Part shown: positions 1 to 64,000 of the stretch, piece after piece
Numbering within the stretch: the stretch's first letter is position 1
How the letters are laid out: every line of letters starts with the position of its first letter
Source of the DNA: Psychromonas sp. L1A2
Lineage (GTDB): Bacteria > Pseudomonadota > Gammaproteobacteria > Enterobacterales > Psychromonadaceae
Assembly (NCBI RefSeq): GCF_009828855.1
Contig: NZ_WUAG01000002.1
Coordinates: forward strand, 1,302,001 to 1,366,000
Length of the DNA stretch: 64,000 nt
Direction: 5' to 3'
Notes under the pieces: model-generated
Told to the model about the DNA's origin: nothing
What the model saw: only the letters and a program-made list of their open reading frames with translations
Databases searched by the model: none
Program-made: the position numbers and the translations under genes

Positions 1-517
1 CAGAGACTTGCATAACGCCGCCCCACACAATCATCAAGATGCTAGGCGGTATTATTACGCCCATTACTGACGAACATGCGGTAATGGCAATGGCAAAACG
101 TCTGTCATAACCTTCATTAATCATGGCAGGGATTAAGATCTTCCCACAACCGGCTGCATCAGCCGTTGATGAACCAGAAATACCAGCAAATAACATAGAA
201 ACAGCGACATTTACATGGCCTAAGCCACCAGGCATCCATCCTGTTAGTACTCGCGCTAAATCAATTAATTTATCGGTTATCTTCCCGGAATTCATTAAAT
301 TGGCGGCTAATAAGAAGAAAGGAACAGCAAGCAAAATAAACGAGTTATACGACTGAAACATTCTATCGATAATGATAAAAGGGGTAAGCCTAATATCTAA
401 GAATACGACGGGAAGTGTTGCAAGCCCTAATGCAAATGCAATCGGTACACGCAATATAACTAATAAAAGAAAGCAGCCAACGAGTAACGCACAGGCTACT
501 CCAGTAGTAAGAATCAT
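1..517 (-). CDS. TRAP transporter large permease (DctM family), 3' part outside the window
   Basis: This is the large membrane subunit of a tripartite ATP-independent periplasmic (TRAP) transporter, which couples substrate uptake to an ion gradient in the inner membrane. About 172 N-terminal residues are visible and the frame is still open at base 1. The translation has the hydrophobic N-terminus, a VPFFLLAANLMNSG segment and the GHVNVAVSMLFAGISGSS segment typical of DctM, followed by IIPPSI. The ATG overlaps the stop of the small permease gene in an ATGA junction, so the two are translationally coupled. The neighbouring UxuR-like and KdgR regulators suggest a uronate or related sugar acid as substrate, which is an inference. 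A full-length DctM is about 425 residues. Confidence 0.9.
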   Translation of the reverse strand, partial: MILTTGVACALLVGCFLLLVILRVPIAFALGLATLPVVFLDIRLTPFIIIDRMFQSYNSFILLAVPFFLLAANLMNSGKITDKLIDLARVLTGWMPGGLGHVNVAVSMLFAGISGSSTADAAGCGKILIPAMINEGYDRRFAIAITACSSVMGVIIPPSILMIVWGGVMQVS

Positions 518-1008
518 TGCGTTATCCCTTTGCTTGATTTGTATATTTGAAATGCTTCTGAGAATTTAAATAGAGAAAAAATACACCACAATAATCCTGC
601 AAATGGCACGGTAATATGGGTGATTAATAAGTTTGCGTTCATCATTACTGAATGTTGGATACCACCAAATTTTGCATAATCGATACCGTACCAAGTAAAC
701 ATTGCACCAAACCCGCCTACTAATAAGTACACAACTGATCGTTGAATTAACAAAATGAGTGGATTTGAACTGTCAGGTAATACTTGAACATCAAAATGTG
801 TGTTATCCCAGACGGCTAACACTGAACCAATCATCACTACCCATACAAAAATAAAGGTCGCTAATTCTTCAGTCCAAAGATAAACGGGAATGATACCTGT
901 GTATCTAGCAATAACCTGCATTGCAACTGGGATGACCAAAGCACCCACTAATATTGTTAGAGTTACTTTTAGTACCGTGCAAAGCAACTCTAAGCTGCGT
1001 TTAATCAT
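514..1008 (-). CDS. TRAP transporter small permease (DctQ family)
   Basis: A 164-residue membrane protein with four predicted hydrophobic segments, the usual size and topology of DctQ, which forms the membrane complex with DctM. The segment around PVYLWTEELATFIFVWVVMIGS matches the conserved TEE-containing region after the first helices of the family. I start it at the ATG at 1008, which has a GAGG ribosome site eight bases upstream, rather than at the in-frame TTG four codons earlier. It lies between the binding-protein gene and the large permease gene, and its stop overlaps the DctM start. Confidence 0.88.
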   Translation of the reverse strand: MIKRSLELLCTVLKVTLTILVGALVIPVAMQVIARYTGIIPVYLWTEELATFIFVWVVMIGSVLAVWDNTHFDVQVLPDSSNPLILLIQRSVVYLLVGGFGAMFTWYGIDYAKFGGIQHSVMMNANLLITHITVPFAGLLWCIFSLFKFSEAFQIYKSSKGITQ

Positions 1009-1047
1009 GGGTAACCTCAAAAAGAAATTCGTTTATAAAGGAGAGAT

Positions 1048-1138
1048 CTCTACGTGATCTCTGTTTGGACCACGTAGAGTTATTACTTATTAAAGTGTTA
1101 ACAGTTTAGTTAGATGACTTTTAAACCAACGTCATCTA
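1048..1138 (-). promoter_or_regulatory. Intercistronic stem-loops between dctP and dctQ
   Basis: Two inverted repeats lie in the gap between the binding-protein and small-permease genes. One pairs 1048-1056 with 1071-1079 (CTCTACGTG/CACGTAGAG). The other pairs 1111-1118 with 1131-1138 (TAGATGAC/GTCATCTA). Neither has a strong U tract on the minus strand. Such hairpins often stabilise the binding-protein mRNA or attenuate read-through, so that the periplasmic subunit is made in excess; that role is inferred here. Confidence 0.45.
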
Positions 1139-1208
1139 GTTAAAAAGTGAGTCATTAACTACTTTAATAAAATCATTGTTACTAAGGTAACTATTGCTAA
1201 TGTAACTG

Positions 1209-2213
1209 TTACTTATTGCGAATCGCTTCAAGTAATTCAGTTGCATTAATACTTGCAGCAAATTTATCTTGAACAGGTTTAACAATTATTAATAGCTTTT
1301 CACGTTCAGCAAATTCTGCAATTTGAATTTGTCCAGCATCTGCCATTTGCTTTAATTTAATGCCATCTTCACGCGTTTCTAACTCACGACCAAAATCACC
1401 CGCTTCTTTACCTGCTTTTTTAATGGCAGCTTGAAGTTTTTCAGGTAGTTTACGGAAGCTTTTACCACTAAATACAATAGGACGTACTGTAATCGTGTGA
1501 CTTGTTAAGGTAACGTTTGGTGCAACTTCATAAAACTTCAAGTTCTGGATACTAGCAGCTTCATTTTCTAGACCGCTAACAACGCCCGTTTGTATTGCGT
1601 TGTAAACTTCATTGTAAGAAATAGCAGAAGGTGTCGCGCCGATAGCCGCAAAGATTTGCGCTTGGATAGGTGCACCCATTACTCGCATTTTGTGTCCTGC
1701 TAGCTCATCCATATTACTGATGCGTTTACTTGAAATAAGGTTACGAGTACCACCGCCCGCATAACCAACAATAACAATATCAGCTTTGTCAGATAGCTCT
1801 TTTTCAAGCGGCGCTAATGTGTCGCTTGAAAGTACCGTGTTCCAATGCTCTAAATCACGAAATAGGAAAGGCATATCCATTAATGGAATTGAAGGTGCAA
1901 ATCTTGCCATGTTAGAAGGCGCCAATATCGTATAATCAATCGCTACGCCTTGGTTTAAAAAAGTAACATAATCTTTTTCAACGCCTAATTCACCATTTAA
2001 ACGTAAATCAAATTCAACATCACCATCGTAATACTGCTCAACTAGCTCACCAAATTTAACCATTGTTTTAGTAAAAGTATGATTACCATCGAACATACTA
2101 GCGCCACGAAGTGTCTCGGCGTTTACTGATGTTGTTGATACAGCTAATGCAGCAAACGTTGCGCCAGCTACCGTAGTCTTAATGACTTTTTTAAACTTTT
2201 GACCAAATAACAT
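1209..2213 (-). CDS. TRAP transporter periplasmic solute-binding protein (DctP family)
   Basis: A 334-residue DctP-type binding protein that captures the substrate in the periplasm and delivers it to DctQM. A signal peptide is visible with a likely cut after VNA near residue 32. The family fold signature around residues 173-219 (GHKMRVMGAPIQ, then ATPSAISYNEVYNAIQTGVVSGLE) is present, including the Arg that binds the substrate carboxylate. The ATG is preceded by AAGGAAAA. It is the first gene of the dctP-dctQ-dctM operon. The DctP subgroup together with the UxuR-like regulator upstream points to a hexuronate-type acid, but the sequence does not prove the substrate. Confidence 0.92.
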   Translation of the reverse strand: MLFGQKFKKVIKTTVAGATFAALAVSTTSVNAETLRGASMFDGNHTFTKTMVKFGELVEQYYDGDVEFDLRLNGELGVEKDYVTFLNQGVAIDYTILAPSNMARFAPSIPLMDMPFLFRDLEHWNTVLSSDTLAPLEKELSDKADIVIVGYAGGGTRNLISSKRISNMDELAGHKMRVMGAPIQAQIFAAIGATPSAISYNEVYNAIQTGVVSGLENEAASIQNLKFYEVAPNVTLTSHTITVRPIVFSGKSFRKLPEKLQAAIKKAGKEAGDFGRELETREDGIKLKQMADAGQIQIAEFAEREKLLIIVKPVQDKFAASINATELLEAIRNK

Positions 2214-2450
2214 AACTTTTCCTTGTTCGTTTTTTCATATTGAAAGTATTAAGTAGTACAAAATAAACGTTAAATACACAAAAGAATAAATATGTGTAAG
2301 CGATTAATATTACTGCTACTTATTACAGGCTAATTACGCTTTCCATTAATAAATTACTGTAGACTTAGCGAGATTTAAGCCTACTTTTTAAAGTAAAATT
2401 AACATTTATTAAACAGTTACTTTACAAAACAAAATGAGTATAGAGTTTAT

Positions 2451-2465
2451 TTTGGTAGGACCAAA
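2451..2465. promoter_or_regulatory. Predicted FCD/GntR operator 1
   Basis: The palindrome TTTGGT-AGG-ACCAAA has TGGT and ACCA half-sites three bases apart, as in the FadR operator class of the FCD/GntR family. It lies about 240 bp upstream of the dctP start and about 780 bp upstream of the FCD regulator gene, the obvious candidate to bind it. Binding is inferred from the motif only. Confidence 0.55.
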
Positions 2466-2599
2466 GGATAGGGATCACAGTTAATTGATCGAAGTATTTT
2501 CTCACTCAATTATGAGACACCAAACAAGATAAAAACATAAGATATTGATAATTAACAATTTAATTATTTTTTAGTAATAAAGAACTAACATGAATCAAC

Positions 2600-2615
2600 A
2601 ATTGGTAGACCAATT
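2600..2615. promoter_or_regulatory. Predicted UxuR/ExuR-type operator 2
   Basis: The palindrome AATTGGT-AG-ACCAATT differs from the known enterobacterial UxuR/ExuR consensus core (TTGGTATACCAA) only in the two central bases. It lies between the TRAP operon and the UxuR-like regulator, about 390 bp upstream of dctP. This is the best sequence link between the regulator and hexuronate metabolism. Confidence 0.6.
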
Positions 2616-3242
2616 AATGGTTTTATGTGATCACATGCATTTTTATAAACTATCAAAAAAATCGAATATGCTAGATAATTTACTCGATAAGAAATTTAAA
2701 TTATTTAACTTTCTTATCGATGCAATAACAGAGGCCCATCAACTTATAAAATAAGAAGATCATATGTCGGTGATAACAGGTTTATAATGGTATGTTTGAC
2801 ATCATTACCTTTATTAAACTTACAATATACTCAAGCAAAACAGCTCATTGTATTCAATAGCGACACCATTAAGGACAAATGGTTAAGCTATATAAATAGG
2901 GTATATAAAGAAGATATATGAATAAGGTATATGAATAACTATTTGGTAAATTTAAATTGATAAAATTTTGCACATTTACAAGTTAAGCAAATGTTAAACT
3001 TAACCTTTAATATCTATAAGTTACATTTTAAATGGTCATTGAAGTATTAAATAAAAAGAATAATAAGAACTGATATTACTTAAACCAATATTATTGGCTG
3101 ATAAAGACCCAAATCTATACAAACTACAAACTTATAAAAATGCACTTAGCTTTCATATCTATTCTCTGTACTTAACCTTTATATAAAAGTACAAAAAGCT
3201 AAGTAAGCTCACTATCAAGAAACTTAAAAGGTTTTGTAAACG

Positions 3243-4010
3243 ATGAATTCGCCAAAACGCCTTTACCAAGAAATTGGTATCGCATTAAAAAAACGTATCT
3301 CTAGCGGAGAGTTTTCGATCGGTCAAAAGCTTCCTCCCGAACGTGAAATAGCACATATAATGAATGTCAGCAGAGCTGTTGTGCGTGAAGCTTTAATTAT
3401 GTTGGAGCTACAAGAAATTGTAAATGTACGAAAAGGCTCAGGTGTTTATGTGACCCGTATTCCCTCTGACGAGATCAACTCACAAGGACACCTAACAAAT
3501 GACATTGAAAATGAAGATAATGACGTTGGACCTTTTGAATCATTACAAGCACGACAACTTCTTGAAAGTCGCATCGCAGAGTTTGCAGCCACACAAATAA
3601 CCAAAAATGATATAGACAAACTCCGTCAAGCTCTTGAAATGGAACGTCTAAATTTAGAAAATAATAGTAAAGATTATGACGGCGATGAAATGTTTCACAT
3701 GGCGATTGCCGATGCGACACAAAATAGCGTGTTGAGTGGTATGGTCCACGACCTGTGGGTACAAAGAAATAATAGTCCGATGTGGCGACAACTACATTTA
3801 CACATTAACAATGAAGATTACCGTAAAGTGTGGCTAAAGGATCATGAAAAGATTTTAGCGAACCTGCAGCGCAGAGATGCGGCGGGTGCGCGAGATTCAA
3901 TGTGGCAGCATTTAGAAAATGTAAAACAAACATTATTCAGTTTGTCTGATATTGACCATCCTGATTTTGATGGTTACCTGTTCAGTACCAACCCAGTGAT
4001 TAGTTATTAA
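3243..4010 (+). CDS. FCD-domain GntR transcriptional regulator, UxuR/ExuR-like
   Basis: A 255-residue repressor-type regulator. Residues 5-70 form the GntR winged helix with the signature KLPPEREIAHIMNVSRAVVR and the wing RKGSGVYV. Residues from about 95 to 240 form an all-helical FCD ligand domain with the expected metal/ligand residues (Asp and His in DEMFHMAIAD, His in DHEKI, His in WQHLENV). The N-terminus (LYQEIG) and C-terminal FDGYLF closely resemble the enterobacterial UxuR and ExuR proteins, whose effectors are hexuronate-derived acids. It is divergent from the TRAP operon, and matching operators lie between them. The start has AAGG about 11 bases upstream. An exact ligand cannot be assigned. 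Confidence 0.88.
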   Translation: MNSPKRLYQEIGIALKKRISSGEFSIGQKLPPEREIAHIMNVSRAVVREALIMLELQEIVNVRKGSGVYVTRIPSDEINSQGHLTNDIENEDNDVGPFESLQARQLLESRIAEFAATQITKNDIDKLRQALEMERLNLENNSKDYDGDEMFHMAIADATQNSVLSGMVHDLWVQRNNSPMWRQLHLHINNEDYRKVWLKDHEKILANLQRRDAAGARDSMWQHLENVKQTLFSLSDIDHPDFDGYLFSTNPVISY

Positions 4011-4105
4011 GGTTTAGGTCTAAATTAAGGTTAAGGTCTAGGTTTAGATTTAATTTTAATTAATGACGCAGTACTGATCCAAAACGCTCAACCAAACGAT
4101 CTAAA

Positions 4106-4149
4106 AAAGTAAGTGGTCATCGATGCAATGATCGAGACCACTTACTTTA
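4106..4149 (+). terminator. Terminator-like hairpin after the GntR gene
   Basis: A perfect 13-bp stem pairs 4106-4118 (AAAGTAAGTGGTC) with 4136-4148 (GACCACTTACTTT), with further partial pairing inside the loop. It lies about 95 bp after the stop. Between the stop and the hairpin are short degenerate repeats of GGTTTAGGTCTA. From 4150 to 4461 I see nothing beyond AT-rich DNA and the ribosome site of the next gene. Confidence 0.65.
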
Positions 4150-4461
4150 TCTAGCTTATTTTAAGCAGACTTGTTTCACTTGAGGGCTTCAAGATCATCA
4201 TCACTACATCTAGGACCCAAAATAGGATTTTTAGTACTTATATTAATAGTGAATGTCTAATTTATATTGAAGTTCCGTAAAGTCGAAACAACACAGCTCT
4301 CACTTTTAATTGGACTTAAAAAATCTATCTCACATAAATACTAATCCCATGATGAATTTATCTATGCCCTTTTCAAACTGTTTATTCAATCACATAAAAT
4401 AATACAATATCACTATAGAGTGGCTTTTCCATTAATAAAGGTATGTGTAAGGGATAAAATA

Positions 4462-5130
4462 ATGAAGAAAATTTATTTAGGATTAGTGATTACAGGGTTA
4501 TTAGCGGGTTGTGCTAATACTGCAGATACAACATCAAAAGTTGTATCAACAACAAACTCTGTAGTCTCAGTCGCAACCGGCAGCAATCTAATTATCGACC
4601 CACAATTAACTCAATTCAGAAGTAATAGTGGTAAAAGTGATGTTTGGAAAAAAAATGCGAATAAAAATAAAGGCTTAGGTGACGCTGGTAGCTCGAAAGA
4701 TACGGCATTTGGTGAAGAAGGATCATCTCGTTTACGCTTTATCGCTGCGTCTGATGACTTTACTGCTCAACCAGGTTTAAGCCAAGAAGTCTTTGGTTTA
4801 CAACCAAATACAGATTATGAATTCTCTCTCTATTACAACGATAAAAAAGGCGATGAATCACCAACAGAATTAGTGTTTGGTGTAACAAGTGCATCTGGTC
4901 AATCATTAGCAACTAAAACAGTACATACATCAGAGCTTAATAATGCACCTAAAGGTGCAGTAAGAGATAGCTTCCGTCAAACATTAGTTAGCTTTAACTC
5001 TGGTACAAATGTGTCAGTGACTGTTTATGCAAAACTACACATTGCAGAACTATCAAAAATTGATATGGATGGTGATGTTGCGAAGCAAACAGAAGTACGT
5101 ATCGATGAATTTAAATTAGCTAAAAAGTAG
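4462..5130 (+). CDS. Putative lipoprotein with carbohydrate-binding-like domain
   Basis: A 222-residue protein with a lipoprotein signal peptide (MKKIYLGLVITGLLAGC) and lipobox LAGC, so Cys17 should be lipidated. After a Ser/Thr/Val-rich linker, residues from about 45 to the end look like a beta-sandwich domain: LIIDPQLTQFRSNSG, LQPNTDYEFSLYYND and a closing EVRIDEFKL, the pattern seen in CBM-like domains appended to polysaccharide lyases. No catalytic domain follows. I use the ATG at 4462 because it begins the signal peptide; the frame is open upstream to 4420. Its place between UxuR-like and KdgR regulators suggests a role in acidic polysaccharide or oligouronide capture at the membrane. 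The assignment is by pattern, not by a certain family match. Confidence 0.6.
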   Translation: MKKIYLGLVITGLLAGCANTADTTSKVVSTTNSVVSVATGSNLIIDPQLTQFRSNSGKSDVWKKNANKNKGLGDAGSSKDTAFGEEGSSRLRFIAASDDFTAQPGLSQEVFGLQPNTDYEFSLYYNDKKGDESPTELVFGVTSASGQSLATKTVHTSELNNAPKGAVRDSFRQTLVSFNSGTNVSVTVYAKLHIAELSKIDMDGDVAKQTEVRIDEFKLAKK

Positions 5131-5147
5131 TTTACATATTTTCACCT

Positions 5148-5177
5148 ATTAGATAACTAATTACCTAGTTATCTAAT
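5148..5177 (+). repeat. Perfect inverted repeat downstream of the lipoprotein gene
   Basis: A 12-bp perfect stem (ATTAGATAACTA/TAGTTATCTAAT) with a six-base loop starts 18 bp after the lipoprotein stop. It has no U tract. It may be an mRNA 3' stabilising hairpin ahead of the true terminator at 5204. Confidence 0.45.
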
Positions 5178-5203
5178 ACATCAATGACGGGGTAAATATT
5201 ATA

Positions 5204-5236
5204 GGGCAGCTATCTTAAGGTAGTTGCCCTTTTTTA
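5204..5236 (+). terminator. Rho-independent terminator
   Basis: The stem GGGCAGCTA/TAGTTGCCC (one G-T pair) is followed directly by seven T residues. It lies between the convergent lipoprotein and RpiB-family genes and should end the lipoprotein transcript. Confidence 0.85.
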
Positions 5237-5246
5237 TTAAAAAACC

Positions 5247-5888
5247 TTAAGCTAACAATGATTGTACGTATTGTTTAATCTCATCATGTTGGCAATGTTC
5301 AAAAAAGCATTGTTGGAAACGCTCGCCTGATACGGCTGTTTTAACTAATGATTGGTCAATTGATTTTAATGTGTCTAAGTAGTTATCTTTCATTATTGCA
5401 GCTTTAACATCGTTTAAAATACTTGCATTACTTTGCTGCGGAGCCGCGCGCTCTAACGGGTAACCTTGTCCACGCTCACCTGTCGTGAACGCTTTTTCAA
5501 AAATGTAACGTACATTTAATTCTGCTCCCCAACCAAATCCTTTAGCAAAGGCCAACGCCAATGCATTACCATTGTTAATTTGGTTAAATAGGTATGCATC
5601 GGAAGGTTCTAAACAATAACCACAAACAACACCAGGATGTATATTTAAAGACATCATCGCGCCTTGACCTGTACCACAACCAGCAACAACAAAATCAACG
5701 GCTTTAGCATTAATCAAAATACTCGCCATAATCCCTAAGTGTATATAGGTTAAATGGTGATCATTTTCATCACTCATACCGACGTTATAAACAGGATAAT
5801 TAAGCGGATCTACAACGGTTTTTAGCTCATTTAACACCATTGCATTTTTACCTGCTTGGCTATTTTCCATCATTAACGCTATTTTCAT
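5247..5888 (-). CDS. RpiB/LacA/LacB-family sugar-phosphate isomerase
   Basis: A 213-residue protein. The first 150 residues have the RpiB/LacAB Rossmann-type fold, with the active-site segment VAGCGTGQGAMM containing the catalytic Cys near residue 70, and GYCLEPSDAYLFNQINNGNALAL matching the conserved substrate loop of the family. It is about 60 residues longer at the C-terminus than E. coli RpiB, and the extra part has His/Cys-rich FFEHCQHDE. The ATG has GGAGA upstream. A KdgR-box match lies about 100 bp upstream and kdgR itself is divergent, so I infer a role in uronate-derived ketosugar (KDG-pathway) isomerisation rather than pentose metabolism. Confidence 0.82.
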   Translation of the reverse strand: MKIALMMENSQAGKNAMVLNELKTVVDPLNYPVYNVGMSDENDHHLTYIHLGIMASILINAKAVDFVVAGCGTGQGAMMSLNIHPGVVCGYCLEPSDAYLFNQINNGNALALAFAKGFGWGAELNVRYIFEKAFTTGERGQGYPLERAAPQQSNASILNDVKAAIMKDNYLDTLKSIDQSLVKTAVSGERFQQCFFEHCQHDEIKQYVQSLLA

Positions 5889-5988
5889 GGTATCTCCTAC
5901 AGCGATGCTGCTATTAATTTAGTTAAAGATAATTATATCTGTCACAACTCATACCAATATACGTAGAAAAAAATCACTTACAATAATT

Positions 5989-6007
5989 TATGAAACATCG
6001 TTTTATA
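5989..6007. promoter_or_regulatory. KdgR operator
   Basis: TATGAAACATCGTTTTATA matches the known KdgR consensus AATRAAAYRYYRTTTYATT at 17 of 19 positions by eye. The palindrome extends outward (AATTTAT/ATAAATT). It lies 101 bp upstream of the RpiB-family start and about 230 bp upstream of kdgR, so it probably controls the isomerase gene and perhaps kdgR. Confidence 0.75.
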
Positions 6008-6045
6008 AATTTAGATGTATATCAAGAATTATTCATCAAGTACGA

Positions 6046-6141
6046 CTTCTTTTAAATGTCATTCCTTTTAAATACGATTCCTTTAAATGTAATTCCTTTC
6101 AAATTTAACTTCTTTCAACATTATTCCTTTCAACATTAAGG
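6046..6141 (+). repeat. Degenerate tandem repeat upstream of kdgR
   Basis: About six imperfect copies of a 15-17 bp unit of the form TTCCTTTYAAATRTAA follow one another between the KdgR box and the kdgR start. After them comes a T/A-rich stretch with TTTTTAAAAA repeated at 6154-6176. The copies are degenerate, so this may be old slippage. A role in kdgR expression is possible but unsupported. Confidence 0.5.
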
Positions 6142-6233
6142 TTTTTAAATTTTTAAAAAGGCTTTTTAAAAATACTGCACTGAAAATTAACTCAGGTTAT
6201 GATGTGCACAAATAAAAACGATAAGGAAAAGCA

Positions 6234-7019
6234 ATGGATAAACCAACTCAACCAGAATCTGTCTCATCGGTATTAAAAGTATTTAGTATTTTACAAGCAT
6301 TAGGTGAGCAAAAAAATATTGGTGTATCAGAGCTTTCACAACGTTTAATGATGTCTAAAGCAACCACTTATCGATTCCTACAAACGATGAAAACCCTCGG
6401 TTATGTCACTCAAGAAGATCAAGCAGATAAGTACTCACTGACGCTTAAGTTATTCGAATTAGGTGCTAAATCTTTAGAATATGTAGATTTAATTGGCTTG
6501 GCGGATAAAGAGATGCGTTTAATATCAGAGCAAACAAATGAAGCATTACATTTAGGTGCACTAGACGATAATTCAATTATTTATATCCATAAAATTGACT
6601 CTAATTACAGTTTAAGAATGCAATCAAAAATTGGTCGTCGTAACCCTCTTTATAGTACGGCAATTGGTAAAGTCTTATTGGCAGGTAGAGACGAAGCTTT
6701 TGTTCGTGAGACGTTATCCGATGTAAAATTTATTAAACACACTGAAAAAACATTAGAAAATACAAATCAATTATTATCTGAATTAAAGGTTGTTCAAGAA
6801 CAGCATTACGCAGAAGATAACCAAGAACAAGAGCCTGGTTTAAGATGTATTGCAGCACCAATATTTGATAGGTTTGGTAGTGTTATAGCAGGTATCTCAA
6901 TTTCATTTCCTACCATTCGTTTTGATGAACAGCGCATGTCGCATTATGTGACGCTATTACAACAAGCAGGAAAGAATATCTCATCTGAATTAGGTTATAA
7001 AAATTATCCGGTAAAATAA
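6234..7019 (+). CDS. kdgR: IclR-family transcriptional regulator KdgR
   Basis: A 261-residue IclR-family regulator that closely follows enterobacterial KdgR over its whole length: VSSVLKVFSILQALGE at residues 10-25, the helix-turn-helix MSKATTYRFLQTMKTLGYV, YSLTLKLFELGA, the ligand-domain segment IGRRNPLYSTAIGKVLLA, and GLRCIAAPIFDRFG. KdgR represses pectin/uronate catabolic genes and is released by 2-keto-3-deoxygluconate. The start has AAGGAAAAG upstream. A matching operator lies upstream. No KDG kinase or aldolase is in the window, so the rest of the regulon must be elsewhere. Confidence 0.93.
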   Translation: MDKPTQPESVSSVLKVFSILQALGEQKNIGVSELSQRLMMSKATTYRFLQTMKTLGYVTQEDQADKYSLTLKLFELGAKSLEYVDLIGLADKEMRLISEQTNEALHLGALDDNSIIYIHKIDSNYSLRMQSKIGRRNPLYSTAIGKVLLAGRDEAFVRETLSDVKFIKHTEKTLENTNQLLSELKVVQEQHYAEDNQEQEPGLRCIAAPIFDRFGSVIAGISISFPTIRFDEQRMSHYVTLLQQAGKNISSELGYKNYPVK

Positions 7020-7028
7020 CGTTAGTTT

Positions 7029-7060
7029 AAGAAGACCTAACTTATCGCTAGGTCTTCTTT
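7029..7060 (+). terminator. Terminator after kdgR
   Basis: An 11-bp stem AAGAAGACCTA/TAGGTCTTCTT with a nine-base loop begins ten bases after the kdgR stop. A-rich on one side and T-ending on the other, it could serve both kdgR and the convergent znuA. Confidence 0.75.
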
Positions 7061-7098
7061 GTAGCTACATCAAAAATAAGATTTACTTTTTAAATCAG

Positions 7099-8256
7099 TT
7101 ATTTTAAGCCAATGACTAAGTTATCAGCTAGATTATTCAATAAGATAAAGTATGTATCAGGTCCTTGAGTTAAGTCTGAACCTAGTGGGTCAAGCACGCC
7201 TGTTGTTGCGCCAGTTCCTTCGATAATTGTTTCGACTAAGCTTGATTCAAATTGTGGTTCACTGAATACAGCTCGGGCCTTCGTTTTCTTCACTCTTTCA
7301 CGTATCTCGCTAATACCTTTTGCACCAGGTTTTCTATCTGGGTCAATCGTAACAGAACCAACTGCATTTAAATCATAAGCGACTTCAAAGTATTGATAAG
7401 CAGAATGAAATGCAAGATAAGGCGTATCTTTCACTGGTGCTAATTTTTGTTTCAATAATGCATCAAGTGCGACTAGTTTTGTCGTTAATTTAGCTGAGTT
7501 AGCTTGATATTGAACTGCATGTGCAGGGTCGATATCAATTAACATTTTAGTTGTTTCAGTCACTATTTTTTGCGCTACTTTAGGATCTAACCAAAAGTGC
7601 ATATCCATTACACCATGATGATGCTCTTCATGATCAGCATCTTCGTCATGGCCTTCATGTTCTTCGTCATGTGTTGCTTCATGATCCGCATGTTCTTTAT
7701 GACCTTCATGATCATCATCGTGTTCTTCGTCAGTCGCATGTTCTTCATGGCCTTCGTGCTCTTCATCATGATCTTCATGAGTCGCATGTTCTTCATGGCC
7801 TTCGTGCTCTTCATCATGATCTTCATGAGTCGCATGTTCTTCATGACCTTCGTGCTCTTCATGAGTCGCATGGTCTTCGTGATGTTCATGTTCGTCCCAC
7901 TCAACACCGCTACGCGTTTTTAATAGTGATGTTTCAAGTACTTCAGCTAGCTCTAACTGTTTAGCGTTTTCTGCAACCGTTTCTAATGGCTTTTCAAGGA
8001 AGCTTTCCATCTCATGTCCAATCCAAATCACTAGATCTGCACTCGCTAATGCTCTCGCTTCTGAAGGACGTAAAGTATAAGCATGCGGAGAGCCTTTTTT
8101 TACCAATAAAGTTGGCGTAGCAACCCCCTCCATCACTGCACTGACTAATGAATGAAGTGGTTTAATACTGACCACGACTTTCGGGTTTTCATCTGCCATC
8201 AATGTCTGCAATGGCAGTACAAATATAGATAAGCAAATAAATAATAGTTTTTTCAT
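7099..8256 (-). CDS. znuA: Zinc ABC transporter periplasmic binding protein ZnuA
   Basis: A 385-residue zinc-binding protein of the cluster A-I family. A signal peptide ends near residue 21 (LMA-DE). KPLHSLVSAVM and GSPHAYTLRPSEARAL supply the first His ligands, HFWLDP the next and the FHSAYQYF segment the third; the C-terminal GTGATTGVLDPLG closes the fold. Residues 121-216 are an exceptionally long His/Glu/Asp loop built of 16-residue repeats (HEGHEEHATHEDHDEE), which accounts for the excess over the usual length of about 310. The loop is thought to buffer zinc. The ATG has AAAGGA upstream. It is divergent from znuCB, with a Zur box between them. Confidence 0.96.
   Translation of the reverse strand: MKKLLFICLSIFVLPLQTLMADENPKVVVSIKPLHSLVSAVMEGVATPTLLVKKGSPHAYTLRPSEARALASADLVIWIGHEMESFLEKPLETVAENAKQLELAEVLETSLLKTRSGVEWDEHEHHEDHATHEEHEGHEEHATHEDHDEEHEGHEEHATHEDHDEEHEGHEEHATDEEHDDDHEGHKEHADHEATHDEEHEGHDEDADHEEHHHGVMDMHFWLDPKVAQKIVTETTKMLIDIDPAHAVQYQANSAKLTTKLVALDALLKQKLAPVKDTPYLAFHSAYQYFEVAYDLNAVGSVTIDPDRKPGAKGISEIRERVKKTKARAVFSEPQFESSLVETIIEGTGATTGVLDPLGSDLTQGPDTYFILLNNLADNLVIGLK
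7693..7880 (-). repeat. 48-bp in-frame tandem repeat inside znuA
   Basis: Units at 7741-7788 and 7789-7836 are identical or nearly so. A degenerate unit precedes (from about 7693) and a truncated one follows (from 7837). The unit encodes 16 residues of the His-rich loop, so copy number can change without a frameshift. Confidence 0.85.
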
Positions 8257-8286
8257 GTTTAGTCCTTTAAGATAGTTGATTAACGT

Positions 8287-8305
8287 AATGTTATATTATA
8301 ACATT
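8287..8305. promoter_or_regulatory. Zur box between znuA and znuCB
   Basis: AATGTTATA-T-TATAACATT is a perfect 9-1-9 palindrome identical in form to the gammaproteobacterial Zur operator. It lies 31 bp upstream of the znuA start and about 90 bp upstream of znuC, so zinc-loaded Zur should repress both transcripts. Confidence 0.93.
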
Positions 8306-8394
8306 TTAAGTTGTCAACAAGCTATAAAATACATTAAAAGTGATTGACACAAGCACTACAAAAGAAATGATTAAATAAAGGTAATTTGTTAACA

Positions 8395-9186
8395 ATGTTA
8401 GCGATCAATAAAGATAATAACAGTCAACCACTACTCACTTTAAGCAATGTAAATCTACAAATAAGCGGTCGTTCATTACTTGAATCAGTGGATTTACAAC
8501 TTAAACCCGGTGAAATAGTCACGGTTGTAGGCCCTAATGGCGCAGGTAAAACAACCTTATTGCGGGTTGCACTTGGTTTACAAAAACCAACATCAGGCAA
8601 AGTAGAAAAGGCTAAAGATGTAACAATTGGTTATGTGCCACAAAAACTTCACATCGATCCCACCTTTCCTATTACAGTAAGGCGCTTTTTAGCATTAGCA
8701 AAAGGCCACGATAAAACAAAATTTGTACCTTTATTAAAAGATGTTGGCGCGGAGCATGTTATTGATTCGCCATTACAAGGTTTATCAGGCGGTGAATTAC
8801 AACGTGTGCTAATGGCTAGAGCGTTAATGCGTGAACCTGACATTTTAGTGTTAGATGAACCCGTGCAAGGAGTTGATGTACATGGCCAAGTTGAATTATA
8901 TGACTTGATCAGTCGTGTACGTACAGAGCGCGGTTGTGCCATTTTAATGGTATCTCATGACTTGCATTTAGTAATGGCATCTACTGATCGTGTATTTTGT
9001 TTAAACAAACATATTTGTTGTAGTGGGACACCTGAAGTCGTCGTTAATGACCCTGCTTACACAGCACTTTTTGGCCCATACGCAGCAAGACATTTAGCAT
9101 TTTACGTACATGATAAAGAACATCAGCACGACCATGAACATCATCATGAGTGTTGTGGGAACGAGGAAGACAGCAAGAATGGATGA
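8395..9186 (+). CDS. znuC: Zinc ABC transporter ATP-binding protein ZnuC
   Basis: The ATPase of the zinc importer. Walker A is GPNGAGKT, the signature is LSGGELQRVLMARAL, Walker B is ILVLDEP, and MVSHDLHLVMA carries the switch His. HICCSGTPEVV is typical of ZnuC, and a His-rich tail (KEHQHDHEHHHECC) probably binds zinc. I start at the ATG at 8395 (263 residues). A TTG at 8386 is in frame and sits closer to the AAAGG at 8377-8381, so the true start could be three codons earlier. The stop overlaps the znuB start by eight bases. Confidence 0.95.
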   Translation: MLAINKDNNSQPLLTLSNVNLQISGRSLLESVDLQLKPGEIVTVVGPNGAGKTTLLRVALGLQKPTSGKVEKAKDVTIGYVPQKLHIDPTFPITVRRFLALAKGHDKTKFVPLLKDVGAEHVIDSPLQGLSGGELQRVLMARALMREPDILVLDEPVQGVDVHGQVELYDLISRVRTERGCAILMVSHDLHLVMASTDRVFCLNKHICCSGTPEVVVNDPAYTALFGPYAARHLAFYVHDKEHQHDHEHHHECCGNEEDSKNG

Positions 9187-9964
9187 TTTTTTATTAAGAG
9201 CACTGTTAGGTGGACTAGGTGTAGCCTTAGTTGCTGGGCCTTTTGGTTCGTTTGTGGTGTGGAGACGACTAGCCTATTTTGGTGACACCTTGGCACATTC
9301 TGCTTTATTAGGTGTTGCACTTGGTTTTATTTTGCATATCAACCTGACTTTAGGCATTTTTATTATTTGCCAAATTTTAGCGATTCTCTTGTTTATTAGC
9401 CAATATCAGCGTCAACTCGCCAGTGATACGTTATTGGGGATATTCTCCCATGGAGCATTGTCTCTTGGGTTAGTCGCATTAGCCTTTATGGATAATGTCA
9501 GAATCGACTTAGTGAGCTATCTGTTCGGTGATATTTTGGCGATTGGTTATGATGATCTATATTGGATTTATGGTGCAGGTGGTGCCGCATTATTAGGATT
9601 GATTTGGATCTGGAAACCTCTGTTATCAATTACCATTCACGAAGATTTAGCCCGTGTTGAGGGATTACCTGTTGATCGCATTAACTGGCTATTTTTAGGA
9701 TTAATTGCATTGATTGTAGCAATTATGATGAAAGTCGTTGGTATGTTATTAGTGACAGCTTTGTTAATCATCCCTGCTGCAACTGCAAGGCGCTTTGCAA
9801 ATACGCCTGAAAGTATGGCATTAATCGCAATGGTGATTGGTGCAATGAGTGTGGGATTAGGCCTATGGGGATCTTTTGAATACGACACGCCATCAGGTCC
9901 AACGATTGTAGTGGCAGGCTGTATTTTGTTTATCGGCAGCATTTTATTACCGAGAAGACATTAA
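9179..9964 (+). CDS. znuB: Zinc ABC transporter permease ZnuB
   Basis: A 261-residue inner-membrane permease of the ABC-3 family with about eight hydrophobic helices. The N-terminus MDDFLLRALLGGLGVALVAG, the GDTLAHSALLGVALG segment and GMLLVTALLIIPAATARR are characteristic. I start at the ATG at 9179 because it has GAGGAAG upstream and begins the family-like N-terminus; the frame is open further upstream inside znuC. It pairs with ZnuC to move zinc into the cytoplasm. Confidence 0.95.
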   Translation: MDDFLLRALLGGLGVALVAGPFGSFVVWRRLAYFGDTLAHSALLGVALGFILHINLTLGIFIICQILAILLFISQYQRQLASDTLLGIFSHGALSLGLVALAFMDNVRIDLVSYLFGDILAIGYDDLYWIYGAGGAALLGLIWIWKPLLSITIHEDLARVEGLPVDRINWLFLGLIALIVAIMMKVVGMLLVTALLIIPAATARRFANTPESMALIAMVIGAMSVGLGLWGSFEYDTPSGPTIVVAGCILFIGSILLPRRH

Positions 9965-9988
9965 ATAATACAGTAAAATATTAATAAT

Positions 9989-10020
9989 AAAAAAGGAGCT
10001 CTCAATTAGCTCCTTTTTTA
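9989..10020 (+). terminator. Rho-independent terminator after znuB
   Basis: The stem AAAAAGGAGCT/AGCTCCTTTTT ends in a T run, 25 bp after the znuB stop. The MITE-like repeat begins exactly at its end. Confidence 0.88.
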
Positions 10021-10243
10021 TGCCGATTACATTAAATAATTGTTCTAAATTTTACGCAGAAAAAATGACTGAACTTAAGGCGCAAGTTGAGGCTTTTCGA
10101 AGGTTAACTTCACTAATCGTCTGTCGGATAATTAACTAAAAGAGGTTAATTCTCTAATAGGTTGTCCCCTTTATGAAACTTACAACGAACAAATAAGTTA
10201 TTTTAACCAGTAAAATAGATCAGTTAATTAGTGTGATTGATAT
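10020..10243. mobile_element. MITE-like dispersed repeat, copy 1 (with internal extra segment)
   Basis: The core 10020-10151 matches 32655-32784 with about 17 differences over roughly 130 bp by hand alignment. The two ends are imperfect inverted repeats of about 20 bp (ATGCCGATTACATTAAATAA against the complement of the right end, about 14 of 20 matching). This copy has about 70 extra bases before its right end, which touches the stop codon of the HAD gene. No open frame is present. It is probably non-autonomous and moved by a transposase encoded elsewhere. Confidence 0.6.
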
Positions 10244-10908
10244 TATTTACCCCAATCAAAGATCTGCCATTCAGGATGTTTTATTGCTTCGACTGATAAA
10301 CGCTCACAAGGGTTCACTAAATACGCATAATCGGCATATTCACATAATGGTAAATCGTTAATTGAATCACTATAAAAGTGAATTGCCTCAAAGCTAGTTT
10401 TTTGTTCAGCAAGCCATTGCTCTAGGCGTAATATTTTCCCTTCACGATAGGTCGCAATGCCAGTGACTTGATTAAGATAGCAGCCCTTTTCAACGACAAG
10501 ATCAATACCTAACGCATTTTCTATACCGATGGATTTTGCGACTTTTTTAACAATAAAAGTGACCGTTGCCGAAATCACTAAACATCGGGTGCCTTTGGCA
10601 TTTAAAGCATTAACTAGCGTAATCGCTTCAGGGAAAACCAAGGGAAGAATTTTCGTACTGACAAACTCATCTACCAAGTTATCTATTTCATGTTGCGGAA
10701 TAGTTGTTATGGGAGCAAGCGTATAGAAAATATATTCCTCCATATCTAGCTCACCTTTCGCATATTTCACCATTAATGCTTTATCAGTCGCTAAATAATC
10801 CGGATCAATAACAATATCTTTTTCAACTAAAAACGCACTCCACAAGCTAGCACAGTCTCCGTTGACTAAGGTCTCATCCATATCAAAAACGTGTAGTGCT
10901 TGCGACAT
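10243..10908 (-). CDS. HAD-IB family phosphatase (SerB-like)
   Basis: A 221-residue haloacid-dehalogenase-fold hydrolase. Motif I FDMDETL (Asp nucleophile Asp9 and Asp11), motif II ISATVTF and motif IV YSDSINDLPL are all present, with a small helical cap between motifs I and II, as in the HAD-IB group of phosphoserine and phosphocholine phosphatases. It is the last gene of the ABC importer operon, one base after the ATPase gene. I infer that it releases phosphate from a monoester made from the imported compound. There is no signal peptide, so it acts in the cytoplasm. Confidence 0.82.
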   Translation of the reverse strand: MSQALHVFDMDETLVNGDCASLWSAFLVEKDIVIDPDYLATDKALMVKYAKGELDMEEYIFYTLAPITTIPQHEIDNLVDEFVSTKILPLVFPEAITLVNALNAKGTRCLVISATVTFIVKKVAKSIGIENALGIDLVVEKGCYLNQVTGIATYREGKILRLEQWLAEQKTSFEAIHFYSDSINDLPLCEYADYAYLVNPCERLSVEAIKHPEWQIFDWGK

Positions 10909-10909
10909 G

Positions 10910-11929
10910 TTAAGCCCTCACTGGTTGAATTTCATTTAAGTTAAACATCAGCTCAAGTGAGCTTCCTTTTGCCATTAATCGTTCCGATGAACGGTTAAGT
11001 AAGTCAACAGTTAGCTCGTTCTCCTCAACCTTTAGGTTATAGCGGATTACGTTTCCTAATAACTGATGAGAAAGAACGGTCGCTGGCATCGGTGCTGATA
11101 TATGTTCACCGTACTTGCGGCCAGCTTCACGAATGTAAATAGATTCAGGACGAATCGCCACTTTTTCTTGGCTAGCTAAGTTAAACCATTGGTTAGCTGT
11201 TTCGGCTTCAATTAAATTGTAATGACCCATGAATGATGCAACAAACTCATTAGCAGGTTTTGTATAAATATCTTCAGGCTTGCCTTGCTGAACAATTGAA
11301 CCTTGATCCATCAAGAAAATCCTATCTGATAATAACATCGCTTCTTCTTGGTCATGTGTTACAAACACTGTCGTTAGGTTTAACTCTCGTTGAATATTAA
11401 GGATTTGCTGACGTAGACTTTTACGTATTTTTGCATCAAGCGCCGACAAAGGTTCGTCTAACAAAAGTATTCTAGGTTTCACCACCAAAGCACGAGCCAA
11501 TGCCACACGTTGACGTTGACCACCAGACAGTTCGCTAGGATAGAATTTTTCTTTACCGTCTAGCTCGACTAAATCAATCATTTTCTTGGCTTCTGAGCGT
11601 GCTTCAGATTTACTAATCCCCTTCATTTTCAATCCAAAAGCAACGTTATCTTCAACGGTCATATTCGGAAACAACGCGTATGATTGAAATACCATACCAA
11701 TTTCTCGTTGTTGAGGGGAGATATCAGTAATATCTTCACCATCAACCCAAAGCTCACCATCGTCCACTTGATTTAACCCAGCGAGACAACGTAATAACGT
11801 TGATTTTCCGCATCCACTTGGTCCAAGTAAGGTAATAAACTCACCTTTTTCAATCTCAAAATTAATATCTTGAAACACCGTCACATCACCAAAACTTTTA
11901 GCCAATTGACTCACTTTAACGTAGCTCAT
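10910..11929 (-). CDS. ABC transporter ATP-binding protein (PotA/FbpC/PhnT-like)
   Basis: A 339-residue importer ATPase with Walker A GPSGCGKS, the Q-loop in GMVFQSYALFPNMTVEDN, signature LSGGQRQRVALARAL, Walker B ILLLDEPLSALD, switch His in VFVTHDQEEA and a C-terminal TOBE-like regulatory domain from about residue 240. It energises the two permeases encoded just upstream in the operon. Its start overlaps the permease stop in a TAATG junction. The family covers iron, polyamine, sulfate and 2-aminoethylphosphonate importers. Confidence 0.92.
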   Translation of the reverse strand: MSYVKVSQLAKSFGDVTVFQDINFEIEKGEFITLLGPSGCGKSTLLRCLAGLNQVDDGELWVDGEDITDISPQQREIGMVFQSYALFPNMTVEDNVAFGLKMKGISKSEARSEAKKMIDLVELDGKEKFYPSELSGGQRQRVALARALVVKPRILLLDEPLSALDAKIRKSLRQQILNIQRELNLTTVFVTHDQEEAMLLSDRIFLMDQGSIVQQGKPEDIYTKPANEFVASFMGHYNLIEAETANQWFNLASQEKVAIRPESIYIREAGRKYGEHISAPMPATVLSHQLLGNVIRYNLKVEENELTVDLLNRSSERLMAKGSSLELMFNLNEIQPVRA

Positions 11930-12714
11930 TATTGATTCCCTCTACTGAAACGGGTTGCTAACCAAGTACATACAAAAATAAACGCAAAATAGGTCATTAC
12001 TAAAGCAGATGTAAAATGCCCACTGGTTTGACGCATGTTATATAGATATATTTGTAACGTTTCATAACGCGTACCCACCAATATATTGGCAAACACAAAT
12101 TCACCTAATAAGAATGAGAAAGAAAGAAACGCTGATGCCAATAAACCTTTTTTCAAGTTTGGCAAAATGATCAACAGATAAGCTTTAGTCGTGCTTGCCC
12201 CTAAAAGATGTGCAGCATCGACCAAATCTCTTAGATTAATCGTTGTGAAACTATTTGAAATGGCACGATACATAAAAGGTAATGCAATGGTGAAATAGGT
12301 ACCGATTAAAATCCAAGGTGTGCCAACTAATTGAATTGAGCTATCGGCATAAAGTTGTAATAACCCAACCGATGAAACAACTGGTGGAACAGCAAAAGGT
12401 AATAGAATCAATATATTCATTACTTTATCCAAACTAGGATAATAATAAAAAATAACAAAGATCATCGGTAACACTAACACCATCGCTAATAATAATGATG
12501 CAATACAGATAAACAACGAACGACCAAAAGCATCCAAAAAGCGAGGATCAGTTAGCAGTTGCGAATACCATTTCAATGAAAAACCATCCGGTAAAATAGT
12601 CGCCCCCCAACTCGATGAAAAAGAGTAAAGTAAGGTGGCAAAAATCGGAATAAATAATAGACCAGAGATACCATATACGATGGTTTTATGGAGCGTTAAA
12701 TTAGTATTATGCAT
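11929..12714 (-). CDS. ABC transporter permease (second subunit)
   Basis: A 261-residue inner-membrane permease of the binding-protein-dependent transport family with six predicted helices. The cytoplasmic EAA-type loop reads DLVDAAHLLGASTTKAYLLI. It overlaps the first permease gene by eight bases and the ATPase gene by one, so the operon is tightly coupled. Substrate is set by the binding protein encoded at 14493-15548. Confidence 0.9.
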   Translation of the reverse strand: MHNTNLTLHKTIVYGISGLLFIPIFATLLYSFSSSWGATILPDGFSLKWYSQLLTDPRFLDAFGRSLFICIASLLLAMVLVLPMIFVIFYYYPSLDKVMNILILLPFAVPPVVSSVGLLQLYADSSIQLVGTPWILIGTYFTIALPFMYRAISNSFTTINLRDLVDAAHLLGASTTKAYLLIILPNLKKGLLASAFLSFSFLLGEFVFANILVGTRYETLQIYLYNMRQTSGHFTSALVMTYFAFIFVCTWLATRFSRGNQ

Positions 12715-13663
12715 GGTAGCTCCTTGAAATTAACCATTGATTAACCGCAGTGATAATGGCCAGCAATAACATTAATAAAGCAGAAATAGCCGCTGCTAAA
12801 TTCGGTTCTAAAAATAAATCGCCCGAAACTAAACTAGCAATACGAATCGTTACCATGTTGTAGTTACCAGAGGTCAATGCATACACACTTGCATAGGCGC
12901 CAATGGCATTGGCAAACAAAATGATAAATGTACCTAATAAAGCCGGAGATAAAATAGGTAATCCTATTTTCATCCAGTATTGACGAGAGTTTGCACCTAG
13001 TAACATTGAGGCTTCATAAGCATCTTTTTTTAAGGCATCAAAAGCGGGATATAAAAGAAGAGCACCAAGTGGAATTTGAAAGTAAATATAAAGGGCTAAT
13101 AGCCCAGAGCTACTGTATAAATCAAAATCACCTAATATTCCCCATTGTCTTAATAACAAGGTAACAGCGCCGTTCGTACCCAGAATAATAATAAAAGCAA
13201 AAGCGAGAGGGACACCTGCAAAGTTACTACTCATATTAGTAAAAGCGACAATTGCATCACGAATTTTACTGTCTAAATGTCTCAATGATGAAACAAGAAT
13301 AGCAGCAAGAATAAGCCCGATAAAACTAGACCAAAAAGCAATCCAAAGACTATTACTAAAACCTTGTAAGATAAAAGCAGAGTCCATTATCTCGCTATAA
13401 TTTTCTAAGCTCCACTCTCCCTCATAAAGAAAACTATTCACAAGCACCCAAACCATTGGTGCAATTTGGAAGAGATAATAAAAAATGATAAAAGGAATTA
13501 ACCATAATACTGGTTTATATTTACCTAACTTTGCTTTAAAAGTAGGTGTCCCTTTTTTCATATATAAGGGATTAGCTTGTATAGATTTAACGTCTTTATT
13601 CACACCATCTATATCAGCAGTACCGTCTATATTAGTAACGGCAATAGGTTTCGTTGTTATCAT
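12707..13663 (-). CDS. ABC transporter permease (first subunit)
   Basis: A 318-residue permease with an N-terminal cytoplasmic extension of about 50 residues before the first helix and an EAA-type loop (AYEASMLLGANSRQYWMKI). It resembles the paired permeases of iron/polyamine/phosphonate-type importers. It partners the 261-residue permease and the ATPase downstream. The N-terminal extension is polar and Lys-rich with no motif that I recognise. Confidence 0.88.
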   Translation of the reverse strand: MITTKPIAVTNIDGTADIDGVNKDVKSIQANPLYMKKGTPTFKAKLGKYKPVLWLIPFIIFYYLFQIAPMVWVLVNSFLYEGEWSLENYSEIMDSAFILQGFSNSLWIAFWSSFIGLILAAILVSSLRHLDSKIRDAIVAFTNMSSNFAGVPLAFAFIIILGTNGAVTLLLRQWGILGDFDLYSSSGLLALYIYFQIPLGALLLYPAFDALKKDAYEASMLLGANSRQYWMKIGLPILSPALLGTFIILFANAIGAYASVYALTSGNYNMVTIRIASLVSGDLFLEPNLAAAISALLMLLLAIITAVNQWLISRSYHA

Positions 13664-13677
13664 GCTGCAATCCTTAT

Positions 13678-14481
13678 TTATACTAATACATCGGCAGCAA
13701 ATGCTTTTTGATGTTGTAAACCAAGCAGTTCACAAACCAAACCACATATCTCAGTTTGTTTTATCGACACATCAAAATGACTAAAACGATTACCAATAAG
13801 ATACAAAGGGACTTCACGCTCTTCCGCTAAAGTACCTCCGTGTGAACGATCATTATTCATGCCGTGATCACTGGTTATTAATATTTGGTAACCTTCTTCA
13901 ATCCATGCAGGTAAAAAGTCAGATAAAATAACATCCGCTTGACGTGCACTATTACGATATTCAGCAGAATCTAATCCAAACTTATGTCCTGCATCATCAA
14001 TGTTCATTGAGTGAACAAGTAAAAAATCAGGATCAAACTCTTGTCGAAGATATTCACCATCCAATAACAAAGCTTGATCTGGATAATGATCCCAGTGATA
14101 AAAAATACCATGTTGAATTTGCAGACTTTCATTATGAGTATGACGATCACGTATCGCATCATATGGAGAGCGATTATATAACTCACTCACCCAATGATAA
14201 GCAGCTGCAGCGGTCGCTTTACCTTGGCTTTGCGCTAAGCTAAAAATCGAATCAAACAAAGAACGACGCGTTACGTTATTGTGTACGATGCCACTTTCAA
14301 CCGGTGTAATACCCGTTAATATACATTCGTATAAAGGGCGAGAAAGTGATGGTAATTCGCTATAAAGTGAGTATTGGCTTGCTTTCTTGTGTTCTACTAA
14401 ACCATTTAAGTAGCCCAAACAATCTTGAGCTACTTTTAGATTTAAGCCATCAAGAACAACAAGTATGACCTTATCATTCAT
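13678..14481 (-). CDS. Alkaline-phosphatase-superfamily phosphodiesterase/phosphohydrolase (NPP-like)
   Basis: A 267-residue cytoplasmic enzyme with all binuclear-zinc landmarks of the superfamily: Asp9 in VLDGLN, nucleophile region LPSLSRPLYECILTG, NIDDAGHKFG, ITSDHGM and the final HGGTL. It is shorter than classical phosphatases and resembles the nucleotide pyrophosphatase/phosphodiesterase branch. I start at the ATG at 14481, which has AGGATTTAAG before it; the frame is open 15 codons upstream. Lacking a signal peptide, it should act on an imported compound. With the HAD enzyme it could form a two-step release of phosphate, or act as a phosphonate hydrolase. The substrate is unknown. Confidence 0.82.
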   Translation of the reverse strand: MNDKVILVVLDGLNLKVAQDCLGYLNGLVEHKKASQYSLYSELPSLSRPLYECILTGITPVESGIVHNNVTRRSLFDSIFSLAQSQGKATAAAAYHWVSELYNRSPYDAIRDRHTHNESLQIQHGIFYHWDHYPDQALLLDGEYLRQEFDPDFLLVHSMNIDDAGHKFGLDSAEYRNSARQADVILSDFLPAWIEEGYQILITSDHGMNNDRSHGGTLAEEREVPLYLIGNRFSHFDVSIKQTEICGLVCELLGLQHQKAFAADVLV

Positions 14482-14492
14482 CTTAAATCCTT

Positions 14493-15548
14493 TTAGTTTT
14501 GGTAGATAAGAACGCCTTCTTGCCATTTACGTGGCAATTTACGTGCAGATTTTTCCCAAGCAGAGAAGTCTGAGATTGGGTGAGCTGATTTATATTGTTC
14601 GTTTGGAATAAGCTTGGCTTGAATTTCATCAGGTAGTTTTACACTAGTACGAATCGGACGAGCATAACCATCCGCTAAGTTAACCTGACCCGCATCACTA
14701 AATATATATTCACGCGCTAGTTTTGCAGCGTTAGGGTTTTTAGCATATTTATTGATGATAGTAGTGTAACCAGAAATCACCGAACCATCTTGTGGAATAC
14801 CAACAGTAAAGCGGCTACGGTCAATTTGGTCACGGTAACTTAGCGCATTAAAGTCCCATAAAATAGCAACTTCGACTTCGCCTTTTTCTAAGTTAGCAAC
14901 ACTAGGGTTAGTAAATGATAAACGCCCTTGTTTTGCTAATTTACCAAAGAATTCAATAGCAGGATCAAGATTACTTTCATCCCCACCGTTCGCAATAGCC
15001 GCAGCTAAAACAGCATTGTTAGCCTGTGAAGCGACACCAACATCACCAACGGTCACTTTATAACTACCTTTTAGTAAATCCGCCCATGTTTTAGGCGCAT
15101 CTTTTACTAGATTGTTGTTAGAAATGAATGAAATCGTCCCAGTGTAAGCTAATGCCCAATGCCCATCTGCATCTTTTGCCCAAGTAGGAACATCGTCCCA
15201 TGTACTTGGTTTATAAGGTTGCGATACACCTTTTTTTACTGCAACTCGTGCAAATGCAAAACCTACATCGCCAATATCTGCTGTAGCATTAGACTTTTCC
15301 GCATCAAATTTTGCAATTTCTTGTGCAGAACTCATATCAGTATCTTGATGTTCTATACCATATTCAGTTTTAAGGTCAGCCCAAGTATCTTTCCAGTTTG
15401 CCCAGCTATCAGGCATTCCGATACTGTAAACTTGACCTTCTTTTTGAGCGGCAGCTACAAGTGAATCGATATTAACCGGTTCAGCAGCATAAAGAGACTG
15501 TGATAGAGAGAGTGCAATAAGTGTTGTTGAAACTTTAAATGTATTCAT
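14493..15548 (-). CDS. ABC transporter periplasmic substrate-binding protein
   Basis: A 351-residue periplasmic binding protein with a clear signal peptide (cut after SLYA-AEP near residue 22) and the fold of the iron/polyamine/phosphonate group (SBP_bac_6-like): GQVYSIGMPDSWANW, VTVGDVGVASQANNAVLAAA, EVAILWDFNALSYRD and AREYIFSDAGQVNLADGYARP. It is the first gene of a six-gene operon ending in the HAD phosphatase. No FeIII Tyr pair is obvious, which together with the two phosphohydrolases argues for an organophosphorus ligand. Confidence 0.88.
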   Translation of the reverse strand: MNTFKVSTTLIALSLSQSLYAAEPVNIDSLVAAAQKEGQVYSIGMPDSWANWKDTWADLKTEYGIEHQDTDMSSAQEIAKFDAEKSNATADIGDVGFAFARVAVKKGVSQPYKPSTWDDVPTWAKDADGHWALAYTGTISFISNNNLVKDAPKTWADLLKGSYKVTVGDVGVASQANNAVLAAAIANGGDESNLDPAIEFFGKLAKQGRLSFTNPSVANLEKGEVEVAILWDFNALSYRDQIDRSRFTVGIPQDGSVISGYTTIINKYAKNPNAAKLAREYIFSDAGQVNLADGYARPIRTSVKLPDEIQAKLIPNEQYKSAHPISDFSAWEKSARKLPRKWQEGVLIYQN

Positions 15549-15563
15549 TTTACTTCCATCCTT

Positions 15564-15575
15564 TGGACTAGTTCA
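15564..15575. promoter_or_regulatory. Predicted GntR/HutC operator near the binding-protein gene
   Basis: TGGACTAGTTCA is a near-perfect palindrome 16 bp upstream of the binding-protein start. It shares TGGACTAG with the second site at 15734 and resembles the TGGTCTAGACCA-like sites of HutC-type PhnF/PhnR regulators. Confidence 0.5.
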
Positions 15576-15718
15576 GTGAGTTCATTTTTCATACTACAAG
15601 AGAAACATTACAGTTTTTTGACAGATATTCAAAACTTTTTTTAATTTTGTTACCTGACTAACCTATTTTAAAAATAATAAAACCATAAATTATTACTTTT
15701 AATGTATATTGAATACTT

Positions 15719-16471
15719 ATGACAGACAAAATCTGGACTAGACCAATAACAATGAAGAGCAAAATTGAAATACCGTTAAAAATGAAGGATGTATTACGTG
15801 AGCAGATTTTTGGAGGTTCATTACTTCCATTACAGAAGCTACCGTCTGAACGAGATCTTAGTGATTTATTTTCAATTACCCGTATCAGTGTTAAAGATGC
15901 ACTCGCTTCATTAGAAACGGAAGGGCTAATTTACAAAGAAAATCGTAGAGGATGGTTTGTTTCACCACCAAGAGTCGAATATAACCCATTATCGCGTGCT
16001 CATTTCCATCAGATGGTCACAGAACAACAACGCATTGCTGAAACACAATTAATAAATGTCAGTACCATCATGGCACCCAGCCATTACGCAAAAGCCCTGG
16101 CACTAACTGAACTAACTGAAATACACGTTATCGAACGATTACGCTTTATTGATGGCAGAGCCGTGTTATTTGTTGAGAATTGCTTAATTAGTCACTTTTT
16201 TCCGAATATTATTTCAGAAAATTTAACTCAATCTCTAACAACCCTCTATCAAACTAAATATAATTTCACCACCAGCCGATCGCGTTTCGATGTAATTCCT
16301 GCAGCAGCACCGGCACATGTAGCCAAAGCATTAAACATTAGCCCAGGTCAGCAAATACTGAAAATATGCCGTGTAAACTACAATCAACACGCTCAAATAA
16401 TAGATTGTGAATTTGAATATTGGCGACCAGATGCGGTTATGATTAGTATTGATAGCATTGAGCATAGCTAA
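15719..16471 (+). CDS. GntR-family regulator with UTRA domain (HutC/PhnF subfamily)
   Basis: A 250-residue regulator. An N-terminal winged helix (LPSERDLSDLFSITRISVKDALASLETEGLIY) is followed by a UTRA ligand domain from about residue 90 (VIERLRFIDGRAVLFVENCLI, ILKICRVNY, DCEFEYWRPDAV). It is divergent from the ABC/phosphohydrolase operon and is its probable regulator. Two starts are possible: the ATG at 15719, used here as the longest frame, and the ATG at 15752. Neither has a good ribosome site. The later start would leave the operator-like palindrome at 15734-15745 just outside the coding region and fits a TATATT -10 box at 15705, so it may be the true one. Confidence 0.85.
   Translation: MTDKIWTRPITMKSKIEIPLKMKDVLREQIFGGSLLPLQKLPSERDLSDLFSITRISVKDALASLETEGLIYKENRRGWFVSPPRVEYNPLSRAHFHQMVTEQQRIAETQLINVSTIMAPSHYAKALALTELTEIHVIERLRFIDGRAVLFVENCLISHFFPNIISENLTQSLTTLYQTKYNFTTSRSRFDVIPAAAPAHVAKALNISPGQQILKICRVNYNQHAQIIDCEFEYWRPDAVMISIDSIEHS
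15734..15745. promoter_or_regulatory. Predicted GntR/HutC operator near the regulator start
   Basis: TGGACTAGACCA, palindromic at 10 of 12 positions, lies seven bases before the second possible start of the regulator. The pair with 15564-15575 suggests control of both divergent transcripts. Confidence 0.5.
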
Positions 16472-16492
16472 GGATAAAGCTAACTTTAAAGC

Positions 16493-16525
16493 GTTTTGCT
16501 AACCTCAATTTTAGGTTAGCAAAAC
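16493..16525. terminator. Bidirectional terminator-like hairpin
   Basis: A perfect 13-bp stem GTTTTGCTAACCT/AGGTTAGCAAAAC with a seven-base loop, 21 bp after the regulator stop and between convergent genes. Confidence 0.7.
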
Positions 16526-16588
16526 AGTTTGAAGACGAGTCAATAAATAGGAGGTGAACTTAAAAAAGGTTAATTAAAAAGAGTAATA

Positions 16589-17644
16589 CTAATCGCTTAC
16601 TTTTACTATCTGTTTACCAGTAAAAGAGCCACCGATTTGGCGGTTTAAAGCATCGCTAATATGGCCTGCAGTAAACTCGACAAGCTGAAGATCTGACGTT
16701 TTAATTTCACCTTTAGCAACACTATCCAACATGACTTTACTCATGAATCCCATCTTTTGTTGCGCACATAAACTATTATCTAGCCATGCCCCACCTAAAG
16801 ATACGATACTGATCGTTGGACCTTTTCGATCAAGAAGCTCTTGCTCAAATAAGGGTAACGGCCTTAGGCATGCGATACGTCCACAAAAGCGCATCAATTC
16901 GATATTACGAATCGTTGATTCGCCACCAACTGAATCTAATACCGCATCAAATCCCTGTGGCCCTAATTCTCGGCGTATTTTTTCGCATAGTTTAGGGTCG
17001 TGATAATCAAAAACAACATCGGCACCTAGCTGCTTAAGCAATTTATGATTACGCTTAGAGGCCGTGGTAAATACATCCACACCACGTTGTTTTGCAAATT
17101 GAATAGCAAACTGCCCTACTGAGCCAGCTCCACCTTCAATCAGAATGGTTTCGCCAGCGGTCACTCGTAATTTTTCAAGAGAAATGAGTGCTGTCATACC
17201 TGCACAAGGTAAAGCAGCAGCGGTCATTGCATCAACTTCATCAGGTACGACTGAGACAGCAAAATTGGGGACTTTAGTATATTCACTTAAAACCCCTTGC
17301 TCACCCATACTGGCATGCCACATCACTCTGTCACCAACATTAGGGTAAACACCCTTTTGTGCTTTGACGACTATACCGACGGCATCTAACCCCAAAATAT
17401 GGGGGTATTGCCACTGACAAAAACCTGATTTAGATAGTATCGCATCGACTGGATTTAAACCGACATACTCAACCTTGACCAACAGCTCATTATCGCTGCA
17501 CTCAGGCACCGGCAATGTTGTTTCAGACAAGCGAATTGATTCATTAGGTTCAATCAATACAATCGCTCGCATCATCTGTGGGAGACTTAAGTCTACGTTA
17601 GTCATATTTAGCGTATCTAGCTTTACAGTATCAGTCTTTACCAT
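16589..17644 (-). CDS. Zinc-independent quinone-oxidoreductase-like MDR protein (MexS-like)
   Basis: A 351-residue medium-chain dehydrogenase/reductase. The GroES-like domain occupies about residues 25-145 (GLNPVDAILSKSGFCQWQYPHILGLDAVGIV) and the NADPH-binding Rossmann domain has GGAGSVGQFAIQFAK. The structural and catalytic zinc ligands of true alcohol dehydrogenases are lacking, as in quinone oxidoreductases. It is the last gene of the RND efflux operon, 12 bp after the outer-membrane component. An in-frame Met at residue 25 (MRAIVL) begins the conserved part, so the first 24 residues may not be translated. In Pseudomonas aeruginosa a similar protein, MexS, is linked with MexT and MexEF-OprN; the analogy here is an inference. 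Confidence 0.82.
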   Translation of the reverse strand: MVKTDTVKLDTLNMTNVDLSLPQMMRAIVLIEPNESIRLSETTLPVPECSDNELLVKVEYVGLNPVDAILSKSGFCQWQYPHILGLDAVGIVVKAQKGVYPNVGDRVMWHASMGEQGVLSEYTKVPNFAVSVVPDEVDAMTAAALPCAGMTALISLEKLRVTAGETILIEGGAGSVGQFAIQFAKQRGVDVFTTASKRNHKLLKQLGADVVFDYHDPKLCEKIRRELGPQGFDAVLDSVGGESTIRNIELMRFCGRIACLRPLPLFEQELLDRKGPTISIVSLGGAWLDNSLCAQQKMGFMSKVMLDSVAKGEIKTSDLQLVEFTAGHISDALNRQIGGSFTGKQIVKVSD

Positions 17645-17656
17645 TTCTTATTGCTC

Positions 17657-19060
17657 TTATAAGGTATCCAGCGCATAGCTCCAGCGGCCGTTAAATGCTT
17701 GATAAGCATTCACTTTAGCTTGCAACAATGAAATCGTCGAATCAACATCATTCTCTTCAGCACTTAACAGATCGCGACGTGAGTCTAATAATTCTAAGTA
17801 AGGCAATTGCCCTTCTTCATACATTGCTTCAGCTTGTAAGAATGCACGATTTGAATATTGATAACGCTGATCTGCGTAACGTTGTAGTGAACTCTGCTCA
17901 ACAAGGCGCTGTAAAGTAAGTTCACTTTCGCTTATTGCTTTTAAAACAACTTGTTGATATTCACTATAGGCCGCTTCACTCAAGTACTTTTGTGCGTCAC
18001 GTTCTGCTAATAATGAAGGGTAACTTAATAGTGACCATTCAATTTGTGGTGTTACTTGCCATTGACTATTCGAAGTAGACAGCCTTAGGCTGTCTAAACT
18101 TAATACACCAGCAAAGGCACTTAAACTCACCTCAGGTAACAGCGCTTTGCTTGCCGCCACACTTAATGAATTTGCTTGGCTAAATTCATATAAAGCACGG
18201 CTAATGTCGGGACGTAATGCAATGGCATTACTAGGTTCAGCTAATGCCACACGAAAAGGTAAATCAAAAATCCCTTGTTCATTTTGCAAGCTAACGGCAC
18301 TGGTTAATTGTCCTGTTAATACCGCTAGTGTCGATAAATCACTATATTCTGCATAAGCAATTGCAGGTAATAATGCTTCTTGTTGGCTAAGCTGGGCACG
18401 CGTTCGATTTAGGTCAAGTTCATTAGCAGCCCCCTCTTCAACTAGCGCCTCTAATACACCGACACTCTGTTCTAACGCTTCAACTTGTAGCTGAATGATC
18501 TCTTTTTTACGTTGGTGGCCTTGATAACTGACATAGCCTTTTACCACAGAAGAAACGACTTCTATCTGTAGCAAACGACGTTGTTCAGCTTGGCTCATTG
18601 CTGATGCTTCTGCTGCATCCACCAACGCACTGATTCGACCAAATAAATCTAACTGCCAAGTTAATGATAGGTACGCACTTGATTGACGAGGCGTTGTGAT
18701 ATCCACGTCACCTCTTTGTGCGCCAGCTATTACGCCACCTTGCGGTAGGAACTTCGCTTCTTCAACACCAATACGCGCTAACGTACTTTGTAATTGTAAC
18801 TGGCTAGTGCGCAAATCATGATTCATTAACATTGCATCATCAATCAGTTGATTCAATTGTGGAGAGTTAAGATTTCTCCACCAGTTGACTTCATCTTCAC
18901 CGGTTAATCGCTCAACAAGGCTGCTTTTATCGATAAAAGTATAAGCTTTTTCTTGTTCATCTTTTGTATTCACTTGGCTAGCGCAGCCAGACAAAATAGT
19001 GGCGACTAAGACAGTAGATAAAGCAACTTTAGGCTTTAAACGCTTGGCTAACTTAAGCAT
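17657..19060 (-). CDS. RND efflux outer-membrane lipoprotein (NodT/OprM family)
   Basis: A 467-residue outer-membrane channel component. The signal peptide ends in a lipobox (ATILSGC, Cys26), so the mature protein is lipid-anchored. Two OEP repeats follow: SPQLNQLIDDAMLMNHDLRTSQLQLQ in the first and a related QANSLSVAASKALLPEVSL segment in the second, with long helical stretches. I start at the ATG at 19060, which has GAGGAGAAAA upstream and overlaps the RND stop by eight bases. The pump should export drugs or metabolites across both membranes. Confidence 0.93.
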   Translation of the reverse strand: MLKLAKRLKPKVALSTVLVATILSGCASQVNTKDEQEKAYTFIDKSSLVERLTGEDEVNWWRNLNSPQLNQLIDDAMLMNHDLRTSQLQLQSTLARIGVEEAKFLPQGGVIAGAQRGDVDITTPRQSSAYLSLTWQLDLFGRISALVDAAEASAMSQAEQRRLLQIEVVSSVVKGYVSYQGHQRKKEIIQLQVEALEQSVGVLEALVEEGAANELDLNRTRAQLSQQEALLPAIAYAEYSDLSTLAVLTGQLTSAVSLQNEQGIFDLPFRVALAEPSNAIALRPDISRALYEFSQANSLSVAASKALLPEVSLSAFAGVLSLDSLRLSTSNSQWQVTPQIEWSLLSYPSLLAERDAQKYLSEAAYSEYQQVVLKAISESELTLQRLVEQSSLQRYADQRYQYSNRAFLQAEAMYEEGQLPYLELLDSRRDLLSAEENDVDSTISLLQAKVNAYQAFNGRWSYALDTL

Positions 19061-22000
19061 TATTTTTCTCCTCAATATTGATATTTTTTTCAACATTGTT
19101 GTGATCATCAATACTCATTTGTGCTTTATCGTTCTTAGTTTTACTCACTAGCATATAAAACACTGGTGTGAATAATAGGCCAAAGATAGTGACTCCGATC
19201 ATACCTGAGAATACGGCATTCCCCATTGCATGACGCATTTCCGAACCTGCACCCGTTGCAAGAATTAACGGTACAACACCTGCCGTAAAGGCGATTGATG
19301 TCATTAATATTGGGCGTAAACGCATACGACACGCAGCTAGGATTGCTTCAAGGTGCGTTAAACCAGAATCATGCTGATCCTTAGCAAACTCAATCATCAA
19401 GATGGCATTTTTAGAGGCTAAGGCCACCAATACAATCAAAGCAATTTGCGTAAAGATATTATTATCAGAACCCACTAACCACACGCCCAGCAATGCAGAG
19501 AAAATAGTCATCGGTACGATTAAAATAATGGCTAATGGTAAACGTAAGCTTTCATACTGCGCCGCTAAAACCATGAACACTAACAACACCACTAATGGGA
19601 ATACATAAACCATGGTATTACCCGCAAGTACTTGTTGATAAGTTACTTCCGTCCATTCGTATTCAATGCCCGTTGGTAATGTATCTGCTAGTACTTTCTC
19701 AATCGCTTGTTGCGCTTGATCTGAGCTATAACCAGGTGCTGGACTACCGTTCAATTCAGCACTTGGGTAACCGTTATAATGCATGACTCTATCTGGGCCA
19801 ATAGTAGGCGTTACGGTTAATACCGAACCTAATGGCACCATGTTACCGGCACGATTACGGACTTTTAAGTTAAGAATTTGCCCAGGGTCGACACGATAAT
19901 CTGCATCAGCTTGAGCATTAACTTGGTATGTACGTCCAAATAAATTGAAATCGTTTACATACACAGAACCGAGGTATATTTGCAATGCATCAAAGACTTC
20001 ATCCAATGGAATTCCTTGAATCAGTGCTTGCTCACGGTCTACATCTATATCCATTTGCGGTACTTGAATACGGAAGCTTGAGTAAAGTCCCATTAACGCA
20101 GGATCTTGCTGTGCTTTACCAATCACCGTTTGTAGGCTATTAAATAACGCATCAAATCCTTTATTGGCTCTGTCTTCAATTTGTAGTTTAAACCCACCCG
20201 TGGTACCTAAACCTTGAATTGGCGGTGGCGGGAACACAGCCACAAACGATTCATCAATAGCAGTAAAACGTTGATTTAACGTCGCAGCAATCGCCATTGC
20301 AGATTGGCTAGGGTCAGTTCGTTTGTCAAAGCTTTCAAGTGTAGTAAATACAATACCGCTGTTAGGTGTATTAGCAAACCCGTTAACCGACAAACCTGGG
20401 AAAGCAACAGTGTGTGCAACACCTGGTACTGACAAAGCAATCTCTTGCATCTCTTTTAATACATCTTGTGTGCGGTCAAGACTTGAAGCGTCAGGTAACT
20501 GTGCAATTGCGACTAAATACTGTTTATCTTGCGGTGGGATAAAACCACCCGGTACAGTATCAAATAACTTAATCGTACCGCCAAGCAATACAACATAAGC
20601 AACCATTGCGATAACAGACATGCGTATTAATTTTTTAACTAATTTTTCGTAACCTTTTGCACCACGATTAAAGACACGGTTAAAAGGTTCGAACAACCAA
20701 CGACCAAATAATTTATTCAATAAACGCGTGAAGAAGTCTGGTTTTGCATCATGCGGTTTTAATAATAATGCCGCTAAAGCAGGTGATAATGTTAATGAGT
20801 TAAACGCTGAAATAATCGTTGAAATAGTAATAGTCAACGCAAATTGTTTATAGAACTGACCTGATAATCCAGTGATAAATGCCGTCGGAATAAATACCGC
20901 ACTCAGTACTAATGCAATTGCAATAATAGGGCCCGTCACTTCACTCATCGCAACGCGTGTCGCTTCTAAAGGAGAGAATCCTTTTTCAATATTACGCTCA
21001 ACATTTTCGACCACTACAATGGCATCATCGACGACTATCCCGATCGCCAGTACTAAACCAAATAGCGATAATGTATTAATCGATACACCTAACCATTGCA
21101 TCACCGCAAACGTACCAATTAATGAAATAGGCACTGCAATTAATGGAATGATAGACGCACGCCATGTTTGTAAAAACACAATGACAACAATAACAACCAA
21201 TACAATCGCTTCCAATAAGGTTGCAATCACGGCATCAATCGAACCACGAACAAAGACGGTTGGGTCATAAACGATGTCGTATTCAACACCTTTAGGGAAA
21301 TCTTTCGATAAACGTGCCATGGTTTCACGCACTTGATCTGAAAGCTCAATGGCATTCGATCCAGGACGTTGGAACACAGGCATCGCCAATGCAGGTTGGT
21401 TATCTAATTCAGCGCGTAATGAGTAGCTATCTTCACCTAAATCAACGCGTGCAATATCAGATAAACGGGTTAACTGACCTTCATTACCGACCTTTATAAT
21501 AACTTGCTCAAATTCTTCAATGCTATTTAAACGGCCTTTAACGTTTAATAATATTTGGAATTGGCTGTCATTAGAAATCGGTTGCGCACCTAAACTACCG
21601 GCAGCAACTTGTTGGTTTTGAGAACGTAATGCGCTAACCACATCACCAGCCGTTAAACTACGTGCTGCTAAAGCATCTGGGTTTAACCAAACACGCATTG
21701 AATATTTACCACCACCGAATAACCGAACATCACCTACACCCGGTAAACGTGCAATTTCATCTTTAACATTTAAATCAGCATAGTTAGATAAATACGCCGT
21801 ATCATGTGTTTTTTCTGGTGAATACAAATGTACCACCATGGTTAAATCTGGTGATGATTTTTCTGCTACCACACCTAAACGTTGCACTTCTTCAGGCAAA
21901 CGCGGCAATGCACTGTTTACGCGATTTTGTACTTGTACCTGCGCACGATCTAAATCAGTACCTAATGCAAAGGTAACGGTTAATGTCATACGACCATCAC

Positions 22001-22256
22001 TGGTTGCCTGTGAAAACATATACAACATGTCTTCAGTACCGTTAATTTCCTGCTCTAACGGTGTAGCAACAGTTTGACCGATTACCGTTGGATTCGCACC
22101 TGGGTAGTTGGCTGTTACGACGACTGTCGGAGGCACAACTTCAGGATATTCACTGACGGGTAGTTGGAATAAAGAGATACTACCAGCAATTAAAATAACT
22201 AAAGATAACATCGCCGCAAATATTGGGCGCTGTATAAAGAAATGTGAAAACTTCAT
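19053..22256 (-). CDS. RND efflux pump inner-membrane transporter (HAE1, AcrB/MexF-like)
   Basis: A 1067-residue proton-driven drug/metabolite exporter with twelve transmembrane helices and two large periplasmic loops. The N-terminus MKFSHFFIQRPIFAAMLSLV is typical. The essential proton-relay Asp pair lies in LAIGIVVDDAIVVVENVER on helix 4, and the second half carries the FSALLGVWLVGS and VALASKNAILMIEFAK segments. The start overlaps the fusion-protein stop in TAATG. Length and the MexE-like partner place it near MexF rather than AcrB. Confidence 0.96.
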   Translation of the reverse strand: MKFSHFFIQRPIFAAMLSLVILIAGSISLFQLPVSEYPEVVPPTVVVTANYPGANPTVIGQTVATPLEQEINGTEDMLYMFSQATSDGRMTLTVTFALGTDLDRAQVQVQNRVNSALPRLPEEVQRLGVVAEKSSPDLTMVVHLYSPEKTHDTAYLSNYADLNVKDEIARLPGVGDVRLFGGGKYSMRVWLNPDALAARSLTAGDVVSALRSQNQQVAAGSLGAQPISNDSQFQILLNVKGRLNSIEEFEQVIIKVGNEGQLTRLSDIARVDLGEDSYSLRAELDNQPALAMPVFQRPGSNAIELSDQVRETMARLSKDFPKGVEYDIVYDPTVFVRGSIDAVIATLLEAIVLVVIVVIVFLQTWRASIIPLIAVPISLIGTFAVMQWLGVSINTLSLFGLVLAIGIVVDDAIVVVENVERNIEKGFSPLEATRVAMSEVTGPIIAIALVLSAVFIPTAFITGLSGQFYKQFALTITISTIISAFNSLTLSPALAALLLKPHDAKPDFFTRLLNKLFGRWLFEPFNRVFNRGAKGYEKLVKKLIRMSVIAMVAYVVLLGGTIKLFDTVPGGFIPPQDKQYLVAIAQLPDASSLDRTQDVLKEMQEIALSVPGVAHTVAFPGLSVNGFANTPNSGIVFTTLESFDKRTDPSQSAMAIAATLNQRFTAIDESFVAVFPPPPIQGLGTTGGFKLQIEDRANKGFDALFNSLQTVIGKAQQDPALMGLYSSFRIQVPQMDIDVDREQALIQGIPLDEVFDALQIYLGSVYVNDFNLFGRTYQVNAQADADYRVDPGQILNLKVRNRAGNMVPLGSVLTVTPTIGPDRVMHYNGYPSAELNGSPAPGYSSDQAQQAIEKVLADTLPTGIEYEWTEVTYQQVLAGNTMVYVFPLVVLLVFMVLAAQYESLRLPLAIILIVPMTIFSALLGVWLVGSDNNIFTQIALIVLVALASKNAILMIEFAKDQHDSGLTHLEAILAACRMRLRPILMTSIAFTAGVVPLILATGAGSEMRHAMGNAVFSGMIGVTIFGLLFTPVFYMLVSKTKNDKAQMSIDDHNNVEKNINIEEKNNA

Positions 22257-23431
22257 TATAGTTCCTTAGTACTTGCCGTTAACGGCTCATCTACAGGTGA
22301 TAATGTAAAAGCCACGCCAGCGCTATCAATATCCACAGAATTTGGTTTGATTGTCATACCTGGACCTACACGAGCAGGACCATTTACCGCAATTACATCA
22401 CCCGCTTTTAAACCTGAAGTAATCGCACGTAAACTACCGTAACGTTCGCCTAGCTCTACTAAGGTGTATTGCAATACATCATCCTCGCCTACCGTCAGTA
22501 CAAAGCTGTTTTTTAAATCAGTACCGATAGCACGTGAAGGAATAACCACTTGATCTGTTACTTCATTTGCAGCCAATCTAACGCGTGCAAAAGAACCCGC
22601 ACGTAACCCTTTATTTTTTTCATCAAACACTGCGCGTACACGTAAAGTACCTGTCGATGGATTGATGCGGTTATCGATAAAATTAATATAGCCAGAATAA
22701 GGAAAATCGGTTTGACCTACTTTTTGCATCACCACTTGTTGATGGCTTGCCGCAGTCACATCGTCAAATGAGCCATTCCAAGTACGTTCGTCAATATCAA
22801 AATAACCATACATTTCTTTATTTGAAACAATTGACGTTAGTACCGTTTGTCCCGCTAAAATATTGTTACCACGAGTAATATTAGTGCGAGAGATAACACC
22901 ATCGATCGGAGAGCGTATCGCAGTAAATTCTAGATCGAGTTGTGCAGCGCTAAGGTCTGCTTTCAATGACGCGAGTTGTGCTTCACCTTGGCGTAATGCA
23001 GAAGCTCGAGACTCAGCTTGCTCTGTTGAAATTGCTTTACGTTGAACCAAACGAACAGCACGTTGTGCCTCACTTCGTAATTGTTGTAATGCAGCTTGTG
23101 CACTGATCACTTGTGCTTTAAGCCCAGCCACTACCGCAGTAAAAGGACGACTGTCTAATTTAAATAACAAGTCTCCTTGTTTGACTTGATCACCTTCATG
23201 AAATGAGACTTGCTCTATCACACCCGATACACGCGGCATTAATGAAACTTGTTCAGGTGCTTCTAAACGCGTGGTGTAGGTATGCCATTTTTGAGTCGGT
23301 GTCACTAACACTTCTGCAACATCTATCGCCTGTAAAGGTCTTTGACTTGCAGACTTACTTGGCTCTTCTACACAACCGATTAATGTAAGACTTGCTACGC
23401 TAAAAATTGCAGCAATTAAATATTTGTTCAT
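22256..23431 (-). CDS. RND efflux periplasmic adaptor (MexE/AcrA-like membrane fusion protein)
   Basis: A 391-residue adaptor with a lipobox (TLIGC, Cys20). It has the split lipoyl domain (LMPRVSGVIEQVSFHEGDQVKQGDLLFKLD and the later AIRSPIDGVISRT), a helical hairpin between them, and a beta-barrel segment with FIDNRINPSTGTLRVRA, which is close to the MexE subgroup. The ATG follows AAAGGAG. It is the first gene of the efflux operon, divergent from a LysR regulator. Confidence 0.94.
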   Translation of the reverse strand: MNKYLIAAIFSVASLTLIGCVEEPSKSASQRPLQAIDVAEVLVTPTQKWHTYTTRLEAPEQVSLMPRVSGVIEQVSFHEGDQVKQGDLLFKLDSRPFTAVVAGLKAQVISAQAALQQLRSEAQRAVRLVQRKAISTEQAESRASALRQGEAQLASLKADLSAAQLDLEFTAIRSPIDGVISRTNITRGNNILAGQTVLTSIVSNKEMYGYFDIDERTWNGSFDDVTAASHQQVVMQKVGQTDFPYSGYINFIDNRINPSTGTLRVRAVFDEKNKGLRAGSFARVRLAANEVTDQVVIPSRAIGTDLKNSFVLTVGEDDVLQYTLVELGERYGSLRAITSGLKAGDVIAVNGPARVGPGMTIKPNSVDIDSAGVAFTLSPVDEPLTASTKEL

Positions 23432-23502
23432 GGTGATGCTCCTTTTCTAATTACAGCAGATTTTACGGAACAAACTAGTGCAAAAAAAGCATCGTTTTTT
23501 AA

Positions 23503-23533
23503 ATTCATTAGTGCCAAAATAGCACCAATGAAT
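23503..23533. promoter_or_regulatory. Predicted LysR-type operator between lysR and efflux operon
   Basis: Twelve-base arms ATTCATTAGTGC and GCACCAATGAAT are inverted around a seven-base centre with one mismatch. The palindrome lies 60 bp before the LysR start and 72 bp before the adaptor start, the usual position of a LysR regulator site controlling both directions. Confidence 0.65.
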
Positions 23534-23592
23534 TATAAGAAAGTGATTTTATAATGATCGAAAATATCATTTAAATGCATTAAGGATTAAAA

Positions 23593-24564
23593 ATGGATAT
23601 CACCAGTCGACTATTAATGCTACTCGAAGTCGTTGAACAAGGCTCTTTTGCGAAAGCAGCAGAAACAAGAAACATAGACCGTTCGGTTGTTTCAAAGCAA
23701 ATTGGACGTTTAGAAGATGAGTTAGGCGTTAGATTACTTAATCGCTCTACTCGCTCATTTTCTTTAACCGCTGCTGGTGCTGAAATGGTCAAAAAAACAA
23801 TTGAGATACGTGATTTACTTGGCGATACGCTACGTTTGGCTGAAAATTATCACCAAGAACCACGTGGTGTGTTGAAGATAGCGAGTTCATCTATTATTGG
23901 TCGTCGCTATTTGCAACCTGTGATTAATGATTTTCAGAAACGTTTTCCACAAGTTGAAGTGGAACTTCGCTTAGACGATCGTGTTGTCGACATTATTTCT
24001 GAAGGTTTTGATTTAGCTTTCCGTATCGGTAAACCTAAAGATTCTTCTTTAATTGCTAGGCCAATCGCGCGTAATCGATTACTCATTTTAGCCTCACCGG
24101 AGTTTATTAAAAGTTACGGACACCCTACTAAAATAGAAGATTTAGCAGACTTACCAGCTGCTAGCTTTGCCACTGCGACGGCGAGAATGGAAGAAATCAG
24201 CTACTTAGACGAAGATGGTAAGCAAGCGGAACAAAAAATGAAAAGTGTTTTCAGGAGTAATGATGCAGATGTTCTATTAATGAAAGCCCTCTCTGGTAGC
24301 GCCTACTTTATAACGCCAGCATTTCTTGTTAACAACGAAATAAAAGATGGATTATTAGTGCCAATATTAACTAATTTAGCCTTACAGGATTATTATCCAG
24401 TTTATGCGGTCTATCCACATCGAGACCTCCCCGTAAGAACACGATTATTCTTTGATGCAGTATCTGAATATTTAGGTAAACAAAAACCAATTTGGGAAGA
24501 AGCGATTCCACACTTTGAGCAGCTTTATCAAGCATCATCAGGTAAAGATCTTAGCCCGAAATAA
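23593..24564 (+). CDS. LysR-family transcriptional regulator of the efflux operon
   Basis: A 323-residue LysR regulator. The N-terminal winged helix-turn-helix (FAKAAETRNIDRSVVSKQIGRLEDELG) is followed by a periplasmic-binding-like effector domain (RGVLKIASSSIIGRRYLQPVI to the C-terminus) of the LysR subgroup CrgA/DmlR. It is divergent from the MexEF-like operon, and a strong palindrome lies between them. It is therefore the likely activator or repressor of the pump. The effector is unknown. Confidence 0.9.
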   Translation: MDITSRLLMLLEVVEQGSFAKAAETRNIDRSVVSKQIGRLEDELGVRLLNRSTRSFSLTAAGAEMVKKTIEIRDLLGDTLRLAENYHQEPRGVLKIASSSIIGRRYLQPVINDFQKRFPQVEVELRLDDRVVDIISEGFDLAFRIGKPKDSSLIARPIARNRLLILASPEFIKSYGHPTKIEDLADLPAASFATATARMEEISYLDEDGKQAEQKMKSVFRSNDADVLLMKALSGSAYFITPAFLVNNEIKDGLLVPILTNLALQDYYPVYAVYPHRDLPVRTRLFFDAVSEYLGKQKPIWEEAIPHFEQLYQASSGKDLSPK

Positions 24565-24577
24565 AGGGTTAAAAAAT

Positions 24578-24607
24578 AAAGGTAAACCAAACTGTCGTTT
24601 ACCTTTT
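24578..24607 (+). terminator. Terminator after the LysR gene
   Basis: A ten-base stem AAAGGTAAAC/GTTTACCTTT with a nine-base loop ending in T residues, 14 bp after the stop. From 24608 to 24823 I see only AT-rich DNA ahead of the sigma-54 promoter. Confidence 0.7.
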
Positions 24608-24823
24608 ACATTTTTAATACTTTAAAATAAACAAGATTAATCCTTTTATGTAATGAACATCTCACCCACTCTTTCAATAATCTACAAACAAAAATTAATA
24701 CTTAAAAGCAAATAAATCAAACCAAAACATTATTACATCCTCACCCTGTAAATAATTCACACTTTCGCTCTATTATTTTTCATAAAAACAAAAATACACA
24801 ATAAAAACAATAAGATAAAAAAC

Positions 24824-24839
24824 TGGCACAGTAATGGCA
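24824..24839 (+). promoter_or_regulatory. Predicted sigma-54 promoter of the BON/DUF1328 operon
   Basis: TGGCACAGTAATGGCA has GG and GC exactly ten bases apart and differs from the consensus TGGCACGN4TTGCW at two positions. It lies 36 bp upstream of the start codon at 24876, leaving a transcript leader of about 25 bases. A sigma-54 activator is encoded 3.7 kb downstream. Confidence 0.75.
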
Positions 24840-24875
24840 ATATACTTAATACACATCAAATAAAGGAGAAACAAT

Positions 24876-25430
24876 ATGAAGAGCATGAAAACAATAGCAC
24901 TTTCAACGGTACTACTGACTTCATCAACTATTGCATTAGCAGATCAACAAAGTTGGAAAAATGAATCTCTTGATGCGTGGATAGATGGTAAAGCTGAAAC
25001 AACATTATTATTAAATACTAACTTAAATTCATTTGATATTAATACTGATGTTCATAGTGGTGTTGTTACCTTAACCGGTGCGGTGGATAGCAATCTCGAA
25101 AAATCATTAGCTGGCGAATTAATAGCCGGATTAGATGGTGTAAAAGAAGTAGAAAATAACTTATCTATTTTAGACGAAAATAACCAATCAGATCTCGATG
25201 ATAAAGCATTATCAGCATTAACAGATGCCAAAATCACGACGGTTTTAAAAACAAGATTCTTAATGGCTGAAGATGTTAGCGCAATGGATATTGAAGTAGA
25301 AACAACCAATAACGTTGTTTTGTTAACGGGTAAAGTGAAGTCAGGTACTGAACACGACTTAGCAATGAATATGGCACGTAATACAGAAGATGTTACTAAA
25401 GTTATTGATAAGCTTGAAATTATCCAATAA
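24876..25430 (+). CDS. Periplasmic BON-domain protein (OsmY-like)
   Basis: A 184-residue exported protein with a signal peptide (cut after IALA near residue 22) and two BON domains: residues about 40-95 (LNSFDINTDVHSGVVTLTGAVDS) and 115-184 (AMDIEVETTNNVVLLTGKVKS). OsmY-like proteins are periplasmic and linked to osmotic and envelope stress. The ATG has AAAGGAG. It is the first gene of a short operon with the DUF1328 protein and a lipoprotein, behind a sigma-54 promoter match. Confidence 0.92.
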   Translation: MKSMKTIALSTVLLTSSTIALADQQSWKNESLDAWIDGKAETTLLLNTNLNSFDINTDVHSGVVTLTGAVDSNLEKSLAGELIAGLDGVKEVENNLSILDENNQSDLDDKALSALTDAKITTVLKTRFLMAEDVSAMDIEVETTNNVVLLTGKVKSGTEHDLAMNMARNTEDVTKVIDKLEIIQ

Positions 25431-25503
25431 ACAATATTCATTTCATTTTTGTAATGCACGTTTACAGAGCATTTAGTACCTCATATAAGTAAGGAGAAAT
25501 TAC

Positions 25504-25665
25504 ATGATTCGCTGGGTATTTTTATTTCTCGTCATTGCCTTAATTTCAGCTGTATTTGGATTTGGTGGTATAGCTGGTGCAGCCGCTAGTATTGCTAAAA
25601 TTATATTTTATCTGTTTGCAGTACTGTTTGTTATCTCAATTGTCGCCAACGTAATAAAACGCTAA
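25504..25665 (+). CDS. DUF1328 small membrane protein (YtjA-like)
   Basis: A 53-residue protein of two hydrophobic helices ([20 protein letters not shown] and a second near residues 30-50) separated by [12 protein letters not shown], the hallmark of the DUF1328/YtjA family. TAAGGAG precedes the ATG. Its function is unknown; the family is often found with BON/OsmY proteins in stress operons, as it is here. Confidence 0.92.
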
Positions 25666-25682
25666 AAATAGTAGGAGAAAAA

Positions 25683-25877
25683 ATGACTAATATAAGATCT
25701 TATAAGCACTTTGCAGCAATTTCAGGTTTAGTACTAGCCCTGAGTGCTTGTACTGAAGGTCCTGCAGAAAAGGCAGGCGAAAAAATTGATGATGCATCAA
25801 CTGATATTGGAAATAGTATTGAAGATACCTGTGAAGGTGTGAAAGACACACTTAATGCAGCAGATACAGATTGTTAA
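25683..25877 (+). CDS. Small lipoprotein, hypothetical
   Basis: A 64-residue protein with a lipoprotein signal and lipobox (ALSAC, Cys23). The mature part is about 40 residues, acidic, and contains two further Cys residues (DTCEGVKD and the C-terminal Cys), with a short amphipathic helix EKAGEKIDDASTDIGNSIEDT. It lies 17 bp after the DUF1328 gene behind GTAGGAG. The size and charge recall small entericidin-like or YqjD-like stress proteins, but I do not recognise a family. Confidence 0.8.
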   Translation: MTNIRSYKHFAAISGLVLALSACTEGPAEKAGEKIDDASTDIGNSIEDTCEGVKDTLNAADTDC

Positions 25878-25889
25878 TATTTGTTATTA

Positions 25890-25931
25890 ATAAAAGAGAG
25901 AATAATCCATTTTGATTATTCTCTCTTTTAT
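25890..25931 (+). terminator. Strong terminator after the small lipoprotein gene
   Basis: A perfect 18-bp stem, arms 25890-25907 and 25914-25931, with a six-base loop and TTTTAT at the 3' end. It closes the BON-DUF1328-lipoprotein operon. Confidence 0.9.
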
Positions 25932-26000
25932 CACTGTTTAAACCTTAAATATTCACTGCATTAATCCGAATCAGGTCAAAATATAAAGAAGGAATAAATA

Positions 26001-26432
26001 ATGAATAACATTTTTGAAGCATTACGAGAAAGTCATCAAAAACAACGTGTTTTAATGGAAGCATTATTAAAAACCTCTGGTGACTCATCAACCAGACGTG
26101 AGTTTTACGATGATTTAAAACAAGAACTTAAACTACACGCGATGGCAGAAGAACGTAGCTTTTATGCACCATTGATTAAAGCAGATAAAACCATTGAAAT
26201 ATCACGCCATGGTATCGCAGAGCACCATGAGATTGATAAAATTATTAAGCAATTAGACAATACTGAATTTAGCTCACCAGGATGGCTAACGCTTATGCAA
26301 TCTTTACAGCATAAAGTATCTCATCACCTCGATGAAGAAGAGCAACGCTTCTTCCAAATGGCAGGTAAGGTTTTTACTGCGAAACAAAAACATGCTCTGG
26401 CTGAAGAATATATTGAAGAAATGGCAGTCTAA
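26001..26432 (+). CDS. Hemerythrin HHE-domain protein
   Basis: A 143-residue all-helical protein with the non-haem di-iron pattern: His in LRESHQKQ, HAMAEERSF, a HGIAEHHEIDK segment and HKVSHHLDEEEQRFF. Proteins of this type bind oxygen, nitric oxide or iron, or act in redox stress. The ATG follows AGAAGGAA. It sits between the stress operon and the lipid-kinase fusion gene and could have its own promoter. Confidence 0.9.
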   Translation: MNNIFEALRESHQKQRVLMEALLKTSGDSSTRREFYDDLKQELKLHAMAEERSFYAPLIKADKTIEISRHGIAEHHEIDKIIKQLDNTEFSSPGWLTLMQSLQHKVSHHLDEEEQRFFQMAGKVFTAKQKHALAEEYIEEMAV

Positions 26433-26529
26433 TATTAAATTACTCTAATTGTGTTAACAATACACAATTAATACACGGTCTATTTTTTATTAGAGACTCA
26501 TTTTCTAATTTATTCGCTGAGGAAACCCC

Positions 26530-28149
26530 ATGTTTATTACTAAATTTTATTTATTTGGTACGCTGTTAAGCTTAGCGTTAGCTTGGTTTATCCCACTGCT
26601 AATACTAAAAATATTGTTTTCATGGGTAGCACTTTCCTTAGCGATTGTTAGCTTTGCTTATTTGTTTGATATCCCCTCTATTTTTCGAAAAAATAGTGAT
26701 GGGAAAATACTATGGTGGATCCAATGGGCTTTTATCCCTTTTCTACTTGGTGTTAAAGCTTATAACGCATGGGCAATAAAGAATGATGAGGTTCCACCAA
26801 TACAAAAAATCACTAGTAACCTATACCTTTCAAGACGTTTATTATCATCTGATTTAGACTATTTAAAGTCACAAAATATTGATTGTATTGTCGATGTTAC
26901 AGCAGAGTTTGCTGGTTTAGAAAGTGCGATGACAGATAAGCATTTCGATTATTTAACGATCCCAGTATTAGACCATAAAACGCCCTCTTTACATAAATTA
27001 CGCCACGCGCTTTATTGGATTGACGTACAACTATCACAGTCTCGTTCTGTGGTTATCCATTGTGCTTTAGGTCGTGGGCGATCAGTCTTTGTGATGGCAG
27101 CATATTTATTAAGTCGAGACTCTTCATTAAGTATCGATCAGGCATTAACTCAAATTCATTCTATTCGTAGCTCTGCCAATTTAAATAAGAAACAATACAA
27201 AGTACTGAGTGCAATCAGTAAACAGCAAAAATTAAAACTACCAGAACCAACCTGGATGATTGTTAACCCTGTTTCAGGTGGCGGTAAATGGCAACAATAT
27301 AAACAACAGTTGATTCGTCAATTAAGTACAAAACACCGTCTAAAAATAGTAGAAACAACCCCACAAATTTCAGCAACAGATCTTGCCAAACAAGCTAAAA
27401 AAGCAGAGACGAGTAAAATAATTGTATGTGGTGGAGACGGAACCGTAACGGAAGTCGCCAGCCAACTCATTGATTCAAAAATAATACTCGGGATCGTTCC
27501 TTTTGGTACAACAAACGCTTTATGTCACGTACTGTATGGGTTAGAAGCAAAATACTCTCCAGTAAATGCAGCCTGTAATGCCATTTTATCTGAGCAAGTT
27601 CGTACTATTGATACCGCACAATGTAATGAACAATTGATGTTATTAGCCATGGGTATTGGTTTTGAACAACAAATGATTGCGTCTGCAAATAGAGAGAATA
27701 AAAATGAAAGTGGACAATTTGCATATTTAAATGGGTTCTTTAATGCTGTGGTTTCAAGCGAATCTCAACAGTTAAGTGTAAAAATTAATGGTAAACCACA
27801 ACAAGACTTACATGTTCAAAGCTTGATGGTGGCCAATACCGCCCCATTCAGTACTTTATTAGCTCACGGAGGTAATGCTCCTGAGCCTGATGATGGTAAG
27901 TTACATATGACTTATTTAGATAATACTGATTCATTTACTGAAACAGTGATTGCACTATCTGATTTAGCGGCCTCTAGTTTAGGCCTTCAAGATAAAGCTA
28001 ATCAGTTTCAATATTGTGACGGTGAAAAGATAGAGATCTCTGCAGGTCATGAAATAGCCTATGTTATCGACGGTGAAAACTATAGCGCCCAGAATATCAA
28101 CATAACAGTTCAGCCTTCATCACTTAAGGTCTTTGCTGCTTCTAAATAA
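26530..28149 (+). CDS. Dual-specificity-phosphatase / diacylglycerol-kinase-family fusion protein
   Basis: A 539-residue protein with three parts. Two membrane helices occupy residues 5-50. A dual-specificity (tyrosine-type) phosphatase domain spans roughly 95-240, with the P-loop HCALGRGRS (CX5R, Cys at about 182). From about 245 to the end comes a DAGK-type lipid-kinase domain with WMIVNPVSGGGKW, the nucleotide-binding VCGGDGTVTEVA and FGTTNALCHVL. It would dephosphorylate a substrate, perhaps a phosphoinositide-like lipid or protein, and phosphorylate a lipid at the inner membrane. The natural substrates are unknown. The start is the ATG after GAGGAAACCCC. Confidence 0.87.
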   Translation: MFITKFYLFGTLLSLALAWFIPLLILKILFSWVALSLAIVSFAYLFDIPSIFRKNSDGKILWWIQWAFIPFLLGVKAYNAWAIKNDEVPPIQKITSNLYLSRRLLSSDLDYLKSQNIDCIVDVTAEFAGLESAMTDKHFDYLTIPVLDHKTPSLHKLRHALYWIDVQLSQSRSVVIHCALGRGRSVFVMAAYLLSRDSSLSIDQALTQIHSIRSSANLNKKQYKVLSAISKQQKLKLPEPTWMIVNPVSGGGKWQQYKQQLIRQLSTKHRLKIVETTPQISATDLAKQAKKAETSKIIVCGGDGTVTEVASQLIDSKIILGIVPFGTTNALCHVLYGLEAKYSPVNAACNAILSEQVRTIDTAQCNEQLMLLAMGIGFEQQMIASANRENKNESGQFAYLNGFFNAVVSSESQQLSVKINGKPQQDLHVQSLMVANTAPFSTLLAHGGNAPEPDDGKLHMTYLDNTDSFTETVIALSDLAASSLGLQDKANQFQYCDGEKIEISAGHEIAYVIDGENYSAQNINITVQPSSLKVFAASK

Positions 28150-28534
28150 AGAGTATTAACTGATAGTTTAGATTTAGGTTTAAATTTGACCTTTTCCCTC
28201 GATAGCTTTATCACTTTAATAGCTATCGACTTCTCGTAAAAATCATATGGTTTGTAAAACTATCTATGATAAGCCATCAAAAACAACTCTGAATATAATA
28301 ATGCTGGCTAATAAATACACTACTATTTGGTTTATTTTAAAACGAATATAAGTCCTCTATTTATAACCATATGCATTATAATACATAACCTCTTAACTGC
28401 TTCGTAGACGACTTTTTCTATATCAAATAAAAAGTATCAACTTATAAATTTGACAAAGTTCCAATTCATCGCGATTATTAACTTCCCCCTCCTGAAAAAT
28501 TAAATGATTGATTCATTATCGTGAGATCAAATTA
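28150..28534. other. Intergenic region upstream of the sigma-54 activator gene
   Basis: Contains a weak hairpin at 28199-28229 (TCGATAGCT/AGCTATCGA), which may end the upstream transcript, and a sigma-70-like promoter described separately. The remainder is AT-rich with no other feature seen. Confidence 0.4.
28450..28478 (+). promoter_or_regulatory. Sigma-70-type promoter of the activator gene
   Basis: A perfect -35 TTGACA at 28450-28455 and a weaker -10 GATTAT at 28473-28478 with a 17-bp spacer, about 57 bp upstream of the start codon at 28535. This suggests that the activator is made independently of sigma-54. Confidence 0.45.
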
Positions 28535-29881
28535 ATGCATAAATTAAACTTGTTATTAAGTATCCAAAATAGCTCATTACGCCAAGCTATACTAAGTAAT
28601 TCAGAATTGACTCAATTCAATATTATTGAACTAGAAGCAAGCCAAGATTGGATATCAAAAATCGAAACGATAGCACCTACCGTTGCACTTATTGGGGTGA
28701 ATAGTTTTAGCTCAGAGGATTATGAAGCATTATCTAAACTTGAAGCGTTAAACGAAATGGACTTAATTATTATTAGTTCTGGTGCTCCTAATCCAAATTT
28801 AGATAAATTAATGCAACTAGGTGCGATATTTCATTACCGTATGCCTGTTGATATCGAAATTTTAGCTGAAACATTACAAGATGTAAGACAATCAAATTTA
28901 CCTAAAAGTACGGTAGGACAACAAGTATCCACCAGCGATTTAGATCAATTTGGTTTATTAATTGGCTCATCAAGCCCTATGCACAGGCTATATCGTACGT
29001 TACGTCGTGTAGCAAAAACCGATGCTTCGGTGTTTGTTATCGGGGAAAGTGGAGCGGGTAAAGAACTTGTTGCTCAAACAATCCATCAAGCGAGTGAACG
29101 AAGCCAACATCCTTTTATTGCCATTAATTGTGGTGCAATTAGCCCAGACTTAGTTGATAGCGAACTATTTGGTCATAATAAAGGTGCTTTTACCGGTGCT
29201 GACAAACCTCATGATGGCGTATTTAAACGCGCAGAAGGAGGCACTTTATTCCTTGATGAAATTACTGAAATGCCTATTGAACACCAAGTAAAGTTGTTAC
29301 GCGTATTAGAAACTGGAGAGTATCGTCGAGTTGGGGGAGAAACGGTGCATATAGCTGATACACGTATTATTGCTGCAACCAATCGAGATCCTCAAACAGC
29401 GATTGATGAACAAGAATTAAGAGAAGATTTGTATTTCCGTTTAGCTCACTTCCCAATTAATGTTCCCCCATTGAGAGAAAGAGGTGCTGATATTGTTGGT
29501 CTAGCCAAACACTTTATGGCCCATCAAAATGCGAAAGAAGTAAAAACCAAAACAATTTTAGATAGTGCGCTAGATAAGATTGCAGCTTATGACTGGCCAG
29601 GTAATGTAAGGGAATTAAAACACTCTATTGAAAGAGCATTTATTCTTTCCGATGATGTGATTAAAGAGGAACATATTGTTTCTGATTCTCTTCAAGTACA
29701 AGATGACGATTCGACATTGAACGCATTAGTACCGGTTGGGGTAGCTTTAGTTGCAATTGAAAAAGCAGCGATTGTTAATACCTTAGATAACAATGAAGGT
29801 AATAAAACTAAAACAGCTCAAGAGCTCGGTATCAGTGTGAAAACGCTCTACAATAAACTCGATAAGTATGAAGTGACTTAA
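28535..29881 (+). CDS. Sigma-54-dependent activator with a degenerate receiver domain
   Basis: A 448-residue bacterial enhancer-binding protein. Residues 1-125 look like a receiver fold, but the expected phospho-Asp region reads VALIGVN with no acidic residue at that strand end. The AAA+ domain, about 145-380, has Walker A GESGAGKE, the sigma-54 contact loop GAFTGA and Walker B GGTLFLDEI. The C-terminus is a Fis-type helix-turn-helix (KTAQELGISVKTLYNKLDK). The start is the ATG at 28535 with GAGA upstream; a TTG at 28508 is in frame. I infer that it drives the two nearby sigma-54 promoters. Confidence 0.92.
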   Translation: MHKLNLLLSIQNSSLRQAILSNSELTQFNIIELEASQDWISKIETIAPTVALIGVNSFSSEDYEALSKLEALNEMDLIIISSGAPNPNLDKLMQLGAIFHYRMPVDIEILAETLQDVRQSNLPKSTVGQQVSTSDLDQFGLLIGSSSPMHRLYRTLRRVAKTDASVFVIGESGAGKELVAQTIHQASERSQHPFIAINCGAISPDLVDSELFGHNKGAFTGADKPHDGVFKRAEGGTLFLDEITEMPIEHQVKLLRVLETGEYRRVGGETVHIADTRIIAATNRDPQTAIDEQELREDLYFRLAHFPINVPPLRERGADIVGLAKHFMAHQNAKEVKTKTILDSALDKIAAYDWPGNVRELKHSIERAFILSDDVIKEEHIVSDSLQVQDDDSTLNALVPVGVALVAIEKAAIVNTLDNNEGNKTKTAQELGISVKTLYNKLDKYEVT

Positions 29882-29910
29882 CTAACAATCATTATAAAGT
29901 TAGGATAACT

Positions 29911-29953
29911 AAAATATTGAGTGCACTTAATGATTAAGTGCGCTCAATATTTT
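29911..29953. terminator. Bidirectional terminator between convergent genes
   Basis: A 20-bp stem with one mismatch (29911-29930 against 29934-29953), AAAA at one end and TTTT at the other, with a three-base loop. It fits termination of both the activator gene and the AI-2E-type permease gene. Confidence 0.88.
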
Positions 29954-29976
29954 CAATCACATATACTTGCTTTAAA

Positions 29977-31146
29977 TCACCTTGCTCTCAGCACTAAATG
30001 ACTTCTTCCAAATATATCTAATCGCTCTAATAAAGTGTTTAAGCACACGAGTAATGGCACACCAAGTAACATCCCCATGCTACCCCATAACCATCCCCAT
30101 AAAATTAACCACATAAAAATAATCAACGGATTTAAGTTAAACCTTCTGCCTAATAAAGTAGGTGTAACAAATTGACTTTCAGCCATATTAATCACTAAAT
30201 AAGTCGCAATAATAATGAATGCATAACTCATTGAATCAAATTGAACATAAGTAATAACACCAAAACAGATCATAGAAATGAGTGGACCTAAATAAGGCGC
30301 AAAGTTCATAATGCCTGCTAATGTTCCCCATAGGAATGGGTCTTCAACACCAAATATAAAGAAAACACAGCCAACAACGATACCCAACGCAATATTAATT
30401 AACGTCACCGTACCAATATAACGAGAGAGATCTTTTTGGATCACTCTGACCAATTCCACTGTTTTACGCTTGTTAGATAGATGGTCAAATTGCATTAAAA
30501 AACCAGTAAACAAAGAACGTCCATAACTGAGCATAAAATACGCCATAAAGAGCGAAATCATTAATTGAGTAATAGCAGTCGGTGTTGCTACTGCAATACT
30601 TTTAACCAATGAAACGACGGTTGTACTTCGAAACTCACCGACATTAGAACTACTAACAATTGCCTCATTTAATGCTGAACTTGTGCCTGCGTTGTTGGTT
30701 GCATTAGTCACTTCTTGTGAAATATCTTTCACTAACTCTGGAAGCTTCGACCACCACTGTTGAGCAGGCTCAGTTAATACTGCTACTCCGCCAAATAAAA
30801 GACCAACAATCAAAAAGATAACGCTCAACACCCCTACTGTTCTGGGAATGCCAATTTTTTCTAAATAATTAACTAATGGGCTACATAACAGCGCAATAAA
30901 CGTACTGACCATGACGGGTAATAATATAGACTTACCAAAGTAGATACAGCCAATAAGAACGATAATAAACAAGAACCAAAAACCAATGGTGTATAAGGTT
31001 TTTATATCCTTTTTATTTTGCTTTATATCTTGATCTTCTTGGTCGATAGCGGGGCTATTTTCTTTGGTATAAATTTGCTGTTCATCACTGACTTGAACAG
31101 TTGAAGAGGAGTCATTTATTTGAGTGTTCTTTTGTTTATCCTTCAA
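29977..31146 (-). CDS. AI-2E family transporter (PerM/TqsA-like membrane protein)
   Basis: A 389-residue inner-membrane protein with about eight helices and the family signatures LPVMVSTFIALLCSPLVNYLEKIGIPRT, PYLGPLISMI and LNPLIIFMWLILWGWLWGSMGMLLGVPLL. The first 45 residues form a polar, acidic cytoplasmic tail not found in the shorter members. The start is a TTG at 31146 with GGAG eight bases upstream; no ATG precedes the first helix. Family members export AI-2 or act as sodium/proton antiporters. It lies downstream of the YqjD/YqjE-like genes and probably shares their transcript. Confidence 0.85.
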   Translation of the reverse strand: MKDKQKNTQINDSSSTVQVSDEQQIYTKENSPAIDQEDQDIKQNKKDIKTLYTIGFWFLFIIVLIGCIYFGKSILLPVMVSTFIALLCSPLVNYLEKIGIPRTVGVLSVIFLIVGLLFGGVAVLTEPAQQWWSKLPELVKDISQEVTNATNNAGTSSALNEAIVSSSNVGEFRSTTVVSLVKSIAVATPTAITQLMISLFMAYFMLSYGRSLFTGFLMQFDHLSNKRKTVELVRVIQKDLSRYIGTVTLINIALGIVVGCVFFIFGVEDPFLWGTLAGIMNFAPYLGPLISMICFGVITYVQFDSMSYAFIIIATYLVINMAESQFVTPTLLGRRFNLNPLIIFMWLILWGWLWGSMGMLLGVPLLVCLNTLLERLDIFGRSHLVLRAR

Positions 31147-31184
31147 ATTATATACTCCATTTTTTCTACTTTAATACAACTTAA

Positions 31185-31232
31185 CTTTAATTTGGTTTAG
31201 CTTTAATTTGGCTTAGCTTTAATTTGGCTTAG
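31185..31232. repeat. Three tandem 16-bp repeats
   Basis: CTTTAATTTGGYTTAG occurs three times head to tail at 31185, 31201 and 31217, with one T/C difference. It lies in the 149-bp gap between the small YqjK-like gene and the AI-2E-type permease gene. No function is evident. Confidence 0.8.
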
Positions 31233-31295
31233 CTTAGCCTGACAAGCTTTCATTAGGCTGGCTCTTCTATTTAAGAAATTTAAAACTTCATTACT

Positions 31296-31559
31296 TTACT
31301 TATTTGAGCTGTAATGTTGGCTCAAATAATTTAGACCTAAAGAAGCGATAGGGTATAAAGATTTTATTCTTTTTCTATACCGTGCCAGTAAAGCAGTTGC
31401 AACAGTGACACCGATGGTCACGGCAAACGGGTGCCTTTGAGTTTGCTTGCTAACGGTATACAATAGTAAATTGAGTTTCAATTCGCACTGTCTGGCGGAA
31501 TTCTTACCTTCCAATCGTTTTAAGTTAATCGAATGATTTAGCTGCTTTAGAGATGACAT
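31296..31559 (-). CDS. Small hypothetical protein, YqjK-like by position
   Basis: An 87-residue basic protein with one hydrophobic segment (HPFAVTIGVTVATALLARYRKR) near the middle. The ATG at 31559 has a strong AAAGGAGG six bases upstream and overlaps the end of the YqjE-like gene by 35 bases, which supports translation. It occupies the place of yqjK in the enterobacterial yqjDEK arrangement, but sequence similarity is too weak to assign the family. Confidence 0.72.
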   Translation of the reverse strand: MSSLKQLNHSINLKRLEGKNSARQCELKLNLLLYTVSKQTQRHPFAVTIGVTVATALLARYRKRIKSLYPIASLGLNYLSQHYSSNK

Positions 31560-32037
31560 CTGCGCCCTCCTTTAGTTGAGCAATCGTTTCTTTAAAACCG
31601 AAGAAACGGGTCAGGTATTTTTGCCAATAAATTAACCCCAATAACACTAAACTCATGGCAAGTAAGAAAAACCCCACTGCAATTAATAAGTTATAGGTAA
31701 GACTATAAGCAACGATACCGATACTGACACATAAGCTAAATATAAAGAGAATCAATAAAGGAATAAATAAAAGCTGGCAAACGACAAAACGTTGAGCAGC
31801 GGCAACATTTCTTAATATTTCAACAAAGAAAAGTTTAATTGTAGATTCCGACCACTGACCAGCTTCTTGAGCTATGTTTGATACCTTGTTAAATACATCT
31901 TTGAGATCATCAATTTTGACATCTATCCCATCAGAATTTAACTGCTCGTTATTTAACTCTTCGTTATCTAACAAGGGATCTTTTTGAGTACCTTGAGAGG
32001 CTTTATCTTGATTCGACATATTTGGAGTATTTTCCAT
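31525..32037 (-). CDS. Phage-holin-superfamily membrane protein (YqjE-like)
   Basis: A 170-residue membrane protein. An acidic, Asn/Asp-rich N-terminus of about 75 residues is followed by two helices (QLLFIPLLILFIFSLCVSIGIVAYS and LIAVGFFLLAMSLVLLGLIYW) and a short helical tail. Its position after a YqjD-like gene and the topology indicate the YqjE family, which anchors in the inner membrane and is linked to stationary-phase ribosome association through YqjD. AGAGAGG precedes the ATG. The acidic N-terminal extension is longer than in E. coli. Confidence 0.75.
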   Translation of the reverse strand: MENTPNMSNQDKASQGTQKDPLLDNEELNNEQLNSDGIDVKIDDLKDVFNKVSNIAQEAGQWSESTIKLFFVEILRNVAAAQRFVVCQLLFIPLLILFIFSLCVSIGIVAYSLTYNLLIAVGFFLLAMSLVLLGLIYWQKYLTRFFGFKETIAQLKEGADVISKAAKSFD

Positions 32038-32061
32038 AATAAAACCTCTCTGGTGACTTAA

Positions 32062-32310
32062 TTATTTTATCAGTTTTGAAACAGCCCATCCGGCTAAAAA
32101 AGCACAGCCAATACTTAATAATGGGCGTTCTTTAATAATATTTTCAGCCTGACTTGTTACTGATTTTACTTTTTCAGAACCTTCACTTAACGATTCTTGT
32201 GCTTTATTTTTTAAAGAGTGAACGGCTTCAGAAGTCGCTTCTTCAGCTAAATGATACGCTTCTTCGATTTTTTGTTGTGACTCTTGAGTTTTTGCTTTTG
32301 GTGTAGCCAT
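32062..32310 (-). CDS. DUF883 family protein (YqjD/ElaB-like)
   Basis: An 82-residue protein with a long amphipathic helix rich in Glu, Lys and Ala (IEEAYHLAEEATSEAVHSLKNKAQ), ending in the C-terminal membrane anchor ERPLLSIGCAFLAGWAVSKLI, the hallmark of DUF883. In E. coli YqjD and ElaB are inner-membrane proteins that bind stationary-phase ribosomes. AAGGAG precedes the ATG. It is the first gene of the operon running to the AI-2E-type permease, behind a sigma-54 promoter match. Confidence 0.9.
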   Translation of the reverse strand: MATPKAKTQESQQKIEEAYHLAEEATSEAVHSLKNKAQESLSEGSEKVKSVTSQAENIIKERPLLSIGCAFLAGWAVSKLIK

Positions 32311-32431
32311 TTTAAATCTCCTTAATTACAGAATGTATAATATGATTTCACGCTAAAAATAGGGTTATATACTTGTTTATCAAACCTGTTCAGATAAACG
32401 TCCCTAAATATTTGTTATTCTCTTTTAACAT

Positions 32432-32447
32432 TGCGAAAGCCATGCCA
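32432..32447 (-). promoter_or_regulatory. Predicted sigma-54 promoter of the YqjD-like operon
   Basis: On the minus strand the site reads TGGCATGGCTTTCGCA, with GG and GC ten bases apart and two mismatches to the consensus. It lies about 120 bp upstream of the DUF883 start. It faces the sigma-54 promoter at 24824 across the activator gene. Confidence 0.7.
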
Positions 32448-32654
32448 CATTTAGAAACCCGCAAAAAATAACCATAAGAAACTGATTATTAAAACCTTTA
32501 TTTAAAATAAAAATTTAATGTAAATATTATCAAAGGCTAAACTTTGTATTTTCTACCGATACTTGTATGCGACCATGTAAAAGTTACTCAGTAAATGTCT
32601 AAAGCCCATTATAAAAAGTAATGAATATTTTTAATGTGAATATATAGCGTATTT

Positions 32655-32800
32655 ATACCGATTACGTTAAATAAGTGATCTAAATTTTGCGCAGGAAAAA
32701 TGACTTAGTTTAAGGCGTAAATTGAGGCCTTTCGAAGATTAACTTCGTTAATCGTCTGTCGGTGAATTAACTAAAACAGGTTAATTAATGTGATTAGTAT
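32655..32800. mobile_element. MITE-like dispersed repeat, copy 2
   Basis: About 146 bp, homologous to 10020-10243 without the extra segment of that copy. The ends are imperfect inverted repeats (ATACCGATTACGTTAAATAA against the complement of the right end, about 15 of 20 matching). It contains a small internal inverted repeat ATTAACTTCGTTAAT. No coding frame is present. Confidence 0.6.
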
Positions 32801-33093
32801 TAGGTATGGAAATTAGTCGAGTAGTACTTAAAAGTGGCGCTTTATTTGTTAAAGCTCTTATTGGAAAGTTATTATTAAACGGTATGTTTCACCACTCCTT
32901 TTAGGTCTGTACATTTTAAGTCTAGGTGATCATTTTTGAACCGCCATACCTAGAACGCCTAGATAATCAGCTCTGGAAAATGACTTATGAAGTGAGAGCA
33001 AACACCTTTCTAACTTATTATTGTTAGTCTTAGTATCGTGCTTTTATAACGTACAATGTTTGATCACTTCATTCGTTTTATTCTTTTATTCTT

Positions 33094-34032
33094 TTATTCA
33101 GTCACTTCAGGTGGTTTTAAGAAGTATGACTCTGCTAGTTCATTATGGAGACCCGCTAACTTGATTTGCACTTGATCAATGTAATCATGTAAATCACCAT
33201 TTTTAAGTGCTCTAACATCTTTATTTTTTAATTCCTGAATGACTTCATCGATTAATTTAATCAACTCTACAGAATGGATAAGGGGTTCCATTAACTGTTT
33301 TAACTCATATAAACAGAATAAAATCGAGCGAGGGAAAACTTCACTGTGCATAATAAATTCTATAACGTCAGCGCGTTGTACACGTACTCCCATTTGCTGG
33401 CGATACATTTGATAAGCACTCATTGAGCGTAATAAACTAATCCATTGAATATTTTCATAGGGTTTAGCTTCTTCGTTTGTAATTAACGTAGCAGAGCGGA
33501 TATCTAAAATTCGAGAGGTCATATCTGCACGTTCGATCATTAAGCCAAATCGAATAAAAACATAACCTTGATCATGATTAATTGTGGCATCTAATGTTCC
33601 GAATATCATGTGTGTGGATTCAATGATTTTCTTTAAATAAGCAAATCGACCACGCTTACTCAAACCTTCATTTTGATTATCTTTAACGTAGTAATATAAA
33701 GAATTAATCTCTTCCCACACATCTCTTGGTATCACATCACGAATAGTACGTGCGCTTTCACGCGCAGAGATAATCGAGTTAAGAATTGATGAGTTATTAT
33801 CATGCCCAACTAACAAGTAGCGTAAGGCTTTCGATTCAGAAAAGTCAGTATGATTTTCTTGGTATGCTTGTCGCACACCGATAATGTCGATTAAAGGCTC
33901 CCAACCTGTACTCACCCCTTTAGGCAGATCCATAATCAACATATTATTAACATTAATTAAACGGGCTACATTTTCTGCACGTTCAATATAGCGAGACACC
34001 CAATATAAAGTTTCACATACTCTTGATAACAT
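33094..34032 (-). CDS. Alpha-E domain protein (DUF403)
   Basis: A 312-residue helical protein of the alpha-E family: MLSRVCETLYWVSRYIERAENVARLI at the N-terminus and the repeated Arg/Glu-rich helices through LLRSMSAYQMYRQQ and VEFI-type segments are typical. The family is always found with circularly permuted ATP-grasp enzymes and is thought to help them or use their product. I start at the ATG at 34032, one base after the ATP-grasp stop, with GAGGCGAAA upstream. It is the split-module counterpart of the C-terminal half of the 839-residue protein in the same operon. Confidence 0.9.
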   Translation of the reverse strand: MLSRVCETLYWVSRYIERAENVARLINVNNMLIMDLPKGVSTGWEPLIDIIGVRQAYQENHTDFSESKALRYLLVGHDNNSSILNSIISARESARTIRDVIPRDVWEEINSLYYYVKDNQNEGLSKRGRFAYLKKIIESTHMIFGTLDATINHDQGYVFIRFGLMIERADMTSRILDIRSATLITNEEAKPYENIQWISLLRSMSAYQMYRQQMGVRVQRADVIEFIMHSEVFPRSILFCLYELKQLMEPLIHSVELIKLIDEVIQELKNKDVRALKNGDLHDYIDQVQIKLAGLHNELAESYFLKPPEVTE

Positions 34033-34033
34033 A

Positions 34034-35488
34034 TTATTTCGCCTCTTCGTCAACAATCCAAGTATCTTTACTACCACCACCCTGTGATGAGTTCACCACT
34101 AAGGAACCTTTCACCATAGCAACACGTGTTAAACCACCAGTTGTGACCTGAGTATCTTTACCCGATGATAAAATAAATGGTCTTAAGTCTGCATGACGAC
34201 CATCAGGTTCAATACCATCTAAAGTGGGTACAGTAGACAAATCTAATGTAGGTTGAGCCACCCAATTTCTTGGGTCTGCTTTAATTTGTGCAATGGTTTC
34301 TTGCTGCTGCTTTTTAGTCGACTTAGGTCCAATTAATAAACCGTAACCACCTGATTCATTGGCAGGTTTAATCACCAACTTATCGATGTTTTTAATAACA
34401 TGGTCACACTCTTTTGGATCCATGCACTTAAAAGTCGGGACATTAGCGAGTTTCGCATCTTCGCCTAAGTAATACTTGATCATCTCAGGCACATAAGCGT
34501 AAACAACTTTATCATCCGCAACACCTGCACCTGGTGCATTAACTAAAGCAACATTACCTTTAGACCAAGCTCGCATTAAGCCAGGAACACCTAATTGAGA
34601 ATCAGGTAAGAATGCTTCTGGATCTAAAAACAGATCATCAATTCGACGATAAATAACATCGACTCGCTGTAAACCAGTGATTGTTCTCATGTACACACAA
34701 TCATCTTTTTCTACGACTAAATCTCTGCCTTCGACCAATTCACAACCCATCTCTTGAGCCAGATAACAATGTTCAAAATAAGCAGAGTTAAAGACACCTG
34801 GTGTTAATACAACCACTTCAGGTTTATCTTGAGGACGTGGAGACATTGCCGCTAACATATCAAATAGTTGCGAAGGATAATCATCGACAGGTAAGATGGA
34901 AACTTGCTCAAATAATTCGGGGAAAACGCGTTTCATTACCGAACGGTTTTCAAGCATATATGATACACCGGAAGGAACACGTAAATTATCTTCCAGTACA
35001 TACATAGTACCACTACCATCTCGGACTAAATCAGAGCCACATATATGTGCCCATATTTTATTAGGAGGATTAATACCGACACATTGAGAGCGGAAATTAA
35101 CAGATTTTTCTAATAAACCTTTTGGAAAAATACCGTCCTTTATAATTTTTTGGTCATGGTATAAATCATCAATAAATAGATTCAACGCTTCAACACGTTG
35201 TTTTAAACCAACCTCTATACCTTGCCATTCTTTTTTGCCAATAGTACGAGGAATAATATCAAAGGGCCATGCCCTATCTATCATGTTACCTTCATCGTAA
35301 ACCGTAAAGCTAATACCCATTTCTTTAATTGCTAAATCTGCAACTGCTCTTGCTTTTGTTAATTCTTCCCCTGATAAACTAGAAAAAAACTGAGCTAATT
35401 GCTTTCCGTGTAATCTGACGTTTCCTTTTCCATCAATTAATTCATCAAAAAACCCATTTGTGTTATACGCTTTCCAATCAATTCCCAT
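34034..35488 (-). CDS. Circularly permuted ATP-grasp protein (DUF404/DUF407)
   Basis: A 484-residue ATP-dependent ligase-type protein. Key family segments are FDIIPR, GVSYMLENR, the acidic GRDLVVEKDDCVYMRT region, VDVIYRRIDD, VNAPGAGVADDKVVYAYVP and LVIKPANESGGYGLLIGP, giving the permuted ATP-grasp order. I start at the ATG at 35488 because AAAGGCGG lies just upstream; the frame is open to 35509. Such enzymes are predicted to form an amide or peptide bond, perhaps making or adding a small peptide. The substrate is unknown. The alpha-E gene follows directly. Confidence 0.9.
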   Translation of the reverse strand: MGIDWKAYNTNGFFDELIDGKGNVRLHGKQLAQFFSSLSGEELTKARAVADLAIKEMGISFTVYDEGNMIDRAWPFDIIPRTIGKKEWQGIEVGLKQRVEALNLFIDDLYHDQKIIKDGIFPKGLLEKSVNFRSQCVGINPPNKIWAHICGSDLVRDGSGTMYVLEDNLRVPSGVSYMLENRSVMKRVFPELFEQVSILPVDDYPSQLFDMLAAMSPRPQDKPEVVVLTPGVFNSAYFEHCYLAQEMGCELVEGRDLVVEKDDCVYMRTITGLQRVDVIYRRIDDLFLDPEAFLPDSQLGVPGLMRAWSKGNVALVNAPGAGVADDKVVYAYVPEMIKYYLGEDAKLANVPTFKCMDPKECDHVIKNIDKLVIKPANESGGYGLLIGPKSTKKQQQETIAQIKADPRNWVAQPTLDLSTVPTLDGIEPDGRHADLRPFILSSGKDTQVTTGGLTRVAMVKGSLVVNSSQGGGSKDTWIVDEEAK

Positions 35489-35542
35489 ACACTGTTCCGC
35501 CTTTTTCATTATTAACTTATATAAAATATAAAGTTGTAAAAA

Positions 35543-36421
35543 TTACTCTAATCGAATCATATCTACTGCTACATCTAATTGCTGAGAACCACCACCAAAC
35601 ACAACTCCTTTTAAAGGAGTGACATCAGAAAAATCTCGTCCAACGGCTAAAGTGATATGTTGGTCAGTGGGTAAAACGTTGTTAGTAGGATCAAAATCAA
35701 CCCAGCCTACACCAGGGAAAAACACAGCGAACCAAGCATGAGTTGCATCAGCACCTTCTAATTTTTCTTCGCCTTCGGGCGGCATTGTTTCAATGTACCC
35801 ACTAACATATCTTCCAGCTAACCCCATACTACGTAAGCAAGCTAGTGCAAAGTGTGCAAAGTCTTGGCAAACGCCCCTTTTTTGTGCAAAAACAACACTT
35901 AAAGGCGTGCTAATCGTAGTAAAACCAGGATCATAATAAAATTCATGAAAAATTCGTGCCATTAAATGATTACATGCATCAATTAAATTTTTATTAGGTG
36001 TAAAAGACACTAATGCATAATCTTTAATTCCCTCATCTAGAGGTGTAAGCTGCGACGGCAAAGTAAATTCAGCCGCTTTTAATAGTTCTGTTGTATTAGG
36101 TTTAAATAGCAAATCACGAACTTTTTCCCACGTAATATCAAGGTCATTTAAATTGTTATTCGCCCCCATCAGTAGTTCAACTTCACTGATCATGGTGACG
36201 GTTAATATTTTATGTTGAGTAGCAATTTCAAAAACGGTCACATTATTATTAAAATAGTCCGTAAACTGACGTAAGTAGTTTGTCGGAGGATAAATTTCAA
36301 TGCGACTGTGATGGCATATTTGTCCACGATCCGTTTTCGGTGTTAAGCGGGCTTGGTTTTGACACAAGCTTACAAAGTCCGTGTAATGGTATGTGGTGGT
36401 ATGTTTTATTTTATATTTCAC
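35543..36421 (-). CDS. Transglutaminase-like cysteine protease/transferase
   Basis: A 292-residue protein. Residues 1-85 form the bacterial transglutaminase N-terminal beta domain (MKYKIKHTTTYHYTDFVSLCQNQARLTPK). The core has the catalytic triad Cys in KRGVCQDFAHFA, His in ATHAWFAVFFPG and Asp in WVDFDPTN. The start is a GTG whose last two bases are part of the preceding gene's TGA. In ATP-grasp/alpha-E clusters these are predicted to cleave or transfer a peptide. No signal peptide is visible. Confidence 0.9.
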   Translation of the reverse strand: MKYKIKHTTTYHYTDFVSLCQNQARLTPKTDRGQICHHSRIEIYPPTNYLRQFTDYFNNNVTVFEIATQHKILTVTMISEVELLMGANNNLNDLDITWEKVRDLLFKPNTTELLKAAEFTLPSQLTPLDEGIKDYALVSFTPNKNLIDACNHLMARIFHEFYYDPGFTTISTPLSVVFAQKRGVCQDFAHFALACLRSMGLAGRYVSGYIETMPPEGEEKLEGADATHAWFAVFFPGVGWVDFDPTNNVLPTDQHITLAVGRDFSDVTPLKGVVFGGGSQQLDVAVDMIRLE

Positions 36422-38937
36422 GATTGAGCTTGTTCAATGTTGGTCCAGTTTAATTTATTAGCTGTTTGCGTATGAGAGAAGTATTGTAGTAGCAATACAT
36501 CACAAAAAGTATCTAAGTTCATACGAATATTATGGCTAAATTCTATTAATTGTTGACGCTGCCCCTCAACACTTTTTTGTAGATAATCTTTTTCAGTTAA
36601 ATAACAGGTTGTTTTAGATAATAAAATTGCTTTTTCATGTGCTGCAATTAATCCAGGTCGACGTTTAGTTGGGAGGTGCTGGCAAAGTTGATTAATTTGC
36701 TCTAACTGAAAAAGTAGCGATCGTGGATATTCCGCATCCAATAATAATAACTCTAATCCAGTCCCGATACTTTGATACATACGATAACGACGCTTATGTG
36801 TCACTAAACTTACTTGGCAACTCAATACCGCTTCTATTAAACCAATCTCTTCTGATTCATCTAGCTCTTCGGTTAATAACGCAGAACTTAATGACGTTAT
36901 TTGAATACTCCGCTCAATCCGACGGCCAATTTCTAATAAGAACCAACCATTACTATTAGGCATACAATCCGCAATTGAGCCATTAAAGGCCATGATTGAT
37001 CCTATGATTCTATCCAGCATGCTTTGCATCGCACGTGTGGAAATGTTGATGTTAATATTTTTTAGTAGTTGAACCTGCGTATTAATATCATCAATCATTC
37101 TTCGACTGTCATGAGATAATAGCTCACGAGTTTGTACTGCAGCATTCGACAGGTATTTAAGTGTATTAATAATACTGCCTGCACATTGCTCATCAGCTAA
37201 CAACTGGAAGGCTACTTGCTTAGATAATAGAGGATCAAAGTCATCTAATTTTGCTTGTTGTTCTATATATGGATACACAATGTGTTGTGTGCGGATAGCA
37301 TTTGAAAATCGACCGACAATGTTTAGTCGAGTAGCATCTGGAGAGATAGCCAGTTCAGTGTATCTATCTATAAAAATACGCAAAATACGCACGGTATTTT
37401 CACATCTTTCTAAATATCGCCCTAACCAAAATAAATGCTCTGCAGTTCGACTAGAAATAACACCTTCTAGTAGAGTTACATCCATTCTTTTTTTGATTGG
37501 ATTAGGGACATTGTGTAGGTCTAAATCAGTCTTATCTGCGGTATTTATCCACGTATCTTTAATCCAACCAGACACATTTGGATCATTACTTATCTCATTG
37601 GAAAAACATAAAGCAGAAGGTAATACTTCAACACCATTTTTAGTTGTTAAAGCATAACACCTAAAAATAACGGGTTTAGCGATTAGCTTTCCATCATCCC
37701 AAAAAGGGGCGGTACTAAAAATAGGCTTATCTTGAAAGTAATAATTATTAGGCTCTTCATCAATCAATAAGGTAATTTTATCCGCATCTTTAGTGCCATC
37801 TAACTTAACCCGTTTATTTTTATAACTGACTAACTCAAGTAAATCCCAATCTAACGCTTTAGCTTGTTCTACATTATAATAATTAGGCTCACCGATAATA
37901 AGCGGCTTATTTAAAAGCTGTTCCGATAGTTTCGCTAAATTGCATTGAATCACTGGCGACGATAACACCCCACTACCAAATGGGTTTAATACTTTAACCG
38001 AACCTTCACGCACTGCCTGTAATAGCCCTGGAATGCCATGTAATGAATATTCAGTTTGCTCTAATGAATCGATAAAGCGATCAGCTACCCAGCGAATAAT
38101 GACATTGATTTTGCCTAAACCTTGTAATGATTTTAAACAAACTTCACCATTACGTACGGTCAAATCGGCACTTTGCACTAAGGTATAGCCAAAGTAAGCA
38201 GATAAAAAAGCATGTTCATTATAATTTGGATCGTCACTACCTTGAGTCAGAATAACGACTCTAGGATCTTCCATATATTGAGTATATTCGTTAATGCCTT
38301 CTTGGAAATGCTTCAAGAAACCTTTAATTTGCTGAACATTACACTCTGCAAATTCTTCAGCCATAATACGTCGAGCAATAATACGGCTTTCAACTAATAA
38401 CCCCATGCCTAAAGGACATTGGCAATGATCCGCCAGTACTTTGAATTCACCAGAAGGCGTACGGTAGACATCAAGCGCAGTAAAAAATAACTTTAGCTCT
38501 TCAGGAGGAAGACTAAAGCCTTCACGAAGGTAATTACTATCTTGGTATAATTGTTGTGCTGAAATATGACCATCAAGTAATAACTTTTGTTCTCCGTAAA
38601 TATCCTGCTGAATTTTGTTTAATAAAATGGTTCTTTGTTTAATGCCCTCTTCCAGTAAAGCCCACTCTGATTTAGAGAACATAAAAGGTAAGGGATCAAA
38701 ATGCCACTGAGATTGACTTTCGAGGTTAGTATTACCGTTTTGTAATAGTTGACTAATTTCTATGGCACGGCTGCTAATATCTTCAGCTGTTAAACTATCT
38801 AGTCGATTAAATAAGGTATCCCACTGTTCAGGTGAATCACCGCCATGATTAGCCAGTTCGTCATGAACATGGGGGGTTTTCAGATATAAGGACAGCCATT
38901 TAGGCAATGCCGACATAGAGTGGTTTTTAATATACAA
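36418..38937 (-). CDS. Fused circularly permuted ATP-grasp and alpha-E domain protein
   Basis: An 839-residue fusion. Residues to about 480 form the permuted ATP-grasp part (LPPEELKLFF, LVESRIIARRIMAEEF, GKINVIIRWVADRFID, LNPFGSGVLSS); the rest, from SSRTAEHLFWLGRYLERCENTVRILR, is an alpha-E domain. The two enzymes encoded separately at 33094-35488 are here one chain, so the operon carries the module twice. The ATP-grasp half is divergent, and LLIDEEPNNYYFQDKP replaces the usual KPANESGGYG loop, so its activity may differ. Start options are the TTG at 38937 (GGAG ten bases upstream, used here) and an ATG at 38916 without a ribosome site. Confidence 0.85.
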   Translation of the reverse strand: MYIKNHSMSALPKWLSLYLKTPHVHDELANHGGDSPEQWDTLFNRLDSLTAEDISSRAIEISQLLQNGNTNLESQSQWHFDPLPFMFSKSEWALLEEGIKQRTILLNKIQQDIYGEQKLLLDGHISAQQLYQDSNYLREGFSLPPEELKLFFTALDVYRTPSGEFKVLADHCQCPLGMGLLVESRIIARRIMAEEFAECNVQQIKGFLKHFQEGINEYTQYMEDPRVVILTQGSDDPNYNEHAFLSAYFGYTLVQSADLTVRNGEVCLKSLQGLGKINVIIRWVADRFIDSLEQTEYSLHGIPGLLQAVREGSVKVLNPFGSGVLSSPVIQCNLAKLSEQLLNKPLIIGEPNYYNVEQAKALDWDLLELVSYKNKRVKLDGTKDADKITLLIDEEPNNYYFQDKPIFSTAPFWDDGKLIAKPVIFRCYALTTKNGVEVLPSALCFSNEISNDPNVSGWIKDTWINTADKTDLDLHNVPNPIKKRMDVTLLEGVISSRTAEHLFWLGRYLERCENTVRILRIFIDRYTELAISPDATRLNIVGRFSNAIRTQHIVYPYIEQQAKLDDFDPLLSKQVAFQLLADEQCAGSIINTLKYLSNAAVQTRELLSHDSRRMIDDINTQVQLLKNININISTRAMQSMLDRIIGSIMAFNGSIADCMPNSNGWFLLEIGRRIERSIQITSLSSALLTEELDESEEIGLIEAVLSCQVSLVTHKRRYRMYQSIGTGLELLLLDAEYPRSLLFQLEQINQLCQHLPTKRRPGLIAAHEKAILLSKTTCYLTEKDYLQKSVEGQRQQLIEFSHNIRMNLDTFCDVLLLQYFSHTQTANKLNWTNIEQAQS

Positions 38938-38999
38938 GCTGAAAGTGCTCCATTTGATAGTCAGTAACCATCATCATATAACGGAAGTAAGAAGTAATG

Positions 39000-39037
39000 A
39001 ATCACTCTACCTTAAATAAGGCAAAGGTAGAGTGATT
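39000..39037 (-). terminator. Hairpin between the DUF2126 gene and the fused ATP-grasp gene
   Basis: A 14-bp perfect stem (AATCACTCTACCTT/AAGGTAGAGTGATT), 13 bp after the stop of the 1103-residue gene on the minus strand. The U tract is poor, so it may be a partial terminator or mRNA stabiliser inside the operon. Confidence 0.5.
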
Positions 39038-39049
39038 TAGGTCCTACCT

Positions 39050-42000
39050 TTATTTAAAGGTTGGTTGTCTGCGTAAATCTAAGGTATTAGGGTAGTCTTC
39101 GTTGATACTTTCCTCTTCAGGAATAACAAACTCAGTAACAGCCCCGGCAGATTGGAAACTATGTTTAACTGCAGATGGACTCCAAGCAGCTTCATCAGTC
39201 GCCAATAAAGAAGGGGTATGTCCATGTTCCCAGAAGCGAGCAACTCTACGCCCTTCAGCTTCAAATGCATTAACAGGTAACGTTTCAGGATTACGCCCAC
39301 CAGCATGACTCACATGATATACAAATCCACCTAATGAACGGCCTACCCATGTATCAATTAAATCAATGACTAACGGAGCATGTACACCAATGGTTGGATG
39401 CAGTGCCGTTGGTGGTTGCCAAGCACGGTAACGAATACCTGCGACCATTTCATCTTTCGACTTACCTTTAACCGATTTCAGAGGTACACGACGTCCGTTA
39501 CAAGTAATAATATAACGGTCACTGATCATGCCTTTAACTTTGATTTGTGCTCTTTCTAATGACGAATCTACATAACGAGCAGTACCAGAGGCACTCGCTT
39601 CTTCACCTAATACATGCCAAGGTTCAATAGCGGTTCTAAGCTCTAACGTAATGTTATCTATTTCTCGCGTACCACATACTGGGAACCTAAATTCAAAGAA
39701 TGGGTTTAACCAACTAAGTTGGAAGTTGAAACCAGCTTGTTGTAGATCTCGAGCGACTTCCCCTAAATCATTTTCAACATATTGTGGCAATAAGAATTTA
39801 TCATGCAATTCAGTACCCCAACGTATTAATGGTTTATGGTAAGGCGTTTTCCAAAACCAAGCCAATAAGGTACGTAACAATAACATTTGTACCAAACTCA
39901 TTTGTGAATGAGGTGGCATTTCAAAACCCCTAAATTCGACAATACCTAAACGGCCAGTTGCGGAATCAGGTGAATATAACTTATCAATACAGAACTCAGC
40001 TCGATGTGTATTACCCGTTAAATCAACCAATAAGTTACGTAATAATCGGTCAACTAACCAAGGTTCAGGCACTTCGCCCATCGGCATATGCGAGAAAGCA
40101 ATCTCTAACTCGTATAATACTTCGTCTCTAGCTTCGTCTACACGTGGTGCTTGACTTGTAGGCCCAATAAATAGACCAGAAAACAAATAAGATAAACCAG
40201 GATGATGCTGCCAAAAAGTAATAAAACTTCTTAAAATATCAGGTCGACGTAAGAAAGGACTTTGATCCGGCGTTTCACCACCTAATGTCACATGATTACC
40301 ACCACCAGTACCAGTATGACGGCCATCTGCCATAAACTTATCAGTACCTAAACGGCACTGTTTTGCTAAGCCATATAAGGTTGTGGTTCTTTCAACTAAT
40401 TGTTTCCAAGAAACTGATGGATGAATATTAACTTCTATTACACCAGGATCCGGTGTTACCGCATATTTTTCAACACGACTATCTTTTGGTGGCGTATACC
40501 CTTCAATGACGACGGGAATAGTTAAACCTTTAGCCACTTTTTCAATGGCATTTAATAAGCCCATATATTGTTCAAAGTGACTGGTAGGCGGCATAAATAT
40601 ATACATACGCCCTTCTCTCACTTCTAACACAAGTGCGGTTTTAACCATCTCTTTGCCGATAAAACCTTTTTTAACTCTACCTGGCTTTTCAAAATCATCA
40701 GGAATATCAAAGGGGTCACGATCTATTATATTTTCAGTCCAATCAAGGCTGTCTAACGGTAAGCGGTAGCCCAATGGAGATTCACCCGGCAATAAGAAAC
40801 AATGCCCACGTTTAAATTCCCATGTACATGACTGCCAGCAATTTTTGCCATCATTCCATTTTAAAGGTAATGCATAACCGACTGGTTTTTCTATCCCTTT
40901 TTCCATTTTTGCTAATAAACCTTTACGGCTCATTGCATCAAGTAATTCAGGTTGTTCTGGGTTTAGCTCTACGGGTAAAGATGCTTCTTGCCACATGTGG
41001 TAAAGAATATCTTCATAAGCAGTGGTTAATGCTTTATCGCTTAAACCTAATGCCCTACATAATTTTTCAGCAAATTGTTTAGTATCGGTATGGTCTAATT
41101 TATAATCTTTATTCGGATCAGCTAACAGCTTGGCGTCTTTCCACAAAGGCACACCATCTTTGCGCCAATAACAAGCGTACTGCCAACGAGGCAAAGGTTC
41201 GCCAGGATACCATTTACCTTGTCCATAATGTGTAAAGCCGCCGACCGTAAAGACTTTATTCATTTCTACAAATAAATCTTGGGCTAATTCTCTTTTTTGT
41301 TTCCCATCGGCTTCAGTATTCCACTGTGGATGTTCCATATCATCAATAGAGATGAACGTAGGTTCTCCTCCCATGGTTAAATGGATACCTTCTTCATCGT
41401 AAACATTATCGACTTGCTGACCTAAACGGTTGATAGCAGCCCATTGGACTTCAGAATAAGGCTTGGTAACACGAGGGTCTTCATGCACTCGTGTTACTTT
41501 ATTGTAGAAGCTAAATTCAGATTCACAGTCGTCTATTCCACCGGTTACCGGTGCTGCTGAACTTGGTTCTGGTGTACAAGCTAATGGAATATGACCTTCT
41601 CCGGCGAATAAACCAGAAGTAGGGTCAAGCCCAATCCAACCAGCGCCAGGAATATAAACCTCAGTCCAAGCATGTAAATCAGTAAAGTCTTCTTCTGGTC
41701 CACTTGGTCCATCTAATGATTTTTGATCAGATGTTAATTGCACCAAGTAACCTGATACAAATCGAGAAGCTAAGCCAAGATGACGGAATAACTGTACTAA
41801 TAACCAAGCCGAGTCACGACACGATCCCGTTCCTTTAGTGATTGTTTCATTAGCAGTTTGTACACCTGGCTCTAAACGAATGCCATAACCAACTAATTCA
41901 TAGATAACCTGATTCACTGCAACTAAGAAGTCAACGCTACGAATTGGCTCTTTAGGGCGTAAAGAGGCAATTAGTTCTAGAAATTTAGTACTCGCTTTAC

Positions 42001-42361
42001 GTTTTTTTAAATAAGGGGCAAGCTCGGCTTTTGATACTGAATCATAAACAAAAGGAAATTCTTCAGCATATTCTTCTAAAAAGAAATCAAAAGGGTTAAT
42101 AACAGTAAGTTCTGCTACTAAATCAACGGTAAAGCTAAATTCTGTGGTGGGTTTATTAAATACAACTCTTGCTTGATAATTACCGAAAGGATCTTGTTGC
42201 CAATTTATATAATGATCTTCGGGTACAATTTTTAAAGAATAACTTTTAATTTTAGTGCGGCTGTGGGGTGCAGGACGTAAACGAAATATGTGCGGCCCCA
42301 TCTTAACTGAACGGTCATATTTATATTCAGTATGGTGTGTAATACCAACAGTAATGGTCAT
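39050..42361 (-). CDS. Large transglutaminase-like protein with DUF2126 domain
   Basis: A 1103-residue protein. The N-terminal 300 residues repeat the bacterial transglutaminase architecture: beta domain VGITHHTEYKYDRSVKMGPH, then catalytic Cys in GTGSCRDSAWL, His in DLHAWTEVYIPG and Asp in WIGLDPTSG. The remaining 800 residues are DUF2126 (HLTMGGEPTFISID, GQGKWYPGEPLPRWQY, ADGRHTGTGGGNHVTLGG, EFRGFEMPPHSQM), which resembles an amidoligase/glutamine-synthetase-like fold. I start at the ATG at 42361, with AAAGGGG eight bases upstream; a TTG precedes it. It opens the five-gene operon. The reaction product is unknown. Confidence 0.92.
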   Translation of the reverse strand: MTITVGITHHTEYKYDRSVKMGPHIFRLRPAPHSRTKIKSYSLKIVPEDHYINWQQDPFGNYQARVVFNKPTTEFSFTVDLVAELTVINPFDFFLEEYAEEFPFVYDSVSKAELAPYLKKRKASTKFLELIASLRPKEPIRSVDFLVAVNQVIYELVGYGIRLEPGVQTANETITKGTGSCRDSAWLLVQLFRHLGLASRFVSGYLVQLTSDQKSLDGPSGPEEDFTDLHAWTEVYIPGAGWIGLDPTSGLFAGEGHIPLACTPEPSSAAPVTGGIDDCESEFSFYNKVTRVHEDPRVTKPYSEVQWAAINRLGQQVDNVYDEEGIHLTMGGEPTFISIDDMEHPQWNTEADGKQKRELAQDLFVEMNKVFTVGGFTHYGQGKWYPGEPLPRWQYACYWRKDGVPLWKDAKLLADPNKDYKLDHTDTKQFAEKLCRALGLSDKALTTAYEDILYHMWQEASLPVELNPEQPELLDAMSRKGLLAKMEKGIEKPVGYALPLKWNDGKNCWQSCTWEFKRGHCFLLPGESPLGYRLPLDSLDWTENIIDRDPFDIPDDFEKPGRVKKGFIGKEMVKTALVLEVREGRMYIFMPPTSHFEQYMGLLNAIEKVAKGLTIPVVIEGYTPPKDSRVEKYAVTPDPGVIEVNIHPSVSWKQLVERTTTLYGLAKQCRLGTDKFMADGRHTGTGGGNHVTLGGETPDQSPFLRRPDILRSFITFWQHHPGLSYLFSGLFIGPTSQAPRVDEARDEVLYELEIAFSHMPMGEVPEPWLVDRLLRNLLVDLTGNTHRAEFCIDKLYSPDSATGRLGIVEFRGFEMPPHSQMSLVQMLLLRTLLAWFWKTPYHKPLIRWGTELHDKFLLPQYVENDLGEVARDLQQAGFNFQLSWLNPFFEFRFPVCGTREIDNITLELRTAIEPWHVLGEEASASGTARYVDSSLERAQIKVKGMISDRYIITCNGRRVPLKSVKGKSKDEMVAGIRYRAWQPPTALHPTIGVHAPLVIDLIDTWVGRSLGGFVYHVSHAGGRNPETLPVNAFEAEGRRVARFWEHGHTPSLLATDEAAWSPSAVKHSFQSAGAVTEFVIPEEESINEDYPNTLDLRRQPTFK

Positions 42362-42364
42362 CAA

Positions 42365-43219
42365 CTAATCCCCTTTAATGATACGCAACTATATAAATAA
42401 CATGAAAATGTTATTTGGTGTTGATTTTATTTTCTGCAATATTTATTCCACTTACTTCAAATACAACAAAATAAGGGCTTTAGCTTGATTAGCAGCCTAA
42501 ATCAATCAATTAACAGAATGAATTCCCCGTTAAATACAATAAAAAATAGTACTCCATATAATCAATGGTGCAAGGAATGCACTAAAATAGTACTAAAAAA
42601 CAGTAAAATAGCTGTCCAGTATAAACTTAATTTCTAGTGAAGAATGACAGATAAGTCAGAAAAAACCACTTCTCCTGTATCTTAAATCTTAAGAAAAACA
42701 TGAATCCTTTTTGAATATCTTTTTAGTGATGGTAATTAGCACTTAAGAGCCCTGTCCTAACGAAATAATTAGAGAACAGTAATGCAAAAAATAGATTAAT
42801 AATGGAATACAAACCTCTGTAATAATAAACCATGACCCACTATCACCGAAAAATCTAACCGAACAGTCCACTTATAATTATAAAATAATAAAGAAAAAGG
42901 ATATAAGTACTTATTAAAAAAGAGATTAATTATATTTAATGTACGCCTTACCTAGCGTCAAAAAAAGTTAACAATAAACCTGCTAAGAAGGTTAATAAAG
43001 ATGCTATGATAGGACATCTTTTGAGCGTTTAAGTAATAAAAAAACGAGCAAGATTTATTAAGATAAAATAAGCAATTTGAGCGACATTCGTTCAAATGTT
43101 TTATTCATATCATAATGTTCAAAATTACTAATAAAATGCTAATAAATAATGCACTTCAAACGACCCGATTTCTTCGGTTCAGTAACATCAAAACAATTTA
43201 CCTAATAGGATAATTTCGT
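42365..43219. other. 855-bp intergenic region between the ATP-grasp operon and the SHOCT gene
   Basis: Contains a perfect nine-base hairpin (AAATAACAT/ATGTTATTT at 42395-42416), just upstream of the operon start on the minus strand, and a weak sigma-54-like site at 42435-42450. The rest is AT-rich, with the promoters of both divergent genes presumably within it but not clear enough to mark. Confidence 0.4.
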
Positions 43220-44005
43220 ATGCAAAAGCTAACAGATATTGGTGAAAATTTCGTCAATGATATAGCGTCACGTTATGGCTTAAGCCACGATGCAGTCCTC
43301 CACATGTTAGTTGCTGTGAATAATGGAGGTTGCTCCATGGCACAATTTAACTGCCCTGAACTAGGCGGTTCTGGCCAATGGATGCGTGGCGGTATGACAA
43401 TGGTTGGCGATATGTTTAATAATGGTCTGAAAACGACGGTTGATAACATATGTAATGAACTATCAAACATACTCAGTAATAACCAAATATTTCCAATGAT
43501 TCCAGCGGGTACACCCGGCAGTAATCAATGGTGGCCAGTTAATTTAGGCACTCCATTCAGTAGTGGTGCACAGAATAATAGTCGTTATGCTGTTTTTCCT
43601 AATCGATTAGCTGTTGAATTAAATGGACAAGTTTCTGTATATGACACACTAAACCATAATATTGGCGGTGTAAGTCAACAGCAAGGTAGTAATGATTCTC
43701 TCAGCTTTAGTAGTCAATTTGGCACACTGAGCGTAAATAGTTTACCTTTAGTTTCAGGCCAAGCAATGCCTCCTGCGCCGCAAACTAACTTTGTACAACA
43801 AGATAACTTTACAGAAAAAAATACGGCACCTGAGTTTGTTCCAAATCAACCGAATGTAAATGAAACGATTACAAATAATTCGAATACTGAAACAACAAAC
43901 CAAACACTAGAAATTATAGCAAAATTAGCTGAGCTACGTGATTTAGGTGCGCTGACAGATGATGAATATAATAGTAAGAAATCTGATTTATTACAGCGAA
44001 TTTAG
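43220..44005 (+). CDS. SHOCT-domain protein
   Basis: A 261-residue soluble protein. The C-terminal 32 residues (LEIIAKLAELRDLGALTDDEYNSKKSDLLQRI) are a SHOCT motif, a short oligomerisation helix pair found at the ends of many bacterial proteins. The N-terminal 120 residues are Gly/Asn/Met-rich with GGCSMAQFNCPELGGSGQWM. The middle has GQVSVYDTLNHNIGG, a bacterial PH-like or beta-rich segment. AGGATAA precedes the ATG. The molecular function is unknown. Its neighbours suggest a link with the ATP-grasp operon. Confidence 0.82.
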   Translation: MQKLTDIGENFVNDIASRYGLSHDAVLHMLVAVNNGGCSMAQFNCPELGGSGQWMRGGMTMVGDMFNNGLKTTVDNICNELSNILSNNQIFPMIPAGTPGSNQWWPVNLGTPFSSGAQNNSRYAVFPNRLAVELNGQVSVYDTLNHNIGGVSQQQGSNDSLSFSSQFGTLSVNSLPLVSGQAMPPAPQTNFVQQDNFTEKNTAPEFVPNQPNVNETITNNSNTETTNQTLEIIAKLAELRDLGALTDDEYNSKKSDLLQRI

Positions 44006-44231
44006 TCGATAACCTCGATTAAAAGAATCAAATACCATTATTATTATGTTGTCATTTAGCTATGCACAAAATAATCAATGATGGTATTAATTCAAATATA
44101 TTATTTTTATATTGATTATTTTAAATAGCTAAGTCGTAAAATGTCTAAAACATGCTTAATGCTTGTTGAGCTGAGTACGATACTCGATAATGAACTATGC
44201 TTTTTCCATCCCTTTATTCTCCGGTATTAAT

Positions 44232-45437
44232 ATGAAAACATTCCAATGTAATTGCAAAGATCAACCTATTTTATTTTTTGAAAGCACTCACTGCATTGCT
44301 TGCTCAAGAACAGTTGGATTGGATGATGAATTTGACCAAGTAGAACCTTATGAACTTGATCAAAAAACAGGCTTATTTTTTAAAGCAGCAACCCCAAAAA
44401 TTCATTATAAAAAATGTGACAATAATGAACAATTTAATGCCTGTAATGGCATGGTTAATTTAAGTACTTTTGTACCTGATCCAGATAACGAAGAAATGCT
44501 GTGCTTTGGCTGTCGTTTTAATGAAACCGTTCCGGATTTAAGCATTGTTGAACATATTCCTTTATGGAAAAAAATGGAAACAGCTAAGCGCCGCGCTCTT
44601 TATACTTTAAAAGCACTGCCCATTCCGCTACAAACTATCAGTGAAAACCCTGAAACAGGGTTAAGTTTTGATTTTATTACTGACCGCGATGTAAATGACC
44701 ATTTTACTAGTCCATTAGCTGGACATGAAACAGTGTTCACAGGGCATGATTGTGGACATATTACAATTAATTTAGCCGAAGCTGATGATGTTGCAAGATC
44801 TCAAACAAAACATGCAATGGGTGAACGATACCGTACACTGCTTGGTCATTTCCGCCATGAATTAGGCCACTATTATTTTGATCAACTGATTACTCACTCA
44901 CCGAAAAAACACGCTTTATGTAAACAATATTTTGGTGATGATCAATTAGATTATCAAGAAGCACTTAAACAACATTATAAACACGGCGCGCCCAAGAATT
45001 GGCGAGATACCTTCATCAGCGAATATGCGACCATGCACCCTTATGAAGACTGGGCAGAAACGTGGGCGCACTATATGCATATTATAGATACCTTAGAAAC
45101 GGCACAAAATTTTTCAATGGCAGGCTCCACTTCAGGAGTTGAAGCCGATACAGAAGAACTTGGAGAATTAAATTTACCTCAGGATGCTTCTTATTTTCGA
45201 AGACAAACCGACATAAATAGTATTTTAGATACGTGGATGGATTTTTCAGTGATGCTTAATTCATTAAATAGAAGCATGGGATTGTCAGATGCTTACCCGT
45301 TTGTATTAACGCAAGCAGTACGCACTAAGTTGTCTTTTATTCATCACGCAATACACAATAAATTACACCTTTTACCGCCGATCAAAATAACCGCGCAGAA
45401 TAAGAAAAAGACCAACAGTAAAAATAAAATAAAATAA
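44232..45437 (+). CDS. Putative zinc-binding metallopeptidase (COG4307 type)
   Basis: A 401-residue protein. An N-terminal zinc ribbon uses Cys pairs CNCKDQ and CIACSR, with further Cys in CNGMV and CFGCRF. The catalytic part has HELGHYYFD (HExxH) near residue 215 and a downstream YEDWAETWAHYMHI supplying further metal ligands. No signal peptide is visible. I start at the ATG at 44232 (MKTFQCNCKD) because the family begins with the zinc ribbon; an ATG at 44190 is in frame. Homologues often accompany alpha-E/ATP-grasp/transglutaminase clusters, so it may process the product. Confidence 0.82.
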   Translation: MKTFQCNCKDQPILFFESTHCIACSRTVGLDDEFDQVEPYELDQKTGLFFKAATPKIHYKKCDNNEQFNACNGMVNLSTFVPDPDNEEMLCFGCRFNETVPDLSIVEHIPLWKKMETAKRRALYTLKALPIPLQTISENPETGLSFDFITDRDVNDHFTSPLAGHETVFTGHDCGHITINLAEADDVARSQTKHAMGERYRTLLGHFRHELGHYYFDQLITHSPKKHALCKQYFGDDQLDYQEALKQHYKHGAPKNWRDTFISEYATMHPYEDWAETWAHYMHIIDTLETAQNFSMAGSTSGVEADTEELGELNLPQDASYFRRQTDINSILDTWMDFSVMLNSLNRSMGLSDAYPFVLTQAVRTKLSFIHHAIHNKLHLLPPIKITAQNKKKTNSKNKIK

Positions 45438-45452
45438 TTTTATCACATTATT

Positions 45453-45486
45453 AAAGCTCTCATTATGTATTCACAATGAGAGCTTT
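45453..45486 (+). terminator. Terminator after the metallopeptidase gene
   Basis: A 12-bp perfect stem AAAGCTCTCATT/AATGAGAGCTTT with a ten-base loop, 16 bp after the stop. Confidence 0.82.
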
Positions 45487-45640
45487 CTAGAGAATGAATA
45501 ATAAAATCTATATTTAATAAAAAAGTGCGAATTATGGTATCGAACAGTAATGATAACTTATACCAAAATAAAATCACTCTAGGTAAACTACCGAATAACG
45601 AAAGAAATAATTAACTATATTATTCAATTTGAATGCTCTA

Positions 45641-46435
45641 CTACGCTGCTCCTTTAATCGCTAATAACTGTTTTACAAACTCAGCAAAACCATAACCACC
45701 AGATTCAGTCATCACAAATTCTGGATGATGCTGAAGCTTATCCCAATACTTCTTAATATTAGCCACTCCGACACTTTTGGGTAATGCCGCAAACATGAAT
45801 TCATCATTTAATGAATCACCAACATAACAAGCTTGAGACGTTATTTGGGATTCTGATAAGCCTTTTTCATGCAAGAATGCTAATGAAGTAGCTTTTTTAG
45901 AGTGATCTCCATACCAGCTATTAATATGAATCGAGCTTGCCGTCGCACTCGCCCCTAACTGTTTAATTTTAGAGACAACTTCAGCAATTATTTCTGGTGA
46001 TACTGGTTCACGATTTTGGCCAATATCAATAGCTACTTCACACAAGCGATATGATTGATCTAAGGTTAGATTTAAATCAGGGTAGTCTAATAATAGATCA
46101 ACAACTTGCTGCTTTAACTTAGTTTGATTATCGACGATAGTTGACATCGGCGCACCGGAACGAAGTGTTAAGTACCCTTCCTTTTTCTCCATAATGAATG
46201 CACCGTTTTCTCCAATTACCGCATCAACAGGCCAAAGCTGTGCAATATGGTCACACCACCCTGCACATGCACCTGTCACAGCAACCACTTTAAGACCTGC
46301 TTGTTGTAATGCAGACAAGGCGATTAAGGTTTCTGGTGGTAACTGGCCATTCCAAGTTAATGTATCGTCAACATCGGTCAGTACCCACTGCACCTCTTTC
46401 CATTCATTAGTTAATGTATTTTTTGGTAGTTTCAT
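45641..46435 (-). CDS. HAD-IIB family phosphatase
   Basis: A 264-residue haloacid-dehalogenase-fold phosphatase of subfamily IIB (Cof/sugar phosphatase type). Motif I is LTDVDDTLTW, motif II VVAVTGA, a large C2 cap follows, and motif III/IV is the late Lys plus YVGDSLNDEFMF. I use the second ATG (46435) because AAGAGAT fits it better than 46438. As the last gene of the TRAP operon it may dephosphorylate a product of the imported compound, for example a sugar- or glycerol-phosphate. The substrate is not determined. Confidence 0.85.
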   Translation of the reverse strand: MKLPKNTLTNEWKEVQWVLTDVDDTLTWNGQLPPETLIALSALQQAGLKVVAVTGACAGWCDHIAQLWPVDAVIGENGAFIMEKKEGYLTLRSGAPMSTIVDNQTKLKQQVVDLLLDYPDLNLTLDQSYRLCEVAIDIGQNREPVSPEIIAEVVSKIKQLGASATASSIHINSWYGDHSKKATSLAFLHEKGLSESQITSQACYVGDSLNDEFMFAALPKSVGVANIKKYWDKLQHHPEFVMTESGGYGFAEFVKQLLAIKGAA

Positions 46436-46535
46436 CATATCTCTTAATATCTATGGTGCTTGTTCGTTTGTATTTATTAACCTATCGACTTACTAATTTA
46501 TCGACTTCAAAACCATCCATTTATAAGCAATCGAC

Positions 46536-47819
46536 TTATAATAAGTTAGGTAAGAACATCACTAAACCTTCTGAATAAGTTAACAACATTAATACAACTA
46601 ATAATGCAAATAAAAGAGGCAATACCTCACGAACAAAGTCCACCAGTTTTACTTTAAGTATCGAACAAACTGTAAACATCATCGAGCCAAATGGCGGTGT
46701 GACTCCACCAATCATAATATTAACAATCACGATAATACCGAAGTGGACAGGGTTAACACCAAGGTTCAATACGGCCGGTAGTAATAGTGGCGTTAAAATG
46801 ATCATTGCCGCCCCACCCTCAATGAACATACCAACAATCAATAACAATAGATTGATTAGCATTAATAAGACGAGCTTGTTATCAGTGACTAAAATCAAGG
46901 CAGAAGCCACATTCTGAGGGATCTGCTCCAACGTCATGTAATAACCAAAAATCATCGCACCAATGATAATGAACATCACGCTGCTAGTGCCTTGAATTGT
47001 CTCTTTGAAGATGGCAGGGAAATGGCTAACTTTTAATTCACGGTAAATAAACAACCCAATAATGGCACACAACAAAACAGCAATAGCACCCGCTTCAGTC
47101 GGTGTAAATAAACCAAAACGCATCCCTAAAATGATACCAAATGGAATTAATAAAGCAGGAATTGCTTTACCTAAATAATGTAGACGTTCTTTTGCTGGTG
47201 CTGCTTCTGTTCTTGAAGGGGCGTATTTTCTACGTCTAGCAATGATAGCAATAGTGACCATTAAAGATAACGCCATCATGAAGGCAGGCACATAACCCGC
47301 AATGAACATTTCATGCACTGACACATTAGCTAATAACGCGTAAATAATAAGATTAATACCAGGTGGAATCACAGGGCTAATACTTGATGATGCCGCGGTT
47401 ATTGCCGCCGTAAAAGGCAAGTCATAACCACGTTTAGTCATTTCAGGTGCAAGTATTTTAGATTGCATTGCCGCGTCCGCATTAGCAGAGCCAGAAATCC
47501 CGCCCATTAACGTACTTAATGCGACGTTCACATGTGCAAGACCACCGGTTTTATGCCCAATCAATGAATCTGCAAGTGACAGTAAACTACGACTTATTCC
47601 AGAATAATTCATGACCGATCCCACCATAATAAAGAAGGGTATCGCCAATAACGGAAATGATGAAGCTGATGAAATAAAACGTTGCATCACTAAGCTGACT
47701 GGAATCGAGGTATTAATAAATAAAAAATAAACCAACGAAGAAGCGATTAATGAAAATGCGATGGGAACGTTTAATAAAAATAAAACGAACAGCATAATAA
47801 TTGGAAGATAGATTTCCAC
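46536..47819 (-). CDS. TRAP transporter large permease (DctM family), second system
   Basis: A 427-residue membrane subunit with about twelve helices and the family segments AIPFFIMVGSVMNYSG, GHVNVALSTLMGGISGSANADAAM, ISPVIPPGINLIIYA and the conserved GGAAMIILTPLLLP. Translation starts at a GTG with AGGTGA four bases upstream. The gene follows the small permease by eight bases and precedes the HAD phosphatase. It differs in sequence from the first system at the left end of the window. Confidence 0.93.
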   Translation of the reverse strand: MEIYLPIIMLFVLFLLNVPIAFSLIASSLVYFLFINTSIPVSLVMQRFISSASSFPLLAIPFFIMVGSVMNYSGISRSLLSLADSLIGHKTGGLAHVNVALSTLMGGISGSANADAAMQSKILAPEMTKRGYDLPFTAAITAASSSISPVIPPGINLIIYALLANVSVHEMFIAGYVPAFMMALSLMVTIAIIARRRKYAPSRTEAAPAKERLHYLGKAIPALLIPFGIILGMRFGLFTPTEAGAIAVLLCAIIGLFIYRELKVSHFPAIFKETIQGTSSVMFIIIGAMIFGYYMTLEQIPQNVASALILVTDNKLVLLMLINLLLLIVGMFIEGGAAMIILTPLLLPAVLNLGVNPVHFGIIVIVNIMIGGVTPPFGSMMFTVCSILKVKLVDFVREVLPLLFALLVVLMLLTYSEGLVMFLPNLL

Positions 47820-47827
47820 GGTGTCAC

Positions 47828-48304
47828 CTATAGAGTATTGGATTGCTTTTTGAATAGCTGTTTTAAATCACTTCGAATGAAGTTTACGGTATGGATCGTC
47901 ATCAAAGAGAAACACAAAAACAACACACCGTTAATCGTAAAGTAAGACATGCCCATCACAGGAGACACTTTATTAGAGAGCATCATGTAGTCGTAACTTA
48001 AGTAAGCAAGAATCAAATTAATAACTAATAAGAATGATAAAACCACGAGATTAAACGAGACTTTTGCTTTTTCAGGTAATAATGCGATAACAACATCAAC
48101 ACCCATGTGTAGCTTATGTTTGTAGCATGAGCTAATCCCAAAGTAGACAGACCAAATAAAACAGATAACGGCTAGCTCCTCGCTCCATGGCACAACAAAA
48201 CCAAATCCATAACGAAGGAATACATTAATAATCACCATCAAAATGGTAATGGATATTGCAATGGATGCGAATATCTCTTCAAAATTTTTAACTAAGAAGC
48301 CCAT
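47828..48304 (-). CDS. TRAP transporter small permease (DctQ family), second system
   Basis: A 158-residue protein with four predicted helices and the DctQ signature VPWSEELAVICFIWSVYFGISSC. GGAGAAG precedes the ATG. It lies 262 bp downstream of the binding-protein gene, behind a terminator-like hairpin, and is immediately followed by the large permease. Confidence 0.9.
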   Translation of the reverse strand: MGFLVKNFEEIFASIAISITILMVIINVFLRYGFGFVVPWSEELAVICFIWSVYFGISSCYKHKLHMGVDVVIALLPEKAKVSFNLVVLSFLLVINLILAYLSYDYMMLSNKVSPVMGMSYFTINGVLFLCFSLMTIHTVNFIRSDLKQLFKKQSNTL

Positions 48305-48491
48305 GACTTCTCCTACTTCACTAATTGATATAATGGTTGTTAATTAAATTTTATTATTAGTCACACTCACCTCAATATAAAACGCAATAAAATTAGCCAT
48401 TCAAAACCTTCAAAATATGACGGTTAAAGACTAATTATTGAAGTAATCGCTAATGGTGTGAATGAAATTTCAGTAATAATTATCTAACGTT

Positions 48492-48532
48492 AAAAAAATA
48501 ACTGCCTTATTGAAAATACAATAAAGCAGTTA
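48492..48532 (-). terminator. Partial terminator between the second dctP and dctQ
   Basis: A 13-bp stem with one G-T pair (AACTGCTTTATTG/CAATAAGGCAGTT on the minus strand), followed on that strand by a run of seven T residues. It probably allows only part of the transcripts to continue into the permease genes, giving excess binding protein. Confidence 0.8.
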
Positions 48533-48566
48533 CTTGATAATACTTTTTTAAAACTTGTTTTTTGGC

Positions 48567-49595
48567 TTATTCAGCAGCACGAATTTTTTCAAGTTCGGTA
48601 CCAATTCGGCTACGGATATCATCACTCCAAGCTGGAAATTGGTTATAAACATCAGCGGTTAATTTACTGAATTCAGCGCTATCAACTTCATTAAATTTAA
48701 CGCCTAGATCTTGTAGTTTTTGAGTGTACTCACTGTCTAACTTAACTAATTCAGTGGTATTTGAAATCGCACCAGCCGCTAGTTCTTCGTTAATGATTTG
48801 CTGTTGCTCAGGTGTAAATTTATCCCAAACTTTAGGTGAGATATAAAGACCGACAGTACCTAAGAAATGTTTAGTTAATGACATGTTTTTAGCCACTTCA
48901 TACATTTTAGTTGAGTACATAGTCAAAATTGAACCTTCAAGCCCATCAACAACACCTTGTTGAACACCGGCATAGGTTTCAGGGAAAGGTAATGATGCAG
49001 GTGCAGCGCCCATCGACGTTAATGTGCTAATGAATAACTGGCTACCAGGAACACGAATACGCATGCCTGCCATATCCGCAGAGCTTTTAATTTCTTTATT
49101 CGTGATCATATGACGGAAACCAAACATGTAATCAGCGTTTAACACTTTAATCCCTTTCTTTTCAACTTCAGCTGTTAAATCAGCGACTAACTTTGTATCC
49201 ATCATCGCTAAATATTCATCGTAAGAGTTATATAACATTGGGCCAGCTAACGCAGCGAAATCAGGAACATAATCACCAAGGTAACTTAAATCTTCTACAG
49301 CAATCCAATCGGCGCCATTAACAACTTGCTCAAGGTTATCTTTATAGACTGGTAATTGTCCACCAGGATAAACTTTGATGTTCACACCACCGTCAGTACG
49401 CTCACGAATTTTATCAGTCGCTTTGATTAGCTCTTGCGTTAATAATTCGTTTTGAGTAAATACCAAACTCATGTTGATATCGATTGGCTCAGCTGTTTTA
49501 GCAACGTCTGCGCCTTTCGTTGTGTCAGCAGGTTTTTCGCCACAACCAACAAGCAATGCAACAGCTGTTAATACGGTTCCGATTACCTTTATCAT
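48567..49595 (-). CDS. TRAP transporter solute-binding lipoprotein (DctP family), second system
   Basis: A 342-residue DctP-type binding protein. Unusually for a Gram-negative bacterium, the signal ends in a lipobox (ALLVGC, Cys18), so it should be membrane-anchored rather than free in the periplasm. The family core includes ADMAGMRIRVPGSQLF with the ligand-binding Arg and FPETYAGVQQGVVDGLEG. AAAGGTAC precedes the ATG. Divergent GDPD and DeoR/GlpR-like genes and a nearby GlpD-like gene suggest that it binds a glycerophosphodiester. That is inferred from context only. Confidence 0.9.
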   Translation of the reverse strand: MIKVIGTVLTAVALLVGCGEKPADTTKGADVAKTAEPIDINMSLVFTQNELLTQELIKATDKIRERTDGGVNIKVYPGGQLPVYKDNLEQVVNGADWIAVEDLSYLGDYVPDFAALAGPMLYNSYDEYLAMMDTKLVADLTAEVEKKGIKVLNADYMFGFRHMITNKEIKSSADMAGMRIRVPGSQLFISTLTSMGAAPASLPFPETYAGVQQGVVDGLEGSILTMYSTKMYEVAKNMSLTKHFLGTVGLYISPKVWDKFTPEQQQIINEELAAGAISNTTELVKLDSEYTQKLQDLGVKFNEVDSAEFSKLTADVYNQFPAWSDDIRSRIGTELEKIRAAE

Positions 49596-49716
49596 AAATA
49601 GTACCTTTGTTTGTAAAGTTAGTTTTAATAAATCAGTTCGTTTATTAAAACAAAAAAATAGTGAGATAAGTTGTATGTGCTTTTTTGTTAACCTTTTCCA
49701 ACCTATACAACATTAT

Positions 49717-49748
49717 TCATATGAACATTTGTAGAATCATATGAAAAT
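49717..49748. promoter_or_regulatory. Predicted GlpR-like tandem operator between dctP and the GDPD gene
   Basis: TCATATGAA occurs at 49717-49725 and again at 49737-49745, exactly 20 bp apart, each within an ATGAACAT-like context. A related palindrome TTCAAATGAA followed by CATT lies at 49904-49913, just before the GDPD ribosome site. Spacing and core resemble GlpR/DeoR operators. Confidence 0.55.
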
Positions 49749-49929
49749 CATTATCGTGCAAATAGTAGGTTACAAAAATGTAGACCAGAACGTATAAATA
49801 CCATTGAATTGTTAAGTTAATATGACAGTCTGTTGTATTTTTAAGCCTTTTATATTTTCTAAAATGCATTATTATTAACCTAGCTATTAACAAGTCATTA
49901 ACGTTCAAATGAACATTACAGGTGGATTT

Positions 49930-50643
49930 ATGATTGCAGGTCATCGTGGTGCAGCTTCACTGGCGCCAGAAAATACGTTATCAGGTTTTAAAAAAGCACT
50001 GCAATCGGGTGCTAAATGGATTGAGTTAGATACACAACTTAGCGCAGATAAAACACCTATCATCTTCCATGATGAAACGGTTAACCGTTGCACAAACGGT
50101 GAAGGCTTAGTGGCTGATTTAACGTTTAATCAACTACAAGCATTAGATGCCGGAAGTTGGTTTTCAGACGCGTTTATTGGTGAACAGATTATCTCGCTTG
50201 AACACACTTTATTGTTCTTCATGGAGAATGATTTGAGTATGAATCTTGAGATTAAGATTCATCATCCACATCAAGCTGAACCGCTAGTGAATGAGATCGC
50301 AAAGGTATTAACTAACGTAAACTTTCCAAATGAAAAGCTCATCTTATCTAGCTTCTCTGAATTAGCATTAGAGCATTGTCATCAAGTCATGCCAGATATT
50401 CGATTAGGTTATATTACTGAACATAATCCCCTAGCTACGTTAGAAAAATTAAAGGCTCTGAACCTGTATAGCGTGCATCTTGATCATAAAATATTAAATC
50501 AAACGATGGCAAAAACAATCACAGATGCAGGACTTAAACTAGTTATTTGGACACTTAACGATGTAACACAAGCAGATAAATTTAGATCTTGGGGCGTCGA
50601 TATTATTATTACTGACAAACCAGATGTATTTGTTAACACATGA
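49930..50643 (+). CDS. Cytoplasmic glycerophosphodiester phosphodiesterase (UgpQ-like)
   Basis: A 237-residue GDPD that hydrolyses glycerophosphodiesters to glycerol 3-phosphate and an alcohol. The active-site residues are all present: HRGA at the start (His4, Arg5), PENT, ELDTQLSADKTPIIFHDETVNRCTNG with the Glu/Asp metal ligands and catalytic His, LEIKIH, and the closing IWTLND. There is no signal peptide, so it acts in the cytoplasm like UgpQ. I start at the ATG at 49930, with GGTGG upstream. Its stop overlaps the DeoR gene start (ATGA). Confidence 0.93.
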   Translation: MIAGHRGAASLAPENTLSGFKKALQSGAKWIELDTQLSADKTPIIFHDETVNRCTNGEGLVADLTFNQLQALDAGSWFSDAFIGEQIISLEHTLLFFMENDLSMNLEIKIHHPHQAEPLVNEIAKVLTNVNFPNEKLILSSFSELALEHCHQVMPDIRLGYITEHNPLATLEKLKALNLYSVHLDHKILNQTMAKTITDAGLKLVIWTLNDVTQADKFRSWGVDIIITDKPDVFVNT

Positions 50644-51383
50644 TAAAACTTAACGCTCGTCAGCAAAATATTTTATTGCGCTTACGTAAGAAGGAAGATA
50701 TTCAGATAGAAACCATGTCTGAACACTTTCAGGTGACAACGCAAACTATTCGCCGAGACGTTAATCAACTTTGTAAAGCAGGTTATGCTCGCCGTATCCA
50801 TGGCGGTGTAGGATTACCTGCACAATTGACCAATAGCAGTTATCAATATCGTAGTGATATACAGTTTGATGTAAAAGATCAAATAGCCAAAAAAGTCGCC
50901 AATGCTATTCCTGATGGTTCAACCATCATTATGGGGATCGGCACAACAGTAACGCGTATCGCCTATTACTTAAAAACCAAACACCGTGTGATCACTAATA
51001 ACTTACAGGTTGTTCGCATTCTGGAAATGAATCCTGATATTGAGGTCTATATTGCAGGTGGGTTATTTCGATCACAACAACAAGATGTGGTTGGTAATAA
51101 TGTCACAGAGTTCTTCAATAATTTTGAAGCAGACATCGGCATATTAGGCTGCGCAGCGGTGACGAGCAGTCATTCAGCAATGGAACATGAAACTGCTGAA
51201 GCAGAGATTTCGAGATGTATTGTAAAAAACTCACGACAAACTTGGTTAGTAGCCGATGCCACTAAATGGACGATTTCCGCTTCGGTAAAAGTCGCTTCAT
51301 TATCTGAGTTTGATAAAATTTATAGTAATCACACTAACCTTCCCTCAGATCTTCCACTGGTACCGGTTAATAAAACAGCTTAA
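50640..51383 (+). CDS. DeoR-family repressor, GlpR-like
   Basis: A 247-residue DeoR/GlpR repressor. The N-terminal helix-turn-helix (IETMSEHFQVTTQTIRRDVNQLCKAGYARRIHGG) matches the family signature. The C-terminal sugar-phosphate-binding domain contains MGIGTTVTRIAYYL, VITNNLQV, YIAGGLFRSQQQDVVG and DIGILGCAAV. GlpR itself responds to glycerol 3-phosphate, the product of the neighbouring GDPD. Translationally coupled to that gene, it likely controls the whole TRAP/GDPD/GlpD cluster through the 20-bp-spaced sites. Confidence 0.92.
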   Translation: MIKLNARQQNILLRLRKKEDIQIETMSEHFQVTTQTIRRDVNQLCKAGYARRIHGGVGLPAQLTNSSYQYRSDIQFDVKDQIAKKVANAIPDGSTIIMGIGTTVTRIAYYLKTKHRVITNNLQVVRILEMNPDIEVYIAGGLFRSQQQDVVGNNVTEFFNNFEADIGILGCAAVTSSHSAMEHETAEAEISRCIVKNSRQTWLVADATKWTISASVKVASLSEFDKIYSNHTNLPSDLPLVPVNKTA

Positions 51384-51780
51384 TGTAAAGCTTACTTGAT
51401 AGAAGATTAATTAGCGTGCCAATTCGTGAATTTACCGCACGTAATAGCCGAAGAATAGCTAAAAATGAAGTTACAAATTAAAAACAGAATGAGTATAAGA
51501 ATAGAGTAATAAATCAGATTAGAAGTAGGAAGAGTTTTTAATAGATTATTGCAGGCTGGTATATTGTTGCAGAGTGTTGTTGCAGAGTCTCGTTATCACA
51601 ATTATTTATTGAAGCTAATTTACTTGTTAAAATAATCGCTATAACCATTATGATTGAGACTACAATCAAACGAACATTAGGAAAGTAATACGAACATTAC
51701 TTTCCTAAATAAACACTACTTACTTCATTATATTTTCACTGGATGTACATCAGTAAATAATGAATCAGCGGCGTTAACGG
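51384..51780. other. 397-bp intergenic region between convergent deoR-type and glpD-like genes
   Basis: The only structure seen is the hairpin at 51677-51708 together with the repeated ACGAACATTA motif at 51670 and 51690, both described elsewhere. The rest is AT-rich without a supported gene. Confidence 0.5.
51677..51708. terminator. Bidirectional hairpin between convergent genes
   Basis: A perfect 13-bp stem TTAGGAAAGTAAT/ATTACTTTCCTAA with the six-base loop ACGAAC. It lies 73 bp after the GlpD-like stop on the minus strand and 294 bp after the repressor stop on the plus strand. Confidence 0.65.
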
Positions 51781-53400
51781 TTAAATGCGGTTAAAATTAG
51801 TTCGACCACGGAATTCATCCATTTTTTGTTGTGCATCATCACCGAACAAACGCTTACTTATCGCTTCCAGCCCTTCTGCATTGTCTAATAGCTCTTTACG
51901 AATCACTAATGTTGCTTTTGAACGTCGACGAAGTAAGTCATCAAGGTTAACAATCATTTCATTCTCGGCAACCCAGTCAATTTCAGCCCAAGTAAACTCG
52001 GTATGTTCAAGCGCAAGATTTGCTTTAGCTGGATTCTGTTTAATCGCTTCAACTAGTACAAATGCATCTTCGCCATAACGACGCCAGAAACGACTAGATA
52101 AAGGCTCAAGTGCGCCTTTTGGTGTTAACTTATCAATATTAAATTCTTCAATCTCACCCATAAATTTCGCTTTAACTTGATCAGCAGGTTCGCCGTACCA
52201 AAGTGCATCAGAACGGTTCATTGAAATTTCTAAATCCTCAATAATATCAGCAACTTCATCGCCAACATTAATACAGTCGGTTAGTTTTCCACCAAAAATA
52301 CTGATGTGTTTATCAGCTTTATTAACATCGATAGCATGCTTACGGGATAACGCTACCCAGTCAGCTACGCCCTCTTCCGCTTCAATCGCTAATGGGCGAA
52401 CGCCACATCGTTCAGCAATAATGTCATCTTTAGTTAATGGCTTATCTAACTCTAATAACGTATTCGCATTATCAAGAATAAATTGACGATCTTCATCAGT
52501 CACTGATGTTTGATGGCTTTCAACCTGGTTATCCGTTGTACCGATGCACGTTTTAGAACCCATTGGTAACACAAAGAACAAACGCCCATCGCTCGCAAAA
52601 AAGGCTAATACGCGATGCTCTTTCGAAATACGATCAACCGTTAAATGCACACCTTTAGAAAATAAGTGATGATGCGATGTTTTCTGTTTAGTGCCTTTAT
52701 TAACTTGGTCAACTAACGGACCACACGCATTTATGAGCGTTTTTGCTTTAATAGTAAACGCTTGACCGTTGGTTTTATCTTTTGCTTGTATCACCCATTG
52801 GTCATTTTCACGTACCGCGTTAACCGACTCTACATAGTTTGCAACGAGAGCTGATTTTTTTGCCGCGGCAGTAATAAAGTTGAATACAAAGCGCGAATCA
52901 TTATCTTTTAAGAAAGCATCTGAGTATTCGAAACCTGCTTGTGCGCCAGTGACTTTAATAGATGGTTCAAGTTGTTTAATCGTATTACGTGTCAGATATT
53001 TAGGCGCCATAGTGAATAGGCGACCAAATAACCAGTAAGCTAGCGTCCCCATGAACACAAACCACACTGGGAAACGAAAACCTTTTTGAATCGTTGTTAA
53101 GAAACGAACCTCAGTCACTGATGATGGGTAATGTTTCATTAAGTTGTTACGACTTTTACAAAGTTTATTCACTAAACGATATTCATGGCTTTCTAGGTAT
53201 TTAATACCGCCCCATGCGAGGTTTGAAGAATTAGAGCTGGTTGCACCTGCAAAATCTCCTTTATCGATTAGTCCAACTTTAACGCCTTTAGCAGCCAAAG
53301 ATGCCGCAGCAACAGCACCATTAATACCACCACCTAAAATAAGGACATCTAACTCTTCTTCAGCTAGCTGTTTAATATTGTTTGTTCTATTGAGGCTCAT
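51781..53400 (-). CDS. FAD-dependent glycerol-3-phosphate dehydrogenase (GlpD-like)
   Basis: A 539-residue flavoenzyme that should oxidise glycerol 3-phosphate to dihydroxyacetone phosphate at the membrane. The FAD-binding motif is VLILGGGINGAVAAASLAAKG, followed by LIDKGDFAGATSSNSSNLAWGGIKYLE, the GlpD signature. FVLPMGSKTCIGTTDN and the second FAD segment SIFGGKLTDCINVGDEV complete the core. It is about 40 residues longer than E. coli GlpD. AAGGATT precedes the ATG. It is convergent with the repressor gene and has GlpR-like sites upstream, so it probably oxidises the glycerol 3-phosphate released by the GDPD. Confidence 0.9.
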   Translation of the reverse strand: MSLNRTNNIKQLAEEELDVLILGGGINGAVAAASLAAKGVKVGLIDKGDFAGATSSNSSNLAWGGIKYLESHEYRLVNKLCKSRNNLMKHYPSSVTEVRFLTTIQKGFRFPVWFVFMGTLAYWLFGRLFTMAPKYLTRNTIKQLEPSIKVTGAQAGFEYSDAFLKDNDSRFVFNFITAAAKKSALVANYVESVNAVRENDQWVIQAKDKTNGQAFTIKAKTLINACGPLVDQVNKGTKQKTSHHHLFSKGVHLTVDRISKEHRVLAFFASDGRLFFVLPMGSKTCIGTTDNQVESHQTSVTDEDRQFILDNANTLLELDKPLTKDDIIAERCGVRPLAIEAEEGVADWVALSRKHAIDVNKADKHISIFGGKLTDCINVGDEVADIIEDLEISMNRSDALWYGEPADQVKAKFMGEIEEFNIDKLTPKGALEPLSSRFWRRYGEDAFVLVEAIKQNPAKANLALEHTEFTWAEIDWVAENEMIVNLDDLLRRRSKATLVIRKELLDNAEGLEAISKRLFGDDAQQKMDEFRGRTNFNRI

Positions 53401-54035
53401 TTCGGAATCCTTGTTCTAAATGTTCGATAACGCACTTTAATGCTCACATTAGAACATATTGTTTTTCTAATTAATACGATCATTCGCACTTTACTTATAA
53501 AAAATATGACTAATTGATAACCAAAAAGAAAAAATAATTAATAATACTCATTAAATAAAAACTGCTTGAAATGATTCAGTGAGTGATTAACGTTTAATTA
53601 TGGTGCATGTTGAATAAGCCCTTCATCTCAAATGATCAGTAAATTGTATTCTCTCAGTCTTAATACTGAAGGCATGGCATTAAGGTTTAATTAGACAGAC
53701 ATAATATTTTGTAAAATAAACATAATATGATGATTAAAGACGCTAATGTGCAGAGATAAGTTTAATGGAATGAAAGACCGTGATTACTTTTTTAACTGAA
53801 AATAGCTTATTTTTTAATGCTTACAAAAGCACAATAACGCTTGATGGATAAAGTAATAAATAAAAACACATCCACACAATTGCCACACAATCACATAAAA
53901 AATAAAAATAGCACTTTAAATACAAACACTTAATTTATTTTTCATCTTCATTCTTTACCTATATTTGTTACTTATACTTACCCTAATCGCTTTCATTGAA
54001 GCATTTTCACTTTTACTAATAAGATTGGGTCGGTC
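53401..54035. other. 635-bp divergent promoter region between glpD-like and macA-like genes
   Basis: GlpR-like sites occupy its left end. From about 53460 to 54035 it is AT-rich, with no gene and no regulator site that I can name. Confidence 0.4.
53419..53447. promoter_or_regulatory. Predicted GlpR-like operator upstream of the GlpD-like gene
   Basis: AATGTTCGATAACG at 53419 is close to the known GlpR half-operator. AATGCTC follows exactly 20 bp later at 53439, and TAGAACAT lies at 53450. The site sits 20-45 bp before the GlpD-like start, where repressor binding would block transcription. Confidence 0.6.
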
Positions 54036-55241
54036 ATGAATAAAAAAATAAAGCACATAACGATATTAATATTGTTCGTTGTTGGAGTTGTTTTCTCGAT
54101 TCAGTACTACTTTGCAGAAAATGAACAAAATCTTGTTTTTACCACTGACTTTGTAAAAAAGGGCAATATAGAAAATGTAGTCTTAACAAATGGCGTACTT
54201 TATCCCTATACCCTGGTTGATGTGGGTTCTCAGGCATCAGGACAAATAGACAATATTGCAGTTAATCTCGGCGATCAGGTTAAAAAAGGCGATTTAATTG
54301 CCCAAATAGACAATTTGACGCAAAAAAATACGTTAAAAGAAACGCAAGCGTCACTTACTATTATCAATGCTCAATACCGAGCAAAACAAGCACAAATACA
54401 TGAAGCAACAGCAGAATTTAAACGCCAACAAAAAATGTTTAAAAATGGCGTGAGCTCTCAGTCCATTTTCGACACGGCGCAGGCAACGTTAACGGTATAT
54501 AGCGCAGAACTAGAACAAATCGAAGCACAGAAAGAACAAGCACTGATCAGTGTCGATAACGCCAAATTAGCATTAGGTTATACGACAATCGTTGCGCCTA
54601 TCGATGGCACTGTTATTTATATTTCTGCACAACAAGGTCAAACTATCAGCAACAATCAAGAAACACCTAGTATTGTTGAACTCGCGCAGCTAACAACCAT
54701 GACCATTAAAGCTGAAGTATCAGAAGCAGACGTTATCCATATAAACCCAGGACAACAAGTTTACTTTTCAATTCTTGGTGATGCTAAACAAAAATACACG
54801 GCAGTATTACGTGCAATTGAGCCTGGCCCTACACTATTGACTGGCGATGATAGTCAGCTAAGCATAGGTGACAGTGATGCTATTTATTACAATGCATTAT
54901 TTGATGTCGACAACCCTGAACAGCTATTACGTATTGGCATGACTGCTCAAGTATCTATTATTCTAGAAAGTGCGGAAGATGCATTGCAAGTTCCTTCTCA
55001 AGTGCTTATAGCTAAATCAAGCGGAGCAACAAACCAAGCAAATAGTTATCAAGTGCCAGTCAAAGTAGATAATAAAGTCGAGTACCGAGATGTTGAAGTT
55101 GGCATCAATAACAGTGTTAATGCACAAATATTATCAGGACTTGAGGAAGGTGACGAAATTATTATCGGCCAATCTTCTGCAAATCAAACCACTACCTCTA
55201 GCCGTCAGGCGGGTGGCCATCAAAACCTAGCGGGGCTTTAA
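54036..55241 (+). CDS. MacA-like periplasmic adaptor protein
   Basis: A 401-residue membrane fusion protein with an N-terminal membrane anchor (HITILILFVVGVVFSIQYYF) and no lipobox. It has the lipoyl half-motifs LVDVGSQASGQIDNIAVNLGDQVKKGDLIAQID and LGYTTIVAPIDGTVIYI around a helical hairpin, then a beta-barrel. It pairs with the MacB-type ABC protein encoded three bases downstream to export peptides, macrolides or lipids through a TolC-like channel, which is not encoded here. The ribosome site is weak (GGTCGGTC). Confidence 0.9.
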   Translation: MNKKIKHITILILFVVGVVFSIQYYFAENEQNLVFTTDFVKKGNIENVVLTNGVLYPYTLVDVGSQASGQIDNIAVNLGDQVKKGDLIAQIDNLTQKNTLKETQASLTIINAQYRAKQAQIHEATAEFKRQQKMFKNGVSSQSIFDTAQATLTVYSAELEQIEAQKEQALISVDNAKLALGYTTIVAPIDGTVIYISAQQGQTISNNQETPSIVELAQLTTMTIKAEVSEADVIHINPGQQVYFSILGDAKQKYTAVLRAIEPGPTLLTGDDSQLSIGDSDAIYYNALFDVDNPEQLLRIGMTAQVSIILESAEDALQVPSQVLIAKSSGATNQANSYQVPVKVDNKVEYRDVEVGINNSVNAQILSGLEEGDEIIIGQSSANQTTTSSRQAGGHQNLAGL

Positions 55242-55244
55242 TCT

Positions 55245-57203
55245 ATGAGTGAAGTGCTACTTGAAATTGCAGGTGTCAGCCGAACATTTAGCGCTGGAGA
55301 ACAAGATCTTACCGTGTTAAATAACGTGAGTTTAAAAGTTCACAGAGGCGAAATGATCGCTATTGTTGGCGCATCCGGTTCAGGCAAGTCAACCTTAATG
55401 AATATTTTAGGCTGTTTGGACAAGCCTTCGGCAGGCCAGTATCTGATTAATGGTCAAGATACTTCTAAAATGGATGAAGACCAATTAGCAGCACTGCGCC
55501 GCGAATATTTTGGTTTTATATTTCAGCGTTATCATCTACTGGGAGATCTTTCCGCCGTCGCGAATGTAGAAGTACCAGCGTTATATGCCAGTGAAGATAA
55601 AGCAACTCGTCGAGCAAAAGCTGAAGCATTGCTGACTCGATTAGGGTTGAGTGACAGGCTTGATCACAAACCAAGCCAATTAAGTGGTGGTCAGCAGCAA
55701 CGGGTCAGTGTTGCACGCGCACTAGTCAATGGTGGCGACGTTATTTTAGCAGATGAACCAACAGGTGCACTTGATAGTAGCAGCGGCGAAGAAATGATGA
55801 AGCTGTTACAAGAATTACATAAAGACGGCCATACCATTATCTTAGTGACCCATGACTTACAGGTTGCGAAGTTTGCTGATCGTATTATTGAGATAAAAGA
55901 CGGTGAAATAAAAAGTGACACAGTCACTAACCCAAAAACGGAAACAGTTAATGCCGTCGAATTTAAAAAAGAGAAAAAGGCGACTATCCCGAAAAACAGT
56001 TTATTTGATTGGACACGTTATCTTGAAGCGCTAAAAATGGCATTGATTGCCATGTCTAGTCATAAGCTTCGTACGTTTCTAACCATGCTTGGTATTATTA
56101 TTGGTATCGCATCCGTTGTTTCCGTTGTCGCACTGGGTAACGGTTCCCAACAAGCGGTTCTGGAAAATATGGCATCAATGGGCACCAACACTATTGAAAT
56201 TAAACCCGGTAATGGGCTGGGTGATCGCCGTTCTGGTCGAATACGCACGTTAACAGCCAGTGATGCAGAGATTCTCAAAACATTACCATTTGTTGATAGT
56301 GTTACACCAACAGTGAGAGCGGATGTGGCGATTCGCTATAGCAACCAAGCCGTCACCGGTGAAGTACAAGGTGTAGGGGCAGAGTATTTTAGAGTACGCG
56401 GTTACACTTTAGCGCAAGGCCAATATTTTAATGAAAATAGCGTTGATGAACTCGCTCAAGTAGCCGTCATCGACTCAAACACTGTAACCTCTTTATTCCC
56501 GAAAGAATCACCACTCGGTAAAGTGATATTTCTCGGTCAACTACCCGTACGAGTGATTGGCGTGACAGAACCAAGAGAAAGTGCCTTTGGCAACACTGAC
56601 GCATTAAATGTATGGATCCCTTACACCACTGTATCAGCACGTATTTTTAGACAAAATGATGTTAATGATATTACTGTACGAATTAATGATAGCGTGTCTA
56701 GCACCGCTGCTGAACAGGGTATTATTAAGCTAATTAAAATGCGTCACGGTGTTGAAGACTTTTTTACCGTAAACACAGATACTATTCGAGCAAATATTGA
56801 AAAAACGTCAGCGACTATGACCATGCTTATTTCAACCATAGCGTTTATCTCTCTTATTGTGGGGGGCATTGGTGTCATGAATATTATGTTAGTGTCAGTA
56901 ACTGAACGTACCCGTGAAATAGGTATTCGAATGGCAGTAGGTGCTCGTAAGCATGATATTTTACGACAATTTTTAATTGAAGCGGTGTTAGTCTGTATTT
57001 GCGGTGGTATTTTGGGTATTTCATTGGCTTTTTTAATTGGTCTTATCTTCGCCTCTAGCAGCAGTGACTTTCAAATGCTTTATTCAACGAATTCAATCAT
57101 TACCGCATTTGCTTGCTCAACTTTGATCGGTGTTTTATTTGGTTATCTACCAGCACGAAATGCGGCTAAACTTAACCCGGTAGAGGCACTGTCTAGAGAT
57201 TAA
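55245..57203 (+). CDS. MacB-like ABC efflux protein (fused ATPase and permease)
   Basis: A 652-residue protein. Residues 1-230 form the ATPase (Walker A GASGSGKST, signature LSGGQQQRVSVARAL, Walker B VILADEPTGALD). A linker is followed by the first transmembrane helix (LRTFLTMLGIIIGIASVVSVVALG), a large periplasmic domain and three C-terminal helices, with VTERTREIGIRMAVGAR between, as in MacB. It works with the MacA-like adaptor. The adjacent two-component system likely senses the same stress. The substrate is not known. Confidence 0.94.
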   Translation: MSEVLLEIAGVSRTFSAGEQDLTVLNNVSLKVHRGEMIAIVGASGSGKSTLMNILGCLDKPSAGQYLINGQDTSKMDEDQLAALRREYFGFIFQRYHLLGDLSAVANVEVPALYASEDKATRRAKAEALLTRLGLSDRLDHKPSQLSGGQQQRVSVARALVNGGDVILADEPTGALDSSSGEEMMKLLQELHKDGHTIILVTHDLQVAKFADRIIEIKDGEIKSDTVTNPKTETVNAVEFKKEKKATIPKNSLFDWTRYLEALKMALIAMSSHKLRTFLTMLGIIIGIASVVSVVALGNGSQQAVLENMASMGTNTIEIKPGNGLGDRRSGRIRTLTASDAEILKTLPFVDSVTPTVRADVAIRYSNQAVTGEVQGVGAEYFRVRGYTLAQGQYFNENSVDELAQVAVIDSNTVTSLFPKESPLGKVIFLGQLPVRVIGVTEPRESAFGNTDALNVWIPYTTVSARIFRQNDVNDITVRINDSVSSTAAEQGIIKLIKMRHGVEDFFTVNTDTIRANIEKTSATMTMLISTIAFISLIVGGIGVMNIMLVSVTERTREIGIRMAVGARKHDILRQFLIEAVLVCICGGILGISLAFLIGLIFASSSSDFQMLYSTNSIITAFACSTLIGVLFGYLPARNAAKLNPVEALSRD

Positions 57204-57341
57204 TAAGAGACATACCGAACAGATAATATCCGAGATGAGTATCATAAGTTAACGAGCAGTAAGTTTAAAATAAAGTGAGCTATATTTGAGGGCAATTAAC
57301 TCACTTACTCAAGCGATATTAATGATAAAAAAGGACTACAA

Positions 57342-58772
57342 TTGAAGCTATTCTATAAATTTTTCTTTGTGTTTTTTCTCACCAGCTTTATTGCTGTCAG
57401 TTTAATGTTGGTATTAATAACCATCAATTTATCCACCAGCTTCAATGATTTTGTGAATGAAGCTGAACATAAAAAAATTGCAGATTTAAAAAGCCGAATA
57501 ATTGCTTACTACCAAGAAAATGACAGTTGGGATGAATTAAAAGGAAATGAGCCTCTTTGGAAAGCCATGTTGGGACCAAAAGCAAAAAATGGGAACAATA
57601 AGTCACAATCAAAGGATGATATTGAGGCTGATGATAGCCTATCTGCACTAAGTAATTTATTACAAACACAACAAAGATTAAGCCTATACGATGTTGATAA
57701 AAAAGTAGTTATTGGCAAACCATTAATAACTGATAACTCATACAGCGAAGTGATTGAGTTAAATGGACAAACTATTGGATGGATTAGCTTAATTCCCTCT
57801 GAATTGGCTAAAGGTAGCCCCGGTAGTCAATTTTTAGCACAGCAATATAAAAGTTATTACGTAATCGCTTTGATTGTTATTGTGTTGTCATTATTTACTG
57901 CTTGGTTATTTTCAAGGCATTTGGTCGCACCAATCAGTTCGCTTATTGAAGGTACCTACACCTTAATTCGAGGTAATTATCGTATTAGAATTGAAAAGAA
58001 AACAAACGACGAATTGGCTTTGTTATCAGAAAACGTCAATGTATTAGCTGACACCTTAGACAAAAATCAACATAGCCGTTTTAAATGGATGTCAGATGTA
58101 ACACATGAGTTAAAAACACCTTTGACCGTATTAAGAGGCCAACTGATTGGTGTGCAAGACGGTATATTTGTAGCAGATGAGCAGCGTGTTCAACTGTTTA
58201 TAGATCAAATAGATAGCATGAGCCATATTGTTAATGACCTTTATCAGCTCTCTATTACCGACGTAGGTGGACTCACTTATAAAAAAGAATCACTCAACCC
58301 TATTCAAATACTATTGCAAGTAGCCGATAGTTTTACAGCTCAGTTTAGTCAAAAAGAACTTCGAGTCGATTGCTCACAAGTCGCCCAATTAATGGCAGAT
58401 AAAAAATGTATCGTACTAGCCGATAAAGATAGGATTCGACAATTATTCGTTAACCTTTTCGAGAACTGCTGCCGTTATACTGATGCACTTGGACAAATCC
58501 AAATATCAGCACAAATCATTGCTAAGCAAGTGCATATTCAAATACAAGATTCAGCCCCAGGTGTGCCGGTAAATATCCAAGATAAATTGTTTGAGCGCTT
58601 TTATCGCGTAGAGCCTTCGCGTAACCGAGGTTATGGAGGCTCCGGCTTAGGCTTAGCATTATGTAAGCAAATTATCGAGGCCCACCAAGGAACTATCACT
58701 ACTGCTGAGTCATCATTAGGTGGGTTAAGTATTAATATTACATTACCAGAGCACAGGAATTATAGGCCATGA
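57342..58772 (+). CDS. Sensor histidine kinase (BaeS-like)
   Basis: A 476-residue membrane kinase. Helix one is residues 7-30, a periplasmic sensor of about 135 residues follows, then helix two near YYVIALIVIVLSLFTAWLFS, a HAMP domain, the H-box MSDVTHELKTPLTVL (His254) and an ATPase domain with NLFENCCRYT (N-box) and GYGGSGLGLALCK (G-box). It starts at a TTG with AAAGGA six bases upstream. It ends in an ATGA overlap with the response-regulator gene. It follows the MacAB-like genes by 138 bp, as in efflux-linked envelope-stress systems. Confidence 0.92.
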   Translation: MKLFYKFFFVFFLTSFIAVSLMLVLITINLSTSFNDFVNEAEHKKIADLKSRIIAYYQENDSWDELKGNEPLWKAMLGPKAKNGNNKSQSKDDIEADDSLSALSNLLQTQQRLSLYDVDKKVVIGKPLITDNSYSEVIELNGQTIGWISLIPSELAKGSPGSQFLAQQYKSYYVIALIVIVLSLFTAWLFSRHLVAPISSLIEGTYTLIRGNYRIRIEKKTNDELALLSENVNVLADTLDKNQHSRFKWMSDVTHELKTPLTVLRGQLIGVQDGIFVADEQRVQLFIDQIDSMSHIVNDLYQLSITDVGGLTYKKESLNPIQILLQVADSFTAQFSQKELRVDCSQVAQLMADKKCIVLADKDRIRQLFVNLFENCCRYTDALGQIQISAQIIAKQVHIQIQDSAPGVPVNIQDKLFERFYRVEPSRNRGYGGSGLGLALCKQIIEAHQGTITTAESSLGGLSINITLPEHRNYRP

Positions 58773-59464
58773 AAAAACAGACTATTCTCATTGTTGAAGA
58801 TGAAGCTCATATCGCAGAGATACTGATCGCTTATTGTCAAAATGCAGGTTACTTAGTCGAACACCACTGTAGCGGTAAAGAGGTGGTTGGTTTTGTTGAA
58901 GATAATAGTATTGACCTGATGTTGCTTGACTTAATGTTACCCGATATTGATGGCTTGGAGATCTGTAAAAAAATCAGATCCTTCTCAGAACTACCTATCA
59001 TCATGATCACTGCAAAAGGCGAAGAAATTGATAAACTACTCGGCTTAGAATTTGGCGCAGATGATTATATTTGTAAACCCTTTAGTCCAAGGGAAGTGAT
59101 GGCGAGAGTTAAAACCGTATTACGCCGAGCGGGTAATAATAATGAGATTGATGCTACACAAGTCATTAAACACTCTGGATTTGAAATGAAAATAAATGCC
59201 TTTGAAGTGACCTTTAAAGGACAGTTTTTAGATCTAACACCAAGGGAATTTTTAATCGTTCGACTTTTTTTAGAAAACAGTGGTCGTGTATTCAGCCGAG
59301 AAGAAATATTAGTGTATGCCTACAGCGACACTTTTGATATCTCCGACCGTAACATCGATACTCATATCAAAAACATTCGTAAAAAAATTAACAAAATCGC
59401 ACCTGAAGTAGACCCAATAAGCTCAGTATATGGCATTGGTTATAAGTTTAATAAATTGTCCTAA
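58769..59464 (+). CDS. OmpR-family response regulator (BaeR-like)
   Basis: A 231-residue response regulator. The receiver domain has the acidic pair in VEDEAH, the phospho-Asp in LMLLDLMLPDIDG (Asp54), the Thr in MITAK and the Lys in YICKPF. The C-terminal winged helix has LTPREFLIVRLFLENSGRVFSREEIL and DRNIDTHIKNIRKKI. It is coupled to the histidine kinase gene by an ATGA overlap and probably activates the upstream MacAB-like genes. Confidence 0.94.
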   Translation: MKKQTILIVEDEAHIAEILIAYCQNAGYLVEHHCSGKEVVGFVEDNSIDLMLLDLMLPDIDGLEICKKIRSFSELPIIMITAKGEEIDKLLGLEFGADDYICKPFSPREVMARVKTVLRRAGNNNEIDATQVIKHSGFEMKINAFEVTFKGQFLDLTPREFLIVRLFLENSGRVFSREEILVYAYSDTFDISDRNIDTHIKNIRKKINKIAPEVDPISSVYGIGYKFNKLS

Positions 59465-59516
59465 TAAGCGGCTATGTTAACAATTACACTGACATTAACA
59501 GCTACATAATGAAAAC

Positions 59517-59543
59517 TAGCCTACAACAATAATATGTAGGCTA
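59517..59543. terminator. Hairpin between convergent genes
   Basis: A nine-base stem TAGCCTACA/TGTAGGCTA with a nine-base loop, 53 bp after the response-regulator stop and 24 bp before the allophanate hydrolase stop. The U tract is weak. Confidence 0.55.
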
Positions 59544-59566
59544 ATCTTGAAATAACTTAATACAGT

Positions 59567-61489
59567 CTATACTTCGTTTGTGTCTATTAATGATTTATTC
59601 AGTTCGGCATACGCACGCCAACTACCTAAGTGACTAATATCTGTCGCGTCATTAATCGCATAACCTTCACAAATGAAACTAGTCACCCAACTGCCGTCTT
59701 CTAGTTCTACTTTACCGAGCCCTAACGGTTGCCCTATTCCCTGTAAAAAACTGCCTACTGTACTTGCAGGTAAACGCCACACTTCGACATCAATCGCGAC
59801 ACCTTGCTCTGTCACTCGAATTAAACCAGGACGAAAAGGAGGACCACCAGCCAGTGCATAAAAGCGATAATCAGCAGTCGTCTTAGTACTTTTTACTAAA
59901 TAACCACCGCGCTCTGTTAACTGATGGTTAAGTGGAAAACCTGAAAGGTGTGCGCCACAAACAGCAATGTCGATTTCAGCAGCGGATGAGCTGGCTTGCG
60001 CTTTATTAGCATTTGCCTTACTTAACATTTGCTCAGTTGCGCCTAAGGTAAAGTTATTCAGTTGTTGTAGTTTTGCGCCAGTATTCAGTAATAAACGATC
60101 GCTAAAAGCAGGGCCAAAGAAAGTCACACCAAAAGGTAACCCTGATGCTAAGAAACCAGCAGGTACGGCAATTGCGGCATAATCTAATAAGTTCATAAAG
60201 TTAGTGTAATAACCCAAGTTAGAATTTAACTGAATTGGATCTGCTTCAAGCTCAGCGATACTATAAATCGTGCCAGCAGTTGGAGTCACAACACAATCTA
60301 GCTCCGCCAGAATCGCATCACACTGTACTTTAAATGCTTGTAATTTATACATAGCTTTAAAAGCGCTCACCGCTGAATGTGCTGTTGCCCCACCGATAAT
60401 AGTTTCAATCACTGGTAAGCATTGTTTAGGATCTTTAATAAAGAACTCTTCAATAGCGGCATAACGTTCGGCTACCCAAGGTCCTTCATAAAGCAATGTG
60501 GCAGCATCTAAAAAAGGCTGAAAGTTGATAGTCACTAGTTCTGCGCCAGCTTGTTTTAATTGCTCAACCGTACTAGCAAATAAAGTTTGTGCACTTTCAT
60601 CGCCAAAAAAGGCTAATTGGTCTTGTTCTGGCACGCCAATTTTTAATGATTCAAAGCCTGTCTCAGGTTGGTATGCCGCATCAGTACCAAGGTTTTCTCG
60701 CGAGTAACAATCATTGTTATCTTGCTTGGCAGTAATATCTAATAACTGGTTAAGCTCATCAACCGTATTCGCTAATAAAGTCACACAGTCTAAACTTTTA
60801 CATGCCGGTACAACGCCTGTACAACTCAATAATCCTTTGGTCGCTTTTAAACCAACAATATTATTAAGTGCAGCAGGTATTCGGCCTGAACCTGCCGTAT
60901 CCGTACCTAATGAGAAACTCACGTTACCATTAGCAACAGCGACTGCGCTGCCTGAGCTTGAACCACCAGAAATATAATCAGGGTTAAAACTATTTTTAAC
61001 CGCGCCCCATGGGCTACGCACACCAACAAGCCCGGTGGCAAATTGGTCTAAATTAGTTTTACCTAATGGAATCGCTCCCGCTTCTATTAATAATTGCACG
61101 ACTTGCGCTGATTGATCTGGTTGAAAACGATACGCTTCACAACCTGCTGTAGTCGGTAATAGGCTTAAATCAATATTATCTTTGATCGCAAAAGGCACAC
61201 CATATAACGGTAAATCATCAATGGATTGGGTGCTTAGTTTATTACTTAATGACGTTAACATCTCAGTTAACTGTTTTTCAGAAATAGTGCTTAACCAGAC
61301 GTTATTTTGATCGTCTTTGGCTTGTTGTAATTTAGCGGCTAAAAATATTTCTATTGTTAATTCACCACTACAGTAGGCTGCTTGTAAGGCACTGATCGTC
61401 ATGTTTTGTGTTGTCATTTTATTAGCCTCAGTAATCTTTTTATTATCAATAATCTTTTTATTATCAAGAACCTGTTTAGTATCAGTCAT
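59567..61489 (-). CDS. atzF: Allophanate hydrolase (AtzF type)
   Basis: A 640-residue enzyme that converts allophanate to ammonia and carbon dioxide, the second step of ATP-dependent urea degradation. The amidase-signature domain has the catalytic Lys in PFAIKDNID, the Ser-rich GGSSSGSAVAVANG and the nucleophile region TDTAGSGRIPA. The C-terminal 170 residues (DIAVCGAHLSGFPLNHQL to GSWRAY) are the AtzF-specific domain. The start overlaps the urea carboxylase stop by one base. The first 30 residues contain a repeated DNKKI segment encoded by an 18-bp duplication, so the true start may be a later Met at residue 25 or 30. Confidence 0.95.
   Translation of the reverse strand: MTDTKQVLDNKKIIDNKKITEANKMTTQNMTISALQAAYCSGELTIEIFLAAKLQQAKDDQNNVWLSTISEKQLTEMLTSLSNKLSTQSIDDLPLYGVPFAIKDNIDLSLLPTTAGCEAYRFQPDQSAQVVQLLIEAGAIPLGKTNLDQFATGLVGVRSPWGAVKNSFNPDYISGGSSSGSAVAVANGNVSFSLGTDTAGSGRIPAALNNIVGLKATKGLLSCTGVVPACKSLDCVTLLANTVDELNQLLDITAKQDNNDCYSRENLGTDAAYQPETGFESLKIGVPEQDQLAFFGDESAQTLFASTVEQLKQAGAELVTINFQPFLDAATLLYEGPWVAERYAAIEEFFIKDPKQCLPVIETIIGGATAHSAVSAFKAMYKLQAFKVQCDAILAELDCVVTPTAGTIYSIAELEADPIQLNSNLGYYTNFMNLLDYAAIAVPAGFLASGLPFGVTFFGPAFSDRLLLNTGAKLQQLNNFTLGATEQMLSKANANKAQASSSAAEIDIAVCGAHLSGFPLNHQLTERGGYLVKSTKTTADYRFYALAGGPPFRPGLIRVTEQGVAIDVEVWRLPASTVGSFLQGIGQPLGLGKVELEDGSWVTSFICEGYAINDATDISHLGSWRAYAELNKSLIDTNEV
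61433..61468. repeat. 18-bp direct duplication at the start of atzF
   Basis: AATCTTTTTATTATCAAT occurs at 61433-61450 and, with one change, at 61451-61468. In the atzF frame it encodes the repeated DNKKI of the N-terminus. Confidence 0.75.
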
Positions 61490-64000
61490 TAGCTTTTCTC
61501 CAAAATCAATAAACGTTGTCCTGCATGTACTTGTGCACCTTCTTTTTGTACAAGGCTTGAGACAATCCCTGCGGCTGGTGCCACCACTTCAATTTCCATT
61601 TTCATCGCTTCAAGTATTAATAACGGTTGCCCTGCAATCACCTCGTCACCCGGCTCTACTAATATTTTCCAAATATTACCTGCCACATGGCTATCAACAG
61701 CACGTTGTTCTGCCGTTAGGCTAATGACATCCGTTTCAACTTGTGTCATTTCATCCGCAACGAAGTTAGCTTGACCCGTTTCTTGCCAACGTTGACGTTC
61801 TGCTTCAAAGGCTTTTTGTTGCTTCTCTTTAAAAGTCACAATCGAGTCTTGAGCATCACATAAGCTTTGTTGATATTCTGCTAAGCTAAATGTTGTTTCT
61901 TCTATTTTCAGTGGGTAATTACCACGAGGAAAATCATGACGAATTTGAGTTAATTCTTCACTGCTTACTGGATAGAATTTAATTTGATCAAAGAAGCGTA
62001 ATAGCCATGGTTTTTCAAATTCTGCAGTTTTGCGATAACGGTTCCACATTTGTAAAGTACGACCAACAAACTGATAACCACCAGGTCCTTCCATTCCGTA
62101 AACACATAAATAAGCACCACCAATACCCACGGCATTTTCTGGTGTCCAAGTACGAGCTGGATTATATTTTGTAGTCACTAATCGATGGCGAGGATCGAGC
62201 GGCGTTGCTACTGGCGCTCCTAAATACACATCACCTAATCCCATCACTAAATAACTGGCATTGAAGACAATTTCTTTTACTTCTTCAACGGAGTCTAAAC
62301 CATTAATGCGACGAATAAACTCAATGTTATCAGGACACCATGGTGCATCTTTACGGACTAATTCATCGTATTTTTTAATCGCTAAACGTGTTGCATAATC
62401 ATCCCAAGATAAAGGAATATGCACGATACGTGATGGCACGGTTAATTGGCTAATATCCCCTAACGCTTGTTCAGCTTCGGCTAATAGAGTTAATAATTGA
62501 GCAAGCGGAAGTTGTAAATTATCGTAATGGACTTGCAGTGAGCGGATTCCCGGTGTTAATTCTTCAATGCCAGCAATATTCATATCTTGCAGCTTTAACA
62601 TCAATGCATGTACACGAAAACGTAATGCCACGTCTAACACTTGCTGACCGTATTCCACTAATAAGTAATCTTCGCCACTCGCGCGGTAAACCACTTGTTC
62701 GTTATGTTCTGTTTTATCAACTTTTTTGATAATCGCAGTTTCAGGTAATTCTGTTGGCGCTTTCTGCTCAGTAAACTGACCGGATTGTAATTGTTGAATT
62801 TGCTGTGTTTCTAACTGTTGTGCATCAAGAATTGATATCGGTTGAAAACGAATGCTAGCACCTGCTTTTAACTGCCCAACTTTCCACAGGTCCGCTTTAA
62901 TGATGGTAACTGGACAAACCAAACCACCTAAACTTGGGCCATCTGGGCCTAAAATAACAGGCATGTCCCCAGTAAAATCAATCGTACCTACTGCATAAGC
63001 GTTATCATGAATGTTTGAAGGGTGTAAACCCGCTTCACCGCCATCATTACGCGCCCATTTTGGTTTTGGTCCCATTAAACGAACACCAGTACGACTGGAG
63101 TTAAAGTGAACTTTCCACGTTGCATCAAAGAAAGCATCAATATCTTCAGGGCAGAAGAAATCAGGTGCTCCATGTGGTCCGTAAATAACACGAATAGTCC
63201 ATTCGTCTGTAATTTCAGGTAACAATGTAGCGGGTAACAAGGCACCAGGAAGTAAAGCAGCCTGTTTCGATTCAGCAATCTGAAAGCTACTTTCAGCTAA
63301 ATCATCTATATGTAATACATCACCCGTACGTAAAGCACGACCTGCATGACCACCAAATTGGCCTAAGGTGAACGTTGATTTACTGCCTAAGTAATCAGGG
63401 CATTGAATACCACCTTGTACAGATAAATAACAGCGAGAACCCGCTCCTTTAATATTGCCTAAGGTTAACGTTTGTCCCGCTTGCACATTAATAACTACAC
63501 CATTACTGATACTTACATTATCTAACACCGCATCGATTGTTGAACCGGTTAATACGATGCGTGTCGCGCTGTTAAAACGTAATGTTGGGCCACTCACAGT
63601 AATTTCTAAACCGGCAGCATCATTGTTATTACCTAATAATGTATTCGCTAAACGAAAGCTCACACTGTCCATTGGGCCTGAAGGAGGTACGCCGATATTC
63701 CAGTAACCTTTGCGACCAGGGTAATCTTGAATGGTTGTTTGTGTTCCACCGCTTAATACGTCGATAGAACAAGGTGCGTATACAAACTGATTGAGGGTTT
63801 GTGTTAGTAACTTTGCCTCTTCAACCACTTTGCTACTTAATAGTTGATGTAAGTAATCTTTGTTAGTTTCAATACCGTAAATTTCACTGTTTATAAGCGC
63901 TTGTTTTAGCCCCGTTAATGCTTGTTCTCGCGACTCACTGTGACAAATAACTTTGGCTAACATCGGGTCAAAAAAGGGAGAGACTTCAGTACCGCTTTCT
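61489..64000 (-). CDS. uca: Urea carboxylase, N-terminal third outside the window
   Basis: The C-terminal 836 or so residues of a biotin-dependent enzyme that carboxylates urea to allophanate. The frame stays open to the window edge, reading SGTEVSPFFDPMLAKVI, the end of the biotin-carboxylase domain, so the Met at 63963 is internal. Then come the AHS2-type domain (LSGGTQTTIQDYPGRKGYWN, GPPSGPMD-like), the AHS1-type domain (VEYGQQVLDVALRFRVHAL to FLRQ-like region around GAPVATPLDP), and the biotinyl domain with the biotin Lys in LILEAMKMEIEV. Full length would be about 1200 residues. It forms an operon with allophanate hydrolase. Confidence 0.95.
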   Translation of the reverse strand, partial: ESGTEVSPFFDPMLAKVICHSESREQALTGLKQALINSEIYGIETNKDYLHQLLSSKVVEEAKLLTQTLNQFVYAPCSIDVLSGGTQTTIQDYPGRKGYWNIGVPPSGPMDSVSFRLANTLLGNNNDAAGLEITVSGPTLRFNSATRIVLTGSTIDAVLDNVSISNGVVINVQAGQTLTLGNIKGAGSRCYLSVQGGIQCPDYLGSKSTFTLGQFGGHAGRALRTGDVLHIDDLAESSFQIAESKQAALLPGALLPATLLPEITDEWTIRVIYGPHGAPDFFCPEDIDAFFDATWKVHFNSSRTGVRLMGPKPKWARNDGGEAGLHPSNIHDNAYAVGTIDFTGDMPVILGPDGPSLGGLVCPVTIIKADLWKVGQLKAGASIRFQPISILDAQQLETQQIQQLQSGQFTEQKAPTELPETAIIKKVDKTEHNEQVVYRASGEDYLLVEYGQQVLDVALRFRVHALMLKLQDMNIAGIEELTPGIRSLQVHYDNLQLPLAQLLTLLAEAEQALGDISQLTVPSRIVHIPLSWDDYATRLAIKKYDELVRKDAPWCPDNIEFIRRINGLDSVEEVKEIVFNASYLVMGLGDVYLGAPVATPLDPRHRLVTTKYNPARTWTPENAVGIGGAYLCVYGMEGPGGYQFVGRTLQMWNRYRKTAEFEKPWLLRFFDQIKFYPVSSEELTQIRHDFPRGNYPLKIEETTFSLAEYQQSLCDAQDSIVTFKEKQQKAFEAERQRWQETGQANFVADEMTQVETDVISLTAEQRAVDSHVAGNIWKILVEPGDEVIAGQPLLILEAMKMEIEVVAPAAGIVSSLVQKEGAQVHAGQRLLILEKS

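Follow-up and report, generated by a model that had tools for sequence, protein, structure and literature searches.

A predicted sigma-54 regulon with its own activator gene and two facing promoters in Psychromonas sp. L1A2

Two sigma-54-type (-24/-12) elements that face inward, with the gene of a sigma-54 activator (bEBP) between them, raise the question whether this region carries its own switch, and whether sigma-54 has there come to govern types of genes that answer to RpoS in E. coli. The sequence argues, with a probability that we put at roughly 80%, for a self-contained sigma-54 regulon whose own bEBP would act at both facing promoters. The window is the whole stretch of 64,000 nt, and coordinates are counted from its first letter. 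The first element, TGGCACAGTAATGGCA (24824..24839, plus strand), begins 52 nt ahead of the start codon of a BON gene; the second, TGGCATGGCTTTCGCA (32432..32447, minus strand), begins 137 nt ahead of that of a YqjD-like gene. Both keep the GG-N10-GC spacing attributed to them in the preliminary description; where it gave two differences from consensus for each, a comparison with TGGCACN5TTGCW gives one mismatch for TGGCACAGTAATGGCA and two for TGGCATGGCTTTCGCA. Its layout of the region proved accurate in the position and inward orientation of the elements, in the intact bEBP gene (28535..29881) between them and in the gene order: BON (24876), DUF1328 (25504) and lipoprotein (25683) on the plus strand, and a minus-strand operon from the YqjD-like gene (32310) to a permease (29977). 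The assignment of one promoter to BON-DUF1328-lipoprotein and of the other to the YqjD-like operon is borne out by position and by conservation in relatives, and RpoN is encoded in the same genome. The frequency of bare -24/-12 motifs is no different from chance (264 matches with up to three mismatches in the window, 264.65 expected; the matches listed include further one-mismatch ones at 2151 and 35946), and the count in the window was rejected as promoter evidence for that reason: the credibility of these elements comes from comparison. A strong -24/-12 match elsewhere in the genome (C2:71963, L199) was set aside, as it lies inside an ORF.

The plus-strand genes begin with one for an exported, OsmY-like protein with two BON domains (24876..25430; PF04972, 113.7 bits in two stretches). 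It is followed by genes for a small membrane protein of family DUF1328, the YtjA family (25504..25665; PF07043, 54 bits, cut-off 27), and for a small lipoprotein-like protein (25683..25877) that has no Pfam or NCBIfam match and has a homologue in 33 of 44 loci, often beside DUF1328. An 18-bp hairpin on the same strand (25890..25931; -21.9 kcal/mol, z -7.3) follows the lipoprotein gene; it is not among the results of the terminator scan, two relatives (L047, L048) have a hairpin of different sequence at the same place, and it could terminate or attenuate transcription from the BON promoter. Also inside the interval, and unnamed in the preliminary description, are plus-strand genes for a hemerythrin (HHE) protein (26001..26432; PF01814, 59.1 bits; a weak match to NF053874, 41 bits against a cut-off of 190) and for a dual-specificity phosphatase fused to a YegS-type lipid kinase (26530..28149; PF00782 and PF00781; PRK12361, 770.5 bits, cut-off 505). 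The minus-strand operon encodes, in order, a YqjD-like small protein (32062..32310), whose membrane-anchor-like C-terminal end is almost invariant in 10 homologues; a YqjE/holin-like membrane protein (31525..32037; PF07332, 24.3 bits, below the cut-off of 28.4); an 87-aa protein (31296..31559) with no family match and with homologues in four Psychromonas relatives and in locus L035; and, last, an AI-2E family permease (29977..31146; PF01594, 180 bits).

In E. coli, osmY, ytjA and yqjDE belong to the RpoS general stress response. The product types here are similar and the promoters are of the sigma-54 type, a combination that, in the preliminary description, would be a rewiring among homologues. 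The DUF1328 protein scores above its family cut-off. The BON protein scores 69.6 bits with the OsmY model (NCBIfam PRK10568), below its cut-off of 174, the YqjE-like match stays under its own, and the matches listed for the YqjD-like protein, up to E 10, include no DUF883 model (weak matches can be lost to the HMMER filters). That a general stress regulon has been rewired, with sigma-54 replacing RpoS, is plausible but unproven: the genome also encodes RpoS, the OsmY and DUF883 comparisons were negative, and these genes could answer to both sigma factors. A broader proposal is tentative and, in our judgement, falls somewhat short of even odds: that mostly marine Gammaproteobacteria share a widespread and hitherto undescribed stress regulon, whose single phosphorylation-independent activator turns on envelope proteins (BON, DUF1328, lipoprotein and possibly, in one of the copies, a channel of the MscS type) along with ribosome-anchoring or dormancy-type proteins (YqjD-like, hemerythrin), with sigma-54 doing the job of E. 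coli RpoS. Both the presence of RpoS and the resemblance of the products to those of E. coli RpoS genes would also suit a dual control, in which sigma-54 and the bEBP supplement an RpoS-type general stress control with a specific envelope signal and do not replace it; sigma-70-like matches in the region are, however, not above shuffles (28 vs 35.0), and we regard this arrangement as rather doubtful.

The activator gene (28535..29881, plus strand) does appear to have its own sigma-70-like promoter, as had been claimed: TTGACA-17-GATTAT (28450..28478, plus strand) matches at 10 of 12 positions, although matches of this kind are, as noted, not in excess over shuffled sequence in the region; all five Psychromonas loci have the TTGACA unchanged. 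A sigma-54 site ahead of the bEBP gene occurs in 0 of 44 loci. Pfam, alignment and a structural model describe the protein as a degenerate receiver, an AAA+ domain (PF00158, 227 bits) and a Fis-type DNA-binding HTH domain (PF02954, 47.7 bits, cut-off 22); the GAFTGA loop at 217-222 has five residues invariant among 17 sequences and the sixth nearly so. The N-terminal domain is modelled with a receiver fold. In the alignment, whose column register presumably corresponds to the NtrC positions, the place of the phospho-Asp (column 54) is held by Gly in five, Glu in ten and Gln in two of the 17 sequences (Gly54 in the window protein); no adjacent acidic pair follows beta-1, at most one acidic residue being present, in column 12; and column 103, the place of the Lys, holds Gln (6), Met (5), Lys (3), Ser (2) or Ala (1). 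The bEBP thus appears to have neither the phosphorylatable Asp nor the acidic pair of an NtrC-type response regulator.

An unbiased dyad search upstream of BON and DUF1328 promoters returned the palindrome TTAC-N9-11-GTAA, which is present at 41 of 50 promoters (BON 27/32, DUF1328 14/18) against 17 of 348 control upstream regions; its centres fall near -82, -93 or -104 in 39 of 42 sites, in steps of about one helical turn. The predicted upstream activator site (UAS) of the window's BON promoter, TTACATCCTCACCCTGTAA (24733..24751, plus strand), is the top dyad of that search and begins 91 nt ahead of the T that opens the -24 element; the combination UAS-N61-91-promoter matches once in the genome, at BON, and its reversed control nowhere in the genome. 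The sample for palindrome and IHF sites comprised the 60 promoters whose site scores 11 bits or more, lies within 190 nt and has 150 nt or more of DNA upstream. Of these 60, 16 have an exact IHF consensus in the 60 nt that precede -24 (shuffle mean 0.69, maximum 4), as do five of 348 control upstream regions; in either of two intervals further up, none of the 60 has one. At BON and DUF1328 promoters the IHF-like site often stands between palindrome and -24/-12 promoter; that of the window's own BON promoter has two mismatches. The BON-type palindrome is absent from nine of ten YqjD-like promoters, where TTACA/TGTAA half-sites are found nearby instead; the possible activator site of the window's YqjD-like promoter, GTAACTTTTACATGG (32573..32587, minus strand), consists of such half-sites, with 13 of 15 columns invariant in the five Psychromonas loci. 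Its pattern has a single match in the genome and, being derived from the site itself, shows uniqueness only. This absence of the palindrome would fit a division of labour in which the local bEBP serves the BON promoter and a different activator the YqjD-like one. Ten strong bEBP genes are present in the genome, and another of them could act at either promoter. We consider the division unlikely: in five loci from Psychromonas and five from Vibrio/f21 (themselves chosen by bEBP) the YqjD-like operon and its sigma-54 site stay close to the bEBP gene, and the half-sites are conserved within each lineage. They point to the local bEBP as the probable activator of the YqjD-like promoter too.

The preliminary description proposed looking for both promoters beside these genes in related genomes, and there they are: both are kept in the five closest loci, with 12 of 16 columns invariant at BON and 14 of 16 at the YqjD-like promoter, and in most of the wider ones. 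The comparison covers 44 loci picked by their bEBP, which are mutually related, so that the counts are not independent of one another and linkage to the bEBP is built into them; 18 came from an 80-locus list whose other 62, with more distant bEBPs, were omitted, and the duplicates L150 and L153 were dropped. With a site counted at 12 bits or more within 300 nt of the gene (with untrained score weights), sigma-54 sites precede 31 of 40 BON genes, 10 of 12 YqjD-like genes and, overall, 19 of 30 DUF1328 genes, against 19 of 537 other genes in the same loci, or 16 of 379 when these are limited to genes with more than 80 nt free upstream. All 19 DUF1328 genes at least 187 nt from the next same-strand gene have a site; of the 11 without one, ten sit 16-91 nt behind BON and the other (L155) 48 nt behind a different ORF. 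BON sites are sparse in some groups (Rheinheimera/f7 1/6, Psychrosphaera/f8 1/3, f10 1/2, L060 0/1), in L060 and L061 no site precedes the YqjD-like gene, and some counted sites are probably due to chance (for example that of L052 BON, at 280 nt). Within the genus, seven of 24 genomes have a BON gene at E <= 1e-10, and the same seven hold the best bEBP matches (E <= 1e-78; next best 1.2e-72); a sigma-54 site was found at nine of nine close BON homologues examined and at none of 16 distant BON lipoproteins. That the -24/-12 matches are mere chance and the genes are expressed from sigma-70 or sigma-S promoters, as the chance-level counts in the window, the presence of RpoS and the RpoS dependence of the E. 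coli relatives might suggest, is highly improbable against conservation across several families, the low control rate, the unbroken series of DUF1328 genes with free upstream DNA and the phased palindrome.

From the genes, promoter motifs, palindrome, conservation and missing phospho-Asp seen in the sequence, we infer a self-contained regulon working as follows. A housekeeping (sigma-70-type) promoter would supply the bEBP, whose receiver-like N-domain, lacking the usual phosphorylation site, or a partner would sense a signal; the protein would then bind the palindrome TTACA-N8/9-TGTAA some 80-105 bp upstream, the DNA would bend (in many relatives at the IHF-like site that closely precedes -24), and RNA polymerase-sigma-54 would be opened by the AAA+ ring at the two facing promoters. 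The first would yield the exported double-BON protein, the DUF1328 membrane protein and the lipoprotein, the second the YqjD-like anchor protein, the YqjE-like membrane protein, the 87-aa protein and the AI-2E-type permease; these products point to envelope protection, and perhaps to the resting of ribosomes bound to the membrane, under stress. Without its activator a sigma-54 promoter stays off, so that the arrangement would place under a tight switch gene types that belong to a broad RpoS response in E. coli. A defined operator, an activator and few targets make the extent of sigma-54 rule over stress physiology directly testable.

Among known systems, PspF-psp likewise answers envelope stress through sigma-54 and has a bEBP gene of its own beside the target, together with an upstream activator site and one for IHF; the region resembles it in its envelope-type targets, adjoining bEBP gene, upstream activator site and IHF-like site. 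PspF does without an N-terminal domain and is kept in check by PspA, whereas the window's bEBP is modelled with a receiver-like one; no psp genes, and no kinase, are among the ten proteins scanned. FleQ and VpsR, which are bEBPs responsive to c-di-GMP, have a receiver fold without the phosphorylatable Asp, as the window's bEBP appears to; the comparison covers fold and missing phospho-Asp, and their targets are different. The fold matches of the window's bEBP include 8p53, 8pb9 and 7v2b (~27-34% identity). With LuxO and NtrC1 it shares the domain order receiver-AAA+-Fis HTH, but differs in having Gly, Glu or Gln at the phospho-Asp place in all 17 sequences. The literature searched (including PMC3162934, PMC9817140, PMC13159725, PMC8262913 and PMC4635465) contains no description of this gene cluster or switch, and PMC12316311 lacks the searched terms. 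In one genome (G085) a second, unlinked module has retained both UAS and promoter next to a bEBP gene that has decayed, an arrangement suggestive of action in trans.

Both -24/-12 elements of the preliminary description lie where it placed them, 7.6 kb apart and face to face. Its gene content is also correct; the interval additionally holds two genes that it left unnamed, one for a hemerythrin protein (HHE) and one for a dual-specificity phosphatase fused to a YegS-type lipid kinase (the fusion enzyme). The window holds as many -24/-12 motifs as shuffled sequence does, and single motifs are without meaning alone. At 46 loci, minus two duplicates, a sigma-54 matrix was run over 300 nt of upstream DNA per gene, at a threshold of at least 12 bits. 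Sites precede 31 of 40 BON reading frames, 10 of 12 YqjD-like genes and 19 of 30 DUF1328 genes, against 19 of the 537 other genes of the same loci that served as control (16/379 for those having more than 80 nt free upstream). Ten of the 11 siteless DUF1328 genes sit 16-91 nt downstream of BON and can share its transcript; the siteless DUF1328 gene of locus L155 is 48 nt downstream of another ORF. Sites are found at 7/33 lipoprotein genes (none at 140 nt or less), at 3/31 fusion enzyme genes, and at none of the HHE (0/10), AI-2E (0/8), 87-aa (0/7), holin-like (0/10) or activator (bEBP; 0/44) genes.

Tallied by lineage, with a limit of 250 nt and with loci lacking names grouped by family label and similarity, the BON site is present in 5/5 Psychromonas loci near the window, 2/2 of a second Psychromonas group, 5/5 of Vibrio with family f21, 12/13 of the Shewanella group, 3/3 of f15, 1/2 of f10, 1/3 of Psychrosphaera/f8, 1/6 of Rheinheimera/f7, and 0/1 at locus L060. 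The YqjD-like site is present in 5/5 Psychromonas loci near the window and 5/5 of Vibrio with f21, and in neither L060 nor L061 (0/2). Both promoters are conserved in the Psychromonas loci near the window and in most of the others.

A search for dyads of palindromic 4-mers (gaps of 3-24) in the 220 nt upstream of 60 promoters places TTAC-N10-GTAA first: 21/60 promoters and 9/348 controls have it, and 20 shuffles yield a mean of 0.5 and a maximum of 5. The looser form TTAC-N9-11-GTAA, the presumed upstream activator site (UAS), is found at 27/32 BON, 14/18 DUF1328 and 1/10 YqjD-like promoters, against 17/348 controls. Relative to the -24 element, the centres of 39 of 42 sites fall within ~2 nt of -82, -93 or -104, positions spaced about one helical turn apart. 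The arrangement UAS-N61-91-promoter occurs once in the whole host genome, at BON (reversed control, 0). The IHF consensus WATCAANNNNTTR is found exactly, directly upstream of -24, in 16/60 promoters versus 5/348 controls (shuffles: mean 0.69, maximum 4), and in 0/60 in each of two windows farther upstream; the BON promoter of the window has an IHF-like site with two mismatches. Most YqjD-like promoters have instead GTAA-N3-TTAC (5/10) or repeated TTACA half-sites, which are kept within lineages and which the same activator may bind.

A search of 99 relatives for BON homologues, listing 15 close and 24 distant places, served as a further control. Among the close homologues examined, some of which are also among the 44 loci, 9/9 have a sigma-54 site and 7/9 the palindrome. 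None of the 16 distant homologues examined has a site at 12 bits (top score 11.3); these have mostly lipoprotein-type starts, reminiscent of DolP. BON and DUF1328 are very likely controlled by sigma-54 and the bEBP, and the YqjD-like operon likely so; that a general stress regulon has been rewired, as the preliminary description proposes, is still a hypothesis. The host genome (4.34 Mb in two contigs, the window lying on the second, C2:1302001-1366000) has one RpoN match, one RpoS match above the family cut-off, ten strong bEBP genes and, besides these, three weak AAA+ matches.

In genome G085 the contig with the first module holds another one ~230 kb away (L195 6504-11121). It runs UAS, sigma-54 site, BON, DUF1328, lipoprotein and HHE genes, then the fusion enzyme gene, whose lipid-kinase frame contains a single internal stop, and after it a gene for an MscS-like protein (labelled by eye). 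This second module adjoins pieces of a decayed, divergent bEBP. The retention of UAS and promoter with loss of the adjacent activator would fit control in trans by the intact bEBP copy. In genome G058, whose bEBP is at 45% identity, a UAS and sigma-54 site lie upstream of BON and a second such pair heads a three-gene set for a 148-aa protein, DUF1328 and the lipoprotein (L196 2450-3405); the 148-aa protein is a possible further regulon member.

The activator joins an N-domain that resembles a receiver to an AAA+ domain carrying GAFTGA and to a Fis-type HTH. In its structure model (17 sequences; mean pLDDT 73.7, pTM 0.48) the N-domain has five alternating strands of the receiver type. Fold relatives among solved structures are NtrC1, NtrX, FleQ, LuxO and VpsR, with whole-chain TM-scores of only ~0.5 because domain placement is uncertain. 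The phospho-Asp position is occupied in the 17 sequences by Gly (5, all Psychromonas), Glu (10) or Gln (2), at most one residue of the acidic pair is left, and the conserved Lys is retained in 3/17; these alterations argue that switching by phosphorylation at that site is probably absent. The activator gene has a sigma-70-like promoter, its TTGACA invariant in five Psychromonas loci, which together with the absence of sigma-54 sites suggests that the protein is probably made constantly, with a ligand or partner doing the switching. Read-through from the BON operon into the bEBP gene is possible in Psychromonas.

The activator's nearest named relatives are in Psychromonas (95, 93, 78 and 77% identity), and the host is assigned to that genus on this basis. 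Relatives at 50-95% identity extend to Vibrio, Shewanella, Rheinheimera, Arsukibacterium, Psychrosphaera and Alteromonas; 28 of 394 genomes drawn from the same order have a match at E <= 1e-88. Partner genes recur near it in varying strand and order: BON at 39 of the 44 loci, the lipoprotein gene at 33, the fusion enzyme gene at 31, DUF1328 at 30, the YqjD-like gene at 12 and HHE at 10. Within the genus, BON (E <= 1e-10) is found in 7 of 24 genomes, the same seven whose best bEBP match is at E <= 1e-78 (the next best is 1.2e-72); a looser limit adds weak BON matches in two more (2.7e-10, 5.6e-7). Because the genes are physically linked, this co-occurrence reflects co-inheritance and is not independent evidence.

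BON, DUF1328, the small lipoproteins, the lipid kinase and the AI-2E-type permease point to an envelope role, and envelope protection with ribosome resting is the best reading of the module; no DUF883 is among the matches listed for the YqjD-like protein. The module fits the view of Francke et al. (PMC3162934); no description of it was found in the literature searched.

A strong hairpin occupies the lipoprotein-HHE gap (25890-25931), and one also lies 3' of the lipoprotein gene in L047 and L048. Its sequence varies by lineage and its position is kept, so it may tune read-through into HHE, lipid kinase and activator genes. The HHE and fusion enzyme genes that follow (26001-28149) are recurrent near the activator, seldom with a sigma-54 site of their own. 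Beyond the module (33094-38937) are genes labelled by eye as encoding an alpha-E protein, two circularly permuted ATP-grasp proteins and a transglutaminase-like protein; such neighbours also adjoin it in L032, L033 and L034. L060 and L061 (Marinagarivorans, a Pseudomonadales bacterium) have activators at 47-49% identity with YqjD-like genes nearby, and L060 has a sigma-54 site, without the BON-type palindrome, at DUF1328. In L159 (genome G240) the activator and BON genes are each split in two pieces, by decay or assembly error.
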